This document shows, one piece after another, positions 1 to 64,000 of a stretch of DNA of 64,000 nt. The number at the start of each line of letters is the position of its first letter. Position 1 is the stretch's first letter. Position numbers and translations under genes: made by a program. The notes below the pieces were generated by a model. That model was not told the DNA's origin. It worked only from the letters and a program-made list of their open reading frames with translations, and made no database searches. This DNA comes from a bacterium. Its GTDB lineage: Bacteria; Armatimonadota; Fimbriimonadia; Fimbriimonadales; Fimbriimonadaceae. The stretch covers positions 186,001 to 250,000 of the forward strand of contig PNMZ01000001.1 in assembly GCA_013823945.1 (NCBI GenBank), read 5' to 3'.

Positions 1-359
1 GTGAAATCATTCGCCGCATCGAACTCCGGGGCCTCAAAATCACCGGTCTCAAGCTCATGAACGCCCCCCGTGAAACCGTCGAAGCTCACTATGCCGAGCA
101 CCGCGAGCGGCCTTTCTTCAACGACGTTGTCAACTACCTCGTCAGCGGCCCGGTCGTCGCCCTCGCTGTCACCGGCCCCAACGCCACCAAGGCCATCCGC
201 ATGATGATGGGCGCAACCAACCCCGTCGAAGCCGAACCCGGCACCGTCCGTGGCGATATGGCCCTCACCATCGACGACAACCTCGTCCACAGCAGCTCCG
301 ACCCCGAAGCCGCCGCCAACGAACTCAACCTCTGGTTCCCCGAAGGCACCGTCAACTAA
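1..359 (+). CDS. ndk: Nucleoside diphosphate kinase, 5'-truncated by window edge
   Basis: Cytosolic enzyme that moves the gamma-phosphate from ATP to nucleoside diphosphates through a phospho-histidine, balancing NTP and dNTP pools. The reading frame is open from base 3, so the first part of the gene lies outside the window. Visible family marks are a GLKL-type segment, the RGDMAL stretch, the catalytic-histidine motif NLVHSSSD and the family ending ExxLWF near the stop. About 119 codons are present against the usual 135-150, so only the N-terminal beta-strand and nucleotide loop are missing. It is followed by a palindromic repeat and then an unrelated nuclease-like gene. Confidence 0.95.
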   Translation, partial: EIIRRIELRGLKITGLKLMNAPRETVEAHYAEHRERPFFNDVVNYLVSGPVVALAVTGPNATKAIRMMMGATNPVEAEPGTVRGDMALTIDDNLVHSSSDPEAAANELNLWFPEGTVN

Positions 360-403
360 TACTCTTCTCCCCCTCTCCGATTTAATAGAGTTTTAAGTCA
401 TTT

Positions 404-448
404 TTCCCCCTCTCCGTTTCAATGGAGAGGGGGATCAAGGGGGGGAGG
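404..448. repeat. Palindromic dispersed repeat, copy 1
   Basis: CCCCCTCTCC at 406-415 is complementary to GGAGAGGGGG at 424-433 around an 8-base loop, followed by a G-rich tail ending GGGAGG. A second copy with the same stem, loop and G-rich tail is at 39453-39492. A decayed partial copy of the left arm lies just before at 368-386. Seen directly; its role (transcript end, repeat family) is inference. Confidence 0.75.
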
Positions 449-475
449 AAGGGTTTTTCGGTTCATAATGTATGG

Positions 476-1441
476 ATGGATGTAATAAATATCCTAAACA
501 GTCTCGCAAAATCTCGACCAATCTTCTATTCCGAAGCTGATTTTCAGCATGCCTTTGCTTGGGCCGCAAAGTCGCTCTACATGTGTGAACCCCGGCTCGA
601 AGTCAGAATGATCCACACTTCTTCGCGTGCCTCATTGGACTTACTCCTAAATCTTCCCGGTGAAAAAATCGGCTTTGAATTTAAGTATAAAACCAGCCCA
701 ATTTCAGCAGCGATATATGGAGAAGTCTTTTCCCTACTAAATCAAGGGGCGCTTGATATCTTTCGTTATGATTGCATCAAGGATATATCGCGTTTGGAAA
801 ATGCAATTGGATCGGGCCAGATTTCCCGTGGCTACTTCATCCTGCTTACAAATGAACCAGCAGTCTGGTCTCGACCGATTCGAGAGGGCCACGCCGATGA
901 TGAGTTCAAACTACATGAGAACGAAATTCTCGGCGGGGTACGAACCTGGGGCCCAGCTGCCGGTCCGGGAACAAGGAAAAACCGGGAGGACACGTTAACA
1001 CTGACTGGAGAGTATCAGTGCCACTGGTCTCCCTTTAGCCTGATACAAGGAGAGAAATTTGGCACGTTCAATTGCCTTGTAATTGAAGTTTCCACTCCAA
1101 GCTTTTCTATGCACTCATCAAACAAGACTAGCCGTCCAATCACTCGTTTATCCAAACCCCGAGCAAACTCGGGACGCTATTCAAAACTTACTGAATTTCT
1201 CTCCCAAACGGCAGAGAACCGAATCGAACTTACATTTGACCAAGTTCGGGAGATTGTCGGCAGCCTCCCTGCATCCGCCTACAATCACTCCGCTTATTGG
1301 TCTAACCACCCCTCTCATCCACCAGCGGTGGCTTGGCTCAGTGCAGGCTGGAAACAATCAAAGCTAGACTTTCTCGGTCAGCGAATCTGGCTCGAACGAA
1401 TCACCGACCACCCAACCCACTCAACGAAACCCCCTCAATAA
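476..1441 (+). CDS. Putative PD-(D/E)xK nuclease fused to DUF7662-like C-terminal domain
   Basis: Not a housekeeping gene. The N-terminal half resembles restriction-endonuclease-fold proteins: an acidic helix (YSEADF), then Asp55 in SLDLLL and Glu68-x-Lys70 in GFEFKYK, spaced as in the PD-(D/E)xK core, then a Gln/Asp/Tyr helix (LLNQGALDIFRYD). The last ~75 residues (about 233-308) match the DUF7662 pattern: a YSKLTEFL start, LTFDQVREIVG, an SxxYWSNHPSHPPAVAWLSAGW core and a final basic strand. The ATG at 476 is preferred over an in-frame ATG at 422 because the first 18 codons of the longer form lie in the palindromic repeat. The 3' end overlaps the convergent permease gene by 41 bp. A DNA-cleaving, defence-type role is inferred from domains only; activity is unknown. 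Confidence 0.6.
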   Translation: MDVINILNSLAKSRPIFYSEADFQHAFAWAAKSLYMCEPRLEVRMIHTSSRASLDLLLNLPGEKIGFEFKYKTSPISAAIYGEVFSLLNQGALDIFRYDCIKDISRLENAIGSGQISRGYFILLTNEPAVWSRPIREGHADDEFKLHENEILGGVRTWGPAAGPGTRKNREDTLTLTGEYQCHWSPFSLIQGEKFGTFNCLVIEVSTPSFSMHSSNKTSRPITRLSKPRANSGRYSKLTEFLSQTAENRIELTFDQVREIVGSLPASAYNHSAYWSNHPSHPPAVAWLSAGWKQSKLDFLGQRIWLERITDHPTHSTKPPQ

Positions 1442-3137
1442 AATACTTCTGCGCGAAGAAGAACAACAGCAACACCGGAATCGTCGACATCGTCGCAAAC
1501 GCCATCATCAACGCCTGATCCGTCCCCCGATCCGAAGCAAACAAACCCATCGCGTAACTCATCGGCATCTTCGCCGGCGTATTCACATAAATCAACGGAC
1601 CCATAAAGTTGTTCCAAGCCCCCATAAACGTCCAAATCGCAATCACCGCCAAAGCCGGCTTCACAAGCGGCAACATGATCTGCCAAAACGTCCGCCAATA
1701 CCCGCACCCATCAATCCGCGCTGCTTCCTCCAGCTCCATCGGAATCGTCCCAAAGAACTGCCGCAACAGAAACACATTAAACGCTCCCGCAAAGAACGTC
1801 GGCACCCAGATCGGCAAAAGCGAATCCATCCACCCTAAATTCGAGAAAATCAAGAACTGCGGCAACATCGTCACCGCCCCCGGCAACATCATCGTCATCA
1901 GCATCACAAAGAAAAGCTGATCCCGCCCCGGAAACCGCAACCGCGCAAACCCATAAGCCACAATCGAACAGCTCAAAACCGTTCCCAAAACGCTCATCCC
2001 CGCCAGCCAAAGCGTATTCAGCAAGTAGGCCATGCCAAACCCCGTCTCCAGCGGCATCCACTCCAAAGCATCCGAGTAGTTTTGCCACCGCAAGCCTCGC
2101 TCCCGCACTGGCTCAACATCCTCCGGCATAACTGTGAGTCGCTGACCTTTCCGATCCCCAGGCTCCAAGACCTCCAGAAGCCGAGACCCATCCTCCTGAT
2201 CCTTCACTGTAAAAGCCGTAAATGCCGTCCCGTTCTCGACCCCACTCCAAATCGGCTGATCCCTCGGAATTTCCTTCAATGAACCCGCCGGAACTTCAAA
2301 TCTCCGTCCCCTCAAGCCGTAAGGCCGCTCAACCTCAACCAACCACTTCCCACCTGCAACCTCCGAATCCTTCTTGACTTTGACCGCCCGACCATCGTAT
2401 CGCGCGGCAAATTGCGGATTCTCCGGATCCAAGAAAGCGTGCGTCTTCTGCACCTGCGGAACCCAAACAATGCCATCCGTATTCGCCAAATCCCGTTCCT
2501 CTTTGAACGAAGTCGTCAGGAGCCAAACAAACGGAATACTAAAAATCACCGCGCCTGCCAGCAACCCCAGTTGAGCAGAAATCTTTTTCGTTACCCCCCG
2601 CGCCGCTGTCGTCCGCTCCGCCAAAACCATCCCCACCATTGCCGCTACGAGCAGCCCCAAAAGTCCAAAAATCGCCGGCCAGTGGAGCGGAATCGCCCCC
2701 CTCAGAATCGAAATCTGCCCCTCCATCCCCCGCAACCACAAGAACGAACCAACCCCAACCCCCGCCCAAATCAATGCCGCCAAATACCTTCCCCGATCTT
2801 CCTCCGCATTCAAAGCCGTTCGCCCTTGAATCAATCGCGAACCCACCATAAACACCGACAGTAAAAGCATCCAACCCGGAAATGGCGTGTAAATCCAAAC
2901 CAACGGCAACCAACTCCCCACCGCCTCTCGCCCAAGCTCCTTGGGAATAAATGATCCCACCAACAGCAAGAAGCCGCCAATCCCCGCCGATATCCCAAGC
3001 CGCTTCACCAGCCCCGCTCGGTCAACCCCCGGCGACCCAAATCCAAGTCGCATCCCCAAAAAGACTGCTCGAAGCCCTAAAACCACGCCCACCCAGATGC
3101 AAACCGTGAGTAGCAAAAAGACAACTTCGGCTGTCAC
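1401..3137 (-). CDS. Carbohydrate ABC transporter permease, MalG type, with extra N-terminal helices and large insert
   Basis: Inner-membrane permease subunit of an importer of the sugar (CUT1) class. The C-terminal ~200 residues are classic MalG: the LLNTLWLAG helix, YGFARLRFPG, and the EAA loop (ELEEAARIDGCGYWRTF then LPLVKPAL) that docks on the ATPase. At 578 residues it is twice the usual length. The first ~180 residues add about five membrane helices. Residues ~229-349 are inserted between the first canonical helix (SFKEERDL...WVP) and the usual WQNYSDAL segment; this insert holds two similar ~45-residue beta-rich repeats. It overlaps the upstream fusion gene by 4 bp, so the two are co-translated. 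No ATPase gene is in the window; a shared MsiK-like ATPase elsewhere is likely. Confidence 0.85.
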   Translation of the reverse strand: MTAEVVFLLLTVCIWVGVVLGLRAVFLGMRLGFGSPGVDRAGLVKRLGISAGIGGFLLLVGSFIPKELGREAVGSWLPLVWIYTPFPGWMLLLSVFMVGSRLIQGRTALNAEEDRGRYLAALIWAGVGVGSFLWLRGMEGQISILRGAIPLHWPAIFGLLGLLVAAMVGMVLAERTTAARGVTKKISAQLGLLAGAVIFSIPFVWLLTTSFKEERDLANTDGIVWVPQVQKTHAFLDPENPQFAARYDGRAVKVKKDSEVAGGKWLVEVERPYGLRGRRFEVPAGSLKEIPRDQPIWSGVENGTAFTAFTVKDQEDGSRLLEVLEPGDRKGQRLTVMPEDVEPVRERGLRWQNYSDALEWMPLETGFGMAYLLNTLWLAGMSVLGTVLSCSIVAYGFARLRFPGRDQLFFVMLMTMMLPGAVTMLPQFLIFSNLGWMDSLLPIWVPTFFAGAFNVFLLRQFFGTIPMELEEAARIDGCGYWRTFWQIMLPLVKPALAVIAIWTFMGAWNNFMGPLIYVNTPAKMPMSYAMGLFASDRGTDQALMMAFATMSTIPVLLLFFFAQKYFIEGVSLSGLGGR

Positions 3138-5557
3138 TTATCCACCTCCGAATGCACCCATCGAGGCGCGAGCTTAAACTGAATCAAAGTCACCGCCACA
3201 ACAATAAAGAAAATCATCCACGCAATCGCACTCGCATACCCCATTCGGAAGTATGCAAACCCGTTGTTGAACAGCATATAAACCGGAGTTGCCAAGCTAT
3301 CATTCGGCCCCATGTTCTCCCCTTTTGTAATGAGATAAACCCCGTCAAAAGTCTGCAAAACACCGATAAAGCCCATCACTGAGTTAAAAAACACCAGCGG
3401 GCTGAGTTGAGGCAAGGTAACGCTCCAAAACTGCCGCCATCCCGATGCCCCGTCGATATCTGCCGCCTCATACAGGGTCTTAGAAATCCCCTTCAATCCC
3501 GCCAGCCACAGAATCATCGCTCCTCCAGCCCCCCATAGACCCATCAAAATCAAAGCCGGCTTCGCCCAAGGCTCAACCGTAAACCATCCCGGGGCATTGA
3601 CGCCAAACCACTGGGCAATCGTATTCGTCCAAAAATTATTCAGCAATCCCCGCTGATTATCCGGAGTCAAAATCCACATCCATAAAAATGTTGAAGCCAC
3701 CGTCGGCGCAATCGCGGGCATGTAATAAACAGTCCGATAAAACCGAATCCCTTTCGCCCCCGTGTTCAAAAGGAGCGCAATCACCAAGCCCGTGGTCAAA
3801 CCAAGCGGAATGCCAATCACCGCCAAATAGGCAACATTTCCAAGGGCCTTCAAAAGCAAATCCCGGTCAACCACAAATACATCAACAAAATTCTTCCCCC
3901 CCACAAAGTGCGCCGGATTCAAAACATCGTAATTCATGAATGCAAAAACGAGCGATGCAATCATCGGACCAAGCGTAAAGACCAAGAAACCAATAATCCA
4001 GGGCGAGATAAAGGCATAACCCGCCCGCGTTTCCTGCGGAGAAACTCGTCCCGAACCCCTCCGAATCAACATCGCTACCCAAGTAACCAGACCAGCCACG
4101 ACTACCCCAAATACTCCCAAAACCCAACCCAAAATATTGACCCTTGGATAATCCTCCTTCGAGAAATACTCATCCAAAATCTGCTGAACCCGCGTCTGAC
4201 CGCTCACCAGAGCTTCTTCACTTGACTGCGCCCCCCGACAGGCCTGCTCAATTGCCCGAACATGCTCATCCCATAGTTTCAACCCCACAAACGTCGCTGG
4301 CCGCAATCGAGCAAACGGCATCATATCAACGTGCTGGCGCAACGCCAACTCGTAAGTACTGTTTCCACTTGCATAAGTATCAACAAGCCACTCATTCGCC
4401 TCAATATTTGCCGCCATCCGAGGAATAAACCTTCGCCCCCGCGACTGCTCCAAATCCGCCTGACCCCGCGCATAAAGCTGTCTGCCCTCCAAACTCTGGA
4501 CAAACTTGATAAACTTCCAACTCGCCTCAATGTTCCGCGCCCCTCTCGGAATCGCATAAGCAAACCCGCCCGACCATGTGATGAACTTGTCCTTCTCGTC
4601 GGCGAACCGACCACGCTGATAGTAGCGATCATCCGGAACTGGAGCCGGCGCAGTTAAGAATTTTGCCTTTGGCGAATAACGAGCATAACTGGCAATCATC
4701 CAGTCCCCGTTAATAATCATCGCAATTTGTCCAATTGCAAACGGGTCATTTTCACCCCCCCTAGTTCCAGATTTGAATTTGAGGGTGTTCTCGTACCCCC
4801 CCAAAATGTCATATCCCGCTTTCATGAAATCAAGCGCTTCGACTGCCGCCGGAGTATTCAATGTACATTTCCGACCATCCTCGCTCATGAAGTTCGCATT
4901 GTTCTGAAACGCAAACATATACAGCCAAGAATTCCCTTCGTTGGGAATGAAGCCCGCGCGCTTGATCGTTCCGTCCGCATTGAACTCCGTCAAAACTTTG
5001 CTGTAAGCAAGCACCTCACTCCAAGTCCTCGGTGGCCTGGTCGGATCAAGCCCGGCTTCTCTCAGCTCGTCCGCTTTCTCCGCAAAAACCTCGGTGTTGT
5101 AGTACAAAACTCGGTTATCCGCCCCTATCGGAATCCCGAAAAGTTTGCCATCGTAAATCGCTTCGTTCCAAGTCGCCGGATAGTATTGATCGGCAGTTGG
5201 CGTACGCGGATCGCTGCCCCGATCTCGCTCAATCAAGTCGTCCAGCGGACGAAACGCCCCCCGGCTCGCCCAATCCGAAATCGTGAACCGATCCTGCTGA
5301 ATCACATCCGGCGGCGCCCCTCCCACAATCGCCGTCATTAACTTTTGGGGATTCATCGCCCCCGCGCCCATCCCCAAAAGCTTCACTTTTATATCCGGGT
5401 TCTCGCGTTCAAACTGACGAACGATCAGGTCATTTCCTTTCTCATCCGGTGTTATTGCTAGTCCCCATACCGTAATCTCTGTCTTTGCCGCCAAACTTAA
5501 ACACGAAAAGACCACCAGTGACAACATCGCCACCATCCGCATAACCATTCTGTTCAC
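3134..5557 (-). CDS. Fused sugar-binding protein and ABC permease (MalE-MalF type)
   Basis: One polypeptide joins two importer parts that are normally separate. After a signal segment (hydrophobic run LSLVVFSCLSLA) comes a family 1 extracellular solute-binding domain of about 440 residues, starting at EITVWG and including the GGAPPDVI and DWMIASYA-type motifs. A helix then anchors it (GWVLGVFGVVVAGLVTWVAML) and a MalF-type permease follows, with SPWIIGFLVFTLGP and the EAA loop (LYEAADIDGASGWRQFW). It probably binds a sugar or oligosaccharide outside the membrane and hands it to its own permease half; the substrate cannot be read from sequence. The start is uncertain: GTG 5557 has GGA seven bases upstream; ATG at 5608, 5641 or 5548 are alternatives. 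It is divergent from the MFS gene. Confidence 0.85.
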   Translation of the reverse strand: MNRMVMRMVAMLSLVVFSCLSLAAKTEITVWGLAITPDEKGNDLIVRQFERENPDIKVKLLGMGAGAMNPQKLMTAIVGGAPPDVIQQDRFTISDWASRGAFRPLDDLIERDRGSDPRTPTADQYYPATWNEAIYDGKLFGIPIGADNRVLYYNTEVFAEKADELREAGLDPTRPPRTWSEVLAYSKVLTEFNADGTIKRAGFIPNEGNSWLYMFAFQNNANFMSEDGRKCTLNTPAAVEALDFMKAGYDILGGYENTLKFKSGTRGGENDPFAIGQIAMIINGDWMIASYARYSPKAKFLTAPAPVPDDRYYQRGRFADEKDKFITWSGGFAYAIPRGARNIEASWKFIKFVQSLEGRQLYARGQADLEQSRGRRFIPRMAANIEANEWLVDTYASGNSTYELALRQHVDMMPFARLRPATFVGLKLWDEHVRAIEQACRGAQSSEEALVSGQTRVQQILDEYFSKEDYPRVNILGWVLGVFGVVVAGLVTWVAMLIRRGSGRVSPQETRAGYAFISPWIIGFLVFTLGPMIASLVFAFMNYDVLNPAHFVGGKNFVDVFVVDRDLLLKALGNVAYLAVIGIPLGLTTGLVIALLLNTGAKGIRFYRTVYYMPAIAPTVASTFLWMWILTPDNQRGLLNNFWTNTIAQWFGVNAPGWFTVEPWAKPALILMGLWGAGGAMILWLAGLKGISKTLYEAADIDGASGWRQFWSVTLPQLSPLVFFNSVMGFIGVLQTFDGVYLITKGENMGPNDSLATPVYMLFNNGFAYFRMGYASAIAWMIFFIVVAVTLIQFKLAPRWVHSEVDK

Positions 5558-5687
5558 GCGCAGTCCAACCACTGTCAATAAAACGCCCCTCGTCGGGCAA
5601 CGGTTCATCCTACACCATAAAAGCCGTGAATACGTATACATAAAAATCCCTACACAATAAGATTTTTGCTTTCATAATGAAAATATC

Positions 5688-6911
5688 ATGTCGAGCAAAA
5701 AACCATTGACCGCTATCTTCATCACGGTTTTTCTCGATATGCTCAGCTTTGGCACCGTCATTCCCGACGTCCAACTCCGGTCAAAAGAACTCGTCGAATC
5801 TGCCACTTGGCTCCCTCACAACCCCACCACCGAAGGCTTCGTTATCGGCCTCTCAATCGCCCTCTTCAGCATTGCGCAGTTCCTCATCGCACCATGGCTC
5901 GGCAAAATGTCTGACGAAAAGGGCCGCCGCCCCGTTCTCCTCATCACATGCACCCTCGCCGTTTTTGCCAGCCTCCTCTACGGCTTCAGCGGAACCCTCA
6001 TCATCCTCTGGCTCTCCCGTGTCCTCCACGGACTTGCCGGAGCAAATCTTGGCGTCGCTTACGCATATATAGCCGACGTCACTACCGATCAAGACCGGGC
6101 CAAATCAATGGGGCTGATTGGTGCCGCATTTGGCCTCGGGTTTATCTTCGGACCACCGCTTGGCTCAATTCTCATCGAACTCAACAACGGACAACCCCTC
6201 TATCTTGGCCTTGCCTCAGCTCTCTTTGCTCTCATAAACCTCATCTGGGTCTACCTCTATCTCCCCGAATCCCGCATCCCCGGAAACGAGCCTGCCCGTC
6301 CCAAAGAGAACCGCTTTCGTGCGCTCACCAACGCCCTCACGACTCCAACTCTCGGCATCCTCCTCGCCTTATTCTTCGTTGCGAGTTTTGCCTTCACCCA
6401 CCTAGAAACAACCTACTACCGGCTCGGCGAAGATGTCTATAAGTTCAATCAAGTCCAAACTTCCATGGTGCTCGTCACCGTTGGAATCGTCGCCGCCATT
6501 GTCCAAGGCGGGCTGATCCGAATCCTCGAACCGAAATTTGGTGAACGCAACCTTCTCCGTATTGGCTACCTCCTCCAAGCCCCCATCCTCGCCTCAATGC
6601 CCTTCATCACCCCCTGGTGGCCCATTATCGTCGGAGCCATTCTCCTCGGGACAAGCAGTGGCATCGCTCAACCCAGCCTCAGTAGCATCATCTCGAAAAA
6701 CGCCCCCGCTGACATCCGAGGATCAATCTTTGGCATCAATCAATCCCTCGGTTCCCTCGCCCGCATTATTGGCCCCTTCACCGCCAATATCGCTTACGCC
6801 TACTCCCCCGCCGCCCCCTACCTCATTGCCGCCGCAATCATGATCCTCCCCACAATCGCCGTCTGGTTGATCAAACTCAACACCAACGAACCAATCCTTG
6901 AACCCAGTTGA
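5688..6911 (+). CDS. MFS transporter of the TCR/Tet (drug:H+ antiporter) type
   Basis: Twelve-helix inner-membrane exporter, 407 residues, normal for the family. Helix 1 has the D in FLDMLSFGTVIP. Motif A (GKMSDEKGRRPVLL, residues ~72-85) lies between helices 2 and 3, and motif C (GAAFGLGFIFGPPLG) in helix 5 is the antiporter signature. Best family resemblance is to tetracycline-resistance-type TCR transporters, but many such proteins export other small compounds, so resistance is not claimed. It is divergent from the ABC importer with only 46 bp of other sequence between the reading frames' outermost starts, so both promoters must share that short AT-rich gap. Confidence 0.85.
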   Translation: MSSKKPLTAIFITVFLDMLSFGTVIPDVQLRSKELVESATWLPHNPTTEGFVIGLSIALFSIAQFLIAPWLGKMSDEKGRRPVLLITCTLAVFASLLYGFSGTLIILWLSRVLHGLAGANLGVAYAYIADVTTDQDRAKSMGLIGAAFGLGFIFGPPLGSILIELNNGQPLYLGLASALFALINLIWVYLYLPESRIPGNEPARPKENRFRALTNALTTPTLGILLALFFVASFAFTHLETTYYRLGEDVYKFNQVQTSMVLVTVGIVAAIVQGGLIRILEPKFGERNLLRIGYLLQAPILASMPFITPWWPIIVGAILLGTSSGIAQPSLSSIISKNAPADIRGSIFGINQSLGSLARIIGPFTANIAYAYSPAAPYLIAAAIMILPTIAVWLIKLNTNEPILEPS

Positions 6912-6929
6912 GATTAAAATCACTTCCAA

Positions 6930-7060
6930 CACTTTCATTCCGAGCGTGACCCGGAATCTCAAATACGAACCTCCCGGTGGCACTGGTGAAACCAGTGAAA
7001 ACCACACATCTCCGCCATCCTGGGCGTGTCCCAGAAAGTCTTCCAAACGACCAAACTCCA
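6930..7060. other. Intergenic stretch with two small hairpins
   Basis: Between the MFS gene and the next membrane-protein gene lie two inverted repeats: CACTGGT/ACCAGTG with a 3-base loop near 6981-6997, and CTGGG/CCCAG near 7019-7033. The sequence reads open in the frame of the downstream gene but the translated residues are proline/serine-rich and unlike a protein start. The look is of a short dispersed intergenic repeat; no second copy was found in this window. Confidence 0.4.
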
Positions 7061-7104
7061 CAAAAGCAATCGGCACCCCCCTTCGCGGTATCCTCGCACG
7101 CATC

Positions 7105-7443
7105 ATGAATCGGCAAGGAGGCGGAATCCATCGGCGCGGCTCAGCTCCCGTCGGCCTCCTTGTCTTCGTTGTCGGCGTCACCATGATCGGCTTCGCCTTT
7201 TATCTGGCCTACCAAATCTTTCTCGTCCCCCCCAGCGTCCGCCTTGAAGCTGAACCCGGCAAACCCATCGATATCGGAACCGCTACCGAATCACTTACAA
7301 CCGTCCTCGTCCGACTCCTCCTCCTGGTTGCCATGGCCGGATTTGGCTCAATGATCGCAAATCGAGGAATCAAGCTCTACGCCAGCAACTCCGAGCGAAA
7401 CAAAAAAGCGAAACCTGAAAAATCAGAAACAGTCGATAAATAA
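7105..7443 (+). CDS. Small two-helix membrane protein, unknown function
   Basis: About 112 residues. A short basic N-terminus is followed by a membrane helix (GLLVFVVGVTMIGFAFYLAYQIF), an external-looking loop (~35 residues, with VRLEAEPGKPID), a second helix (TVLVRLLLLVAMAGFGSMIA), and a charged Lys/Glu-rich tail. No enzyme motif is visible. The reading frame is open further upstream to 6898, but that part overlaps the MFS stop and the hairpin stretch and has no protein-like character, so ATG 7105 is chosen. It ends just before the tRNA-Pro gene, which lies on the opposite strand. Confidence 0.65.
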   Translation: MNRQGGGIHRRGSAPVGLLVFVVGVTMIGFAFYLAYQIFLVPPSVRLEAEPGKPIDIGTATESLTTVLVRLLLLVAMAGFGSMIANRGIKLYASNSERNKKAKPEKSETVDK

Positions 7444-7448
7444 TCGTT

Positions 7449-7525
7449 TGGTCGGGATGATAGGATTCGAACCTACGACCTCCTCGTTCCGAACAAGGCG
7501 CTCTACCAAGCTGAGCCACATCCCG
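7449..7525 (-). tRNA. tRNA-Pro (CGG)
   Basis: On the - strand the sequence folds as a full cloverleaf: acceptor CGGGATG pairs with CATCCCG, the anticodon arm is CCTTG-TTCGGAA-CGAGG, and the T-loop is TTCGAAT. The anticodon CGG reads CCG proline codons. The discriminator A (7452) is followed by an encoded CCA (7449-7451). Confidence 0.97.
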
Positions 7526-7619
7526 AAGCTCTAACCCTAAAATAATACCTCTCCCTCCAACACCGCTTTCACTCAGGTCCCGCAAACTCCCAGAAAACCC
7601 GCCAAACTCACTTTAAGCC

Positions 7620-8438
7620 ATGACCCACCAAACCCTGATCGAACAAGCCTGGGAGTACCGCGCCGAATTCTCACCCTCGTCCCACCCCGCCGACCTCGCC
7701 GGAGCCATCGGCGTAACCTTCAACCAACTAGATAAAGGTGAAATTCGAGTGGCCGAGAAAATCAACGGCGCATGGCAAACCCACGAATGGATCAAAAAAG
7801 CCGTCCTCCTCAGCTTCCGAATCAACGATAACCATTTGGTGGAACATGGCCCCGCCCGCTACTTCGACAAAGTCCCTCTTAAGTTTGCAAACTACTCAGA
7901 GCAAGACTTCAAACAAGCCGGATTCCGCGTCGTCCCCAACGCTATGGTGCGCCACGGTGCCCATATCGCCAAAAACGTCGTCCTCATGCCAAGCTATGTC
8001 AATCTCGGTGCCTACGTCGACGAAGGCACCATGGTGGACACCTGGGCAACCGTCGGGTCATGCGCCCAAATCGGCAAAAACGTCCACCTCAGTGGAGGGG
8101 TCGGAATCGGTGGAGTCCTTGAACCCATCCAAGCTACTCCCACAATCATCGAAGACAACTGCTTCATCGGTGCTCGATCCGAAATCGTCGAAGGCGTCAT
8201 CGTAGAAGAAAACTCTGTCATCAGCATGGGCGTTTTCATCGGCCAGTCCACCCGAATCTATAACCGCCAAACCAGAGAAATCACCTATGGTCGCGTCCCC
8301 GCTGGCTCCGTTGTCGTCCCCGGCTCTCTCCCTGCACCAAATGGTGAATATTCCCTTGCCTGTGCCATCATTGTCAAGCAAGTCGACGCCCAAACCCGCA
8401 GCAAAACCTCCATCAATGAACTTCTCAGAGAGAACTAA
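7620..8438 (+). CDS. dapD: Tetrahydrodipicolinate N-succinyltransferase
   Basis: Cytosolic enzyme of the lysine and diaminopimelate pathway: it puts a succinyl group from succinyl-CoA on tetrahydrodipicolinate, opening the ring. Its product feeds lysine and peptidoglycan. It has 272 residues, the usual length. The N-terminal helical part is followed by a left-handed beta-helix of hexapeptide repeats ([29 protein letters not shown], read in overlapping I/V-G-x turns) and the signature VGIGGVLEP. The tail binds CoA. dapE, two genes downstream in the same direction, removes the same succinyl group, so the succinylase route is used. Confidence 0.96.
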
Positions 8439-8444
8439 TTCAAA

Positions 8445-8885
8445 ATGAAGAACATAAGCGTTACATCAACTATTGACAAACCTCGCGAAACGGTCTTTGC
8501 CGCCTTCACCGATTTCGACCAACTCGCCCGTGTCCTCCACTCTGCAACCGAAGTCACATTCGTCACTCCCGAAAAGACCGGTCTTGGCACCAAGTGGGTT
8601 CAAGTCACCCAAGAGGGCGAAGAAACGTCATCTGGAACTCACCACATCATCGAATTGACTCAGAACCAATCGTTCACCATGGTCAGTCTTGATTCAATAT
8701 CTAAAGAAACAATGAGTTTCACATTCGCCGACCAAGGCCAAGCCACTCAAGTCGATTTCCGAATGGAAGGCATCCCCATCTCCGGACTCGCCAAACTCGC
8801 CAGCCCATTCCTTTCCAAACTCATCAAGAAAGCAATGCAAGAAGACCTCGATCGTATGAAAGCCCATATCGAATCCCAATCATGA
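8445..8885 (+). CDS. SRPBCC-family (START/polyketide cyclase-like) protein
   Basis: A 146-residue protein of the helix-grip fold. It opens with the typical strand and helix (SVTSTIDKPRETVFAAFTDFDQLARVL), continues with beta strands around GLGTKWVQVTQEG, and closes with the long C-terminal helix (LSKLIKKAMQEDLDRMKAHIE) that lines the hydrophobic pocket. Such proteins bind small hydrophobic ligands; the ligand cannot be told. It lies between dapD and dapE, 6 bp after the former and overlapping the latter's ATG by 4 bp, so it is translated with the lysine genes though no link to lysine synthesis is known. Confidence 0.85.
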   Translation: MKNISVTSTIDKPRETVFAAFTDFDQLARVLHSATEVTFVTPEKTGLGTKWVQVTQEGEETSSGTHHIIELTQNQSFTMVSLDSISKETMSFTFADQGQATQVDFRMEGIPISGLAKLASPFLSKLIKKAMQEDLDRMKAHIESQS

Positions 8886-10009
8886 CCCCACGTCAACTTT
8901 TAGAATCTCTGATCGCCATACCCTCCCTCACACCCGGTGACGCCGGATGCCTGGACATCCTCGAAAACCTCCTCCAACAAAACAACTTCAAAACCCAAAT
9001 CCTCGAAACCAACAACCTCCGATCCCTCTACGCCACTCACGGAACCGAGCATCCAAACATCTGCTTCTCCGGTCACGTTGATGTTGTCCCCCCCGGTCCC
9101 CTCGAAGCCTGGCACACCGACCCGTTCCAACTCATCGAATCTGACGGCAACATCTATGGGCGCGGAACCGCTGATATGAAATCTGGCGTTGCCGCCATGA
9201 CCATCGCCGCGATCAACTACGTTTCCCAAAACCCCAATCATCCCGGAACCGTTTCCCTTCTCTTCACCAGTGATGAAGAAGACTCATCTCGCTTTGGCAC
9301 GCCGTACTGCCTCGATCAAATTCACCCGAAACTCACTGCCGCCCTCGTCGGTGAACCAACATCAATCAACCATTTGGGTGATGAATTCAAAGTCGGGCGT
9401 CGTGGGTCGCTCAACGGAATCCTCACCTTCACCGGCAAACAAGGCCACACCGCCTACGCCCACCTCGCCCTCAATCCCATCCACCAAGTCCTCCCCTTTC
9501 TTACCGAACTAAGCCAAATCATCTGGGACAATGGACACGGACCATTCCCTCCAACCACTCTCCAAATCGCTAACCTCAACAGCGGAGTCGGTACATTCAA
9601 TGTCACCCCCGGCGAGCTCAAAGTCCAGTTCAACGTGCGCAACAATCCCGCCTCTCCCCACGAAAAAGTCATTCAAACGGTCGAAGAACTCCTGCACAAG
9701 CACAACCTCCATCCAGCCGTCACGTGGGACGACTCCGCCCAAGGATTCTTGACCGAGAATCAGCATCTCCAAACCACCCTGAGTCAAGCTATCCAAAAGC
9801 ACACATCCCAAATACCCAAACCATCAACTTCTGGAGGCACTTCCGACGCCCGCTTCTTCGCGCTCAACAATATCCCCGTCATCGAGTTCGGCCCCATCAA
9901 TGCAACCATCCATGCCGCAAACGAGAGTATCCCGTCCGCCGATCTTGACCCCCTCACTTCTATCTATCAAACTTTCCTTCGCAACTATCTCGAAAACCCC
10001 AACTCTTAA
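8882..10009 (+). CDS. dapE: Succinyl-diaminopimelate desuccinylase (M20 metallopeptidase family)
   Basis: Removes succinate from N-succinyl-LL-diaminopimelate, a late step to lysine and cell-wall diaminopimelate. The two-zinc M20 site is visible: SGHVDVVPPG (His and the flanking Asp), GRGTADMKSG (bridging Asp), TSDEEDS (catalytic Glu and zinc Glu), VGEPTS, and the late His in GPINATIHAANE. A dimerisation domain sits in the middle after FKVGRRGSL. Length of 375 residues is normal. Because M20 members vary in substrate, the assignment rests partly on dapD being in the same transcription unit. ATG overlaps the preceding stop by 4 bp. Confidence 0.9.
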   Translation: MTPRQLLESLIAIPSLTPGDAGCLDILENLLQQNNFKTQILETNNLRSLYATHGTEHPNICFSGHVDVVPPGPLEAWHTDPFQLIESDGNIYGRGTADMKSGVAAMTIAAINYVSQNPNHPGTVSLLFTSDEEDSSRFGTPYCLDQIHPKLTAALVGEPTSINHLGDEFKVGRRGSLNGILTFTGKQGHTAYAHLALNPIHQVLPFLTELSQIIWDNGHGPFPPTTLQIANLNSGVGTFNVTPGELKVQFNVRNNPASPHEKVIQTVEELLHKHNLHPAVTWDDSAQGFLTENQHLQTTLSQAIQKHTSQIPKPSTSGGTSDARFFALNNIPVIEFGPINATIHAANESIPSADLDPLTSIYQTFLRNYLENPNS

Positions 10010-10065
10010 CATATCAAACCAGATAAAATCCGCCCCAGAACCAAAAGCGTTCAGGAAAACAACCC

Positions 10066-10470
10066 ATGGCAAACATAAAAGATATTGAAGGGATCGGTCC
10101 CGCATACGGCGAAAAGCTGGAAGCCGTCGGAATCAAGACCGATTCTGCTCTCCTCGAACAAGGCGCTTCAAAAAAAGGCCGACAAGAACTGGCTGAGAAA
10201 ACCGGCATCTCCGAGACCCACATTCTGAACTGGGTCAACCGTGCCGACCTCGCCCGAATCAAAGGCATCGGATCCGAATATGCCGATCTTCTCGAAGCCG
10301 CCGGAGTCGATAGCGTCCCCGAACTAGGTCAACGGAATGCCGCCAATCTCCACGCAAAAATGACCGAAGTCAACGCCGACAAGAACCTCGTCCGATCTCT
10401 GCCTAGCGAGAGCATGGTCGAAGGCTGGGTCGAGCAGGCCAAGGGTCTCGATCGAGTCGTTACTCACTAA
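10066..10470 (+). CDS. DUF4332 helix-hairpin-helix protein
   Basis: A 134-residue protein made of two tandem helix-hairpin-helix units: IEGIGPAYGEKLEAVGI near the start and IKGIGSEYADLLEAAGV in the middle, each followed by a LLEQGASKKGRQELAEKTG- or ELGQRN-type segment. DUF4332 proteins are predicted to bind nucleic acid through such motifs, but no function is proven. It is probably cytosolic, with no signal or membrane segment. It is followed by a strong hairpin that likely ends its transcript. Confidence 0.85.
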   Translation: MANIKDIEGIGPAYGEKLEAVGIKTDSALLEQGASKKGRQELAEKTGISETHILNWVNRADLARIKGIGSEYADLLEAAGVDSVPELGQRNAANLHAKMTEVNADKNLVRSLPSESMVEGWVEQAKGLDRVVTH

Positions 10471-10490
10471 CAACTATTCCCCAAACAACT

Positions 10491-10526
10491 AAGCGATATC
10501 TGGTGCACATTTTCCAGATATCGCTT
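10491..10526 (+). terminator. Hairpin, likely terminator after the DUF4332 gene
   Basis: AAGCGATATCTGG (10491-10503) pairs perfectly over 13 bp with CCAGATATCGCTT (10514-10526) around a 10-base loop. Only a weak T-tract follows, so termination may be partial. The stem is AT-rich compared with the other terminators here. Confidence 0.6.
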
Positions 10527-10553
10527 TACTATTCATGTACTCTTGAGTGGACA

Positions 10554-10745
10554 ATGGAACAGCTCATCAATCTTCTGAAAGAAAAAACTGGCATCGACGA
10601 CGCTACCGCTGGCAAAATCGCGAATTTCATCAAAGAGCACGCCGCTGAACTCCCCGCAATGCTTATAGGCGACAGTGACAATAAAGACAATCCAGTGGAA
10701 GGATTGATGGATGCCGCTAAAGGTTTCCTCGGCAACAAAGATTAA
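10554..10745 (+). CDS. Small (63-residue) helical protein, unknown function
   Basis: Predicted to be two amphipathic helices: MEQLINLLKEKTGIDDATAGKIANFIKEHAAEL and a Gly/Asp linker followed by a C-terminal GLMDAAKGFLG segment. This resembles short DUF2780- or DUF937-like proteins in style, though no firm family match can be made by eye. ATG 10554 is chosen because GAGTGG sits just upstream and a longer in-frame start at 10503 would begin within the terminator hairpin. It lies 65 bp before mscL in the same direction. Confidence 0.6.
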   Translation: MEQLINLLKEKTGIDDATAGKIANFIKEHAAELPAMLIGDSDNKDNPVEGLMDAAKGFLGNKD

Positions 10746-10810
10746 AAGAACATCGAAAGGCACAACTCCTGCGTCTTTCTTAACAACCCAACTGGGACAA
10801 AAACAAAATC

Positions 10811-11206
10811 ATGTCAATGGCATCAGAATTCAAAGAATTCATCGCAAAAGGAAATGTGATGGATCTCGCCGTCGGGGTCATTATTGGCGGAGCATTTGGA
10901 AAAATTGTTGACTCGCTCGTCAACGACGTCATCATGCCTCCCATCGGACTCCTCCTTGGCGGAGTCAACTTCGACAGTTTGCAACTCGTACTCAAGCCAG
11001 CAGAAGGCGAAACCGCTGCGGTCGCGATCAAGTACGGCAGCTTCATCGGCGGAGTCATCAACTTCCTCATCATTGCTTTCGTCATCTTTATGCTCGTGAA
11101 AGCCGTCAACAAAATGCGAAAGCCCGCACCCGAACCTGAAGCCGCACCAGCTGGCCCTAGCCAAGAGGAACTCCTCGCCGAAATTCGAGATCTGCTGAAA
11201 AAGTAA
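10811..11206 (+). CDS. mscL: Large-conductance mechanosensitive channel
   Basis: Homopentameric inner-membrane channel that opens under lateral membrane tension and releases solutes on osmotic down-shock. The N-terminal amphipathic helix ([42 protein letters not shown]) is the family signature and contains TM1 with the pore-lining glycines. TM2 is [26 protein letters not shown], followed by a Pro/Ala linker and a charged C-terminal helix bundle ending EIRDLLKK. Length 131 is typical. A clean terminator follows. Confidence 0.97.
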
Positions 11207-11228
11207 ACAACTTCGGCGAATCCACCAA

Positions 11229-11260
11229 ATCCCTGACATCAACTGTCAGGGATTTTTTTT
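11229..11260 (+). terminator. Rho-independent terminator of mscL
   Basis: ATCCCTGACA (11229-11238) and TGTCAGGGAT (11244-11253) form a perfect 10-bp stem with a 5-base loop, followed by an unbroken T-run to 11260. Confidence 0.95.
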
Positions 11261-11330
11261 GACCCCCTGTTAAAAATGCCTGCATCAACCGAATATTCAA
11301 ACCGGAATCCCTCCATTCGCAGGCGAGCAA

Positions 11331-12515
11331 ATGAAGAACAGGCAAATTGGCGCACTCTTTCTCCGTCCCAAAGGCGGCAGAGCCGCAACCGCAAACCATA
11401 CGGGAGAGACACCCCTCCGCAAGTGTCTCCGCCTTGCCACATCTGCCGGCGATATCAATGAAATTCTCAACGAGATCCTCAGGGAAGCAACCCTTGCTGT
11501 CGGTGCCGAAGGAGCCTATGCCCTCAGCATCGATCCTTACGATCCGGGTAGTTTGTCTGCGATATCTGCTTATTCGCCAAGTGGCTCATTCAACTTTCCC
11601 CACCAAGTCCCTATTCCAACCACAATTTCCGGACAGGCTAAAACAAATCGCCAAACGATCATCGTTCGAGCCCCAGATTCCGAGGCTTTTGGACAAATTG
11701 AATTTGGTCAAGTAGTAGAAGCGGTTCTCGCCGTACCCCTATTCGCCAGATCAAGCACCGCCTCCCTCAATGGTTCGGTTGAAACAGCTCAAGGCACCTT
11801 GACATTCATCTCTCAATCCAAGTCAACGAATTTCGACGAAGCGGCAAGATCAACTGCCGAAGACTTCGCCCACATTTTCAGCATGGCCCTCGCGAATGCC
11901 CAAAACGAACTGTTCCGGCGAACCACCTTGATCGACTCTCTCGAACAGATCTCGACCTACATCGAATCGAAAGATCAAAATCGCCGCGAGCACGCCACAC
12001 GAACTGCTCAAATTGCCGCAAAAATTGGAGAGAAGCTCGCACTCGCGCCCGAAACCGTCGAAGAAATCCGAATTGCCGCAACCTTGATGGATATCGGATA
12101 CATTGCCATCCCCGAATCCATCCTGCAAAAACCCGAAGCTCTCACTGCCGAAGAGTTCGCAATGGTGCAAATGCACCCGGTCATCAGCTACGAAATTTGC
12201 AAGAAGCTTGGACTTCCAGACCCCATTCTCGAACTGATCCGCACCCACCACGAGAAGCTCGATGGCTCGGGGTACCCCAGCCAAATCACAAATAACGAAA
12301 TCTCACTCGCTTCTCGAATTCTCATGGTCGCCGATGCATTTGACGCCATGCGATGCAAACGAGCCCATCGCGATGGTCTCACCCAAAAAGAAGCACTCAA
12401 ACAGCTCCTGATCGAAGCCGGATCCAAATTCGATCCTGAAGTGGTTCAGGCCCTCCGATTAGTCGTAGAAGAACGAGCACTTGATTATATCTATGGAGAC
12501 GCTGAAGCCGCATGA
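11331..12515 (+). CDS. GAF-HD-GYP protein with degenerate HD motif, first gene of pilus operon
   Basis: Residues ~30-190 look like a GAF sensor domain, and ~205-390 are an HD-GYP domain, the class that hydrolyses cyclic di-GMP. Present are the first histidine (REHATR, His221), the MHP histidine (282), and HHEKLDGSGYP (306-316). The central signature, normally LHDIGK, is LMDIGY at ~252-257: the metal-binding His is Met253 and the Lys is Tyr257. This suggests lost or altered phosphodiesterase activity, perhaps leaving a ligand-binding role. The stop overlaps pilM by 4 bp, so the protein is made with the pilus machine. Confidence 0.85.
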   Translation: MKNRQIGALFLRPKGGRAATANHTGETPLRKCLRLATSAGDINEILNEILREATLAVGAEGAYALSIDPYDPGSLSAISAYSPSGSFNFPHQVPIPTTISGQAKTNRQTIIVRAPDSEAFGQIEFGQVVEAVLAVPLFARSSTASLNGSVETAQGTLTFISQSKSTNFDEAARSTAEDFAHIFSMALANAQNELFRRTTLIDSLEQISTYIESKDQNRREHATRTAQIAAKIGEKLALAPETVEEIRIAATLMDIGYIAIPESILQKPEALTAEEFAMVQMHPVISYEICKKLGLPDPILELIRTHHEKLDGSGYPSQITNNEISLASRILMVADAFDAMRCKRAHRDGLTQKEALKQLLIEAGSKFDPEVVQALRLVVEERALDYIYGDAEAA

Positions 12516-13645
12516 ACAGGAACCTCCAGATTGGGATCCAGTTCAAAGCATCTACAGCCCGTCTTGCTTCAATTCGTCAATCCCTAAATCCAACTCTTAC
12601 TTTGACGGATACCCTTAATCTCCCCGGTGGCATCGACTCCACAGGGCTCTTCGTTGACCCTAAATCAGTCATTCAAATCCTTGCTGACTGGGTGACAAAA
12701 AACGAACTGCGGGGACAACCCGCCGTCTTCTCCGTTCCCAACAACTCAGCTTTCATCTCGTGGACCAAACTCCCGGACGTCACTGGACAGGAACTCCTCA
12801 GCGTTGCCCGCTACCGGCTCAGAAAGCAATTCCCAAAAATGGGTGAACATGCTGTTGTCGCCGTCGCTCAACCCAGCGGCTCCAACGAAGAGTCACTTGC
12901 CATAGGAGTCAATCGAGAGCTGATCGATCAACGCGCCGATATCATCGACCAAGCCGGCCTCAATCCCCTCGCTGCCGAAGTCGAAGCCCAAGCCATGCTC
13001 AGAATCGTTGATCACGGCGTCCGCTCAAGCGGCAACTTCGATCCCCATGCCAACTACTGTATTGTACAAATCGAATCCCTTTCAACCAATTTCATCGTTA
13101 TCCGTAGCGGCAAACTTAGCTTCATGCGAACTGTCCGCGTCGGAAGTCGCGCCATCGAGGAAGTCGTTAACTCTGCTCTGAGTGAGTCAGAGAAATCTCT
13201 CGAAGAAATCCTTTACGCCCCCACAACCTGGCTCTTCAACCGACAATTTCTCTCGTGCCTCAATTCAACCTTTGAACCCATCAACATCGGCGAACCAACC
13301 AATGCGCTCGTCAAGGAGTTCCGGCTCCTCCTCAACTATTTCCGAAGCCTCTACCCAGAAAGAAGTTACGAAGGAGTCATCAACCACCTCATCGTCCTCG
13401 GAAAAATCAGTCAACTTCGAGGATTCAACCGGGCAATAGCCGACCTCCTCGCCATCGAGATGGACGATTTCAATCCACTAGTTGGACTCGCCCTCGATCT
13501 TTCCCACCCAACCTATCTTCAAACCACAAAAACGAGCACTCAATTTACCGTCCCCCTTGGCCTTGCCCAAGCACCTTATCAAGTCCATCCATCTCAACAG
13601 GTCAACCATGAATCAGAATTTCGCTTCATCCGCCAAGCCGTTTAG
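12512..13645 (+). CDS. pilM: Type IV pilus assembly protein PilM-like
   Basis: Actin-like cytosolic component of the pilus alignment subcomplex; in the family it binds the N-terminal tail of PilN and the assembly ATPases. Here 377 residues include an opening strand (LQIGIQFKASTARLASI), an AVFSVPNNSAFISWTKLP segment, a QAMLRIVD helix and an EVEAQAM turn typical of PilM/ComM-type proteins, with a conserved RTVRVGSRAIEEVV stretch. Sequence similarity is moderate; the position before pilN-pilO-pilP-pilQ is the stronger argument. It starts 4 bp inside the HD-GYP gene. Confidence 0.82.
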   Translation: MNRNLQIGIQFKASTARLASIRQSLNPTLTLTDTLNLPGGIDSTGLFVDPKSVIQILADWVTKNELRGQPAVFSVPNNSAFISWTKLPDVTGQELLSVARYRLRKQFPKMGEHAVVAVAQPSGSNEESLAIGVNRELIDQRADIIDQAGLNPLAAEVEAQAMLRIVDHGVRSSGNFDPHANYCIVQIESLSTNFIVIRSGKLSFMRTVRVGSRAIEEVVNSALSESEKSLEEILYAPTTWLFNRQFLSCLNSTFEPINIGEPTNALVKEFRLLLNYFRSLYPERSYEGVINHLIVLGKISQLRGFNRAIADLLAIEMDDFNPLVGLALDLSHPTYLQTTKTSTQFTVPLGLAQAPYQVHPSQQVNHESEFRFIRQAV

Positions 13646-14234
13646 TCAGCTTGAACTCACCGCAAATCTGCTGACCGGATGGAAGGCAGACCGCGACAAA
13701 GCCCTTTCAAGCAAGAATCGGGCGAATGCGCTCTCCGCGACACTTCTTGTACTTGCCTTTGCTAGCATTTCGCTCACGTACTATGCTCAATCAAATGCAA
13801 TATCAAAGCTCGAAGATATTCAAGCCTCAATCATTGAAAATGGCGGTGAAGCCGATCCCGAAGATGCACCTGAGAACGGCATCATTAGTTTGAACCCAGT
13901 AGAGGAGGAACTACTGTCTCCCGAGGTTCAAGCAATTCTCACCGACGCAAAGGCGTCGAATGAGAAACTCCTCATCCAACTCGGAAATGCCCTCGTTCAA
14001 ACCAAATCCACCGTTCTCCTCGAATCGCTCGATGCCGAGTCCAACGATCAAATAGTTCGAATTAGTGGCAGCGCAACTACTCAAGAAATTGGCCAAGCTC
14101 ATGCATTCATCGCTCGCTTAGCCGCCAACAACCCCGGCATGAAGGCATTTCTGACAAACGTCGAACGACAACCAGAAAATCAATCCGCAAATCTTAGGAT
14201 CAACTTTGAACTATCACCCGGAGGAATTCAATGA
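13608..14234 (+). CDS. pilN: Type IV pilus assembly protein PilN-like
   Basis: A bitopic inner-membrane protein: a ~45-residue cytosolic N-terminus starting with FSQLELTANLL, one membrane helix (ALSATLLVLAFASISLTYYA) and a periplasmic part with an acidic stretch followed by a ferredoxin-like fold (TVLLESLDAESNDQIVRISGSA, then FLTNVERQ and LRINFELSPGG). In the family PilN pairs with PilO and contacts PilM. The ATG at 13608 has AGGT upstream and overlaps pilM by 38 bp; a longer in-frame start at 13482 lies deeper inside pilM and is unlikely. Confidence 0.82.
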   Translation: MNQNFASSAKPFSQLELTANLLTGWKADRDKALSSKNRANALSATLLVLAFASISLTYYAQSNAISKLEDIQASIIENGGEADPEDAPENGIISLNPVEEELLSPEVQAILTDAKASNEKLLIQLGNALVQTKSTVLLESLDAESNDQIVRISGSATTQEIGQAHAFIARLAANNPGMKAFLTNVERQPENQSANLRINFELSPGGIQ

Positions 14235-14770
14235 ACTTCCAGCTCAGTAGAGAATCTCAATTGCATTTATTCGTCCGCATCGGCGCAACCGCCATGGTTG
14301 GATACGTCCTTTTCTCACTGCCGAGCCTGGTTGCTACTAACCAAAAAATTAGCTCCGAACTTTCTCGTCTAGCGAGCCTAACTCCCACCCAAGAACCCGA
14401 AACCGAAGATCCTACGGTTAAACGAACTGCTGAAAGCGAAATGTCACAGTCAATTCGCGACTTCTCGCAATTCGTGGCAAAGATCGCCTCCAACAATAAT
14501 CTCACGCTAGAAAAGATCACCGGATCATCTTCTGAAAATCCCGTGACAATCGGCGAGAACACAAGCGCAGAGCTCAGCAACTCCGATATCGAATTCACTC
14601 TCACTGGGCAAACCAAGGATCTTTATGATGCCTTGGTTGCACTCAACGAGGATGATTTGGCATTCCGGATTCGTGCCATTCAAATGGGACGAAATGCCAA
14701 CATCAACGCCAAAAACGAACCCAGCAGCCTCACCGTCCGCGCCGAAATCTACGCCCGAACAAGCATCTAG
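14231..14770 (+). CDS. pilO: Type IV pilus assembly protein PilO-like
   Basis: A bitopic protein of 179 residues: short cytosolic start, one helix (FVRIGATAMVGYVLFSLPSLVA), a coiled stretch (NQKISSELSRLASL) and a periplasmic ferredoxin-like domain (IEFTLTGQTKDLYDALVALNEDDLAFRIRAIQMG), whose FTLTGxxxDLYxAL pattern is the PilO/GspM-like mark. It would pair with PilN and link the inner-membrane platform to the secretin. The ATG overlaps the pilN stop by 4 bp. Confidence 0.8.
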   Translation: MNFQLSRESQLHLFVRIGATAMVGYVLFSLPSLVATNQKISSELSRLASLTPTQEPETEDPTVKRTAESEMSQSIRDFSQFVAKIASNNNLTLEKITGSSSENPVTIGENTSAELSNSDIEFTLTGQTKDLYDALVALNEDDLAFRIRAIQMGRNANINAKNEPSSLTVRAEIYARTSI

Positions 14771-14777
14771 AACAACC

Positions 14778-15536
14778 ATGCAACTTCCACAAAATCCCCG
14801 TCTCGTCTTCGGACTCATCACCGGAGTCGTCGCCGTTACGATTCTTGGAGTTGGAGTTGGGCAATTCAACGCCCCTCCCTTAGAAATCTCCACTCCATCA
14901 TCAAAGTCAGAAGCTCCCCTAGCATCCGAATCAACTGAACTCACAATCCCAAAACTCACCGTCGATCCATTCGCGATGCGATCCCAGCTCGAGGACATCG
15001 CAAATCCTGAAACTCCCTCCGAATCCACGAATCCGAGCATCAATCAAACGACTCCAGCTCAATTTCAATCAAATCTCCCTAATCAGAGCCCACCGCGCTC
15101 CGCCACTAACCCCCAAATCGCCCCATTCAACCCCCGAGAGATTTCAGGATCAATCCCAGAAGAACCGAATGTTAGTCCCCTTCCAAACTCATCAAACCCC
15201 CAATTCTCAGATTTCCCACCCGTTAACCCATCCTCAAATGATCCAGGTTCGAATCCGGACAACCTTCTTCCACAATACGATAACTCAGCGAGTCCAACCT
15301 CTCAAACCCCTGAACCACCCAAAAACCCGAATTCCATTCGGTTAACCGCAATCATCATTTCAAAAACTCCGACCGCATACATCGCACTAGGAAACAATTC
15401 CGCTGTCGCATACAAAGAAGGCGAAACCATAAAACCTGGTTTGAAAATAATCAAAATTACAAGCGAAACCGTGACTTTACAAAAAGCCGGTAAAAGTGCT
15501 ACACTCTCCGTCGGCAAAGACGGAGTGTTGCCTTGA
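14778..15536 (+). CDS. PilP/GspC-like pilus assembly protein with long disordered linker
   Basis: A 252-residue protein: one N-terminal helix (LVFGLITGVVAVTILGVGVGQF), a long Ser/Pro/Asn/Gln-rich linker (~35-185) and a small C-terminal beta domain (IRLTAIIISKTPTAYIALGNNSAVAYKEGE, then IKITSETVTLQ). That layout is that of GspC or PilP, whose C-terminal HR domain binds the periplasmic N-domains of the secretin. No lipobox is present, so it resembles GspC more than lipoprotein PilP. It sits directly before the secretin gene, whose TTG start overlaps its stop by 4 bp. Function rests mainly on layout and position. Confidence 0.7.
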   Translation: MQLPQNPRLVFGLITGVVAVTILGVGVGQFNAPPLEISTPSSKSEAPLASESTELTIPKLTVDPFAMRSQLEDIANPETPSESTNPSINQTTPAQFQSNLPNQSPPRSATNPQIAPFNPREISGSIPEEPNVSPLPNSSNPQFSDFPPVNPSSNDPGSNPDNLLPQYDNSASPTSQTPEPPKNPNSIRLTAIIISKTPTAYIALGNNSAVAYKEGETIKPGLKIIKITSETVTLQKAGKSATLSVGKDGVLP

Positions 15537-17059
15537 CAGTAATCGGATACTTGCTCGCGCAAGTTCTGGTCCCTGAGCTGAGCGCCCCGCCGACAACGGA
15601 TTTGTTGGCATTAACTCAAACTCAGGCAACCGGGACAAGGAAAGTCACCTCGGACGGATCAAATACCGTTCGCCTTACCTCATCACGAGTTCAAAACATT
15701 GTTGCTGAACTCAAACCTTCCCCAGAACCAGCACCTGCACAGCAGTCGCCCGTTCCGGCACCAATTCCAATCGGACAAAGAAGGGCAACCCTCAATGCGT
15801 CAAATTGGGAGCTGTCCAACGCCCTTAGAGCGATCAGCCAAGAAACTGATGTCAACATCACCTTGGCCCACAAAGAAGATCCCAAAATCACTGTCCAGCT
15901 GCGCGATATGCAATTGGAAGAGATTTTGAGAGTCCTCGCCGCGCTCACTGACCTCAAATTTCTGCAAATTGACGAAAGTTACGTCATGGCTACGGTTGAA
16001 GTCTTGGAAGCGAGTTTCCCCCGGGAGTTTGCTGAGCAATACCCTAACCTCGCGAAGGGTTTACCCGACGAAATCGTCGTCAAATCCTACACCGTCTCTC
16101 ATGTCTCTGCTCGCCAAGCGGTCGAAACACTGAAGAGTCTCCTCAAAGAAAGCGAAGCCATCGGAGTCGCCGTTGGACCATCCCCCGGAGTGCCCGACAT
16201 CTCTGTCGGATCAAGCACATCAATCCGGAACGAGGGTAATTCGGGAGGAGCAACGGGCGGAAACTCGGCGGGAGTCCAAACCGGACAAGCAGAACTCGGT
16301 AACGGACGCACCATCATGCTCCGTGGCCCTCAAAAGCAAGTCAAAGAAGCCCTCAAACTTTTGAGAGAAATTGATAGCCCCCGGCCTCAAGTGAACATCC
16401 AAGTCCAAATCATGGACGTCAGCAACGACGCCATGAGAGAACTTGGAATCAGCTGGAACTTCGGCAACATCAACCTCACGGAGCGAACCCCCGCAGGGAT
16501 CGCCTTTGAAACCCTTGATCGAGGTCCCCAAACATTCCAAGGCATCATCAAAGCCCTGGAAAAAAACGGCAAAACTAAAATCCTTGCCGAACCCAACCTC
16601 GGCGTGCTCGATGGACAAAGTGCGTACATCCTCATTGGTGACCGCATCAACTACCCTGTTGTCATCGGACTCTCCGACAACAACACCCCCATCTATGACA
16701 TCAAAGAGGAAAAAGTGGGCGTCTACTTCCAAGTCGGCGCTAACATCACTGAAGAAGGCGAGATTATTCTCAATCTTTTCCCTCAAGTGAGTTCGATCAC
16801 CGGATTCCTCAATGTCAATGGTGCCAGCTATCCTCAAGTCTCAACTCGAGAAGCTCGAACCGTTATGAGAATCACCAGCGGCGAAACCATCGCCGTGGCC
16901 GGACTCATCCGCAACGAAGAAATCGAAAGTTGGGAAAAAGTGCCAATCCTGGGCGACATCCCCCTCCTCGGCGAGTTGTTCAAAAAACGCAAGACCACAC
17001 GCAACAACTCTCAAGTAATGATCTTCATTACGCCGACAATAATGGAGGATGAGTCTTGA
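15533..17059 (+). CDS. pilQ: Type IV pilus / type II secretion secretin (PilQ/GspD-like)
   Basis: Forms the multimeric outer-membrane gate through which the pilus passes. Residues ~80-160 are an STN-like domain (LSNALRAISQETDVNITLAH), then an N1-type repeat (KSYTVSHVSARQAVETLKSLL), then a Gly/Ser-rich loop, and the secretin core with ILAEPNLGVLDGQSAYILIGDRI, VGVYFQVGANI, REARTVMRITSGETIAVAGLI and the closing VPILGDIPLLGELFKKRKT. Length (508) is normal. The start is TTG at 15533, needed because no ATG lies ahead of the signal-like segment; it overlaps the previous stop by 4 bp. Confidence 0.93.
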   Translation: MTVIGYLLAQVLVPELSAPPTTDLLALTQTQATGTRKVTSDGSNTVRLTSSRVQNIVAELKPSPEPAPAQQSPVPAPIPIGQRRATLNASNWELSNALRAISQETDVNITLAHKEDPKITVQLRDMQLEEILRVLAALTDLKFLQIDESYVMATVEVLEASFPREFAEQYPNLAKGLPDEIVVKSYTVSHVSARQAVETLKSLLKESEAIGVAVGPSPGVPDISVGSSTSIRNEGNSGGATGGNSAGVQTGQAELGNGRTIMLRGPQKQVKEALKLLREIDSPRPQVNIQVQIMDVSNDAMRELGISWNFGNINLTERTPAGIAFETLDRGPQTFQGIIKALEKNGKTKILAEPNLGVLDGQSAYILIGDRINYPVVIGLSDNNTPIYDIKEEKVGVYFQVGANITEEGEIILNLFPQVSSITGFLNVNGASYPQVSTREARTVMRITSGETIAVAGLIRNEEIESWEKVPILGDIPLLGELFKKRKTTRNNSQVMIFITPTIMEDES

Positions 17060-18755
17060 TCGCGCACTGAACGAAATACTGGTAGAAGAAGGGTACGTCA
17101 CCCGGCAAGAACTCCAAGAAGCCCTCGTCCACCGAGTCGACTCACACGACTCGGTGGTCGATGCACTTTTGCGGCAAGGAAAAATCAGTGTCGCGCAAAA
17201 ACTCAAATGTGTCGGACTTCAAACTGGAATCCCGTTTATTGATCTTAAGAATATCAAGATCGATTACCAAGCCGCACGACTCATCTCTCAACGGCTGAGC
17301 GACAAACTCCGCGCAATCATAATCGAAGCCCACACCGATTACGTTGTTGTCGCTCTCCAAAACGCCCTTGATCTCAGAGCCATTGACGAAATCGCCGACG
17401 AAACGGGACGACGTGTTGAGCCTGTTTGGGCCACCGAGTCCGATATCACCGATAAAATTTCTGAAGTTTTTGGTGCATTCACCGATCTCGAGCAAATCCT
17501 AAATGCCAACGTCCAGCTCGACGATGCAATTGAGATTGAACCGGATACCGATGAATCGGAAAATGTCATCAACATCGAGGAGCAAACCGACTCCAGCCCC
17601 GTTATCCAATTCGTGAATGGACTTGTCGTCCGTGCCATCCGCCTCCGCGCCAGCGACATCCACATCCAGCCCCTGTCCAAGACCGTTAAAATCAAATTCC
17701 GGATCGATGGAGTCATCCGCGACATCATGGAAATCCCCAAGGAAATCCACCGCGCAGTCGTCAGCCGAATCAAAGTCATTTCTGGACTCGATATCGCCGA
17801 ACGCCGCGTACCCCAAGATGGCCGGGCTTCCCTCATAACTTCCGAAGGCGAATACGACTTCCGCGTTGCAACCTACCCAAGTGTGAACGGCGAAAAAATT
17901 ACAATCCGTGTCCTCGATAAACAAGGCGGAATCAAGCCTATCCGCCACATCGGCATGGATCAATCCGCCCTCCAAAGACTTCTTTGGGCCGTTGACAAAT
18001 CGCAAGGATTGATCCTCATTACCGGCCCAACCGGCTCCGGAAAAACCACAACCCTTTACGGACTGCTCAACCACGTCAACCAAGGCGACCGACAAATCAT
18101 TACCGTTGAAGACCCCGCCGAATACCAAATAGATGGCATTGTGCAAGCAAATGTCAATCGGGCCGCTGGAATGACTTTCGCTACCGGGCTCAAAGCAATC
18201 CTCCGAGCTGACCCCGACGTAATCCTCGTCGGTGAATCGCGCGATCCAGAAACCGCCAAAACTTCGATCGAAGCCGCGCTCACTGGTCACCTCGTCCTCA
18301 CCAGCCTTCACGCCAACGACAGTGCCGCTGCTCTCACTCGCCTGATCGAAATGGGTATCGAAGAGTTTCTCGTCAGTGCTTCAGTCACTTGCAGCGTTGC
18401 CCAACGACTTCTCCGATGCAACTGCAAAGAATGCTCCGAGCCTTATTCTCCCAATCCTGAACTACTCGAAAAACTCAACCTCCCAACCAACGCCGATTAC
18501 AAGCGCGGCGTCGGGTGCCCAAAATGTGCCGATACCGGCTACAAAGGTCGAATGGGGATCTATGAAGTCATGGAAATGACCAACGGAATTCAAAAGCTCC
18601 TCCTCTCCGGAGCCCCTGCGGCAGAAATCCGCAAATTTGCCCGCCAAAACGGAATGCTCACCATGATGGATGATGCCGCCCTCAAAGCTCAAGCTGGCCT
18701 CACCACTGTCGAAGAAGTTGCCCGAGTGATCGCCGCCGAGGATTTTGAATCGTGA
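17049..18755 (+). CDS. pilB: Type IV pilus assembly ATPase (PilB/GspE)
   Basis: Hexameric cytosolic motor driving pilin polymerisation. It carries an N-terminal MshEN-type domain (~1-150), the class that can bind cyclic di-GMP. The motor core follows: SDIHIQPLSKTVKIKFRIDG, Walker A GPTGSGKTT (326 onward), the Asp box, Walker B ILVGESRDPETA (~391; canonical GEIRD is GESRD here) and the His box LTSLHANDSAAAL. Two CxxC pairs (CNCKEC and CPKC) form the zinc site typical of PilB/GspE. It overlaps pilQ by 11 bp. No PilT retraction ATPase is present in the window. Confidence 0.95.
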   Translation: MSLDRALNEILVEEGYVTRQELQEALVHRVDSHDSVVDALLRQGKISVAQKLKCVGLQTGIPFIDLKNIKIDYQAARLISQRLSDKLRAIIIEAHTDYVVVALQNALDLRAIDEIADETGRRVEPVWATESDITDKISEVFGAFTDLEQILNANVQLDDAIEIEPDTDESENVINIEEQTDSSPVIQFVNGLVVRAIRLRASDIHIQPLSKTVKIKFRIDGVIRDIMEIPKEIHRAVVSRIKVISGLDIAERRVPQDGRASLITSEGEYDFRVATYPSVNGEKITIRVLDKQGGIKPIRHIGMDQSALQRLLWAVDKSQGLILITGPTGSGKTTTLYGLLNHVNQGDRQIITVEDPAEYQIDGIVQANVNRAAGMTFATGLKAILRADPDVILVGESRDPETAKTSIEAALTGHLVLTSLHANDSAAALTRLIEMGIEEFLVSASVTCSVAQRLLRCNCKECSEPYSPNPELLEKLNLPTNADYKRGVGCPKCADTGYKGRMGIYEVMEMTNGIQKLLLSGAPAAEIRKFARQNGMLTMMDDAALKAQAGLTTVEEVARVIAAEDFES

Positions 18756-19981
18756 TCAGTTATCAGTACGAAGCCGTTGACCGCTCAGGCAAACGGATGA
18801 AAGGTGCAATTCAAGCTCCAAATCTGTCCGCTGCCGAAGCGAAACTCGATGCTCAACGCCTCACCCCGCTGTATGTCGTAGAAGGCGGAAGCGAACTTAC
18901 CGTCGAAAATCTGTCTCAACAGCAATTCAGATTTTACAAGCGCACCAAAGCATCCCCCGACGAAATCATTGATATTCTCCGATCCCTCGCCGTCATGATC
19001 AAAAGCGGCGTGAATCTCATTGAATCTCTGGACACAATCAGCCAGCACGCCACCAGCGAACCTGCAAAGCAAGTAGCCGCTCAGCTCCGACAAAGCATTC
19101 TCGACGGTCAATCCATTGACCTCGCAATGCGCAATATCCCCGACGCCTTTCCGGATGTTGTCTGCGAAATGCTCGCCGTCGCCGACGAAGGAGGAAACCT
19201 CGCGAAGTCCATTTACGGTGCAATCCACTTCATGGAGCAACAACAAAAAACAAAGACATCAATAAAATCGGCCCTTGTCTATCCTGCCGTATTGATGAGT
19301 GTATCGATCGTCACCCTACTTCTCTTCATGATCGTCATCCTGCCAACCTTCGGCAAAACATTTGAAGGACTCAACGTCAAACTTCCTGCAATAACCCAGA
19401 TTCTCCTCTCAACGGGTGAATTTCTCAAATCAAATATCACGAGTCTCATTATTGGTCTCGTCATGGCCGTCATAGGAGCGAAGTACGCCCTCCGACTTCC
19501 CAAAGTCAAAGCATTCGTCAACACAGCGACTTACCGAATTCCAATGTTCGGCAAGGTGCTCCAAGAGCTCGCCCTCGCACGCTCAGTCCAAACATTCGGT
19601 TCGCTGCTCGAAACCAATATCCCGGTCATGATGGCAATCCAATTTGCTGGTCGTGTGGCTGGTTACCACCCCTTAACCCAAGCCTACAGTGCCGTTGAAT
19701 CTCGTGTCGAAAACGGTGACACTATTGCGGATTCCATGGCCAAAACAAAAGCATTTCCCGCCATGACCGTTCAATTAGTCAGCGTCGGTGAAAAATCCGG
19801 ACAACTCGCCCCCCTACTCATAACCGCCGGAGAACAGTCACAAGAATCCGCCGAACGCAAAATGAAAGCTGTCTTATCCCTCCTCGAACCAATGTTTATC
19901 TTGGTCATGGGTGCCATCGTTGGCGCCCTTGTGCTCTCAATCCTCATGCCCCTGTTCAGCCTCAACCAGAGCATCAAGTAA
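18752..19981 (+). CDS. pilC: Type IV pilus inner-membrane platform protein (PilC/GspF)
   Basis: Polytopic platform protein rotated or gated by PilB during pilin insertion. It has the two GspF repeats: the first with DEIIDILRSLAVMIKSGVNLIESLD and AVADEGGNL, the second with LARSVQTFGSLLETNIPVMMAIQFA and VSVGEKSGQLAP, each preceding membrane helices (VLMSVSIVTLLLFMIVILPTF and MFILVMGAIVGALVLSILMPLF). A cytosolic N-terminal domain starts YQYEAVDRSGKRMKGAI. GTG start overlaps the pilB stop by 4 bp. Confidence 0.95.
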   Translation: MISYQYEAVDRSGKRMKGAIQAPNLSAAEAKLDAQRLTPLYVVEGGSELTVENLSQQQFRFYKRTKASPDEIIDILRSLAVMIKSGVNLIESLDTISQHATSEPAKQVAAQLRQSILDGQSIDLAMRNIPDAFPDVVCEMLAVADEGGNLAKSIYGAIHFMEQQQKTKTSIKSALVYPAVLMSVSIVTLLLFMIVILPTFGKTFEGLNVKLPAITQILLSTGEFLKSNITSLIIGLVMAVIGAKYALRLPKVKAFVNTATYRIPMFGKVLQELALARSVQTFGSLLETNIPVMMAIQFAGRVAGYHPLTQAYSAVESRVENGDTIADSMAKTKAFPAMTVQLVSVGEKSGQLAPLLITAGEQSQESAERKMKAVLSLLEPMFILVMGAIVGALVLSILMPLFSLNQSIK

Positions 19982-19986
19982 AAACT

Positions 19987-20424
19987 ATGCGACGTAAAAA
20001 CTCTGCCTTCACCCTTGCCGAAATGATGACCGTTGTCGGAATCATGGCCCTCCTGACTGCAATTGCAACTCCGCAGTTCATGGGAAGCTACCAACGAAGC
20101 AAAGAAAACAGTCTCAAAAGTGACCTCACCGTCGTCCGCGCTGCCGTTCAAATGTTCTATCAAGATACAGGCACTTATCCGAACGCACTTACCGACCTCA
20201 CTGTCACAACTGCCCCGATCAACGGAAAATCGCGCACCGGATCAACCGTCTCAATCACTGCCATCGACTGGCGCGGACCATACATCGTCACCCTTCCCAA
20301 AGACCCCATCAGCGATCAAGAATTCACTTATTTCACGACTACATCGGGCGCAAACCTTGTTGGCACCGTTCGCAGCAGCATGACCGGCAACGACAGCACC
20401 GGAATCGCTTTCAGCACCTACTAA
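19987..20424 (+). CDS. Type IV pilin / type II pseudopilin
   Basis: The fibre subunit. A short basic leader (MRRKNSA) is followed by the prepilin N-methylation motif FTLAEMMTVVGIMALLTAIATPQF; cleavage would fall before Phe8, and Glu at mature position 5 is present. The residue before the cut is Ala rather than the usual Gly. The globular part holds an alpha-spine helix and a PNALTDL...GPYIVTLPKDP segment as in GspG-like pseudopilins and short pilins. Five bases separate it from pilC. It is the only prepilin in the operon. Confidence 0.9.
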   Translation: MRRKNSAFTLAEMMTVVGIMALLTAIATPQFMGSYQRSKENSLKSDLTVVRAAVQMFYQDTGTYPNALTDLTVTTAPINGKSRTGSTVSITAIDWRGPYIVTLPKDPISDQEFTYFTTTSGANLVGTVRSSMTGNDSTGIAFSTY

Positions 20425-20425
20425 C

Positions 20426-21253
20426 ATGACTTCATTCGACGAACTCCTTCACCTATTTGGCTCGGCCGAAAACCTCCCCCATCTTCCCGAATCTCCCCTC
20501 GAGCTCGCCAATCTTCTCGAGAAATCTGACCCTAACCCCTCAGAAATCGAGCGTCACATTCTCGCCGACCCCGCTCTCACCGCCGGTGTGTTTCGTGCTG
20601 CATCAAGCGCATTCTATGGACGAGGGAAAGCCCCGTCAACAATTCGTGAAGCCACAAATCTACTCGGTCATCGATCCCTGCGCGCGCTCGCCATTGCCCT
20701 TTGGACAAACGCCCTCACAAGAACCAACATCAAAACACCTCACTTCCGCATTGACCGATTTGTGGGCAACGCCAACTTCGTTAGCAACCTCAGCGTTACG
20801 ATTGCCCAAAGCCAATCCGCCCGAGGGGATTGGACAAACGAAGAACTCCTCGCCGCCGGAACTCTCCACAACGTCCTCTTTGCTCTCCTCGCCGCCACCG
20901 CGCCCGAAGAATACTCGCTCACCTACGAATTCGCACAAACCGGGCAAATCACCCTCAACCAGTCATTTACAATGCTCTTCTCACATCCCATCAGTGATCT
21001 AGCACCGAGAACTGCCGAAACCCTCCGCCTACCTCCCCTCTTCACTAACTCCGCGACGGCAATCAGCCAAGATTCCGAAGACAAATCCGTTCAATCTCTA
21101 CAAACCGCAATCATCATTGCCGAGTCAATTGGCAACAATTTGACCACTTGGCTCAACCCGATAACCAGTACTCCAATCGAGCTTTCTGAAGACGAAATCA
21201 CCCATTTGATTGCCCAAACTGCGGCTCGACCGGATATCCTCGTCGCCGCATAA
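20426..21253 (+). CDS. HDOD-domain protein at the end of the pilus operon
   Basis: HDOD domains are metal-free relatives of HD domains with regulatory roles, often linked to chemotaxis or nucleotide signals. Here LPHLPESPLELANLLEKSDPNPSEIERHILADPALTAGVFRAASSAFYG and the following TIREATNLLGHRSLRALAIAL are the classical opening. There is no HD dyad. The ATG lies one base after the pilin stop, making it the last gene of the operon before a bidirectional terminator, so a role in pilus control is a fair inference but unproven. Confidence 0.87.
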   Translation: MTSFDELLHLFGSAENLPHLPESPLELANLLEKSDPNPSEIERHILADPALTAGVFRAASSAFYGRGKAPSTIREATNLLGHRSLRALAIALWTNALTRTNIKTPHFRIDRFVGNANFVSNLSVTIAQSQSARGDWTNEELLAAGTLHNVLFALLAATAPEEYSLTYEFAQTGQITLNQSFTMLFSHPISDLAPRTAETLRLPPLFTNSATAISQDSEDKSVQSLQTAIIIAESIGNNLTTWLNPITSTPIELSEDEITHLIAQTAARPDILVAA

Positions 21254-21296
21254 AAAAGCTCCCCCGAGATCAAACAGAACCGGAGGAGCTGACTTT
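21253..21296. terminator. Bidirectional terminator between pilus operon and subtilase gene
   Basis: AGCTCC...GGAGCT form a stem (21257-21262 with 21285-21290), with an A-run before it (T-run on the - strand) and TTTTCT after it. It serves both convergent genes. Confidence 0.75.
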
Positions 21297-21302
21297 TCTA
21301 AC

Positions 21303-24300
21303 TTATTGACCGACGAGACCAATGTTCGGCAGAGTTGCCTGAATGTCCCAGAAGTTGATCAAGTTGTTTCCATCAATATCTGCTGATCGGACATAGTTCG
21401 GGTCACCCGGAACCGCTCCGATTCGAGCTTGGATGTAAGTGACATCATTCGCATCTACATCGTTGTCTCCATCCGCATCACCCGCAATCATCGTCATCAA
21501 GAAGTCACCCGGCTGAACCGACGCCAAATTCACGTTTTGCGCCCGTCGTTTCAAGTAGCCCGGAAGCGTGAATCGAACATCGGCAATGCCCTGGGCCGGT
21601 GCCGCGAACCTCATCACCACCTCAGATCGAATGAAGCCCGTCTGCGCCGGAACCGTCATCTGCTCCATCATCGTGTTTGTGCCTGGTTGCAGAATCTCCA
21701 CTCCCAGAACCTGATTGCTCACCAATCCACGCCAACGCTCCAGCCGTAAGGTGAAAGATGCCATGCGCAGGTTTTCCCAGGGCTCGCCACTGATCACAAT
21801 GTCGTCAATATAAACTCCATCGCGAACCACGGAACCGTCCGTCGTCAACCGGAATCGGAATCGCACCGAATCAGCTCCTGGTAGTGCAAAACTCTGAGCC
21901 GCAAATGCCGCTTGAAGGCCATTCAGGCGCCCAAGCGAAGTCCAAGTATTTCCACTATCCGTCGAAACTTCCGTGTAGAGATAGTCGTAATTGGTCTCAA
22001 GGTCATACCGAGTCTGGAACGTCAGGTTTGCGCCCGCAATTCCTGCCGTTGAGTAGTTCGTATTGCCAGTCAACGAAATGTTGAGATTGTCACCATAATT
22101 GCCTGCCGGAGAGTCTGTCCAACTCTGTGTCGGCGAAACAAACGAAGCAGTCGTCCGCGCCCAAGGTGAAGTCGCATTGAAATTCACCGCTCCTTCAACC
22201 GTATCCCTCATCACTTCCGACAATCCAACAATTGCAATGTCATCCAGATAGACGCCGTTGCGGACAACCGATGCGTTCGAAGTCATTCGGAACCGAATTC
22301 GAACCGAATCATTCGCCGCCGATGGAATAACCGCCGAGTAGTTTGCCCAGCTGCCGAGTCCACTCCAACGGTTCGCCAAAGTCCATGCCCCGCCATTGAT
22401 CGAATACTCCAAAACCAAGAAGTCCGCATTACTTTCCAGATCAAGATCCGCCCAGAAGTTCACGCCGACCAAACCCCCAACCGTGACCGCAGAATTCTGC
22501 GTCAAAATACGGTTCGCATTGTTTCCATAGTTTCCACCCGGTGAGTCTGTCCAACTTCTACTGCTCGAAAACGCTTTTTCAGTTGTTGTCGCCCAGCCAT
22601 CACTCGAACTAAATTGCGCGGCACCTTCCACCCGGTCGGACCAGGTACTTGACTTCAAATTGAAGGGGCCGAGGACTGAAATCGGGGAATTGTTCCCCAT
22701 ATTGTCCCTTGCTCGCACCGCCATATAAATCGAACCGCCCGGCCACATTCCACGGGGTTGAGCCCGTACCAACTGACCCGCTGGCAAGTTTGGAACAGAA
22801 ACTGAAACTGGCTGCGCCGTCGCAAAATTCGCTTCTGTAATCATCGAACTGCTAACCCGCACGTCATAGCCGTCTGCCGCGCCGGTCATTCCGTCGTCTC
22901 CCGAAGTCCGAAACTCAATCTCTGCCACCGTTTGAGCCCGACGCAACACCGCCAATCCCGTAACTGCGGAAGGCGGCACTAAGTCGGTTTCAAGCGCGCC
23001 GTTCAGATTCGCTCGCTTACCTCCCGGGACAAAACTTGCCAACGATGCAACCGAATCCGCCGTTCCGATGAGTCGATCTAGAATTTGACGGTCAGTCAGT
23101 GCTGGTAAGTGCGCCCGCATCACCCCAAGAACGGAAGCCACATTCGGGGTCGCCATTGAAGTCCCAGAATTATTTCCGTATGTATTTCCGGGCAAAGTCG
23201 AATAAACATCAACTCCCGCCGCAAAAATCTCAATCTTGACTCCATAGTTGCTAAACGAAGCGCGGTTGTCATTCCGATCCGAAGCCGCTACAAAAATCAC
23301 ATTGCTCGCCAAATCTCGAATCGCCGCACGCGCCGGGTTCAGCTGATTATTATTCCCTGCTGAGTTGCAGTAGATGACATCAGCTGCATCTGCCCGCTGA
23401 ATCGCCTCGACCAAGGCATTGGTGAAGCCATCAATATTGTAGCTAACACTAATAACTTCCGCCCCGTTTTGCCAAGCGTAGTCAACTGCATTCGCCAGGT
23501 GGGACATCCAAGCCGAGCTTCCTGTCCCGTACATCCGTAGCGGCATAATCTTGTTGTTGCGCCCTGCCCCCGTAATCCCAATGCCGTTATTGTTGACTGC
23601 ACCCACGGTGCCTGCAACGTGCGTCCCGTGAGAATCCGATCCCCCTGGTGCCGGATTATTATCCCCCGCCGAAAAATCCCATCCTCGCGTATCGTCAATG
23701 AACCCGTTTCCGTCATCATCAATCCCGTTCGCAGCAATTTCGTCGGTGTTCGACCAAATATTTGCCGCCAAATCCGGGTGACCCCAATCCACTCCATCAT
23801 CACATACCGCAATGACCACCGGATTACCAACCCCCGTCACATCCCATGCTTCCGGAACATCCATATCCGCATCGACTTTGCCGGAGCTCTGACCCGTGTT
23901 GTGCAAGCCATACAAATTTCCAAAGCTCGGATCATTCGGCATAAAGTCCGGCTCAATCGCGACGTCAAACTCCGCATATCGAACTGAAGGCATTTGGTTG
24001 AAGTACCGTACTGCACTCTCCACCGTCATCCCCGATCGCTTCGCCCTTTCAGGAATCTCAACCACAACAAAGTAGTTGCCCGAATCTTCCACTGAAACCT
24101 TTAATCCAATTTGCTGAGCCAACGCGACCTTTGCCGAATCGCTCACCCCAGGCATAAACGAAACAACCAAATGATTCTTCGCATAATCGAACTTGCCCAT
24201 CCGTTCCATTGGATCAACAAACGGAAAGTCCTTTTCCACCAAGGTACTTCGGGTTTGCGCAAACCCGATCACTCCCAAGGCAAGCAACCCTCCACAAATC

Positions 24301-24347
24301 GCCGCTCGGAAACCGTCCGAGCGTAAGCATGAAACGCGTGATATCAT
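21303..24347 (-). CDS. Secreted S8 subtilisin-like protease with two jelly-roll-type repeats and a dockerin-like end
   Basis: 1014 residues. A signal peptide (AAICGGLLALGVIGFAQ) is followed by an inhibitor-type propeptide (~45-130), then the peptidase: Asp183 in AVCDDGVD, His240 in SHGTHVAG and Ser397 in NSGTSMATP. A fibronectin-like stretch follows (VTGLAVLRRAQ), then two related ~140-residue modules that share SWTDSPxGNYG and VRxGVYxDDIxI, probably carbohydrate- or protein-binding sandwiches. The C-terminus has two calcium-loop repeats (GDADGDNDVDANDV and ADIDGNNLINFWD), the dockerin type I layout. An RBS (GAGGAGAA) precedes the ATG. A 611-residue paralogue lies at 57366. Likely a secreted protease for nutrient or surface-protein processing. 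Confidence 0.92.
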   Translation of the reverse strand: MISRVSCLRSDGFRAAICGGLLALGVIGFAQTRSTLVEKDFPFVDPMERMGKFDYAKNHLVVSFMPGVSDSAKVALAQQIGLKVSVEDSGNYFVVVEIPERAKRSGMTVESAVRYFNQMPSVRYAEFDVAIEPDFMPNDPSFGNLYGLHNTGQSSGKVDADMDVPEAWDVTGVGNPVVIAVCDDGVDWGHPDLAANIWSNTDEIAANGIDDDGNGFIDDTRGWDFSAGDNNPAPGGSDSHGTHVAGTVGAVNNNGIGITGAGRNNKIMPLRMYGTGSSAWMSHLANAVDYAWQNGAEVISVSYNIDGFTNALVEAIQRADAADVIYCNSAGNNNQLNPARAAIRDLASNVIFVAASDRNDNRASFSNYGVKIEIFAAGVDVYSTLPGNTYGNNSGTSMATPNVASVLGVMRAHLPALTDRQILDRLIGTADSVASLASFVPGGKRANLNGALETDLVPPSAVTGLAVLRRAQTVAEIEFRTSGDDGMTGAADGYDVRVSSSMITEANFATAQPVSVSVPNLPAGQLVRAQPRGMWPGGSIYMAVRARDNMGNNSPISVLGPFNLKSSTWSDRVEGAAQFSSSDGWATTTEKAFSSSRSWTDSPGGNYGNNANRILTQNSAVTVGGLVGVNFWADLDLESNADFLVLEYSINGGAWTLANRWSGLGSWANYSAVIPSAANDSVRIRFRMTSNASVVRNGVYLDDIAIVGLSEVMRDTVEGAVNFNATSPWARTTASFVSPTQSWTDSPAGNYGDNLNISLTGNTNYSTAGIAGANLTFQTRYDLETNYDYLYTEVSTDSGNTWTSLGRLNGLQAAFAAQSFALPGADSVRFRFRLTTDGSVVRDGVYIDDIVISGEPWENLRMASFTLRLERWRGLVSNQVLGVEILQPGTNTMMEQMTVPAQTGFIRSEVVMRFAAPAQGIADVRFTLPGYLKRRAQNVNLASVQPGDFLMTMIAGDADGDNDVDANDVTYIQARIGAVPGDPNYVRSADIDGNNLINFWDIQATLPNIGLVGQ

Positions 24348-24530
24348 CTGTTCTCCTCAGGCGGACTGACCAAAAATGTCCGTCTCAAACCTGTTTGTCC
24401 TACTCATCATCTTACCAACACCTTGGCCCAAATACAAATATCACTTTTCCCCTCAAGTTCACTGTGAAGTTTCAGCATCAAAAAGCCAATACTTCTACCA
24501 GGCAAACCCAATTGTCAGGGGCAGATTAGC

Positions 24531-25145
24531 ATGAGTCAATACCAACGCGTCGGAGACTGGATGGTCGAAAACAAAGTCATCAGCGAACAACAACGAGACG
24601 AAGCCCTCCGCCTTCAAAAAGAATCGAAACAGCGATTCGGTGAAGTTCTGATCTCACTCGGCTACATCACCGAACGCCAAGTTGTCGAATGTCTCTCCCG
24701 ACAGTACGACCTTCCCATCTGCGAACTCAGCGAAGTCAAACCATCCGAAACTGCACTTCGCCTCGTCAGCCCAACATTTGCCCTCAGCCGACTCATCCTT
24801 CCCCTCAAAGTCACCGCCACCGAATTCCATTGCGCCATCTGCGATCCCCTCGATATCGAAGGCACCGACTACCTCACTAAAGCTCTCGGCAAACGACTCC
24901 ATATATCGATCGCCGGACCAGGCGAAATCTTTGACGCTATCGCTCAGAACTACGCGATGCCAACCGCAAAGAAATCTGCCCCACTCACCGTCGAATCAGC
25001 CGCCTCAGAAAAGCCCAAAACTAAAGCCGCTCCTGCCAAGAAATCTCGACCCACTAAAGTCCACGAACAGGCGGACCGCCGTGATCTCCTCGCCGCCATC
25101 GCCGGAACCGGCTCTGAAAGTATCTGGGACACCTTCCAAGACTAA
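24531..25145 (+). CDS. Stand-alone MshEN (GspE N-terminal) domain protein
   Basis: 204 residues with no ATPase core. The first ~150 residues repeat the pattern found at the start of PilB: GDWMVENKVISEQQRDEALRLQ, FGEVLISLGYITERQVVECLSRQYDLPIC, then a RLVSPTFALSRLILPLKVT segment. The two ~RLG/L-x-LGYI helices belong to the MshEN motif that binds cyclic di-GMP in MshE. A Lys/Ala/Pro linker and a short acidic end follow. It stands 21 bp before a MinD-like ATPase gene, so the two probably act together, perhaps placing or switching the pilus machine. Confidence 0.82.
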   Translation: MSQYQRVGDWMVENKVISEQQRDEALRLQKESKQRFGEVLISLGYITERQVVECLSRQYDLPICELSEVKPSETALRLVSPTFALSRLILPLKVTATEFHCAICDPLDIEGTDYLTKALGKRLHISIAGPGEIFDAIAQNYAMPTAKKSAPLTVESAASEKPKTKAAPAKKSRPTKVHEQADRRDLLAAIAGTGSESIWDTFQD

Positions 25146-25166
25146 ATTTTAAGGACAAACAAAGAA

Positions 25167-25925
25167 ATGCTCACCATCGCAATCACCAGTGGAAAAGGCG
25201 GAGTCGGAAAAACCAGCTTCTCCGCAAACCTCGCCGCCGCCCTCGCCGAAACCGGAGCCAAAACCACCGTCTTCGACGCCGATCTCCAACTGGCGAACCT
25301 AGACATCGCCCTCGGAATCACCCCCGAATTCAACCTCCAACACGTCGTTGCCGAGCAAAAAACTCTGTCCGAAATCCTCGCCGACGCCCCAGGAGGCATC
25401 AAAGCCATCACCGGAGCCAGTGCCGTCCCTTCCCTCATGCGCGCCGGTCCTAAAAAGCTCAACCTCTTCTTTAGCCAACTCGCCGACCTTAGCAAATCCA
25501 CCGATTTCTTGATCTTTGACTGCGCAGCCGGACTCGAAAACCGCGTCCTCAGCTTCCTCAAACTCAGCGACGAAATCATCTTGGTTGCAAGCCCAGACCC
25601 CACTAGCATCACCGACGCCTACGCCACCGCCAAAACCATTTTCCGACGCCGACCCGATGCCCACATCCACGTCGTCTTCAACCAAGCCACCGCCCACGAG
25701 GGCCAAAAACTTTTTAAGATGTTCGAAAAAATCATCTGGAGCTACCTCCACAAAAAAGTGGAGTACCTTGGCTCAGTTCGATTCGACCAAATGGCCGCGC
25801 TTGCTACTCGCAAACGCGAACTCGTCGTCGTCCAAACCCCCGATGCCAAAGCATCTCAAGATATCCGCGCCCTCGCCCAGCAAGTTCAGCAATGGCGCAC
25901 CCAAAACCTCAAAAAAGCGAGCTAG
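25167..25925 (+). CDS. MinD/FlhG-like ParA-family ATPase
   Basis: Deviant-Walker P-loop ATPase of the positioning class. SGKGGVGKTSFSANLAAALA (Lys10 and Lys15) is the signature, followed by DADLQLANLDIALG, LIFDCAAGLE (Walker B) and the switch Lys/Ala-rich stretch. At 252 residues it lacks a clear C-terminal amphipathic targeting helix, which points to a FlhG- or CpaE/MipZ-like partner role rather than cell-division MinD. It follows the MshEN protein, and a strong terminator closes the pair. Polar placement of the pilus machine is a reasonable but untested idea. Confidence 0.88.
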   Translation: MLTIAITSGKGGVGKTSFSANLAAALAETGAKTTVFDADLQLANLDIALGITPEFNLQHVVAEQKTLSEILADAPGGIKAITGASAVPSLMRAGPKKLNLFFSQLADLSKSTDFLIFDCAAGLENRVLSFLKLSDEIILVASPDPTSITDAYATAKTIFRRRPDAHIHVVFNQATAHEGQKLFKMFEKIIWSYLHKKVEYLGSVRFDQMAALATRKRELVVVQTPDAKASQDIRALAQQVQQWRTQNLKKAS

Positions 25926-25963
25926 TCAAGCGCAATCAATCCCACTAGGAGGGAACTAAGTAT

Positions 25964-26002
25964 CTTGGGCGGGTGCATAGGCACTTGCCCAAGAATTTTT
26001 TT
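25964..26002 (+). terminator. Rho-independent terminator after the MinD-like gene
   Basis: CTTGGGC (25964-25970) pairs with GCCCAAG (25987-25993), an inner TGC/GCA extends the stem, and AATTTTTTT follows to 26002. Confidence 0.92.
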
Positions 26003-26081
26003 CAGATTTCAAACGCTACAATTCGACCCACAAAAAATCCAACCGCCCCCCTCCTGCGTCCCTTCCCCCAAGCAATCCCAA

Positions 26082-27047
26082 ATGGACGCCCTCGAACTCG
26101 TCAAACTCAACCTCATCAGCCCGATGGTCCTCTGCTTCGTCCTCGGAGCCGTCGCCCAATTCTTCCACAGCGATCTCAAACTCCCTAACGGCGCTTACAC
26201 CGCTCTCAGCATCTACCTCCTCCTCGCCGTCGGTTTGAAAGGCGGCGTCGCCCTTAGCGACGTCACCCTCGCTCAAATCGCCCTCCCACTCATCGGAACC
26301 GTCCTCCTCGGCTCCCTCATCCCCATCGTCATCTTCACCGCCTGTCGTTCCATCGGAAAACTCGACCACCCCAACGCCGCCGCGCTTGCTGCCCACTACG
26401 GCAGCGTCTCCGCCGTCACTTTCATCGCCTGCCTCACCTTCCTCGACACCCTCAAAGTCGAATATCCCCTCTTTAGCCCCGCCCTTGTCGCCGTCATGGA
26501 AATCCCCGGCATCGTCATCGCCCTCCTCCTCGTGAAAAAAGCAAGTCAAGCCGAAGGCAACCTCACCGAAGCCCTCAAAGAAATCGTCACCGGAAAATCA
26601 ATCCTTCTCCTCGCCGGAGGAATGGCGATTGGCGCTCTCACCGGTCACCGGGGTTACGAAACTGTAGAACCCTTTTTCAAGCATCCGTTCCAAGGCGCCC
26701 TCTGCATTTTCATGCTCGACATGGGCCTCCTCGCTGTCGCCCGCCTCGCCGAAGTCAAAAAAGTCGGCTGGTTCATCGTCGGCCTCGGCATTATCGCCCC
26801 CGTCGTCTTGGGAATCACCGGACTCTTCGTCGGCAAAATTTGTGGGCTTGGCCTCGGCGGATCAACTGTCCTTGCCGTTCTCAGTGCCTCCGCCAGCTAT
26901 ATCGCCGCCCCCGCAGCCGTCCGCGTTGCTCTACCCCAAGCCAATCCCAGCTTCTACCTCACCGCCGCCGTTGGAATCACCTTCCCCTTCAACCTCAGCA
27001 TCGGCATCCCACTTTACTACAGCCTCGCCCAACGTATCTTCACGTAA
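26082..27047 (+). CDS. SbtA-type sodium-dependent bicarbonate transporter family permease
   Basis: A ~321-residue, ten-helix membrane protein of the SbtA (DUF897) family, in which cyanobacterial members co-transport Na+ and HCO3-. Marks include LISPMVLCFVLGAVAQF, LLLAVGLKGGVAL, AAHYGSVSAVTFIACLTFL in the first half and the inverted repeat LCIFMLDMGLLAVARLAEV and LSASASYIAAPAAVRVALPQANPSFYL in the second. ATG 26082 begins exactly at the family's start; an earlier in-frame TTG lies inside the terminator. No SbtB regulator gene is next to it. In a heterotroph it may feed anaplerotic carboxylation. Confidence 0.88.
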   Translation: MDALELVKLNLISPMVLCFVLGAVAQFFHSDLKLPNGAYTALSIYLLLAVGLKGGVALSDVTLAQIALPLIGTVLLGSLIPIVIFTACRSIGKLDHPNAAALAAHYGSVSAVTFIACLTFLDTLKVEYPLFSPALVAVMEIPGIVIALLLVKKASQAEGNLTEALKEIVTGKSILLLAGGMAIGALTGHRGYETVEPFFKHPFQGALCIFMLDMGLLAVARLAEVKKVGWFIVGLGIIAPVVLGITGLFVGKICGLGLGGSTVLAVLSASASYIAAPAAVRVALPQANPSFYLTAAVGITFPFNLSIGIPLYYSLAQRIFT

Positions 27048-27119
27048 TCTCGTCAGGGCCACCAGTCAAACCCCCAAGGTAAACTGGCAAATCGGAAAGA
27101 TATCCGGATAAGGTTTAAC

Positions 27120-28499
27120 TTGCAACCCTCCCTCGAAGAATCAAATCCCGAACTCACGCAAGCTGATCACCGCGCAAACCGCAAAGCCAGTGTCCTAAAA
27201 ACGATAAAAACATCTATCTGGACAAAATTCCCTTCCGTTATTATCCTCCTCGTAGTTCTCCCTCTTGCTACTCGCGAATTCGGCCCCACCTTCAACGCTT
27301 TCGCTGCCATCCTCGCTCTCCTCTCCACCTTCCAAACGTTCAATCTTGGCGTCGGCCCTGCCGCTGCCATGGAACTCAGCAAATTCGCCGAATCTCCAAA
27401 CGAGGAAGAGGAATCCCTCGTTATTGGACAGTCAATTCTCGCCTATTTTTTAAGTTCTGTGCTGACCGCCCTCATTTTCATCGGGGCATATTATTTATTT
27501 GGTCAAAACTTAATTTATGGCCACACCTTGCAAGACCAAGCGGCAATGCTTACCCTCGGAACTGTTTTGATTACAGTCGGAATCCTCCTGAATGGTCCCT
27601 CGTCTCTTGCGCAACAACTCAATACCGGATACCTCCAAGAACACAAGAATGCTCAAGCAAATATCTTTATCCAATCGGCTGTCCTCATAGTCTCCATTTT
27701 CGCCGTTACTATTCTCAAATCCCCAGCAATTTATCTCTTCACCGTAGCTCTAACTCACCCAACGATCACCGTTCTTCATTCACTCAGGTTCTTCTTGATC
27801 GATAAACCTCGAATCAAACCTCGCCTAAATAAAGCGAGTCTTTCGAATTCGCTCATACTTCTTATGAACAATTGTCTGTTTTCCATTGGAACCATGGGCA
27901 CGCTCACCACCAGAGCTCTTCCGGTTTTGCTCATTGGCTTCTATTCTGCAAGCTCAAACAATATTGGAACCGCATCACTATTTATCAGCTGGCTCAATCC
28001 CATCATCAATATAATGACCCTCGTGACTGTGAGCCTCACTCCAGCCATTGCAACCGCAATAACAAATCACGATTTTGACTGGGCAAGACGAATCCTTCAA
28101 AAATTAGCAAAATATGTGACACTTACTCTTGCCGTTGGCATCCCACTAGCGTACTTCATTGGCCCAAAAGTCCATCGAGCACTGTTTCCTTCACAATATA
28201 CGCTGACATCCCTCCATTTCGCGCTGCTACTCCTTGCCGCAACAACATCCGCAATCCTTGGGTTAGCCTTTTCAACTTCCGCCGCTTCAAAACGATACAA
28301 ACAAAATGCCCAAGCTGGCATCATTCAAGCAGTTGTTGGAACATCCGTTGCGATAGCTCTGCTTCCGACTCTAGGTATCACGGGAATGGCTCTTGCTATC
28401 ATCATGAGTGAGGCTGTCGCTCTGATCTACCTCGCCGCAAACATTCGCAAAAACCTCAACACATCACAAGTAAAGGGATCGCACTCTAATACTGACTAG
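27120..28499 (+). CDS. Polysaccharide flippase-like membrane protein (Wzx/MATE fold)
   Basis: A 459-residue protein of ~12 helices with the MOP-superfamily look: a cytosolic N-terminus, then TSIWTKFPSVIILLVVLPLATREFG, LSTFQTFNLGVGPAAA, and the late pairs LALLLLAATTSAILGLAFSTSA and LPTLGITGMALAIIMSEAVALIYLA. Such proteins flip lipid-linked oligosaccharides to the periplasmic side. The start is TTG with AAGG upstream. Downstream come two glycosyltransferase-type genes and rmlBAC, which supports a surface-glycan role. The next gene is on the opposite strand and its end overlaps by 4 bp. Confidence 0.85.
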   Translation: MQPSLEESNPELTQADHRANRKASVLKTIKTSIWTKFPSVIILLVVLPLATREFGPTFNAFAAILALLSTFQTFNLGVGPAAAMELSKFAESPNEEEESLVIGQSILAYFLSSVLTALIFIGAYYLFGQNLIYGHTLQDQAAMLTLGTVLITVGILLNGPSSLAQQLNTGYLQEHKNAQANIFIQSAVLIVSIFAVTILKSPAIYLFTVALTHPTITVLHSLRFFLIDKPRIKPRLNKASLSNSLILLMNNCLFSIGTMGTLTTRALPVLLIGFYSASSNNIGTASLFISWLNPIINIMTLVTVSLTPAIATAITNHDFDWARRILQKLAKYVTLTLAVGIPLAYFIGPKVHRALFPSQYTLTSLHFALLLLAATTSAILGLAFSTSAASKRYKQNAQAGIIQAVVGTSVAIALLPTLGITGMALAIIMSEAVALIYLAANIRKNLNTSQVKGSHSNTD

Positions 28500-29419
28500 T
28501 TTCGACCGAATAGCTGAGCAGCTATTCGCTTTTCCCTTGACAGTACGTTCCGAACAATCGGCCTAACTCCTTTTCTTAAGCTCTTGCGAATTTCCTTGAT
28601 TCCCGGGCGCCAGCCACGCATCGCTGTCTGATCCAGCGCTTCATAGAACTGTTGACAATATGGACTCGCGAGCCATGCCAATCCCTCAAACGGCTTAGGG
28701 CGATCAAGGTAGTGACCAACTTTTCCCGAAAAATCAATCTTGCCTTTATGCATGTACAACATAACATTGAATCTCTCTTCAATCTGATAGAAATCTCCTG
28801 CGAAAATTGCATTCAAACAAGTCATATCGTGCGATTTGAGCGTTGAACCGTGCTGGCTCAAAATACGGTCAACCGCCGCATCAAGACCCTGATCACGCCA
28901 TCCCTTCAGATCAAGCAGAAGGAGACCCGCCTGTAAGATTTGAGTTTCAGAACTGAGTCCAAAAGTAGAGCGAAGATACTCACCGTCATAGGCTGTTGAT
29001 ACCGTCGTACCATCACTCACCGCTCCAACGATCTGGGGTGAAATATCCAAATCGTAAAGTTCCGATATATCCAAATCAAAGTAAACATCAACATCAGTGT
29101 AAATCAGCCGATCAACATGAATCAGTCGAGCAAGAAACAATCTCGCATAAGTCATCGTTGATCCATGGAGTGAGTTCAGGTGACCATGAATTTCCTCCCC
29201 CAAGTCAATCGGCCTCAGTTCGAACGGCTTCCCGAAATTTGCAACCGTTTGACGAACACAGTCGATCTCCTCGCCAGAAACGCCACAATAAAGCCAATAA
29301 ATATGAACCTCACGATCCTTAATGTTTCTCAATAGGGTGTACAGTGCAACATGAACACCAGGCAGTATAAACTGATCCGAAGCAATCGCGATTTTTATAA
29401 CTTCATTTCCTGGACTCAT
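28496..29419 (-). CDS. Glycosyltransferase family 8 protein
   Basis: Retaining GT-A glycosyltransferase, probably using a UDP-sugar at the cytosolic membrane face. KIAIASDQFILPGVHVALYTLL is the nucleotide-sugar strand, RLIYTDVDVYFD carries the metal-binding DxD (109-111), FNAGLL-like QAGLLLLDLKGWR follows, and HGxKPW-like VGHYLDRPKPFEGL ends the fold. The tail is basic (RKSLRKGVR). The start at 29419 fits the family start; a longer form at 29470 adds 17 residues without conserved features. Base composition is more AT-rich than in the housekeeping genes, as often seen in surface-glycan loci. Confidence 0.87.
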   Translation of the reverse strand: MSPGNEVIKIAIASDQFILPGVHVALYTLLRNIKDREVHIYWLYCGVSGEEIDCVRQTVANFGKPFELRPIDLGEEIHGHLNSLHGSTMTYARLFLARLIHVDRLIYTDVDVYFDLDISELYDLDISPQIVGAVSDGTTVSTAYDGEYLRSTFGLSSETQILQAGLLLLDLKGWRDQGLDAAVDRILSQHGSTLKSHDMTCLNAIFAGDFYQIEERFNVMLYMHKGKIDFSGKVGHYLDRPKPFEGLAWLASPYCQQFYEALDQTAMRGWRPGIKEIRKSLRKGVRPIVRNVLSREKRIAAQLFGRN

Positions 29420-29536
29420 AAATGTTATAATACCCCTGAAAATTTCACAAAACTTAATTAGATGCCTCATTAGTGAATAACGTCACAACAATCGCACATA
29501 ACACTCGCAATTATACTGACAATAATTCACACCAAA

Positions 29537-30379
29537 TTACAATCGACGCTTCGGTATTGCTTTCATCCTGCGTCCAAATGCTGTAGTCATAAATCCGTAA
29601 CGGTAGTTAGAACTTCCCGACCGTCCATCAAAGTGAGGAGTCGCTGGCAAAGGCTTGAACTGGAGTAAATCTACCATCGCACTGCAGATCGCCTGAGCAA
29701 CAATTTTCTCGAGAAGTTGCGCCGGATGAACCGTCTCATCGAGAAACGACTGGCGACATCGAAGATAAGTCTGATAGAAATAGGGGGAAAACATAAACAG
29801 TCGAACATCGCTCTCGTCCAAAGATCGGTATAGATCGGAGCTAACATCAAACGTAGTGTTTAAGGCGTACTTATGGAATAATCGATGATTTCGCACAAAT
29901 AGTCTACCTGTACATTTAACAATTCTATCCTCTGACAAAATCAGATCAGACTGGTCAAGTACATAGTTAAGTATCTCCATTTCACCATATCCTTTTCCAA
30001 ATTTTCGATCAAATGAATTGCCATTAAAGCTGAATAGATCAATTTGCTTACCATTTGTTGGAATTTTTGTAAATTTTTTGAGGTCAAAACCACTGTTCTC
30101 GCAAAACACAATTCGCTGAAAATCACTCCGCGTTACCCACTTCTCAAAAGAAATCAGATAATCCTGTTCTCTTTTGATCGGGTCAATCAACTGTGTACCG
30201 ATCATGCCTTGTGGATCGATAGTTCCGGTCAAAACTAAGATAGGCTCGCGACCAAGTTTCGACTTCTCAATCCGAGAAAAAGCCTCCGGTGCCGGACGAC
30301 CTTCCTCTGGCTGGTTCTCATAGCCCGCTTTCAACCGACGAATTGCATCCGTCAGGATCCGAAGTCTTCTGTGTGGCAT
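29537..30379 (-). CDS. Putative glycosyltransferase-like protein of unassigned family
   Basis: 280 residues. The opening EPILVLTGTIDPQGMIGTQLIDPIKREQDYLISFEKWV and IVFCENSGFDL, followed by a GYGEMEILNYVLDQSDLI helix and the motif VKCTGRLFVRN, resemble capsular or LPS glycosyltransferases that carry a K(I/L)TGRY motif, but no DxD is evident. No membrane segment is visible. It runs divergently from rmlB and codirectionally with the GT8 gene 66 bp downstream. AT-rich codons suggest the same origin as that gene. Function should be read as surface-glycan synthesis at best. Confidence 0.6.
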   Translation of the reverse strand: MPHRRLRILTDAIRRLKAGYENQPEEGRPAPEAFSRIEKSKLGREPILVLTGTIDPQGMIGTQLIDPIKREQDYLISFEKWVTRSDFQRIVFCENSGFDLKKFTKIPTNGKQIDLFSFNGNSFDRKFGKGYGEMEILNYVLDQSDLILSEDRIVKCTGRLFVRNHRLFHKYALNTTFDVSSDLYRSLDESDVRLFMFSPYFYQTYLRCRQSFLDETVHPAQLLEKIVAQAICSAMVDLLQFKPLPATPHFDGRSGSSNYRYGFMTTAFGRRMKAIPKRRL

Positions 30380-30518
30380 CGGGTCGGAATCCTACCCGAA
30401 CTAGATTTGGGTTCAGGTCTAGAATGAATTACCGTTAATTATTCTCTAGAGACACTGGCAATCGTTCCGTGGAGGAGGCTGACTATACCTGGTACCTTCC
30501 TTGATGTATTCTCAGCGT

Positions 30519-31574
30519 ATGCGAATCCTGGTCACCGGCGGATGCGGCTTCATCGGCGCGAATTTCCTCCTCAAATATGTCCCCCAACTCCCCGATGTTC
30601 AGTTCCTCAACCTCGATGCTCTCACATACGCTGGCAATCCCCTCTCGCTCCAATCAATTGCCGACCGAGAAAACTACGATTTCGCTCACATCAATCTTGC
30701 GAATGAGCAAGAAGTCAGCAATGCCGTCGAAGGATTTCGACCGACCCACATCGTCCACTTTGCTGCCGAAACCCACGTAGACCGCTCAATCAAATACCCC
30801 CGCGACTTCCTGAACTCAAACATCATCGGAACCTTCAACCTCCTGGAAGCCGCCCGGCAGGTCTGGGGGAACCATCTCGCCGACAAAGTCTTCCACCACG
30901 TTAGCACCGATGAAGTCTACGGAGAACTCGGCGAAACCGGAATGTTCGAGGAAACAACACCCTATTCCCCGAACTCGCCCTACAGTGCCAGCAAAGCATC
31001 GTCCGACCACATGGTGAGAGCATGGAACCACACCTACGGCCTCCCAACCAAAATCACCAACTGCAGCAACAACTACGGCCCGTACCAATTCCCCGAAAAG
31101 CTCATACCCGTCATGTCCCTCAACGCCCTCGCCGGAAAGCCACTTCCCGTCTACGGCAAAGGCGACAACATCCGCGATTGGCTCTTCGTTGGCGACCATG
31201 CTGAAGCCATCTTCCGAGTTATGACAGATGGGCCAATTGGAGAAACCTTCAATATCGGTGGCAATGCCGAACGCACTAACCTCCAAGTCGTTCATGGGAT
31301 TTGCCAAGCCGTCGCTGAAATTACAAACCAACCGGTTGAAAAGATTCAAGAACAAATCACATTTGTCACCGACCGCCCCGGTCACGATTTCCGCTATGCA
31401 ATCGACACAACCAAAATAAAGAACGAACTCGGCTGGCAACCCTCCCAATCATTCGAAGAGGGACTCCACCAAACGGTCAAGTGGTATTCCGAGAACCCAA
31501 ATTGGATCGAGGCGGTCAAATCGGGCGAGTATCTCAAGTGGATCAACGAGCACTACCAAGGAGAAACAAACTAA
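30519..31574 (+). CDS. rmlB: dTDP-glucose 4,6-dehydratase
   Basis: Second step of dTDP-L-rhamnose synthesis: converts dTDP-glucose to dTDP-4-keto-6-deoxyglucose using bound NAD. The Rossmann start ILVTGGCGFIG carries the glycines at 7, 8, 10 and 13. STDEVYG (Thr130, Asp131, Glu132) and YSASK (155-159) form the catalytic set of the extended SDR enzyme; NNYGPYQFPEKLIP is the substrate loop. About 351 residues. ATG 30519 puts the Rossmann strand at the very start as usual; TTG 30501 and ATG 30504 are alternatives. rmlA and rmlC follow with no gap. Confidence 0.96.
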   Translation: MRILVTGGCGFIGANFLLKYVPQLPDVQFLNLDALTYAGNPLSLQSIADRENYDFAHINLANEQEVSNAVEGFRPTHIVHFAAETHVDRSIKYPRDFLNSNIIGTFNLLEAARQVWGNHLADKVFHHVSTDEVYGELGETGMFEETTPYSPNSPYSASKASSDHMVRAWNHTYGLPTKITNCSNNYGPYQFPEKLIPVMSLNALAGKPLPVYGKGDNIRDWLFVGDHAEAIFRVMTDGPIGETFNIGGNAERTNLQVVHGICQAVAEITNQPVEKIQEQITFVTDRPGHDFRYAIDTTKIKNELGWQPSQSFEEGLHQTVKWYSENPNWIEAVKSGEYLKWINEHYQGETN

Positions 31575-32444
31575 GTGAATCGAAAGGGCATTATTCTCGC
31601 CGGAGGCTCTGGATCACGCCTTCACCCCATCACTCGAGGCATCAGCAAGCAGCTCATCCCCGTTTATAGTAAACCGATGATCTACTACCCCCTCAGCGTG
31701 TTACTCCTTGCCGGAATAAGAGACGTCCTCATTATCACTACACCTCATGAGCAAGAAGCCTTCCAGCGACTCCTCGGCGATGGCTCGCAATGGGGAATCA
31801 ACCTCCAGTACGCTGTGCAACCGTCCCCCGACGGACTCGCTCAAGCATTCATCATAGGTGATCAGTTCATCGGAGATAATGCCTCCGCCCTCGTCCTCGG
31901 CGATAACATTTTCTACGGTCAAAATCTCACCGGCTTAGTCCGCGAAGCCACATCGAGAGACCACGGCGCAACCGTTTTTGCCTACCAAGTCGATGACCCA
32001 ACCGCCTACGGTGTAGTCAGCTTCAATGCCGAGGGCCAGGCCGAAACCCTTGAAGAGAAACCCGCGCACCCCAAGTCAAACTTCGCCGTGACTGGGCTCT
32101 ATTTTTACGACAACCAAGTTGTTGAATTCGCAAAGAATCTCAAACCCTCCGCCCGAGGAGAACTCGAAATCACTGACCTCAACCGGGTCTACCTCGAGCA
32201 AGGCACCCTCCACGTCACCACTTTTGGACGCGGATTCGCATGGCTCGATACCGGAACCGCCGAATCAATGCTTCAAGCTGCCAACTTCGTCCACGCCGTC
32301 GAAACTCGACAGGGCCTCATGGTCGCCAATATCGAAGAAATTTGCTTCCGCATGGGTCATATCAATGCCGAACAACTCCAAAGCCTGGGCGAATCAATGG
32401 CAAAAAATCCCTACGGCCAATACCTCCTCAAACTCCTCAAATGA
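31575..32444 (+). CDS. rmlA: Glucose-1-phosphate thymidylyltransferase
   Basis: First step of the same pathway: joins dTTP and glucose-1-phosphate. The signature [16 protein letters not shown], followed by [17 protein letters not shown], is complete, as are DNIFYGQ and [11 protein letters not shown]. Length 289 is typical of the short RmlA form. GTG start directly after the rmlB stop. Members of this group are feedback-inhibited by dTDP-rhamnose. Confidence 0.97.
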
Positions 32445-32992
32445 AAGTCACCGAAACCCCAATTCCTGGCGTCGTCCTCCTCCAGCCTCAAATCTTTGGC
32501 GATGACCGTGGCTTTTTCCTGGAAACCTACAACACCGAAAAACTCGCAGCCCAAAACTTCCCTCACGTTTTTGTTCAAGACAACATGAGCATGAGCCGCA
32601 GAGGAGTCCTCCGTGGCCTCCACTACCAGTGGCCCCTCCCCCAAGGCAAACTCGTCCAATGTATCCAAGGTGAAATATGGGATGTCGCCCTCGACATACG
32701 CGAAGGATCTCCTACATTCGGACAGTGGCACGCTGAAATCCTGAATCATGAAAATCGAAACGCCCTCTATATTCCGGAAGGGTTCGCCCACGGATTTGCC
32801 GTCCTTTCAGAAACGGCCCTCGTCGCCTATAAATGTACGGCGCCCTACCGGGCTGAACAAGACGCCGGAATCATCTACAATGACCCCCAATTCAATATCC
32901 CTTGGTCAATTGAGAACCCTCAACTGAGTCCAAAAGATCAAGGGTTGCCAACCTTCAAAGAAGTCGCTCCCGAACGGCGACCCCAATTCTGA
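32441..32992 (+). CDS. rmlC: dTDP-4-dehydrorhamnose 3,5-epimerase
   Basis: Double epimerisation of dTDP-4-keto-6-deoxyglucose in the rhamnose pathway. A cupin fold with [26 protein letters not shown] (His61 as catalytic base), [13 protein letters not shown]-type strand and [13 protein letters not shown]. 183 residues, normal. ATG overlaps the rmlA stop by 4 bp. The final reductase rmlD does not follow; the next gene is an unrelated one on the other strand, so rmlD must be elsewhere or the pathway ends in a different sugar. Confidence 0.96.
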
Positions 32993-32995
32993 GCT

Positions 32996-35109
<2,114 letters not shown>

Positions 35110-35153
35110 AGGCAATGTAAAGAGTCTGTAAAGATTAGTTGCATATCGAAATC

Positions 35154-35190
35154 AAATGCGGCTCGATTCCCTGAATTGAGTCGCATTTTT
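35154..35190 (+). terminator. Rho-independent terminator of eno
   Basis: AAATGCGGCTCGATTC (35154-35169) pairs with GAATTGAGTCGCATTT (35173-35188) over 16 positions with two G-T pairs and a 3-base loop, followed by T residues. Confidence 0.9.
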
Positions 35191-35253
35191 GTTCCCAAAT
35201 GAACCCAAAACCCAGTATTCCTACTTGATCTTTAAGCCAGAGGGCTTGGGACC

Positions 35254-35282
35254 TTCCATTTGGAGTCCGAACCATCTATACT
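35254..35282 (+). promoter_or_regulatory. Candidate sigma-70 promoter of the PEP-CTERM cluster
   Basis: TTCCAT, 17 bases, TATACT. The -10 is good and the -35 weak. A ~50-base leader follows, with a small CCGCA/TGCGG hairpin and AGAGGAAAAA ahead of the ATG at 35338. Confidence 0.4.
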
Positions 35283-35337
35283 TTGCTTGATCTGCCGCAA
35301 TTGTGCGGTAGCTGCTTTCTAGCAGAGGAAAAACTAA

Positions 35338-36000
35338 ATGAAAACATTTGCAATCATGGCCTTTTTGGTCGTTGGCTCAGCCGCACACGCTCTGATCCTG
35401 GATGACTTTGTTGATGGAAACACCAACAGCTCTATCTTCGCAGGTACTGGAGCAACTTACAACGCTGCAACCGTACCCGGTGGCTTCCGCTACACCGAAC
35501 ACACTATTGAGTCAAATCCCCTTGGGTTGACCCACTCAAACATCGTCGTGAACGGCATTTTCGCTAGCGACAGCAAAACGCTCGTTGACGCAACAGCAAA
35601 GATTGCATGGGGCGTGGACAACAACGGAAACGCTGGGGCAGGCACTGACCTCAACGCCAACTTATCCAGCTTTGGCGCATTCAAAATCAATATTCTGAGC
35701 AACGATCTCCCCGCTACGATCCAACTCGGAGTTCGATCGAACTCTGGTGCGTTCGTTAACTCTTCTGTCTACAACGTAACCCCGGGAATGGTCATGATGA
35801 ATCAATCCATCACGATCAATTTCAGCGACTTCGGCGGAGTTAACTTCTCCGACGTTGATGCAATTTCCATGGTGATCAACACATCGGCAAGTGGAGACAT
35901 CGTCATTGATTCCTTCGAGGCCGTTCCTGAACCCGCATCCATGATCGCCTTGGGTCTTGGTGCAGCCGCTCTGGTAGCGCGGCGAAAGCGAAATTCGTAA
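35338..36000 (+). CDS. PEP-CTERM sorting-domain protein, paralogue 1 of 3
   Basis: A secreted protein of 220 residues: signal peptide (FAIMAFLVVGSAAHA), an ~175-residue beta-rich body starting LILDDFVDG, and the sorting tail: VPEPASM, a hydrophobic helix and RRKRNS. In the PEP-CTERM system an exosortase would cut at the PEP motif and move the protein to the surface or matrix; no exosortase is in the window. The body shares NFSDFGGVNFSDVDAISMVINTSASGDIVIDSFEA with its two downstream paralogues. The DDF opening recalls a carbohydrate-binding sandwich, but function is unknown. Confidence 0.85.
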   Translation: MKTFAIMAFLVVGSAAHALILDDFVDGNTNSSIFAGTGATYNAATVPGGFRYTEHTIESNPLGLTHSNIVVNGIFASDSKTLVDATAKIAWGVDNNGNAGAGTDLNANLSSFGAFKINILSNDLPATIQLGVRSNSGAFVNSSVYNVTPGMVMMNQSITINFSDFGGVNFSDVDAISMVINTSASGDIVIDSFEAVPEPASMIALGLGAAALVARRKRNS

Positions 36001-36029
36001 TCAAACGAACTCAGCTTGAGAACAAAAAA

Positions 36030-36704
36030 ATGAACAAAATCCTCACCATTGGTTTATCCGCCAGTACCATTCTTGCTGCAGGTGTCGCAAACGCTTATGT
36101 GATGATTGATGACTTCTCAACCGGAGCAGTTAGCAACACAATCACAACGGGTACAAGCTATACCAGCCAAAACGGAACCATGCTCGGCGGCGACCGCATC
36201 GTCTACATGGAAGTTTTGTCAAATGCATTCGGCCTCGGACTCAGCGTTGACACCGCTATGGGAGCCCTCACCATTAACAGCCAATCCGGCGTTCTTGGTG
36301 TGAGTTCCGTCAACTACGGACTCAACCTGACCGGCCCAAGCAACACCGCATGGGATGACCTGAACTTCGATTTCTCTGGAGAAACCGCATTCAGAGTCAA
36401 CACTCTCAGCCGAGATGGAGACCTCACAATTGTCTTCCAAGTCCGGAATTCGCCCAATAGCTTCGTTGCTGTGAGCAAAACTCTGACCGGGAGTTCAATC
36501 AACGTTGCTGAGTCAACCGTGTTCAACTTCAGTGAGTTTGCTGGCGTTAATTTTAGCAACGTCGACCAAATCTACGTTGACTTCTACACATCAAACACAG
36601 GTGACGTAGCCGTCGATTCAATCGATGCCGTCCCCGAGCCAGCCACTATGGTCGTGCTCGCAAGCGCTGCCCTGGCCGCTGCTGCTCGACGACGACGCAA
36701 GTAA
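36030..36704 (+). CDS. PEP-CTERM sorting-domain protein, paralogue 2 of 3
   Basis: 224 residues. Signal peptide (ILTIGLSASTILAAGVANA), body beginning MIDDFSTGAVSNTITTG with MLGGDRIVYMEV and FNFSEFAGVNFSNVDQIYVDF, and tail VPEPATM, helix, AAARRRRK. The motif order is the same as in paralogue 3, so these two are closer to each other than to paralogue 1. It is 29 bp from paralogue 1, without a terminator between, and ends at a strong terminator. Surface-exposed or biofilm-matrix role inferred from the tail only. Confidence 0.87.
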   Translation: MNKILTIGLSASTILAAGVANAYVMIDDFSTGAVSNTITTGTSYTSQNGTMLGGDRIVYMEVLSNAFGLGLSVDTAMGALTINSQSGVLGVSSVNYGLNLTGPSNTAWDDLNFDFSGETAFRVNTLSRDGDLTIVFQVRNSPNSFVAVSKTLTGSSINVAESTVFNFSEFAGVNFSNVDQIYVDFYTSNTGDVAVDSIDAVPEPATMVVLASAALAAAARRRRK

Positions 36705-36725
36705 GTCAACTGATCCTCTGTATGC

Positions 36726-36759
36726 AATTGGGCTCAAGAAATTCTTGAGCCCAATTTTT
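36726..36759 (+). terminator. Rho-independent terminator after PEP-CTERM paralogue 2
   Basis: AATTGGGCTCAAGAA and TTCTTGAGCCCAATT form a perfect 15-bp stem with a single-base turn (a palindrome in practice), followed by TTTC. Confidence 0.9.
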
Positions 36760-36795
36760 CTTGTAAACCTACTAGGATTTTTTCATCTCTTTCGC

Positions 36796-36824
36796 TTGGC
36801 ACAATCTCTGCCCGAACCTAATGC
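36796..36824 (+). promoter_or_regulatory. Candidate sigma-70 promoter of PEP-CTERM paralogue 3
   Basis: TTGGCA (36796-36801), 17 bases, TAATGC (36819-36824), about 42 bases before the ATG at 36867. Lies directly after the previous terminator, so paralogue 3 is a separate transcript. Confidence 0.5.
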
Positions 36825-36866
36825 ACCAGAGAGGGCTACACCGCCCATTTCAAAGGAACAGAAATC

Positions 36867-37535
36867 ATGCGAATCCAACTCATTATCGGAGCGATTTTCG
36901 TTGCTGGGGCGGCACAGGCAACCGTACTCATCGACAATTACTCAACCGGAATCTACAACAAAACCATCACCGGAGGAAGCGACCTCGCTTTCCAAACTGG
37001 CTCGATGCTCGGTGGAGATCGATACTCATCCATGATGGTCGAGACCAACCCCTTTGGCCTCGAACTCCAAACCAATATCCAAAACGGCGCCTACGCTTTG
37101 AGCTCCCAATCGGGTGTCAATGCAATGGGTGAAGTTGGTTACGGCTTTCAAGCCAGCGGTGCTGGAACTTCGTTCCAAGATCTCAATTTCAATTTCAGCG
37201 GAGAAAACGCATTCAAGCTGAACTTCCTGAGTAGCGACACCCCCGGCACCGTAATGATGTCCGTTCGGTCAAGCTCAAGCAACGGTGGTGCTTTTAGCTC
37301 CGTGACCAAACCCATCCCCGGCAACAGTGTCAACACTCCGTTCATGACGTCATTCAGCTTCTCTGAATTTGCGGGCATCAACTTCAGCGACGTCGACCAA
37401 CTCGTCATCAAGTTCGATACTGGAATCAGCGGAGACATCGCGCTCGATAGTGTCGAAGCCGTTCCCGAGCCAGCTACGATGATTGTTCTTGGTGCCGCAG
37501 CTGCTGTCGCCGCACGACGACGAAAAAAGAACTAA
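36867..37535 (+). CDS. PEP-CTERM sorting-domain protein, paralogue 3 of 3
   Basis: 222 residues. Signal peptide (IQLIIGAIFVAGAAQA), body LIDNYSTGIYNKTITGG, MLGGDRYSSMMVETNPFG, FSFSEFAGINFSDVDQLVIKF and tail VPEPATM, helix, AARRRKKN. RBS AAAGGAAC upstream. It has its own promoter-like site and a downstream hairpin, so it is separated transcriptionally from the first two copies. No catalytic motif is visible. Confidence 0.87.
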   Translation: MRIQLIIGAIFVAGAAQATVLIDNYSTGIYNKTITGGSDLAFQTGSMLGGDRYSSMMVETNPFGLELQTNIQNGAYALSSQSGVNAMGEVGYGFQASGAGTSFQDLNFNFSGENAFKLNFLSSDTPGTVMMSVRSSSSNGGAFSSVTKPIPGNSVNTPFMTSFSFSEFAGINFSDVDQLVIKFDTGISGDIALDSVEAVPEPATMIVLGAAAAVAARRRKKN

Positions 37536-37547
37536 GGACTGAATTTT

Positions 37548-37581
37548 GAACCTCTCGAACTGATTGGCATTCGAGAGGTTC
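37548..37581. terminator. Hairpin between convergent PEP-CTERM and GNAT genes
   Basis: GAACCTCTCGAA and TTCGAGAGGTTC form a perfect 12-bp stem with a 10-base loop. A weak TTTT/AAAA lies on the left side. Likely transcription end for both sides. Confidence 0.65.
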
Positions 37582-37587
37582 ACTAAC

Positions 37588-38070
37588 CTAATTTAACGTC
37601 TTTTCAAAGAATAAACTTGTGACGATCTCGCTTGGTGCCATCTTCAGATATTGACCAAACGCTTCACACCGAACAAAGCCTAAACGCTCATAAAATCTTA
37701 TGGCCGCCAGTGAATGAACCCCCGTTTCAAGCATCAGTCGGTTCAGTCCTGAACGGACAATCTCGTCCCGTATCCGTTGAATCACCAAATCGGCCAGCCC
37801 CTGGCCTCGAAAGGGAGCCAGGACAAACATCCTTTTCACCTCACCAAAATCTTCAAAAATCTTCACGCCCCCGCAAGCGGCCGCAACTCCATCAACTGAG
37901 ATCACAAAAAAACGAACTCGAGGTTCAACCAATTCATTGACATTCAAGCCATGCCGCTGGTCTTCATTGTAATGCGAGCTCAACTCAGCATCAAGCTCAA
38001 AAATCAACTTTCGAACACTATCCGTAATCTCCGTAATTTCCTCAATCAGAATTTCACGTTGATCATTCAT
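37588..38070 (-). CDS. GNAT-family N-acetyltransferase
   Basis: About 160 residues of the acetyl-CoA-dependent GNAT fold. The acetyl-CoA loop motif is FVLAPFRGQGLADLVIQRI; beta-4 is GGVKIFEDFGEVKRMFV and the end holds LETGVHSLAAIRFYERLGF, the standard C-terminal motif. The acceptor substrate is unknown. ATG 38070 follows directly after the terminator of the upstream gene; a longer in-frame form would start inside that terminator. Confidence 0.9.
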   Translation of the reverse strand: MNDQREILIEEITEITDSVRKLIFELDAELSSHYNEDQRHGLNVNELVEPRVRFFVISVDGVAAACGGVKIFEDFGEVKRMFVLAPFRGQGLADLVIQRIRDEIVRSGLNRLMLETGVHSLAAIRFYERLGFVRCEAFGQYLKMAPSEIVTSLFFEKTLN

Positions 38071-38088
38071 TGCACTTTCTCCCGACCA

Positions 38089-38124
38089 AAAAGGTGGTCT
38101 CCCCTTTTCAGGGGAAACCACCTT
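38089..38124 (-). terminator. Rho-independent terminator of the DinB-family gene
   Basis: AAGGTGGT-x-TCCCC pairs with GGGG-x-AACCACCTT around a six-base loop; on the - strand it is followed by TTTTTGG. It stands between the DinB gene and the GNAT gene. Confidence 0.88.
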
Positions 38125-38142
38125 CAACAGACATCATCGGCA

Positions 38143-38613
38143 TCAAGTCAATGTAGCAGCTTCGGTTGCCAGATAACTCGAAATCTGTTCCAAATGGTTC
38201 AAGTCATGTTTCAAGACATGGCACAGATAATCGCCAATCGAAATCTCCTCACCGTTCCACACAAATGTTTTGCTATAGTCACTGGACTCCAGCTCGTTCA
38301 GATAGTCAATCGTCATCCCCCGCCGACTCTCATAAACTTCGGCCTCATGGAAAACTTCTTTTTCTCCAAAATGATGCGCATTCGCATGCTCATCCGCATC
38401 GTAGTCTGGAACCGCCCGCCCAGGATGGGTATTCGCAACCCGAATCCGATCTAAAACTGTCTGCTCATAATCCGCAAGGTGAGAAACGACTTCGCGAGCC
38501 GTAAAGCGATCACTGTCAATCCGATCATCTAACCGGTCATGTGGAAAAACCCGAAGGATCCGCTCAACGATCTTTGGACCAGACTGCAAAGCGTGGAGTG
38601 AGTATTCATCCAT
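38143..38613 (-). CDS. DinB-family (YfiT-like) putative metalloenzyme
   Basis: 156 residues, four-helix-bundle DinB fold. Metal-type histidines are in REVVSHLADYE, near the centre, and in the last helix HVLKHDLNHLEQI. Members include thiol-S-transferases and damage-induced proteins of unknown reaction; nothing further can be told here. Cytosolic, with no signal. The gene is alone, with its own terminator. Confidence 0.87.
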   Translation of the reverse strand: MDEYSLHALQSGPKIVERILRVFPHDRLDDRIDSDRFTAREVVSHLADYEQTVLDRIRVANTHPGRAVPDYDADEHANAHHFGEKEVFHEAEVYESRRGMTIDYLNELESSDYSKTFVWNGEEISIGDYLCHVLKHDLNHLEQISSYLATEAATLT

Positions 38614-38806
38614 AGTTCTAGGTTACACAGTCGGGGCTTCATATCCAACCCAAAATTGCAAAATTGCTTGCTTTTTTTCACAAGGCAAATTCATGACAAA
38701 ACTCTCCAGATTCGACCTAGGCTAGGCACAACCAATTCCCAGCCCTCGTACTACCTAAATGTAACCCGCCGCACAACCGTGTGCAGGTAAAAACAAAGGC
38801 AGAACT

Positions 38807-39412
38807 ATGGAACCAAAACTCGTTGTCGTCCCCGAATCTCTCCCCACCAAAGTCTATAACACCGAATCCGTTGGAATCAGCAAAGCCACCCACGACGCCC
38901 ACCTCGGACTCTGGAAAGGCTACGCCAACAAAACCAACGAGATCCGCAAAGCCCTTCACGAAATCGACACTGACCCCGCCAAGGCCAACCAAATCTACAG
39001 TGCCATGCGCGCGCTCAAGGTCAACTATGCCTTTGCCTATGGCGGATATATCAACCACAACGTCTACTTCGACACCATCGGCGGAAACGGTGGCCCCGCA
39101 AACGGCGATGTCGCAACTCTCATCAAAGAAGCCTACGGCAGCTTTGAGCATTGGGAAGCTGACTGGAAATCCACCGGAATGGCTGGCCGTGGATGGGTAT
39201 TCCTGGGCTACGATCACGACGAGCAGCGTGTTCACACTTACATCGGCGATGCCCAAGACACCTTCCCCACTTGGAACCACACTCTCCTCCTAGCGATGGA
39301 TGTCTACGAGCACGCCTACTTCCTGGACTTCCAAACCGCCCGTCTCAAGTACATCGATGCCTATATGCAAGTCATCGATTGGGACGCCGTCAACGCCCGA
39401 CTCTCACGATAA
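38807..39412 (+). CDS. Fe/Mn superoxide dismutase
   Basis: Turns superoxide into peroxide and oxygen, 201 residues. The metal ligands are read as His29 or His32 in THDAHLGLWKGY, His84 in YINHNVYF, and Asp165/His169 in MDVYEHAYFLDF. The stretch GRGWVFLGYD and GGNGGPANGD are family landmarks. The N-terminus departs from the usual HHxxY layout, which places it in a less studied group; Fe or Mn preference is not clear. No signal peptide, so cytosolic. Confidence 0.92.
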   Translation: MEPKLVVVPESLPTKVYNTESVGISKATHDAHLGLWKGYANKTNEIRKALHEIDTDPAKANQIYSAMRALKVNYAFAYGGYINHNVYFDTIGGNGGPANGDVATLIKEAYGSFEHWEADWKSTGMAGRGWVFLGYDHDEQRVHTYIGDAQDTFPTWNHTLLLAMDVYEHAYFLDFQTARLKYIDAYMQVIDWDAVNARLSR

Positions 39413-39452
39413 TCACCAATTCGCCTCTCTGTATATAAGAGATCGTCTCCTT

Positions 39453-39492
39453 CCCCTCTCCGTTTTAATGGAGAGGGGGTTAGGGGGTGAGG
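39453..39492. repeat. Palindromic dispersed repeat, copy 2
   Basis: CCCCTCTCC/GGAGAGGGG around GTTTTAAT with the tail TTAGGGGGTGAGG. Same design as copy 1 at 404-448. Lies between the superoxide dismutase gene and a larger inverted repeat. Confidence 0.75.
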
Positions 39493-39504
39493 TAAATCGT
39501 TACG

Positions 39505-39594
39505 AATTTTCAAAGCATTTTTTGTTCGGCCCGAGGCCAAGCCCTCGCCGATCCGCAAGCGGATCGTCTCCGCCCCGAACAAAAAATTGAAAAT
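39505..39594. repeat. Multi-armed inverted-repeat element
   Basis: Nested arms: AATTTTCAA with TTGAAAAT at the outer ends; ATTTTTTGTTCGG (39517-39529) with CCGAACAAAAAAT (39575-39587), a perfect 13-bp stem; and inside two small hairpins, CGAGG/CCTCG and GATCCGC/GCGGATC. It is a non-coding cruciform-like unit of about 90 bases, directly ahead of the sigma-factor gene. It may be a mobile miniature element or a repeat of the REP/BIME kind; no second copy is in the window. Confidence 0.6.
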
Positions 39595-39646
39595 CCCTCG
39601 AAGAAATCCCGCAAATTCTCAGTTACTATCTATAAGAAGCGGGAAA

Positions 39647-40135
39647 ATGACATACAATCAGGCCCTCAACACGAGCATCATCGGCGACCGAGCCGAAATC
39701 CTCGAACTCTACCGCCCCGAATCCTTCCGCCTCGCCCTCCGAATCACCGGAAACCCCACCACCGCCGAAGACGTCGTGCAATCCGCCTACCTCCGCCTCC
39801 TCCAAGCTCCCAAAATCCCCGCTCTCATCCCCGAACTCATGCGCTACATCCGCCGAACCGTCACAAACTGCGCCATCGATCATCTCCGCCTCCAGCACCC
39901 CCAATCCGAACTAAACGAAAACCTCCCCAATACCGAAAATCCTGTCCTCGACCTCGAAATCAACCAAACCCTGAACCAACTCTCCCCCGAACACCGCGCA
40001 ATCCTTGCACTCCATCTCGGCGAAGGCTATTCCTACAAAGAAATCGCCGACACCCTATCACTCCCGATGGGCACCGTCGCATCTCGGCTCAACCAAGCCC
40101 GAACCGAATTCAAAAAAATTTGGGAGGCAAAATAA
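39647..40135 (+). CDS. ECF-type RNA polymerase sigma factor
   Basis: 162 residues. Region 2 is seen in FRLALRITGNPTTAEDVVQSAYLRLLQ and region 4 in LSPEHRAILALHLGEGYSYKEIADTLSLPMGTVASRLNQARTEFKKIW, the usual two DNA-binding parts of extracytoplasmic-function sigma factors. ATG 39647 has GCGGGAAA just upstream. It is followed, 2 bp later, by a 62-residue gene and then by a large membrane protein and msrB, all in one direction: the sigma factor probably reads an envelope or redox signal passed by the membrane protein. Confidence 0.92.
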   Translation: MTYNQALNTSIIGDRAEILELYRPESFRLALRITGNPTTAEDVVQSAYLRLLQAPKIPALIPELMRYIRRTVTNCAIDHLRLQHPQSELNENLPNTENPVLDLEINQTLNQLSPEHRAILALHLGEGYSYKEIADTLSLPMGTVASRLNQARTEFKKIWEAK

Positions 40136-40137
40136 CC

Positions 40138-40326
40138 ATGCCCCGCATTCAATCAAAGCAAGACCGCCAAATCGACGCCCTCCTCATCGACCACTACGAT
40201 CGCCTCACCCATCCTCCAAAAACCGAACCCGAACTTAACTTAATGCCGACCCTCAACAAGTTAAAGGCCGCAATCTCCAACGCCAAACCAGCAAACCCGA
40301 GCAAAAAACCCGAACCCCAACCCTAA
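40138..40326 (+). CDS. Small basic 62-residue protein in sigma-factor operon
   Basis: Not recognised. Starts MPRIQSKQDRQIDALLIDHYDRLTHP and ends in a Lys/Pro/Asn-rich tail. The helix DRQIDALLIDHYDRL is reminiscent of the short cytosolic helix of anti-sigma factors, but there is no zinc motif. Position between the sigma factor and the membrane protein suggests a control partner, possibly a soluble anti-sigma-like peptide. Low evidence beyond operon context and tight spacing. Confidence 0.55.
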   Translation: MPRIQSKQDRQIDALLIDHYDRLTHPPKTEPELNLMPTLNKLKAAISNAKPANPSKKPEPQP

Positions 40327-40338
40327 AGAAACCACCCC

Positions 40339-42081
40339 ATGGAATCCCTCAAACCCCTGAAAATAATCGGGGCTCTAGCATTGCTATGCCTCGCAATCTT
40401 CCTCGCCATCCCTGATGGAAGGCTCAACACTATGGCTGGCCTCAGGAGCTTGGGTTTCCCAAAATACACCGACCAAACAATGTATCAGGGCAAATACAAA
40501 GAGTTTCTAACAACCGGGTCAAACCTAGAAATCCTCATCGGTAACCGCGACCGAAACCAACTCGATCGTCGTCTCAAACATCTCGATATTGCCCTCAAAT
40601 CACATGATCCCATTTTGCTCGGGATCGCTTCCCGAAACGCGACTCTCAACCTCAGCCCAGCCAGTCGTACCCCCGTCGAACTGCAGCAAATCAGCGAACT
40701 CATGTCAAAAATGGACGACGTGAATGCCGCTGGTCAAGTCCTCGTTCCGACCAACGCATTTTTCCCCCTCCAGCGTGCAAGCATCGCACGTTTCCGAAAG
40801 CAAGATGACCGTGTCAGAACGTTCATCTATCAAGCCGCAGAATGCACCGAATACACAGAATATGCTTGGCAAGAACCAAAAATTCGTTTAGAATCTCTCG
40901 CTTTCCAACCGTCGAAATTCGAAGAATCCAGCGACCTCGCTGCTGTCATGTTCCCGAACCTTGCCCCGCATAAAACGATCATCCGAGATTTGATCGGGGT
41001 CAAAAACCCTTCTCAAAATCTCGACGACCGAATCGCCGCTATCAAAGTAGGGCGATTAATGACAACCTCACCCGAGGTAATCATCACCCAACTCGTCGGC
41101 AAATCAATCATCAATACCGGTGTTTCAATCAACCCGCCCGAAACAACAAAATCCGTCCGCATCGGTGAAAAAGATTGGAAAGCTGTCGTCACCGAGGCAG
41201 ATCCTTCCCACAGAACTTTGCTGGAAAATGCTTATAGATTTTCGGGCCAACCAACATCATTGCCTGACAACTACTATGATTCCGACTGGAACCTTCTTTA
41301 CCAATATGGACCCCTGGTTTCAAAACTCCCTGTCGCAATCTTTCTTGTATTCACCTCCATGACGTGTCTCATCCTGGTTTGTCAAAAAGTCGCCGACAAA
41401 CCGTGGGTGAAGCCAATTCGCTATCTTGCTCTCGTCCCCCTATCCCTTGCCCTCGCCCAAAATTCTACATCGTTCGATTTTCACCTCCCCACGGTCATAA
41501 CCATTCTCGTCGTTAGCTTTCCCATCGCCCTCATTACATTCACTGAAAAATTTGTGCCTGTCATCCATCTCACGATCGTTGGAATCTCGGTCTACTTCTT
41601 CGAAAAAGAAACCGTCCTTTCCGAAGTTCTAATCCACGTGCTCATCATATCCGCCCTCGTACTGTTGACATGGCATAAAAACCGCAAACCAGAAGCAAGC
41701 TTCAGCAAATTCCTATCCATCGCCCTCATCTTTGCTAACCTCGGAATTCTCATACTCTGGATTCCTGTGAGTCTAAATGAGATATCTGGCGTCGCATCGC
41801 TTCCTCTAGTGCTCATCTGCTTGGCACTGTCTTCTCTCGCAATCGTCGATTCAGATCGCCAACTCGCCAGAAGGCAGGCAATTGTCGTTGCCAGCTTGGG
41901 TCTCGCAACCTTCGCCGCAACTGCATTCTTCAGCCTAAAAGTAACCAATAAACTTGCAAACTCCACAAATGACGAAACGCTTTTCGGGCCCGCCCAAGCT
42001 CTAATAAATCGAGATGTCTTTCCCAGTACCACCGAGTCAAACAACCCTGACCAACCCGACGTCAAACTAAAAGACAAATGA
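40339..42081 (+). CDS. Large membrane protein of unknown function in sigma-factor operon
   Basis: 580 residues, no family recognised. One N-terminal helix (IIGALALLCLAIFLAIP) leads to an ~290-residue outside part (residues ~25-325) with helical-hairpin and possibly TPR-like character (LDRRLKHLDIALKSHD, RNATLNLSPAS). Then ~8-9 membrane helices begin at LPVAIFLVFTSMTCLILVC and end at IVVASLGLATFAATAFFSL, with a polar tail. It may sense periplasmic state and hold or release the sigma factor. The last 4 bp overlap the msrB start. Confidence 0.6.
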   Translation: MESLKPLKIIGALALLCLAIFLAIPDGRLNTMAGLRSLGFPKYTDQTMYQGKYKEFLTTGSNLEILIGNRDRNQLDRRLKHLDIALKSHDPILLGIASRNATLNLSPASRTPVELQQISELMSKMDDVNAAGQVLVPTNAFFPLQRASIARFRKQDDRVRTFIYQAAECTEYTEYAWQEPKIRLESLAFQPSKFEESSDLAAVMFPNLAPHKTIIRDLIGVKNPSQNLDDRIAAIKVGRLMTTSPEVIITQLVGKSIINTGVSINPPETTKSVRIGEKDWKAVVTEADPSHRTLLENAYRFSGQPTSLPDNYYDSDWNLLYQYGPLVSKLPVAIFLVFTSMTCLILVCQKVADKPWVKPIRYLALVPLSLALAQNSTSFDFHLPTVITILVVSFPIALITFTEKFVPVIHLTIVGISVYFFEKETVLSEVLIHVLIISALVLLTWHKNRKPEASFSKFLSIALIFANLGILILWIPVSLNEISGVASLPLVLICLALSSLAIVDSDRQLARRQAIVVASLGLATFAATAFFSLKVTNKLANSTNDETLFGPAQALINRDVFPSTTESNNPDQPDVKLKDK

Positions 42082-42488
42082 GCGAAAAATACAGCGTCGA
42101 AAAATCCCCCGAAGAGTGGCGCGAACAACTCACCCCCGACGAGTACCAAGTCCTCCGCAACCACGGCACTGAGCGCCCCTTTACCGGCGAATACTGGGAC
42201 TTCAAAGGCGAAGGCGAGTACCATTGCCGCGCCTGCGGCATCCTCCTATTCGAATCCGGTACCAAATTCGACTCCGGATGCGGCTGGCCCTCATTTTTTG
42301 CCGCCCACAAGCAAGCAGTTGAGTACAAAGAAGACTTCTCTCATGGAATGCACCGCGTCGAAGTCCTCTGCAAATCGTGCGGCTCCCACCTTGGTCACGT
42401 CTTCCAAGACGCCCCCCAAACCCCCTCCGGCCAACGCTACTGCATCAACAGCGTCTGCCTCAACTTCACTCCAAAATCAAAACAATAG
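42078..42488 (+). CDS. msrB: Peptide-methionine (R)-S-oxide reductase
   Basis: Repairs methionine-R-sulfoxide in proteins. 136 residues. Two CxxC zinc pairs (Cys50/Cys53 in CRAC, Cys98/Cys101 in CKSC), the resolving Cys68 in SGCGWPSF, the His of HGMHR and the catalytic Cys122 in RYCINS are all there. Typical cytosolic form without signal. Its ATG overlaps the stop of the membrane-protein gene, so it belongs to the sigma-factor operon, which fits an oxidative-stress response. Confidence 0.97.
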   Translation: MSEKYSVEKSPEEWREQLTPDEYQVLRNHGTERPFTGEYWDFKGEGEYHCRACGILLFESGTKFDSGCGWPSFFAAHKQAVEYKEDFSHGMHRVEVLCKSCGSHLGHVFQDAPQTPSGQRYCINSVCLNFTPKSKQ

Positions 42489-42766
42489 AAATTGGCGGAC
42501 AATATTGGACATGTTTCCCGACATCATCAGTAAAGGCTCGGTGCGCACGATCAACTCAAATTCCTTGATCGGGTCGTTTACGGCGCACTGGCTTGGTACC
42601 CCACCAGCCCTCGCGTGGTTGATGCAAGTATTTGAGCGTCAATGGCTTTGGGATGACCTGCAATACGGCATTGCGAGATTGCATCTACTGCAAAATCGAA
42701 TTCCCAAGATATATTCTTGAAACAAAGTGCTTACGGTAAGATAACAGGATATAAGGAGGTTCAGGC
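42489..42766. other. Intergenic stretch without a clear gene
   Basis: No tRNA, terminator or convincing gene. A reading frame from 42511 to 42720 (70 codons) has no recognisable family and no good RBS. An AAGGAGG at 42752-42758 belongs to the next gene. Confidence 0.4.
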
Positions 42767-43849
42767 TTGAAGTTGTCATTGATTTGTCCATCAATAATTG
42801 CAATTGCCGTCGCTTCATTTTTCGCCAGTTCCTGGTCTTTAATCGCAACTTCGCCAGCACCAATGTCTCGACCGCGCGTAATTGCAGAATGGGAGCCTGC
42901 GTTAGGAACCATGGTCACATGGCCATTTGAAATTCCGGAGCAACTCGTGACTGATTTAGCGAACGGGGCAAAACTCTTCGTCTTAGTAGAAAACGAGAAA
43001 GAGACTAAAGCGGCAGAGAAGCAACTTAAAGCACTTGGACTAAAATCAAAAAGTTTTGAACTTGTTCGCACAAGTTCAAAAACCCAGTGGACGCGCGATT
43101 GGGGTCCACATCAGCTGGTAGATTCCGACGGTCGAAGAGCACTGGTGGATCATATCTTCAAAGGCTACCCTTGGGTTCCAGCTGACACAAAAGTTACCGA
43201 TTTGAAGTATTTTTCAAACGGCCTCGGAGATGATCTAGCGACGGCGGAGCTCGCATCCCATTTCAAAACGTGGCGAGTGGAGATTCCAGCTATTCTTACC
43301 GGCGGAAATTTATTGGTAGACGGCAAAGGAAGGGCATTTTGCACTCACGCCATGCTGGTAGAGAATGAGCCACTCATGGATCAAGATAAGTTTAGGAGGC
43401 TTCTGTTAGACAAACTTGGAATCAGTGACCTTGTCGTCCTCGAAAACACGGAGAAGTTTGGAATTCAACACATTGATTGTTGGCTGAAACTGCTCAATGA
43501 AGAAACCTTGCTTGTAAAGCGTGTACCAGTAGACCACTTCGAACATGATCCTCTTGAGCGGAATGTAGAACGGTTGAGTGCATTGCGCGCTCCATCTGGC
43601 AAACCCTACCGGATCATTAGAATAGATTGTCCGCGCATTCGCCAAGACGAGGTTCCGGCATACACCAATTCGCTAATATTAAATCGTGTCGTTCATGTGC
43701 CGCTTTTTGGAATTGAAGCCGATAAGCAAGCTCTAAAAACATATGCTTCTGCGCTTCCTGGATATACAATAAAGGGGTACGTGTACAAGGGTTGGATGCA
43801 CTTTGATGCCCTCCATTGCCGTACGCGGGCTCTTTTTAAGGAACCGTAA
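42767..43849 (+). CDS. Agmatine/peptidylarginine deiminase-family protein with signal segment
   Basis: 360 residues, PAD_porph family (guanidino-group hydrolases). Conserved features are QWTRDWGPHQL, GGNLLVDGKG, IQHIDCWLKLL and the closing HCRTR with catalytic Cys351. An N-terminal hydrophobic run (SIIAIAVASFFASSW) suggests export, unlike the cytosolic agmatine deiminase AguA. The substrate is agmatine or arginine-containing peptides; unresolved. TTG start with a perfect AAGGAGG eight bases before. The base composition is more even (no strong C excess) than its neighbours, which hints at recent acquisition. Confidence 0.85.
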   Translation: MKLSLICPSIIAIAVASFFASSWSLIATSPAPMSRPRVIAEWEPALGTMVTWPFEIPEQLVTDLANGAKLFVLVENEKETKAAEKQLKALGLKSKSFELVRTSSKTQWTRDWGPHQLVDSDGRRALVDHIFKGYPWVPADTKVTDLKYFSNGLGDDLATAELASHFKTWRVEIPAILTGGNLLVDGKGRAFCTHAMLVENEPLMDQDKFRRLLLDKLGISDLVVLENTEKFGIQHIDCWLKLLNEETLLVKRVPVDHFEHDPLERNVERLSALRAPSGKPYRIIRIDCPRIRQDEVPAYTNSLILNRVVHVPLFGIEADKQALKTYASALPGYTIKGYVYKGWMHFDALHCRTRALFKEP

Positions 43850-44065
43850 AGCTCGACGAATATGTTCGTAAATTGGATATCCGAAGGAGCAGAGCCTGCT
43901 CATTTATAGAGACCATTTTCGAACGTTCCGAGCTATTGGATGAACGGAGTACTTTCTCATCAATACACTTGTTTCCCATTACTCACCAACTGGACATACA
44001 CCAGAATAGACTTCTCCGACCAAGAGCCTAACATACAAGAAATGCCCCGAGGGCAGAAGAATTAT
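43850..44065. other. Intergenic stretch between deiminase gene and tRNA-Ser
   Basis: No reading frame of note, no strong hairpin, no recognisable regulatory motif. Its composition is like that of the deiminase gene, so it may have been gained together with it. Confidence 0.4.
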
Positions 44066-44154
<89 letters not shown>

Positions 44155-44198
44155 GAGCAACGATCATTCTAACCTAAAATCCCAGCCAAAAACAGGCC

Positions 44199-46178
44199 CT
44201 AACGAGTCAACTCCTCAACCCGAGCCATCCCCACCGGACCCTCCCAATCCCCACGAACATAAACCCAAAATCCCGGCTCACCTTTATCTTCCAATCGAAC
44301 CAGAGGCACCCCTGGAAAACTCTTTTCCCAAAACGCCCAATCCACATCTCCGCTCACCCCAATCGCTACCCCCCGGTTGACTTGCCGAACCCCCCGCCCC
44401 AGCGTCCCAATCCCAAATATCCCCTCATCCATCACCCAACTCGTCTGGTTATATGCCTTGTCCCGGGCCCGGATCAACGAACCCCGAAAACTCTTCGACC
44501 CATTCCAAGCCGCATAAACATCGCACAGTCGAATGAATTGACCCATACCCGACCGAATACTCCCATCCAAAATCGGCGGCGACATCACCTCACGCCAAAC
44601 CACTGGCAAACTCGAAATCCGACCCGGCCACATCGACTGAGACTCATCTCGAAAGAGAAAAACCGCCCGATTCAAAACCCGAGCCCCATCCCATCCGATT
44701 TCCTCATCGCCCGTCAGCAACATCGCCTCCCATGCCGCCGCCGCGTAAGCGAGATAAGTCGATAATCCCGCTTCAATCTCCACATCTGCATCCGATGTTG
44801 CCGCGACATCATCAACCCCCGCTCTCATTCGGCCCCGTAGCTCTCCAAATGCCGCCAAACTCTCCTCCTCAAGCCCCTTATCTCCCAACAGGCGCGCTGC
44901 CAAGAGCATCGACTCCACTGCCTCCGCCTGAACTTCATACGAAACCATCACTCCTCGCACTTCCCGTCGATCCGGAAGTTTTTCTCTCAAAGCATCCCTC
45001 AGTTCCCCGAACTCTTGGTCATTCACACCGACCCAATCCGCCAGCGTCAAAAAACGAGGCAATGCCTGTAATCGGCCCTGATCCCCTAATCCCAGTTCCT
45101 TCCGCGCTAAATACTGAATGGACTCAGAATAGTCATCCCGCAACTTATCCCGAGGAATCGAATAAAACTTGGATCGCCGGGCCAACTCCCAATCCGCCGC
45201 GTCACTCGCCGAAGCCCCAGAAACCGCAAAACGATCCGCCACAAATCGAAACTGCCACCGCGCCGCCGCGAGGATCGCTTCATTTTGAGAAACCGAGCCC
45301 AGCCTCGCCAAAACCCGCAACATCCCCGCATTAGTAAACCCCGACTGATAAAACTCAATCTCCTGGTACCCCGGCTTCCACCTTTCAAAAAATCCTCCGC
45401 CCAAAACGTTCACTGCTGGCGAAACTAAAACCGCACCAACACTCTCCTCGACTTGCTGCCGCCGCCCCAAATCAAGCATAAACTCGTACTCATAAGGCAA
45501 CAGCCGTGTTGGAGACTGTAACTGCACTCCAACCAGCTGGCTATACCCCTCCATCTCACTACCCGCCGAAGAAACGCCCCCGCGCATTGCATCCGCTTCT
45601 CTTTTCGCCTCCGACCTCATCAGGTTGGTTTCGAGCTTTTGCTCATTCAGAACAGTTCTTAAAAAACCTAAAAATTTTGAATCACCCAGCGAAATCAAAC
45701 CCTGCATGTCCGGCAAAGCCACCATCTGACCATCCGGACTAAAAACCGCAACATAGAGGTCAATACCATCACCGCGACTCCGCCGAGCCAGCGGCGCAGG
45801 GCCACCCCGCCAAATCGGCTTTGCCAAAGAGTCAACCCGCACACAAACAAACTCTTGGTTCAAAAACTCCGCAACTTCAGGCACTTCAAACAATCGGTCA
45901 AACTGCTGCCGCTTGTCTCCCCAAATGTGCCCAACAAAGAGAAAGAGCGGCTTTTCCGTCCGCCGAGCCTGTAAAACAACGTCATCCCCCCAAACCCGCC
46001 ATTTCACTCGCTGGAACTGACCGGCCCGCATAAAATCAGATCGGGAAGTCGCCAAATCGTCATTTGCCTTCTGATCAATAAAAGGGCGCCCAAAGTGGGC
46101 CAAAGCCGACAAAAGGATCCAAACCGTCACCACGGTGACCGTCGCGCCATAAGTTCCCCTGCGACCCCATACGGACAT
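44199..46178 (-). CDS. DUF255/YyaL-like protein lacking the thioredoxin cysteines, membrane-anchored
   Basis: 659 residues. After one N-terminal helix (VTVVTVWILLSALAHF) comes a thioredoxin-like part (~57-125) that follows the DUF255/SSP411 pattern: an opening RVKWRVWGDDVVLQARRTEKPLFLFVG and then EVAEFLNQEFVCVRVD. The motif CHWCHVM is replaced by HIWGDKR (~84-90), so no redox pair is left. The rest is long and helical (alpha-barrel type in YyaL), with no enzyme site clear to the eye. Located outside the cytosol by its anchor. It ends near the tRNA-Ser gene and is divergent from gatC. Confidence 0.6.
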   Translation of the reverse strand: MSVWGRRGTYGATVTVVTVWILLSALAHFGRPFIDQKANDDLATSRSDFMRAGQFQRVKWRVWGDDVVLQARRTEKPLFLFVGHIWGDKRQQFDRLFEVPEVAEFLNQEFVCVRVDSLAKPIWRGGPAPLARRSRGDGIDLYVAVFSPDGQMVALPDMQGLISLGDSKFLGFLRTVLNEQKLETNLMRSEAKREADAMRGGVSSAGSEMEGYSQLVGVQLQSPTRLLPYEYEFMLDLGRRQQVEESVGAVLVSPAVNVLGGGFFERWKPGYQEIEFYQSGFTNAGMLRVLARLGSVSQNEAILAAARWQFRFVADRFAVSGASASDAADWELARRSKFYSIPRDKLRDDYSESIQYLARKELGLGDQGRLQALPRFLTLADWVGVNDQEFGELRDALREKLPDRREVRGVMVSYEVQAEAVESMLLAARLLGDKGLEEESLAAFGELRGRMRAGVDDVAATSDADVEIEAGLSTYLAYAAAAWEAMLLTGDEEIGWDGARVLNRAVFLFRDESQSMWPGRISSLPVVWREVMSPPILDGSIRSGMGQFIRLCDVYAAWNGSKSFRGSLIRARDKAYNQTSWVMDEGIFGIGTLGRGVRQVNRGVAIGVSGDVDWAFWEKSFPGVPLVRLEDKGEPGFWVYVRGDWEGPVGMARVEELTR

Positions 46179-46213
46179 ACTTCCCCCATTATGTCAGAGG
46201 CTATACTGAACCC

Positions 46214-46504
46214 ATGTCAATTTCGCTCGACGAGGTGCGCCACGTCGCCAATCTCGCCCGACTCCAACTCTCCGAAACCGAACTCCTGAGCTTCCAAGGC
46301 CAACTCAACTCCCTCCTCGGACACTTCGAAGATATCCAAAACCTCGATGTGAGCGGCGTCGCTCCAAAACCCCACGCCGTCGCAATGCAAAACGTCTTTG
46401 CTCGAGATATCGCCCATCAGCCCCTCCCCCGCGAAGAAGCCCTCCGCAACTCCGCCGATACCAAAGCCGGCCTCTTCATCGTTCCCACTATCATCGAAGA
46501 ATAA
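46214..46504 (+). CDS. gatC: Aspartyl/glutamyl-tRNA amidotransferase subunit C
   Basis: 96-residue small subunit that holds GatA and GatB together. The ISLDEVRHVANLARLQLSETELLSFQGQLNSLLGHFEDIQNLD opening is the typical GatC start, and the tail has LREDxx-like LPREEALRNSADTKAGLFIVPTIIEE. Together with GatAB it converts Glu-tRNA-Gln and Asp-tRNA-Asn to Gln- and Asn-tRNA. gatA follows 24 bp later. Confidence 0.96.
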   Translation: MSISLDEVRHVANLARLQLSETELLSFQGQLNSLLGHFEDIQNLDVSGVAPKPHAVAMQNVFARDIAHQPLPREEALRNSADTKAGLFIVPTIIEE

Positions 46505-46528
46505 CCCGTCAAGCCCAAGGATTCTCCA

Positions 46529-47977
46529 TTGCTCAACCAACTCACCGCCGCTGAAATCGCCGCCAAACTCCGCGCCAAAGAGGTTTCCGCTCGCGAAGTC
46601 ACCCAATCCTTCCTCGATAGAATCGTCAAGGAAGACCCGCACTACAACGCTTTCCTTACCGTCAACTCGGATCAAGCCCTTGCCCAAGCTGATCAAGCCC
46701 AATCCAAAATCGACTCCGGCGAGCACCACCCGCTCTGCGGCATACCAATCGCCCTCAAAGACAACCTTAGCACCCGAAACATCAAAACCACTTGCGCAAG
46801 CCGCATCCTGGAAAATTACGTCCCTCCGTTCACCGCTACATCTGTCCAAAAGCTCGATGACATCGGTGCAATTTCAATCGGAAAAACGAACCTGGACGAA
46901 TTCGCCATGGGTACAACCAACGAGAACAGTGCCTTCGGTTCCGTTCACAACCCTTGGGACACCGAGCGAGCCCCCGGCGGCTCATCAGGTGGCTCTGCTG
47001 TTGCTGTCTCCGCTGAACTCGCCCCTCTCAGCCTCGGGAGCGACACGGGTGGGTCAATCCGGTTCCCCGCTGCCCTTTGCGGAGTCGTCGGGTTCAAGCC
47101 AACGTACGGCCGAGTCTCGCGCTACGGCCTCGTCGCTTTTGCCTCCTCCCTCGATCAAATCGGTCCATTTGCCAAAAACGTTGAAGATGCCGCCCTCCTC
47201 GCCAACGCAATCTCTGGTCACGATCCGCTCGATTCCACCAGCCTCAAAAATTCCCAAATCAATACCTCGGATCTCAAAACTGGCTCGTTACGGGGACTTC
47301 GGCTCGGTATCCCCGAAGAACTCTTCGGCCCCGAAATCGATCCCCAAGTCCGCGAAGTCTTTGAACTCGCTTGCGATAATCTCGCCCGTGAGGGTGCCGA
47401 AATCAAGCGACTATCTCTCCCCAGCATCAACTACGGCGTCACAACCTACTACATCATTGCTCCCGCCGAGGCAAGTTCAAACCTCGCTCGATTCGACGGA
47501 GTCCGGTTTGGTCCCCGAATTGAAAAAGAAGGTCACATCGAGTCATTTTCTGCCACCCGCGGCGAGCTCTTCGGCCCCGAAGTCAAGCTCCGAATCATGG
47601 TCGGCACCTACGCCCTCAGTAGCGGCTATTACGACGCCTATTATCATCGCGCTCAACAAGTCCGCGGACTCATGACCGCTGAATTCGAGCGTGCTTACCA
47701 AGACCTCGACTTCATCATTTCCCCGACCAGTCCCATCGTCGCCCCCAAGCTCGGAGGCATCACCGATCAAATGGCCCTCAAAGCCCTCGATCTCTGCACC
47801 ATCCCCGCCAACATGGGCGGCTTCCCCAGCATCAGCATCCCTTGTGGCCTCGCCTATGACCTCCCCGTCGGATTCCAACTCACCGGACCGGTTATGTCCG
47901 ACGAGAAAATCCTTCAAGCCAGCTACGCTATCGAACAAGCTTTCGGACGGGACTACCGCCGCCCCCCCATCCTCTAA
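46529..47977 (+). CDS. gatA: Aspartyl/glutamyl-tRNA amidotransferase subunit A
   Basis: Amidase-signature enzyme that frees ammonia from glutamine. The Ser-cisSer-Lys triad is seen: Lys77 in IALKDNL, the cis-Ser in PGGSSGGSAVAV and the nucleophile Ser in GSDTGGSIRFPA. 482 residues, normal. TTG start (46529); MLNQLTAAEIAAKLRAKEVS is the family opening. gatB is not in the window. Confidence 0.97.
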   Translation: MLNQLTAAEIAAKLRAKEVSAREVTQSFLDRIVKEDPHYNAFLTVNSDQALAQADQAQSKIDSGEHHPLCGIPIALKDNLSTRNIKTTCASRILENYVPPFTATSVQKLDDIGAISIGKTNLDEFAMGTTNENSAFGSVHNPWDTERAPGGSSGGSAVAVSAELAPLSLGSDTGGSIRFPAALCGVVGFKPTYGRVSRYGLVAFASSLDQIGPFAKNVEDAALLANAISGHDPLDSTSLKNSQINTSDLKTGSLRGLRLGIPEELFGPEIDPQVREVFELACDNLAREGAEIKRLSLPSINYGVTTYYIIAPAEASSNLARFDGVRFGPRIEKEGHIESFSATRGELFGPEVKLRIMVGTYALSSGYYDAYYHRAQQVRGLMTAEFERAYQDLDFIISPTSPIVAPKLGGITDQMALKALDLCTIPANMGGFPSISIPCGLAYDLPVGFQLTGPVMSDEKILQASYAIEQAFGRDYRRPPIL

Positions 47978-47992
47978 AACGTAAGGACTCCC

Positions 47993-48847
47993 ATGGACGA
48001 CATCCGACGACGCGACCTCAAAGTGCTATTCGTCGAAATCCTTGGGTTTCGTTGCGTCGCGTCCATCCTCTTTGTTGGATTCCTGGCTTGGCTCATTTCG
48101 AGCAACCCATTTGGTAGTCCCGAATGGACTTTCCCCGTCGCCGGGGGCTTGATCGGATACGCCCTCTTCACCGCATTCCAACGATCAATTCCAAAACGAT
48201 TCCACCACGAACGGTTCCGATACCTCTGGAAAGAATGTAACCAACGCCACGAAAAACTCCGCGCGGCCTTGCAAAAGTCACGCAAAAATAAATTCGCCGA
48301 GCTTTCCGAACTCGAAAGAACTGTTGATCGCACAATGCCCGATATCTACCGGGCAATTCGCCGGGCCGATCTCGTCCTCCGCGAAATCCAACAGTCAGAG
48401 GCCCTCGTCTCCCCAAGATCCATCGCCCATGAACGCACCGTCGATGACAGCCAAGCCCAAGAACTCTACAAAGTTGCCGACCGCAATATCGCCGAATACA
48501 CCCAACACTTCAAACAAGCCATCGGCGGAGTCGAACGAGCCGAAGCCCAAGCAGTAGTTTTCAGCACAACCCTCGACACCCTCCGGATCCGCCTCCTGAA
48601 TTACAGCCTCTCCGGCCGTTCTCCGGAAGCTGAAACAAAAGAATTTCTCAACATTGTCGCCGAAGCGAAAATGCAGTTTGCCAGCATTGATAAAGCCCTC
48701 GACGAAATCGAATTAATGCCATTCACCGAGACAATCCACACCCTCCGCAGCGAATCAGACTCCCCCCGTCCCCAGCTCGAGAAACCCCAAAACCCTCCCC
48801 CAATTCCCGATCAAGCCCGTCAAAAAATTGATAACTCGGAACAATGA
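47993..48847 (+). CDS. Two-helix membrane protein with coiled-coil domain, unknown function
   Basis: 284 residues. Two adjacent N-terminal membrane helices (VASILFVGFLAWLI and FPVAGGLIGYALFTAF), then a strongly charged helical body (KECNQRHEKLRAALQKSRKNKFAELSELERTVDR and further) predicted to be coiled coil, and a Pro-rich tail. No known family recognised. It lies in a tight row with gatA (15 bp) and ispE (4-bp overlap). Confidence 0.65.
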   Translation: MDDIRRRDLKVLFVEILGFRCVASILFVGFLAWLISSNPFGSPEWTFPVAGGLIGYALFTAFQRSIPKRFHHERFRYLWKECNQRHEKLRAALQKSRKNKFAELSELERTVDRTMPDIYRAIRRADLVLREIQQSEALVSPRSIAHERTVDDSQAQELYKVADRNIAEYTQHFKQAIGGVERAEAQAVVFSTTLDTLRIRLLNYSLSGRSPEAETKEFLNIVAEAKMQFASIDKALDEIELMPFTETIHTLRSESDSPRPQLEKPQNPPPIPDQARQKIDNSEQ

Positions 48848-49677
48848 TCTGCTCAACCATTAGCCCAGCAAAAATCAACACTTTCCTTGCCGTCGATCCC
48901 CCAGACCACAGCAATTTCCACCCCATCCGCTCTTACTTCCAATCTATTTCCCTTGCCGATCATCTCCAAATTCAAGATTCCCCGTCCGGGAAAGATGAGC
49001 TCATCTGCAATTGGCCCAATCTTCCCGAAAACAATACTCTCACTAAAACCCTTCGATTAGCCCGGGAGCTGGTGCCCATCGCTCCGCTCCGGATAACACT
49101 CACAAAGGTAATTCCAAACGAAGCCGGACTCGGTGGTGGCTCGTCCAACGCCGCCGCCCTGCTCCGGTGTCTCAACCACATAAACCCGGAGTTCGTAACC
49201 GCGCAGTTTGCCCGAGAAATCGCATTCGCCGTCGGAGCCGATGTCCCCTACTTCCTGACCGGAGGTCTTGCCCAAGTCGAAGGCTATGGCGAAATCATCA
49301 AGCCCTTACCCGACCGACCAAGACAACATTTAGTCGTTGTCAAACCCTCGGAAGGAATGCCTACACCACTCGCATACAAGAAACTTGACCAAGCCCCTCG
49401 GCCCGCCAAGCTATTTCCGGAAAACCACGACACTTACTACAATGATTTTGAGCGTGTCGCCCCCTGCATTTGCGGAGACATCGCCGAACGTCTCCAGGTT
49501 CACGGTGCTACAGCTGCTCTCATGACCGGATCGGGCACCGCAGTTTTTGGCGTATTCCCCACCGATTCAGCGGCAGCACAAGCCCTCCCATTCCTCGAGT
49601 CAGAAAACCTCGGCGAACTATTCCTCTGCCATACTTTAGCCCGCGAAGAATCGCTATGCACGACATTGTCATCCTAG
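48844..49677 (+). CDS. ispE: 4-diphosphocytidyl-2-C-methyl-D-erythritol kinase
   Basis: GHMP kinase of the non-mevalonate isoprenoid pathway. SPAKINTFLAV (Lys10 at the substrate site) opens; the ATP loop PNEAGLGGGSSNAA is at ~88-101 and the third motif MTGSGTAVFGVF closes. Asp in ADVPYFLTGG is the probable catalytic base. At 277 residues it is of ordinary length. The start overlaps the preceding gene by 4 bp; the end overlaps the next by 22 bp. Confidence 0.95.
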   Translation: MICSTISPAKINTFLAVDPPDHSNFHPIRSYFQSISLADHLQIQDSPSGKDELICNWPNLPENNTLTKTLRLARELVPIAPLRITLTKVIPNEAGLGGGSSNAAALLRCLNHINPEFVTAQFAREIAFAVGADVPYFLTGGLAQVEGYGEIIKPLPDRPRQHLVVVKPSEGMPTPLAYKKLDQAPRPAKLFPENHDTYYNDFERVAPCICGDIAERLQVHGATAALMTGSGTAVFGVFPTDSAAAQALPFLESENLGELFLCHTLAREESLCTTLSS

Positions 49678-50387
49678 CAGGCGGTAAAGCCGACACAGAA
49701 ACCCAAGAAAAGCTGGGAGTTATCTCAACTTCAGAACTTCCTTGGCGCGGTTCAACCTTCCTTGATCATGTCCACTCCGTCGCATCAGAATTCACCGATC
49801 CAATCGTCATCGGCGGACCGGAGCGACCCAACTTCCGTCAAGCCCCAGGCGGAAAGTCTTTCGTCGAATCCCTCCAAACCGGGGCAAGTCTCGTCAAGTC
49901 GTCACACTTTCTGCTTATCACCGCTGACCTCCCATTCTTGAAAGCAGATTCAATCCGCCAATTCCTCTCAAACACCGATCCCGATGCCGGATGGAACTAT
50001 CCCATCATTCCTCTTGAGCTCTGCCAAAAAGAATTCCCCGAACTCCCACGCACGAGCCTAAAACTGCGCGAGGGCCTCTTCACCGGCGGCAATATCTGCC
50101 TTATCGAAATCTCTGCATTCAAGGCCGCCCTGCCCATTATTCAAAAATCATACGATGCGCGAAAATCCCCGATCAAACTCGGCCAAATCGCTGGTATCAA
50201 AACCCTGGCTCTCATTCTCGCCACCAAACTCATCCCCCGCGCAACCCCAATTCCCGCCCTCGAAAAAACCGTCGGAAAGTTTCTCAAATCACCCGCCAAA
50301 GCCGTAATCACTCATGCCGCCGATATCGGAACCGATATCGATTCATATTCTCAATATCAAGCAATCATAAGGGGTTCAGAATCCTAA
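49656..50387 (+). CDS. MobA-like nucleotidyltransferase (NTP_transf_3)
   Basis: 243 residues. HDIVILAGGKAD is the nucleotide-binding start (LAGGxx), followed by LLITADLPFLKADSI with the metal-binding Asp, and TGGNICLIE. The middle resembles MobA/CofC-type guanylyl- or cytidylyltransferases, but the true substrate is not readable. Overlap of 22 bp with ispE suggests coupling, and a CTP-linked role next to the methylerythritol pathway is possible; ispD itself normally has an LAAGxGxR start that is absent here. Confidence 0.75.
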   Translation: MHDIVILAGGKADTETQEKLGVISTSELPWRGSTFLDHVHSVASEFTDPIVIGGPERPNFRQAPGGKSFVESLQTGASLVKSSHFLLITADLPFLKADSIRQFLSNTDPDAGWNYPIIPLELCQKEFPELPRTSLKLREGLFTGGNICLIEISAFKAALPIIQKSYDARKSPIKLGQIAGIKTLALILATKLIPRATPIPALEKTVGKFLKSPAKAVITHAADIGTDIDSYSQYQAIIRGSES

Positions 50388-50408
50388 GATCACTCCGATA
50401 ACCAAAGA

Positions 50409-50669
50409 GTGCAACTCCAGGTCGTCGAACACCAAGAGCCCGAAACCAGCCGAACTCGGGACTATCTCCAAACAATCCACGGCGTTCTAAACGTGGATGT
50501 TTGGACAAGTGGCGACAAGATCCTTGCCCGTGTTGAGGTCAACGACTGGTCAATTCTGAGCGATACCGATCTGAGAATGGCGTGCAAAAAGAAACTCGGA
50601 GCCAAATTGACTCCGAGCCTCATCATGATTGAACGCATCATCGGCGAACGCCAACGATCAGCCGCATAA
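50409..50669 (+). CDS. Small 86-residue protein, unknown function
   Basis: GTG start. An alpha/beta-looking cytosolic protein with VVEHQEPETSRTRDYLQTIHGVLNVDVWTSGDKILARVEV and a basic segment RMACKKKLGAKLTPSLIMIER. The pattern of hydrophobic strands around GVLNVDVW recalls ferredoxin-like small folds, but no family can be named. It comes 21 bp after the nucleotidyltransferase gene and converges with the small zinc-type gene on the other strand. Confidence 0.55.
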   Translation: MQLQVVEHQEPETSRTRDYLQTIHGVLNVDVWTSGDKILARVEVNDWSILSDTDLRMACKKKLGAKLTPSLIMIERIIGERQRSAA

Positions 50670-50670
50670 T

Positions 50671-50838
50671 CTATCGCCGGGGTTCCGGCTTAATTTCGAC
50701 GCCATTCTCGTCGAGCTTGATTTCACTAATATTCCGAAGCTCTCGGTTCGGACAGTTGTTACATACCTTCTGAACATTGATTGTCGCAAACCAGTTCGGC
50801 ATGTGTTCAATCTCTTTTCCGCAATCGCACTTAACCAT
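50671..50838 (-). CDS. Very small (55-residue) zinc-ribbon-like protein
   Basis: Reads MVKCDCGKEIEHMPNWFATI, then a VCNNCPNRE motif and an acidic/basic end. Two Cys pairs (CxC and CxxC, ~20 residues apart) fit a zinc ribbon. AGGAA stands nine bases before the ATG. It is too short for usual gene finding but has a clear frame with protein-like composition. Function unknown; such proteins often bind nucleic acid or act as adaptors. Confidence 0.65.
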   Translation of the reverse strand: MVKCDCGKEIEHMPNWFATINVQKVCNNCPNRELRNISEIKLDENGVEIKPEPRR

Positions 50839-50852
50839 TTGTTGTTCCTATC

Positions 50853-51140
50853 TTATTCCGACGCCTCCGTCGGTTTCTCGGTCCCCCTCGGGCGGGACTC
50901 CACATACTCACTGTAAGTCTGCAACGCTTGCTGATGAGTCAACCAACCGTTAACTAGCATCGCAACTCCCCCCACCAAATAAAACAATACAAGGCCCGTC
51001 TCAAATTTTTGACCCGGATCGCGAATGACTGCTTCGCCCCTAATCAAACCTAAAACCGCAAGACCCAAGAGAGCAAAACCAAACACAAAAAATGTGTTCT
51101 TCCACCAAACTGGACTTGCCGGAGATTTATCCTTCACCAA
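50853..51140 (-). CDS. Small two-helix membrane protein
   Basis: 95 residues: a short basic start with SPVWWKN, a helix (TFFVFGFALLGLAVLGLI), a polar loop (RGEAVIRDPGQKFE), a second helix (TGLVLFYLVGGVAMLVNGWL) and a charged tail. No family recognised. It is part of a - strand row of three short genes (51332-50671) that may be one transcript. Confidence 0.65.
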   Translation of the reverse strand: MVKDKSPASPVWWKNTFFVFGFALLGLAVLGLIRGEAVIRDPGQKFETGLVLFYLVGGVAMLVNGWLTHQQALQTYSEYVESRPRGTEKPTEASE

Positions 51141-51158
51141 GGGAGCAAGATACCCGCC

Positions 51159-51332
51159 CTAAGCCTGAATATCGACAATCTTGCCCTTTGGCTCTAGCAT
51201 TTTGAGGAGTTCAGTCGCCGATTCCTTCTGACCATCTAGGGCTTTCTTCAAAACCTTAGCCTGGTGTTGCAGTCGGGCCACATCTTCCGTCGGTCGAATA
51301 ACCGGAACACTTCCATTGGAACCTACACGCAT
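51159..51332 (-). CDS. Very small (57-residue) helical protein
   Basis: Reads MRVGSNGSVPVIRPTEDVAR followed by a coiled helix (LQHQAKVLKKALDGQKESATELLKMLEP) and KGKIVDIQA. The heptad-like pattern suggests a coiled coil. It has no good RBS. The frame ends TAG just before the two-helix membrane gene. No function assigned; real-gene status rests on composition and the open row of short genes. Confidence 0.55.
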   Translation of the reverse strand: MRVGSNGSVPVIRPTEDVARLQHQAKVLKKALDGQKESATELLKMLEPKGKIVDIQA

Positions 51333-51381
51333 CGCAGTTCAATTCTCGGTACTCAGACGCAAATTGCTCACCCCAAAACCT

Positions 51382-51413
51382 AAAAAATTTGCCGGGTTGG
51401 CGAAACCCGGCAA
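51382..51413 (-). terminator. Rho-independent terminator of sigma-factor gene
   Basis: TTGCCGGGTT/AACCCGGCAA, a perfect 10-bp stem with a five-base loop, followed on the - strand by a run of T (A-run at 51382-51387 on +). Confidence 0.93.
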
Positions 51414-51448
51414 GCAAACTAATTGTTCGGAAACGAATGAAAATCTCG

Positions 51449-52054
51449 TCAGCCGACGCGGCGAATCGAAGGGCGAACAATCCCTTTCCGAATCACGACA
51501 TCACGGAGCAACTTACGGCCCCGATGAATGCGCGAACGCACCGTTCCAACCGTCGTCCCCTGCAGATCAGCAATATCTTGGTAACTCATCTCCTTAATAT
51601 CGCAGTAGTAGATTGCTTCACGGTAGACCGTCGGCAGCTCGCTCAAGGCAGATTTCAATTCCGCGGAGAACTCCTCCATCATCAACTCCTCATCCGCTTG
51701 CAGAGCATCATCGGGAATCGGAATCTCTTGAACTTCACCATCGCTCGGGCTGACCATGCTGTTCAAAGAATCAGCCTTGCGAATCGGATTGTCTCGTCGA
51801 CGATCATCCAAATAGGCCCGCTGCATGATTCGAAGCAACCAATTCAAGAATGGCCGACCCGGCATATAACTGTTAAAGCCCTTCCAAGCTTTGACATAAG
51901 TCTCTTGCAACAAATCTTGAGCGTCCGATGCGTTTCGCGTCAATTGCAACGCCATCGAATAAGCACGGCGCTCAGTCCGCTCGCGCATCCGCTCAAATTC
52001 CGCATAAATCTGCGGGGAAAGTTCGCCTCGATCGTCAGTGACCATGTTTTCCAT
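51449..52054 (-). CDS. ECF-type RNA polymerase sigma factor (RpoE-like)
   Basis: About 201 residues. Region 2: ERRAYSMALQLTRNASDAQDLLQETYVKAWKGFNSY; region 4: LSELPTVYREAIYYCDIKEMSYQDIADLQGTTVGTVRSRIHRGRKLLRD. This is close to the SigE/RpoE family that often handles envelope stress. ATG 52054 has GAGG nine bases upstream. No anti-sigma gene follows. A 16-base palindrome lies just upstream, and a receiver-like gene is divergent. Ends with a strong terminator. Confidence 0.93.
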   Translation of the reverse strand: MENMVTDDRGELSPQIYAEFERMRERTERRAYSMALQLTRNASDAQDLLQETYVKAWKGFNSYMPGRPFLNWLLRIMQRAYLDDRRRDNPIRKADSLNSMVSPSDGEVQEIPIPDDALQADEELMMEEFSAELKSALSELPTVYREAIYYCDIKEMSYQDIADLQGTTVGTVRSRIHRGRKLLRDVVIRKGIVRPSIRRVG

Positions 52055-52068
52055 AATGCGCCTCATAT

Positions 52069-52084
52069 CACGGAAGGTTCCGTG
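52069..52084. promoter_or_regulatory. Palindrome upstream of the sigma-factor start, possible operator
   Basis: CACGGAA-GG-TTCCGTG, a perfect 7-bp inverted repeat with a 2-base centre, 15 bases before the ATG. It could be a regulator site or a leader hairpin that limits translation. Seen in sequence; role inferred. Confidence 0.35.
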
Positions 52085-52225
52085 TATAACAAAAATAATA
52101 TCACTAATAAATGATGGTTTGCAACACTTCCCGAAGTTTCTTGCGCACTTTTCCCCAATATTCTTCCCCCAAACCCAATTTCTGAACCGTTGCAACCAGA
52201 CCTCCTCGTCTTCTATAGTCAAGAT

Positions 52226-52591
52226 ATGAAGTTCGTCCTCGTCTCAAAAGACCCCGAAGTTGTCAAGGCAACCGAAGGCGCATTCCAGCCCGACGACGAA
52301 CTTCTTATTTTTGACACCTGGCCCCCAGCCCTTGAAGCCTGCACCGACGCCGACCTCCTCTTTGTTGATCTCATCGCAACTCTCGACAAACCCCACAAAA
52401 TCGCTGGCTATGAAAAATTTGCCGAAGCGAAAATGGACCACGCCACCGCAAGCACAACTCCCCTCGTCCTCATTGCCCAACCAGATGACTACGAACTTGA
52501 CTTCATGGCTGGCTACCCAAACTTCGTTTTTGCCCACCTCCGCCGTCCAATCACCTACAAAATTTTCCGCCGCGCCAGCACTTGGGTCTAA
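52226..52591 (+). CDS. Receiver-like (pseudo-response-regulator) protein
   Basis: 121 residues. The layout is that of a CheY-like fold: MKFVLVSKDPEV start strand, LLIFDTWPPALE, a FVDLIATL strand that could hold the Asp, PLVLIAQPDDYELDFMAGYPNFVFAHLRRPITYKIF with the cis-Pro-like region; but the acidic pair near the start and the conserved Lys are missing or shifted. It is thus likely a phosphorylation-independent signal partner. It diverges from the sigma-factor gene. Confidence 0.6.
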   Translation: MKFVLVSKDPEVVKATEGAFQPDDELLIFDTWPPALEACTDADLLFVDLIATLDKPHKIAGYEKFAEAKMDHATASTTPLVLIAQPDDYELDFMAGYPNFVFAHLRRPITYKIFRRASTWV

Positions 52592-52628
52592 CCAATTTAT
52601 TGCTGGGAACCTCCCATCAAAGAACTTT

Positions 52629-52656
52629 TTGACATTCTTGTCGCGTTCAATATAAA
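52629..52656 (+). promoter_or_regulatory. Near-consensus sigma-70 promoter without obvious gene
   Basis: TTGACA (52629-52634), 16 bases, TATAAA (52651-52656). Best promoter match in the window. Nothing with a good start follows before 52890; the next gene lies on the other strand. Confidence 0.55.
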
Positions 52657-52890
52657 ACGATCAAGGCACGTTAATACACGTCCGTTCATCTCTCGATCAA
52701 AACTCTATCACCTCAAATCATGCCGCCCATTCTGTGAATCTCAAACAGAGGCAGGGAAAGCGTTTCATTTATTGCCCAAGTCGGTCAAAGCACGATCGGC
52801 CGAGTCGCTATCACAAATCCAACACCGATCTTCATGCACGTCTCAACCGGCACTCTCAGCGACTACAACGTCGCCCCTTAGAATGTAACT
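52657..52890. other. Gene-free stretch after the orphan promoter
   Basis: No ORF with start and RBS. One frame, without a start codon at its head, reads protein-like from about 52741 to 52881 (FIAQVGQSTIGRVAITNPT, ending LSDYNVAP then stop), which may be the remains of a gene or chance. A small RNA is the other option. Confidence 0.3.
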
Positions 52891-52923
52891 AAAAAACGGA
52901 GAGGCACTTGCTTGTGCCTCTCC
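52891..52923 (-). terminator. Rho-independent terminator of DUF4394 gene
   Basis: GGAGAGGCAC/GTGCCTCTCC, 10-bp stem and six-base loop; on the - strand it is followed by six T (A-run at 52891-52896 on +). Confidence 0.92.
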
Positions 52924-52950
52924 CAAATGAGAGTCAGACAAAAAATTTCC

Positions 52951-53841
52951 TTAGACGCGCCGCTTTCGAGCAAGTGCAACCAATGCCGCAATCCCAAGAA
53001 CGGTCATCGTCGCCGGCTCCGGCACTGCTTCGACCGCGAGGCCCCGAAGTGCAATCGAGTTATTCGACTGCGCACTTCCGACTGATCCCAGCAAGCTCAA
53101 AGAACCTGTCGAAAGATTCACCATTCCGAACTGCGAACCTGCCGCAGTCGGAAGCTGGAAGACCCCATACATGGTGTTCAATGTGCCATCAGTTAGGACG
53201 TCAATATCACCCAAAGCAGTAACGTCAACACCAAGCGAGCCAACCAAAACCTGAGTTCCAGAATTAGGCGGATTTTGAATATTGAGCACGTCCGACATCG
53301 AATCAACTGTATATTGAGTTGTCCCGGTCGCCGGGTTGTTGTCGTTGTTTGTGTAGGCGGTTCCAATAACATGAGGATTTCCCGAACCTTGATTCAGCAT
53401 CCCGTCAACAAAAGTCAGTCCCGAATCCACATTAATCCTCAAGTTCTGACCTAAGTTACTAACTACACGCAACCGGTCTGCCGCTGGATTGAAGTCGATT
53501 CCAAATTCACTTCCGGAAAGCGATAGAGCCTGTCCATTAGCCTGGTTGAACAAAGAGTTTTGAAAAGTCGCCGCACCGGTCTGTGTGTTCAGCGTGTAAA
53601 CATTTCCAAAGGATCCCAGACCATAAAGCCGTCCGTTCGAGGGTCGAAAATCAATGCCAACTAGCGATTCATTACTCATCAACCCACTGATGAATACTGA
53701 TTGGTTCAATTGCATGGGGGATGACGAGTCAAATCTCACTAACTGGTCTCGATCCGTCAATCCAAAGACATTCACGGCCAGAGCCGACTGCGCAAGCGCA
53801 ATCGTTCCAACTCCAATTCCAAAACTGAGCAACCTGTTCAT
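52951..53841 (-). CDS. DUF4394-type beta-propeller protein with PEP-CTERM tail
   Basis: About 296 residues: signal peptide (FGIGVGTIALAQSALA), a DUF4394 body (VNVFGLTDRDQLVRFDSSSP, VGIDFRPSNGRLYGLGSFGNVYTLNTQTGAAT, FGIDFNPAADRLRVVSNLGQNLRINVDSG), and the sorting tail VPEPATMTVLG, helix, ARKRRV. Its repeats of GIDFxPxxxRL(Y/R)V suggest a propeller. It should be exported and released or anchored by an exosortase. RBS GGAGAA stands before the ATG at 53841. Confidence 0.92.
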   Translation of the reverse strand: MNRLLSFGIGVGTIALAQSALAVNVFGLTDRDQLVRFDSSSPMQLNQSVFISGLMSNESLVGIDFRPSNGRLYGLGSFGNVYTLNTQTGAATFQNSLFNQANGQALSLSGSEFGIDFNPAADRLRVVSNLGQNLRINVDSGLTFVDGMLNQGSGNPHVIGTAYTNNDNNPATGTTQYTVDSMSDVLNIQNPPNSGTQVLVGSLGVDVTALGDIDVLTDGTLNTMYGVFQLPTAAGSQFGMVNLSTGSLSLLGSVGSAQSNNSIALRGLAVEAVPEPATMTVLGIAALVALARKRRV

Positions 53842-54023
53842 TTCTTCTCCAATAAAGTCAGACCGAGCTGACAAAACCACCTTATCAGTCACAAAGGAAG
53901 GTTCAATTTTCGTTCAGTTTCTATTCAGATTGGGAATGAGAACCAAGCAATTTTGCTTGGTACGCCGCTACCTCCAGTTGCTTGTAGACCCAGGCAAAAT
54001 TTCGGTTACACTAAAACAAAGCT

Positions 54024-55034
54024 ATGAAAGCCAAGTCTATCAACTACACCATCGGGGCAATTGCTCTTGCCATCATCCTCGGCTGCGGAGGGGGTGCGGG
54101 CGGCGTTCAAACGGCAACCCTCAACAAAATTTATTACGCATCAGACGAAACAAGCAATTTCGAAATTTTCACCATCAATCCCGATGGCACGAACAAGACT
54201 CAAATCACAACAAGTCAAGCAGGCAATCAATTCGTCGCCGGGATCCCTTCCGGAGATGGATCCCAAGTCGTTGTCGGTACTGATTCCGGAACCACTGCTG
54301 AAATTGGCATTATCACCATTTCAAACTCCTCTTACACGGCCCTCACCAACAATTCAACCGAAGACACTCTTCTCGATGTTGACCGGCAAAACCGACGAAT
54401 TCTGTTCCTGAGCCGTCGAGACGGAAACCCCAATCTCTACACCATGAACTTTGCTGGAGGTTCGATCGTCAAGCTAACAAATTCTAGTGCCGACAAGTTT
54501 GATGCCAGATTCAATGCAAATGGCTCGCGCATCATCTTCTGTAACTCAGACACTGATGCGGACATTTTCTCCGTCTCCAGCAATGCCCTCAACACGTTGA
54601 ATCTGACCCCGAGCACGACCCTGGATACATCTCCGCGAATGAGTCCTGATGGATCAAAAATTCTCTACCAATGCGGGGTCAACATCTGCACAATGAACCT
54701 CAACGGAAGCAGTCAAACCGCCCTTACATCTGGAACCAATACGCAAAGAAATCCCGAGTGGAGCCCCAATGGATCAAAAATCGTCTACAGCGAAGTTTCG
54801 ATGACGACGGCTGGTGATATTTGGATCATGGATGCAAACGGAGCCAACAAAACCGCTCTAACATCAGACAACGCTGATGAGATTCGTCCGATTTTCTCAA
54901 GGGACGGATCATTAGTCATCTTCACTACTGAACTCGCACTCGACCAGGACATTTACACTGTCCTTCCTGATGGCTCTGGTCGCCAAGCAATTGCAGATAC
55001 AGCCAACTCAATCCAAAACGTCAGAGCCTTTTAA
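54024..55034 (+). CDS. TolB-like beta-propeller lipoprotein
   Basis: 336 residues. Lipobox I-L-G-C (Cys21) after a hydrophobic helix means lipid-anchoring. The body has repeated propeller blades: IFTINPDGTNKTQIT, LYTMNFAGGSIVKLTN, ICTMNLNGSSQTALTSG, SPDGSKILY and IWIMDANGANKTALTSDN, matching the WD40-like PD40 repeat of TolB. It probably binds proteins or peptidoglycan-linked partners at the envelope. No tol-pal gene lies around it. Its stop overlaps the convergent HD-GYP gene by 4 bp. Confidence 0.87.
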   Translation: MKAKSINYTIGAIALAIILGCGGGAGGVQTATLNKIYYASDETSNFEIFTINPDGTNKTQITTSQAGNQFVAGIPSGDGSQVVVGTDSGTTAEIGIITISNSSYTALTNNSTEDTLLDVDRQNRRILFLSRRDGNPNLYTMNFAGGSIVKLTNSSADKFDARFNANGSRIIFCNSDTDADIFSVSSNALNTLNLTPSTTLDTSPRMSPDGSKILYQCGVNICTMNLNGSSQTALTSGTNTQRNPEWSPNGSKIVYSEVSMTTAGDIWIMDANGANKTALTSDNADEIRPIFSRDGSLVIFTTELALDQDIYTVLPDGSGRQAIADTANSIQNVRAF

Positions 55035-56365
55035 GCGGCAAACGAAACCCGCTTCTGTGTTGACCACAACGCCGCCAAACACTCCGGATCAAAAGCCGAT
55101 CCGGAGTCCTTTTCCATGATTTCGACACACGTCTCAAACGGCAGAGCGTCCCGATAAGGCCGCTTTGCTGACAGCGCATCAAACACATCCGCAACTGTCA
55201 TGATTCTCATGTCCAGGCTCAACTGTTCTGATGTCAATCCCTTCCAATAACCTCGACCATCCAGCCGCTCATGGTGCGCTGAAGCAATCGCTGCGATCTC
55301 TTCAAATCCGTTGACCCGGCGCAAAACCTCAAAGCTCAATTTCGGGTGGCTCCGAATCACCGCAAACTCAGCGTCATCCAACTTACCCGGCTTCTCCAAA
55401 ATCCCACTCGAAACCCCAAGCTTCCCAATGTCGTGCAACAATCCCGCCCGCCGTAATAGCCGCAGTCTCTCCGAATCAAAACCCAACTCTCGGCCAATCG
55501 ATACCGCAAACTCAGCCACCCTGGTCGAGTGCTCCGCCGTATAAGATGACTTCGCATCAATGATCATCGCGAACGCTTCACAAACCGCATCAATATCCGC
55601 ATCCACCGCCGCCGTCCGCAAACCTTCTGGAACAACACTCTCAAAAGTCTCTCCCGCAAGCGAATCCCAGAAACCACTATCGGATTCGAATGAGAGAGAA
55701 ACACCTACGATCTCAGGATCAAACCATTTACCACTACGAACCTCTGCCATCTCATATGCCGCAGCTTGCCCATACGTTGCCCAAAAAACTTCCATCGACT
55801 GAGCAAAGCAAATAATCCGAGCAATCACCGGAATGGAATCCCCCTCAATCCCGAATGGCGACCCCTTACCATCCCAATGCTCATCCAGGCCATGAATCCC
55901 CAAAGCAACCGATTCATCAAAACCAAGCTTTCGCGCAATGAACGCCCCCCGGGTACACCGAGCTTCCGTCACTTCATGCATGATCTTCTGGGGCGGTCCC
56001 AAATTTGATAAAATCCGCTTTAAACGCACCGACCACGGCTGACCCGGCTCAGTAACGCTGAGACCATATTTCACATTCTCAACTGGCGAAGCCCAGTCCA
56101 CTACCTTGACACCCCGTTTCGCCAAAATCTCATCCCCACCAAAAATCTTGTGAATCCTCACCGAGTTATTGGAGCAACCACTATCTTTCAAAATCGCCGC
56201 ATAGAACAGCGACTCCAACTCAGCACCTGACAGCCCCATTTCTACGCCAATCCGTAAAGCGAGGGCACAACTCCGAACGGCATGCCCCTCTGGTTGCCCT
56301 TCCACCAAATCCAAAGCCATACTCAAAGCCGAAAGCAATGTCGCCTTCGATATCTCTAATTGCAT
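55031..56365 (-). CDS. Tandem HD-GYP protein, first half degenerate
   Basis: About 444 residues in two related halves. The second half has a full HD-GYP: TAEHSTRVAEFAVSIG, LLHDIGKLGVSSGILEKPGKL, RSHPKLSFEVL, AHHERLDGRGYWKGL (Trp in place of Pro in GYP) and RIMTVADVFDALSAKRPYRDALP, so cyclic di-GMP phosphodiesterase activity is plausible. The first half keeps only traces (EGHAVRSCALALRIG, LKDSGCSNNSVRIHKIFGGDE, LDEHWDGKGSPFG), with KDS where HD would be. Cytosolic. A second HD-GYP protein, with the reverse defect, opens the pilus operon. Confidence 0.88.
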   Translation of the reverse strand: MQLEISKATLLSALSMALDLVEGQPEGHAVRSCALALRIGVEMGLSGAELESLFYAAILKDSGCSNNSVRIHKIFGGDEILAKRGVKVVDWASPVENVKYGLSVTEPGQPWSVRLKRILSNLGPPQKIMHEVTEARCTRGAFIARKLGFDESVALGIHGLDEHWDGKGSPFGIEGDSIPVIARIICFAQSMEVFWATYGQAAAYEMAEVRSGKWFDPEIVGVSLSFESDSGFWDSLAGETFESVVPEGLRTAAVDADIDAVCEAFAMIIDAKSSYTAEHSTRVAEFAVSIGRELGFDSERLRLLRRAGLLHDIGKLGVSSGILEKPGKLDDAEFAVIRSHPKLSFEVLRRVNGFEEIAAIASAHHERLDGRGYWKGLTSEQLSLDMRIMTVADVFDALSAKRPYRDALPFETCVEIMEKDSGSAFDPECLAALWSTQKRVSFAA

Positions 56366-56420
56366 AGCTAAAATATTCGGCAATCACCAGTTCAAGCTTC
56401 ACCTTGACTAAAATAATGAC

Positions 56421-57251
56421 GTGCTCTTCACCTCCCTCCTTGTTCAGACAATTATCCCGCCTGTAATGTCGGTCCGCGAGATCGGCCCCCCAACCCAAAT
56501 AACCGGTGGGCAAACACATGAAATTATCCAAGGAGAAATCAAGGCAACCCTGTTCATCCCTGATTCGTCGTCAGCCACGGATTTAGAGCAACTCTGGATC
56601 CACTTCCACACCGCAGAATGGTTCGTCGTTCAAGAATATCAAAGAGCGAAAGTCTCTCATCCAGTTCTCATTTTCAATCTCGGTCAAGGGTCAACTACTT
56701 ATGCCAGACCATTCAGTCAAAAAGGTGCCTTAAAGCCATTTCTAGACCAAACAATCCAATTGACGAAGCGCTCTATCTCCTCGCTCAACTTAACAAGTTT
56801 TTCTGCGGGTTACGGAGCCGTCCGAAATCTAATTCAAGACCAATCAGTCCTCAATCAAATCAACACAGTCATCCTGTGCGACTCGAGCTATGCAGGCTTC
56901 TCAGAACCTGCTACTCGAACAATCCTTCCGGAGCATCTGGATGTCTGGCAACCCTTAATTGATCGAGCAGTAAAAAAAGAACTCACATTCGTTCTGACGA
57001 CTTCCGAAATAACTCCAGACTCCTACGCCGGAACTTGGGAAGTCGCCAATGCCCTCGTCCTCAAGAATAACGGGGATATGCAAGCTGCAAACAAAGACTT
57101 TCCCGCAACTCAGGACCCCACTTACCCTCTCCTCCGCACATTTTCAAAAGGGAATTGGCACGTTTGGAGCTATTCCGGCACCGATGCCGGAGCTCACACA
57201 ACTCATCCCCGTCACCTCGCGGATATCCTCGTCCAACTCAAGACTAATTGA
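56421..57251 (+). CDS. Alpha/beta-hydrolase-like secreted protein
   Basis: 276 residues. GTG start gives a signal-like segment (LFTSLLVQTIIPPVMS); ATG 56466 is the alternative. The core reads LWIHFHTAEWFVVQEY, then SFSAGYGAVRNLI (a G-x-S-x-G-like nucleophile elbow with Ser in SFSAGYG), and a C-terminal HTTHPRHLADIL that may supply the catalytic His. Fits a carboxylesterase or lipase-like fold, with substrate unknown. The gene runs by itself between the HD-GYP and subtilase genes. Confidence 0.65.
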   Translation: MLFTSLLVQTIIPPVMSVREIGPPTQITGGQTHEIIQGEIKATLFIPDSSSATDLEQLWIHFHTAEWFVVQEYQRAKVSHPVLIFNLGQGSTTYARPFSQKGALKPFLDQTIQLTKRSISSLNLTSFSAGYGAVRNLIQDQSVLNQINTVILCDSSYAGFSEPATRTILPEHLDVWQPLIDRAVKKELTFVLTTSEITPDSYAGTWEVANALVLKNNGDMQAANKDFPATQDPTYPLLRTFSKGNWHVWSYSGTDAGAHTTHPRHLADILVQLKTN

Positions 57252-57365
57252 AATAACGTTAAACAATTTTCCATAAAGGGTGAACTTTGAGCCCAAAATA
57301 TGCCATCTTAGATATAACTGATCCCAGTTATTCGGGACAAAAACCACTTGCAAGTGACAAAAATC

Positions 57366-59183
57366 ATGAAAACGTCGCATTTGCGCACTCAGTTGCGCTT
57401 CCGCCCCCTGATCATTGCCGCAGGAATTGTCCTCGCGAGCATCGCATCAGCCCAAACAATTGGTGGGAATGGCTTCAATCGTGTCAATCCGACAAACGAA
57501 ATCATCACATCAAAAACTCACCTCATCGTTTCGTTCAAAAATTCTGCGTCGCAAACCTTTCGAAAGAGCGTAGTCCAACGCTACGGCCTCCAGATCAATG
57601 AATCACGATCAAACGAGTACTTTGTACGACTCGAACTCAGTAATCAACACATCAATGCAGGCCTAACTGCAAATGCATTTGTTCGAGAACTTTCTAACAA
57701 CCCAGCCGTCAACTTCGCGGAGCTTGATGTGCAAATTACTCCCGATTTCACCCCCAACGATCCGCGATACGCTCAACAATGGCACCTGAACAACACCGGA
57801 CAAACTGGAGGCGTTCCTGATGCAGATATCGACGCTCCTGAAGCGTGGGATAAATTCGCCGGCGTTCAAGAAACGGTCGTTGCAGTCTGCGATGACGGCG
57901 TAGATATCGACCACGAAGACCTTGCCCCCGCTATGTGGCAAAACGTCAACGAAATCCCGAACAACGGAATCGATGACGACACAAACGGATTTGTCGATGA
58001 CATTTTTGGCTGGGACACCGCATCCAATGATAACAATCCTCGACCCGTTGGCGGAGCATCACACGGAACCCACGTTGCTGGGATTACCGCGGGTGCCCAC
58101 AACAACGGCAAAGGCATTTCCGGAGTCGGCCCAACCGTCAAAATCATGGCCATGCGCCACTATGCAGGACAAGGCAGCTGGATGTCCGACCTCGCCAAAG
58201 CAATTGACTACGCATGGCAAAATGGAGCCGACGTCATCACCGTTAGCTACAACACCGATGGTTGGAACCAAAATCTCCTCCAAGCAATTCAACGCGCTGG
58301 TGCCGCCGATGTTGTTTATCTTAACTCGGCTGGAAACAACAACCAACAAAACCCGCCGCGAATGGCAATGCGCGACCAAACGGACAACTTGATCTTCGTT
58401 GCTTCAACCGATCATAACGATAACCGAAGTAGCTTCTCCAACTGGGGATCCAAAATCGAAGTCGGTGCCCCTGGAAGCAGCATTATGTCAACCCTGCCTG
58501 GTAATGCGTACGGCAACCAATCAGGAACCTCCATGGCAACCCCGCTCGCTGCTGGCGTCGTCGCTGTCATTCGAGGCAAGTTCCCTTCGATGACTGCACG
58601 GGAAGCTTTGGATCACCTGATCGCAACAAGTGATGAAGTTCCGTCTCTCACTTCCACCATCCCCGGAGGAAAGCGAGTGAACCTCAGTAATGCTCTCGGA
58701 GCCCCTGTTGGACCGACTGCCTTCAAATCGATGACAGTCATCATGGGAACGTTGACTGGCGGCAATCTTGGTTCGATCGCCGATTCCGATGACACCCGAG
58801 TCACCATCAACTCCGCTGGTGTTTCTGGGCGAGGTGAGTATGCTGTCGTCGAGTTCGCCCTCGACTCACCGAGAAGCAATCTTGATATCAACTCAATGAA
58901 GCTTGAAATCGAATCCGCAAGCAATCTGACTGGAGCCACCCAATTCGTCACCGCATATAACACGGTGACCGGAAAGTGGGATACCCTCAGCAGCACTCGG
59001 CTAGGCACTATCGATGGCAAGCTTACTGTCAACGTATCCAAGCTCACCTTGGCTCAATATGTTGACGCCACGACCCAAGAAGTTAAAGTTCGCCTTCAAG
59101 CGTATATGCCCGTTCGACGACGAGGTGTCGCTCCAGTGAGCTTCACTTATTCCATCGACGAAGTCACCCCACAAATCAACTAA
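57366..59183 (+). CDS. Secreted S8 subtilisin-like protease (short paralogue)
   Basis: 605 residues. Signal peptide (LIIAAGIVLASIASAQ), propeptide (~50-125), catalytic domain with Asp176 in AVCDDGVD, His233 in SHGTHVAG and Ser389 in QSGTSMATP, and a ~150-residue C-terminal domain (SMTVIMGTLTGGNLGSIADSDD) without dockerin repeats. It shares with the 1014-residue protease at 21303 the stretches QWHLNNTGQ/LYGLHNTGQ, AIDYAWQNGAxVIxVSYN and NSAGNNNQ, so they are clear paralogues. Expected outside the cell. ATG 57366 begins the signal peptide. Confidence 0.93.
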   Translation: MKTSHLRTQLRFRPLIIAAGIVLASIASAQTIGGNGFNRVNPTNEIITSKTHLIVSFKNSASQTFRKSVVQRYGLQINESRSNEYFVRLELSNQHINAGLTANAFVRELSNNPAVNFAELDVQITPDFTPNDPRYAQQWHLNNTGQTGGVPDADIDAPEAWDKFAGVQETVVAVCDDGVDIDHEDLAPAMWQNVNEIPNNGIDDDTNGFVDDIFGWDTASNDNNPRPVGGASHGTHVAGITAGAHNNGKGISGVGPTVKIMAMRHYAGQGSWMSDLAKAIDYAWQNGADVITVSYNTDGWNQNLLQAIQRAGAADVVYLNSAGNNNQQNPPRMAMRDQTDNLIFVASTDHNDNRSSFSNWGSKIEVGAPGSSIMSTLPGNAYGNQSGTSMATPLAAGVVAVIRGKFPSMTAREALDHLIATSDEVPSLTSTIPGGKRVNLSNALGAPVGPTAFKSMTVIMGTLTGGNLGSIADSDDTRVTINSAGVSGRGEYAVVEFALDSPRSNLDINSMKLEIESASNLTGATQFVTAYNTVTGKWDTLSSTRLGTIDGKLTVNVSKLTLAQYVDATTQEVKVRLQAYMPVRRRGVAPVSFTYSIDEVTPQIN

Positions 59184-59197
59184 GGGTGGCTCCATAC

Positions 59198-59235
59198 GCC
59201 CTGCGGTGATTGAACCACCGCAGGGCTTTTCTTTT
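59198..59235 (+). terminator. Rho-independent terminator of short subtilase gene
   Basis: GCCCTGCGGTG/CACCGCAGGGC, 11-bp perfect stem with a seven-base loop, followed by TTTTCTTTT. Confidence 0.95.
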
Positions 59236-59260
59236 ATTGCATCGAGTAAATTGTCCTCAG

Positions 59261-60034
59261 ATGTTTCTTACCGCGACCATTGCCGCCATCGCCTTCCAAC
59301 AACAAGCCAAACCGCTTTCCACTCCAACTCTTTTTGTCGAAAATCTCGCCTTCGCGACATACGCAAACAAAAAGTGGACGGCCCTCCAAGGCAAACAAAA
59401 TTTCCCAAACCCCTTCACTGCCTTTTCACTCGACATTGGTCGCGTAACGGAAAACCGATTCATCTACGAAGTCCCTTTTCTCGAAGGTGTCGAAGCCAAT
59501 TTCATTGAATCATCCTCCGGCGCACCTGTCCTCTGGTCGGGACCAAAACCCAAATACCCCCGGGCCATCCAAATCGTCAATCCCGCTCAATCCGACTACC
59601 TTCTCGTCGTCAAAGAATTCGCAAAAGCCCAACTCAAAGCTACTCCAAAATTCGAAGTGGAAATCAACTCAATTATCCGAGTCGATCTTGATGGCGATGG
59701 CAAAGAAGAAGTCCTCATCGAGGCTCAGTCCAAAGGATTTACCGGCATGTACGAATTTGAATCCAAGAAATACGAAATGAACTGCACCCTCATCCGCCAC
59801 ATCAAAAATGGCAAAGCCGTCACGGAGCCTATTTTCTTCTTTACAAACAACCCCGAAGGCGAATTCAATGATCCCATCCAAATCACCCACATCAAATCAA
59901 TTGCCGATCTCAATGGCGACGGCAGGTACGAAGTCATAGTAACCGCCAACTACTATGAAGGCCAATCCGCCGCCGTCTACAACCTCGAAAAAGGAGCCCT
60001 TAAGCTACTTGTCGAAAACGGAGCCGGAGTCTAG
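59261..60034 (+). CDS. Secreted protein with FG-GAP/VCBS-like calcium loops
   Basis: About 257 residues. A short signal-like N-terminus (MFLTATIAAIAF) is followed by strands and two DxDGDG loops (IRVDLDGDGKEEVLIEAQ and IADLNGDGRYEVIVTANY) of the FG-GAP/VCBS kind, typically in propeller blades binding calcium. A single pair means a partial propeller or a single-domain protein. Function unknown. ATG 59261 chosen as the longer in-frame form starts inside the preceding terminator. Confidence 0.65.
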   Translation: MFLTATIAAIAFQQQAKPLSTPTLFVENLAFATYANKKWTALQGKQNFPNPFTAFSLDIGRVTENRFIYEVPFLEGVEANFIESSSGAPVLWSGPKPKYPRAIQIVNPAQSDYLLVVKEFAKAQLKATPKFEVEINSIIRVDLDGDGKEEVLIEAQSKGFTGMYEFESKKYEMNCTLIRHIKNGKAVTEPIFFFTNNPEGEFNDPIQITHIKSIADLNGDGRYEVIVTANYYEGQSAAVYNLEKGALKLLVENGAGV

Positions 60035-60137
60035 GAGAGCAGAAACGAACCGGAACGATGGCCGAGTGAGAAAGTTTATTAATAATTTCACAGCTATGCC
60101 TTAACATTCCGGAAGCCCACCTTCTATACTCAACGCA

Positions 60138-60767
60138 ATGAAGCTAAAGTTGGCTCTCTGCGCATTTATGATTGCGACCTCCATGATTGCGGCTGCTCAA
60201 GCTTCATCACTCGTTGTTACGCCCAGTATGAAAGCGCAGCGGCATGGTCAACTCACACTCCAATACCGCCAAACCTCGCGAGAATCCGCTATCGATAGCC
60301 GATATCGAATCAACTATCAGATGGTTTATGGAGTTCATCCTGGCTTTGAAATCGCCGTCAACGCCAACGCTGGTGAGGAGGGCCGACTGGGCGTTAAGTA
60401 TTCCCACCTGATTCTCCCAGAAGAAAAAGTGCGAGTCGCTATCGGAGCAACCCGTATCGGAAACGATACTCAAGCCTATTTCGGAGCAGTCAAAGATTTC
60501 TCTAATTTTGAAATCCAATCTGGATTCATTGATGCAAATGAAGGGCAGGGATTCATTGCCTTCCGAAGGTTTTTTGGGCAAAATCGAGAGCTCAGGTTCA
60601 CTCTCGAACATCTCACCGGGAGCCTCGGCATGACCGGTGCCCGGTTCGACTACAACTTTACAAAAAACTGGTCGTTTGATGGCAGAATCTACTTCCCCAA
60701 TGACTCAAGCTCCCCCCGAACCCACCGCTTCGGAATTGCATATACAACCAATTTACTCGGTAATTAA
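60138..60767 (+). CDS. Secreted beta-barrel-like outer-membrane protein
   Basis: 209 residues. Signal peptide (LALCAFMIATSMIAAAQA) and then alternating amphipathic strands (LTLQYRQTS, RYRINYQMVYGVHPGFEIAVNANAG, RLGVKYSHLIL, RVAIGATRIG, YFGAVKDFSNFEIQSGFI, RFGIAYTTNL), the pattern of small outer-membrane barrels such as YjbH-like or OmpW-like proteins. Its specific family is not recognised. Its C-terminus ends LLGN without the usual final Phe. Confidence 0.6.
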   Translation: MKLKLALCAFMIATSMIAAAQASSLVVTPSMKAQRHGQLTLQYRQTSRESAIDSRYRINYQMVYGVHPGFEIAVNANAGEEGRLGVKYSHLILPEEKVRVAIGATRIGNDTQAYFGAVKDFSNFEIQSGFIDANEGQGFIAFRRFFGQNRELRFTLEHLTGSLGMTGARFDYNFTKNWSFDGRIYFPNDSSSPRTHRFGIAYTTNLLGN

Positions 60768-60860
60768 TCATCCGCTTTGAAATCAATCAAACGAGGACAA
60801 ACCCATTTCCCAATGATGATTTCTGGGTTGTTGCCAACAGGTTATTTGCTAAACTGAGAC

Positions 60861-61604
60861 ATGCTCTGCGCCGCAACCCTAGCCCTTCTGCCGAGCCTCC
60901 TTGCCTCAAAGGAAGTATGGGCGGGTGAGTTTCTGTTCAGCATCACCGGCAAAGGCAAAGCAACCGGGCCTAAACCCAACTGGGGAGAATGGGACGTCAA
61001 TCGCGAAGCCAAAGGCAAAATCATCCTCTCCAAAACTTTCCGGGGAGCCGGTCTTGCCCGGAGCGAGGATAGTCGTAATGAGCAGCGATACGAAACTTGG
61101 GTCGGTGAAACAAAAGAAGAAATCGACATCCGCATGAATGATCGGATCTACGTTTACGGCCCCATGTTCGCAGAAAACCAAATCCGGGGCGATACATATC
61201 TCTACCAAGTGCCTAAAAAAGGATCAGAAAGTCGATTCGCAAAAGGAAAAGTAGCCGCCGCGATCCTCCAGCTCGATTTCAAAAAGAACACGTTCACCTT
61301 TGAAAGCCCTCGGTACTACGGAACGGTCTTCACCTCGTTCAAACGAGAATTCCTCAAAGGCCCAAAATCTTGGACAGATAAAAAACCCATTTTGGAAGAG
61401 GAAGACGCCCTAGAATTTGAGATGATCCACGGCCTCAATCAGCCAACTGAATTCTTCCGGATTACTGGCTCATTCAAAGAAGGACAAGTGCAAATCGACA
61501 TGACGAAGGACTACCCATTCACCGTGCCATTAGGTGCATCTGTCAAAGCCCAGAACCTCAAAGCACGTTTCTCTCTGATCCTCAAAAGAACAACTCAGCA
61601 GTAA
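60861..61604 (+). CDS. Exported protein of unknown function
   Basis: 247 residues. A signal peptide (LCAATLALLPSLLASKEVWA) precedes a beta-rich body (FLFSITGKGKATG, RYETWVGETKEEIDIRMNDRIYVYG, LDFKKNTFTFESPRYYGTVF) with a lot of Lys and aromatic residues. No domain match can be made. It lies between the barrel-like gene and tRNA-Val. Confidence 0.6.
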   Translation: MLCAATLALLPSLLASKEVWAGEFLFSITGKGKATGPKPNWGEWDVNREAKGKIILSKTFRGAGLARSEDSRNEQRYETWVGETKEEIDIRMNDRIYVYGPMFAENQIRGDTYLYQVPKKGSESRFAKGKVAAAILQLDFKKNTFTFESPRYYGTVFTSFKREFLKGPKSWTDKKPILEEEDALEFEMIHGLNQPTEFFRITGSFKEGQVQIDMTKDYPFTVPLGASVKAQNLKARFSLILKRTTQQ

Positions 61605-61620
61605 AACTACCAAAAAGAAA

Positions 61621-61695
61621 TGGTGCTCGGTACAGGATTTGAACCAGTGACCCCTTCGGTGTGAACGAAGTGCTCTACCACTGAGCTAACCGAGC
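61621..61695 (-). tRNA. tRNA-Val (CAC)
   Basis: Cloverleaf on - strand: acceptor GCTCGGT/ACCGAGC, discriminator A, D-arm GCTCAGTGGTAGAGC, anticodon arm CTTCG-TTCACAC-CGAAG (anticodon CAC for GUG) and T-loop TTCAAAT. CCA encoded at 61621-61623. Confidence 0.97.
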
Positions 61696-61777
61696 AACTC
61701 ACCTCATAATACCAGCATCAAATTCCGCCGCAACGGTCTACTCCAAGCCACCCACAAACACTCCTTTTAAAAAATCT

Positions 61778-62287
61778 CTAACCCCTCCGTTCCTTAATCC
61801 CAAGACTGGCCATCAAGTCCCGGACTCCGCTCAGAAAAACTCCCATCGACAAACCAAGCAGTATCCATGCGGGAATCCCGTGGTAACTCAAGCCCCATCC
61901 CGTCGGCTTTTGACTCCACAACCACATCTCTGGAAGCAGATAAGCCAAAAACGCCCCATAGACAATTCCCATAATGGCATGCATGCACCGCTCCCCGCCT
62001 GGCAGACGCCGAACTTTATCCTCTTCAACAAAATCCCATAGCGTAATCACAATCTCCGCGACCAAAATCGTCAACAGAACGTAAGCCAGAACTCCGTTCC
62101 AAGTGAAATAACCAAGGGTTCCAATGATTATCGCATAACAGAAATCGCGAATCGCATGGAGCCGCAATTCAACCTGCGTATGATCCCCATGCGCCAACTT
62201 CAACTTGTACTCATGGTAATAAAGCGTGTCAAAGGCACCCAAGGTTGCCTGAACAAGCAAAATCCAAATTGCAACATTCATTCCCAT
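61778..62287 (-). CDS. Multi-helix membrane protein paired with a DUF4166 protein
   Basis: 169 residues, ~5 membrane helices: NVAIWILLVQATLGAFDTLYYHEY, FCYAIIIGTLGYFTWNGVLAYVLLTILVAEIVITLWDF, MGIVYGAFLAYLLPEMWLW and WILLGLSMGVFLSGVRDLMA. His-rich loop (YYHEYKLKLAHGDHTQVELRLHAIRD) between the first helices could bind metal. No family name known. Its start overlaps the DUF4166 gene by 10 bp. Confidence 0.65.
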   Translation of the reverse strand: MGMNVAIWILLVQATLGAFDTLYYHEYKLKLAHGDHTQVELRLHAIRDFCYAIIIGTLGYFTWNGVLAYVLLTILVAEIVITLWDFVEEDKVRRLPGGERCMHAIMGIVYGAFLAYLLPEMWLWSQKPTGWGLSYHGIPAWILLGLSMGVFLSGVRDLMASLGIKERRG

Positions 62288-62793
62288 CCTACAACTCCAT
62301 CATAGCGACAAATTGTCCCGTAACGCGGACATTGAATGTCAACCGTGATCCGCCATCCCCGATCCAACCCCTCCGCGCGTGCCTCGATAACAGGCGCAAT
62401 TCGCTTCGGAAGCGGAATTCCCAAGAACTCTGATCGATAATGATGAAACACAAGCGCACCTGACTCCTCTTCCACGTCAAAGACGAAGTTGATCGGCCCC
62501 GCTGCTTCCACCAACCGTCCACCTCTCTCGCGTTGATGGGTTCGCAACCGAACTTCGCCAATCTGCCGAGTCCAAGTCTCGTATTCACCATCTCCAGAAA
62601 CGTCCAATGTCGTCACGAGCGCGGTACCCGCTTTCGGCAAGCCCATCAGCATAACAAAAATCCTTGGAATCAGTTGTGTCGAATGAGTTACATCAAGCTC
62701 CCCGGAAACCCTTTGCGGCGACTCGTGAAATTCCCGCAAAGACTCCCCAAGTCTCTCAAAATCCTCACCCAGTAGCTTGCGATAGAGCTTCAT
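62278..62793 (-). CDS. DUF4166-domain protein
   Basis: 171 residues. The pattern KLLGEDFERLGESLREFHESPQRVSGELDVTH, then RIFVMLMGLPKAGTAL, WTRQIGEVRLRTHQRERGG, and IPLPKRIAPVIEARAEGLDRGWRITVDIQCPRYGTICRYDGVV is that of DUF4166. Function is unknown; in other bacteria the domain is often fused to or near membrane or saccharopine-dehydrogenase-like proteins. It is translationally coupled to the membrane protein that follows. Confidence 0.85.
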   Translation of the reverse strand: MKLYRKLLGEDFERLGESLREFHESPQRVSGELDVTHSTQLIPRIFVMLMGLPKAGTALVTTLDVSGDGEYETWTRQIGEVRLRTHQRERGGRLVEAAGPINFVFDVEEESGALVFHHYRSEFLGIPLPKRIAPVIEARAEGLDRGWRITVDIQCPRYGTICRYDGVVGWE

Positions 62794-63220
62794 GAACTTT
62801 CACTTAATTCTGAACTAAATGATATTATATCCTATATTCAGATTTCTGGAGTGAGGGGTGATCTGAAAAACGGGACAGTAACACTGGCAGAACAACTCAT
62901 TTCGAACTCAATCCTCAAAAAGTCTGAAACAACTCTCATAAAATCTCCTTACGGATCAAGAATCACCGCTCCAGACCTGACGAGTTAAACTGAGTCGCTT
63001 AAGTTGTTAACACTCATTTCCGGTTTTAATTCAGATGCAAGGGTAATGTCGACAAATGCCGCCGATAGCCGATGTGGCTCAGGCGTGGGGCTCTTTTGTA
63101 AGTCATAACCAACTCTTAAAAAAATATCTCCCGTCCAATAACCTCACTTTAACGTTGGATTCCCAAGCTCAAACCTGCCGTACTCACACCACTGGCATTG
63201 CTTTTCAAAACGAGGAAAAA
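62794..63220. other. Long leader/intergenic region with a nested hairpin
   Basis: 427 bases with no gene. A nested stem at 63060-63085, CGCC...GGCG with inner AGCC/GGCT, is followed by GGGGCTCTTTT at 63087-63097. It may be a terminator for an unseen short transcript or a structured leader of the next gene. No known riboswitch core could be matched. Confidence 0.4.
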
Positions 63221-64000
63221 ATGAAATACATCACAACCATTGCCCTGGCTTCTTTGGCAATCGCTGCCCAAGCCACCGTTTTTGCCACCGGAGATCTTGC
63301 CATCGTTGGCTACAACTCATCAAATCCTGATGATGTCGCAATCGTCTCCTTGGTCGCATTCGAATCCGGTACGAGCTTTTACATGACCGACTACGGCTGG
63401 AGATCCGCTAACGACGGCTTTCGAGGTGGCGGAGAAGGCTGGATCAAAGTAACCGCAACTCGAAATTACAGTGCCGGAGAAGTGTTCGTCATTCGACGAG
63501 AAATCAACGGAACAAGCCCCGCTGTCGCAGGATTGGAAAATGCTGATTTCACTTTCGAATTCGATGGAGCAACAAACCCCGAATTTGCACCAAACGGGAC
63601 GGGTGACCAAGTTTTCCTTTTCCAAGGTGACTTCACCGATTCTTCCAACACGACGACACCAGCAACGTTCACGAATGGTGCAATGATCTTTGGTCTCAAT
63701 GCCGAAGGAACGGGTGCCGGAGCAAACGGATGGCAAACAGATGCAACTTCATCAACCACTTCAGCTCTACCCAACGCTCTCGTTGAAGGTCAAACTGCCG
63801 TCGGACTCTTTCCCGCCGGATCAACCGAACTGGCAAACGCTGCCTACAACCGAGTTGTAACCAGCGGAACCAAAGAAGAACTCCTTGCCGCAATCGCAAA
63901 CCGGGCAAACTGGACATCAAGCGCAAGCCTGATCGACTTCGACAGCTCCTCTTATTCAGTTGAAGCCATTCCCGAGCCAGCAACCATGACCGCCCTCGGT
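63221..64000 (+). CDS. PEP-CTERM sorting-domain protein, 3' end outside window
   Basis: At least 260 residues, open at the window's end. Signal peptide (YITTIALASLAIAAQA) then a body with VFATGDLAIVGYNSSNPDDVAIVSLVAF, GTSFYMTDYGW and GTGDQVFLFQG, a pattern seen in secreted lamin-tail-like (LTD) or related beta-sandwich proteins. The final visible residues are IPEPATMTALG, so only the hydrophobic helix and Arg tail are missing. A clear RBS (GAGG) stands before the ATG. Confidence 0.88.
   Translation, partial: MKYITTIALASLAIAAQATVFATGDLAIVGYNSSNPDDVAIVSLVAFESGTSFYMTDYGWRSANDGFRGGGEGWIKVTATRNYSAGEVFVIRREINGTSPAVAGLENADFTFEFDGATNPEFAPNGTGDQVFLFQGDFTDSSNTTTPATFTNGAMIFGLNAEGTGAGANGWQTDATSSTTSALPNALVEGQTAVGLFPAGSTELANAAYNRVVTSGTKEELLAAIANRANWTSSASLIDFDSSSYSVEAIPEPATMTALG

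Follow-up and report, generated by a model that had tools for sequence, protein, structure and literature searches.

A Solitary Nuclease-DUF7662 Fusion Protein as a Candidate Type IV-Like Restriction Endonuclease

Introduction

Cleavage by DpnI-type endonucleases is restricted to Gm6ATC-modified DNA. Winged-helix (wH) domains fused to PD-(D/E)XK, HNH, GIY-YIG, and PLD nucleases have been described as giving modification-dependent enzymes that read N6-methyladenine, and in 87% of cases the genes nearest to the wH-endonuclease gene do not include a methyltransferase (PMC11037411). Here, a protein whose domain order equals that of DpnI (PMC4117772) was analysed in the window, the term used throughout for the whole 64,000-nucleotide stretch of bacterial DNA under study. 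Like DpnI and the PD-(D/E)XK-wH enzymes FcyTI and Psp4BI, it is a single polypeptide with a predicted N-terminal nuclease and a C-terminal domain modelled as winged-helix-like, accompanied by no methyltransferase (PMC4117772, PMC11037411). By analogy, the window protein may work as DpnI does. The two nevertheless differ in both halves. When the catalytic domains were compared by eye, the CPxC...CxxC cysteines present in the DpnI-like proteins of the same phylum were found to be missing from the window nuclease, which has a SEADFQ motif of its own. The C-terminal domain, DUF7662, has a profile with no detectable resemblance to that of DpnI_C (PF17726): hhalign gave a probability of 0.2% against DpnI wH sequences sampled from the phylum of the window, and PF17726 had no match in 20 DUF7662 members. 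The window protein is therefore not filed in the DpnI family.

Four further types of described system are comparable in part. The wH-HNH and wH-GIY-YIG fusions are similar in that one reader is swapped among nuclease folds, DUF7662 being found with HNH_2, GIY-YIG, and PD-(D/E)xK domains, whereas the reader is of the DpnI wH type there and DUF7662 here. Auxiliary PD-(D/E)XK nucleases are stated in general terms to accompany BREX (PMC12839542), and the literature search on them yielded no name for the nuclease family of the window. Standalone relatives of the window nuclease are located inside BREX-2 and BREX-5 loci, while the window protein is fused and solitary, and no PglZ was found in its genome. 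As regards the GmrSD/RloF type IV enzymes, a phage RloF protein has a C-terminal DUF7662, but GmrSD domains are absent from the window protein in a Pfam search. Type II endonucleases of the EcoRV/BamHI type provide the closest solved folds to the nuclease domain, from which they differ in an identity of only ~10% and in that the window nuclease has no cognate methyltransferase.

Results and Discussion

Gene Structure and Nuclease Domain

The features of the locus are collected in Table 1. According to the ORF listing, the reading frame of the fusion gene is open back to an ATG at position 422, which lies within a palindromic repeat. The ATG at 476 is the preferred start because the homologues begin at the equivalent residue in the alignment, and the start given in a preliminary description of this DNA is thereby retained over the upstream one.

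Table 1. Positions of the fusion gene, its parts, and its surroundings in the window.
Feature	Position	Strand	Basis
Nuclease-DUF7662 fusion gene, 321 aa	476..1441	+	ORF, Pfam match, homologue alignment
Predicted PD-(D/E)xK nuclease domain, residues 1-206	476..1093	+	Conservation; model pLDDT ~96; nearest folds restriction endonucleases
E20, invariant acidic residue, start of first core helix, SEADFQ motif	533..535	+	Alignment, model
D55, predicted catalytic Asp, core strand 2	638..640	+	Alignment, model
E68-F-K70, (D/E)xK motif, core strand 3	677..685	+	Alignment, model
Disordered linker, residues 207-230	1094..1165	+	pLDDT <50 at residues 211-230
DUF7662 domain (PF24698), winged-helix-like model	1166..1402	+	Pfam E=1.4e-16; model pLDDT ~95; RepE Z 6.2
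Last 12 residues, TDHPTHSTKPPQ, in ancestral flank antisense to permease 3' end	1403..1438	+	G006 flank homology
Flanking Ndk-like gene (nucleoside diphosphate kinase by inspection), host context	57..359	+	ORF, sequence
Flanking convergent ABC permease gene, 3' end overlapping fusion gene by 41 bp	1401..3137	-	ORF, flank alignment
Acquired segment, 937 bp versus 60 bp at orthologous site of congener G006	449..1385	.	Flank alignment
Palindromic repeat, one of 13 dispersed copies, unrelated to the nuclease	406..433	.	Genome search, G006 alignment

The nuclease domain was aligned with 26, then 32, intact members sharing 33-40% identity with the window protein. An alignment that included DUF7662-only proteins was discarded, since MAFFT spread those over the N- and C-terminal regions. 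All 32 aligned sequences have E20, D55, and E68, and K70 is kept in at least 90% of them, a pattern that is not due to chance over sequences so divergent; SEADFQ, RLE, and RYDF..D..RLE are further conserved motifs. The order D55...E68-x-K70, previously read as that of a PD-(D/E)xK core, was confirmed, the three residues being encoded at 638-640, 677-679, and 683-685 and conserved throughout the alignment.

The AlphaFold2 model built from the 32-row alignment has a pLDDT of ~96 over residues 1-206 and consists of a helix at 20-35, strands at 38-44, 53-60 (carrying D55), and 63-72 (carrying E68 and K70), a helix at 93-112, and a strand at 118-125. This is the alpha-beta-beta-beta-alpha-beta core of the PD-(D/E)xK superfamily, with D55 on strand 2 and E68 and K70 on strand 3, which places the predicted active-site residues on adjacent strands. 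Structure prediction, proposed earlier as a check on the assignment, has accordingly returned a restriction-endonuclease fold for this domain. Foldseek matches with the model were weak, none reaching E <0.001. A second structural aligner placed EcoRV (Z 7.7), SwaI (7.0), BamHI (6.6), and Hjc (5.8) at or near the top, together with AF1548, XisH-like proteins, HincII, and DrdV, the best Z of 7.7 being a middling value. All of these proteins belong to the PD-(D/E)xK superfamily. By sequence, no homologue of the nuclease was found in the PDB at E<=10, the domain has no family in Pfam, NCBIfam, or PADLOC, and a PHROGs search matched no family. Single homologues match DpnII-MboI, HSDR_N, NERD, and Hjc weakly in Pfam, agreeing at the level of the superfamily only. 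On the basis of the model, the nuclease domain very probably has the PD-(D/E)xK fold, and metal-dependent cleavage is the predicted activity. Membership in LmuA was also considered and rejected, the single weak PADLOC match (E=0.002) belonging to one homologue and the window protein having none.

It should be noted that a housekeeping DNA repair or Holliday-junction-type nuclease would agree with the weak Hjc and NERD matches of single members and with the Hjc fold match at Z 5.8. Such a gene would not be expected to be as patchy or as often decayed as this one. A nuclease match of any kind is present in 7/61 related genomes, the window's own included, and several of these are partial; truncated or frameshifted copies were found at eight loci (L029, L030, L032, L033, L035, L050, L053, and L100), a sign of frequent gain and loss. 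A housekeeping role is consequently very improbable.

The C-Terminal Domain and Its Fusions

Residues 235-299 match DUF7662 (PF24698) with 60.5 bits against a cut-off of 26 (E=1.4e-16), and the DUF7662-like module noted previously at the C-terminus is thus supported by a score above the curated cut-off. In the alignment, the other DUF7662 domains stop before the 12-residue tail of the window protein. Modelled alone from 20 sequences, residues 1-78 of the domain have a pLDDT of ~95 and follow the order helix, strand, helix, short helices, helix, strand, strand, which is that of a winged helix. The best structural match is the DNA-bound winged helix of RepE (79 residues, 3.2 A) at Z 6.2, a value that is common for chance arrangements, and Foldseek listed CodY, Stn1, CtsR, and MarR-type domains among its matches. 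The domain is termed winged-helix-like here, not a proven winged helix, because the structure-match scores are middling. Sequence comparison of DUF7662 with the PDB gave matches at chance level only, and the literature search found no paper that names the domain.

The partners of DUF7662 are varied. It is fused to HNH_2 in two plasmid proteins and to DUF4268 elsewhere, and in the Streptococcus phage RloF protein it occurs with GmrSD plus DUF4268. A further fusion, to a GIY-YIG domain, has an E of 0.0011 and falls under the Pfam cut-off, but is annotated so in its record. The domain is also found standalone and on proteins that are not nucleases. DUF7662 is reasonably likely to be a DNA-binding reader. 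It is plausible that the domain guides the nuclease, as suggested by the winged-helix-like model and the fusions to several nuclease and restriction proteins.

Far from being an accident of the window, the fusion to the present nuclease is a recurrent architecture: genomes G261 and G273, both from the taxonomic family of the window's host, encode intact versions of 310 and 309 aa, respectively. A decayed copy with internal stops adjoins a 1581-aa Avs2 homologue in G182. No partner gene recurs beside the intact copies. On the tree of the nuclease domain, the fewest changes that account for the fusion are two, and 0% of the bootstrap trees have one; the well-supported branches force only one.

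Two other occurrences of the domain may be recorded. A second DUF7662 protein of the host genome (L092, G000:C1:767890-771114) has 437 aa and an N-terminus that is CBS-like by inspection. At L077 (1498-2547, minus strand), a standalone DUF7662 gene lies 3 bp downstream of a HARE-HTH gene with a GIY-YIG-like region, and the pair is perhaps a split form of the same reader-nuclease logic.

Insertion Site and Proposed Mode of Action

The flanks of the fusion gene, window positions 1-448 and 1386-2938, align at 89-91% with the congener G006, in which the nuclease is absent. In G007 and G005, ndk likewise adjoins the permease gene, giving three congeners with an empty site, for which a gain in the lineage of the window is the simplest reading. 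The third-position GC of the fusion gene is 46%, compared with 66-83% in its neighbours, which agrees with a foreign origin. Earlier suggestions that the gene is single-gene cargo and lacks a partner gene are supported by the empty sites and by the neighbours, which are ndk and an ABC permease gene. Terminal repeats were not found at the junctions of the acquired segment, and a transposon or an integron cassette was ruled out on that account.

The palindromic repeat that had been reported beside the gene does exist, but its link to the nuclease was not sustained. The palindrome CCCTCTCCGTTT(Y)AATGGAGAGGGGG has 13 copies in the genome, compared with 0 for the reversed control, including copies at window positions 39452-39479 and on contigs C1, C2, C4, C5, and C9 of the host genome (G000), and a near copy is situated at the empty site of G006. 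As a genome-wide repeat that accompanies the site even where the gene is missing, it is considered unrelated to the nuclease and was rejected as a part of the system; it is possibly a REP-like or terminator-like repeat. The ABC transporter genes on the other side (1401-5641, minus strand) are unusual by inspection, comprising an apparent fusion of solute-binding protein and permease of 835 aa and a second permease of 578 aa with a long N-terminal extension.

Regarding function, a role in restricting foreign DNA is likely, and a solo restriction endonuclease, most probably type IV-like, is the leading explanation, with about an even chance of being correct. The gene is solitary with no cognate methyltransferase nearby, as is characteristic of type IV enzymes. 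Because it stands alone, arrived by itself, and lacks a cognate methyltransferase next to it, a modification-dependent enzyme is the most economical reading. In the proposed process, DUF7662, a winged-helix-like reader on a flexible linker of ~25 residues, would bind some feature of DNA entering the cell. That DNA would then be cut by the metal-dependent PD-(D/E)xK domain with E20, D55, E68, and K70, probably acting as a dimer. Host DNA would be spared because it is without the mark, as with DpnI and the endonucleases fused to wH domains, and protection against phages would be the presumed benefit. Dependence on DNA modification, taken by itself, is suggested with a little less than even confidence. 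It would not be inherent to the nuclease, since most relatives are without DUF7662 and often belong to multi-gene systems, some of them with methyltransferases.

A counterpoint to the type IV-like reading is provided by the host genome, where searches with two methyltransferase families found one N6_N4 and one N6 methyltransferase; they lie on contigs other than that of the window and could protect host DNA in trans. The protein would then be a type II-like endonuclease of the classical kind that cuts unmodified sites, while a trans-acting methyltransferase protects the host. Also in accord with this alternative is a locus (L018) at which the start of the nuclease gene and the stop of a type III/II-like methyltransferase gene overlap and a second methyltransferase gene is adjacent upstream. 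However, the window gene has no methyltransferase next to it, inspection of the neighbours of the other fusions revealed none either, and a lone gene of this type gained by an unprotected host would be toxic, so that this alternative is rather unlikely.

A broader proposal extends the type IV-like reading and is advanced more tentatively still. DUF7662 might be a second, independent family of winged-helix-like mark readers, swapped among PD-(D/E)xK, HNH, GIY-YIG, DUF4268, and GmrSD proteins. The SEADFQ nuclease might at the same time be an undescribed restriction family whose standalone members act in BREX operons and whose fusion to DUF7662 yields a solo type IV enzyme. Under this proposal, the mark that DUF7662 reads may be other than Gm6ATC. 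The analysis of the window protein offers testable roles for a widespread domain of unknown function and for a nuclease family that is missing from Pfam, NCBIfam, and PADLOC yet recurrent in BREX loci. If DUF7662 reads DNA modification, the short list of such readers grows and new modification-dependent enzymes become possible; if it reads sequence, it would be a portable targeting module. Either way, the small single-protein fusion allows the questions about nuclease and reader to be answered directly.

Genomic Contexts of the Nuclease Relatives

In one scan of a collection of species-representative genomes, 34 loci encode relatives of residues 1-206. They are mostly standalone proteins of ~205-240 aa from Chloroflexota, Actinomycetota, Pseudomonadota, Bacillota, and others. 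Plasmid records contribute 15 more, haloarchaea included, and no relative was found in the phage collection. Defence loci recur among their surroundings. In Actinoplanes and Micromonospora (L020, L021, L022, L024, and L026), the nuclease is placed between or beside the genes for PglW, a NERD-kinase protein matched at 1584 bits, and PglX, matched at 1764 bits, an arrangement that corresponds to BREX-2/Pgl, and a PglX remnant is near another relative (L030). Two haloarchaeal plasmids carry it inside loci annotated as BREX-5 (L072 and L073), and a Chloroflexi MAG has it between BrxC and a split PglX (L009). At three Micromonospora loci (L023, L025, and L028), it comes after a type I R subunit (HsdR) and a Ser/Thr kinase, and L018, with its methyltransferase genes, likewise belongs to these defence contexts. 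These defence contexts are counted as raw loci, and those from Micromonosporaceae are mutually related and hence not independent. The neighbourhood comparison called for in the preliminary description therefore points away from housekeeping operons and repeatedly to BREX, R-M, and other defence loci, which makes a defence role for the window protein probable.

These contexts also bear on the possibility that the window protein is an orphaned auxiliary effector, that is, a BREX-type backup nuclease which has lost its partners or targets through DUF7662 instead. The standalone homologues embedded in BREX-2, BREX-5, and BrxC/PglX loci are what this origin would lead one to expect, and auxiliary nucleases of the PD-(D/E)XK type are described for BREX, if only in general terms (PMC12839542). 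Co-encoded PglZ, BrxC, or PglX, however, characterises the standalone relatives only and not the window protein, whose host has no PglZ; furthermore, the fusion is found as a solitary gene in several genomes, and the empty sites favour the arrival of one gene over the residue of a larger system. Such an origin is judged unlikely, in comparison with the solo restriction endonuclease proposed above.

Other relatives are associated with mobile elements. On small Rhodococcus/Prescottella plasmids (L070, L071, and L076), the nuclease gene is divergent from rep, with rep/parA beside it; the conservation of this position suggests a function on plasmids. Standalone relatives are also found within prophage head modules, with methyltransferase genes nearby (L066 and L067). 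Occurrence in prophages and beside plasmid rep genes was counted against the solo restriction reading. It agrees, as do the clean one-gene insertion at the window site and the many decayed copies, with a mobility enzyme, meaning an endonuclease, either free-standing and homing-type or element-borne, that was gained through its own spread rather than for host defence. Against this, the fusion copies occur in unrelated surroundings that share no target flank, the junctions are without the terminal repeats of a transposable element, and the repeated position in BREX operons is unlike that of homing genes, which leaves a mobility enzyme quite unlikely and restriction by a solo enzyme preferred.

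Finally, RNase J or RNase J-like genes adjoin some members of both domain families. A gene for an RNase J-like metallo-beta-lactamase is situated downstream of the nuclease at two Azospirillum loci (L005 and L008), and on the Thermococcus plasmid pTBMP1 (L113) a DUF7662 protein gene adjoins an RNase J gene, near a type I restriction gene.
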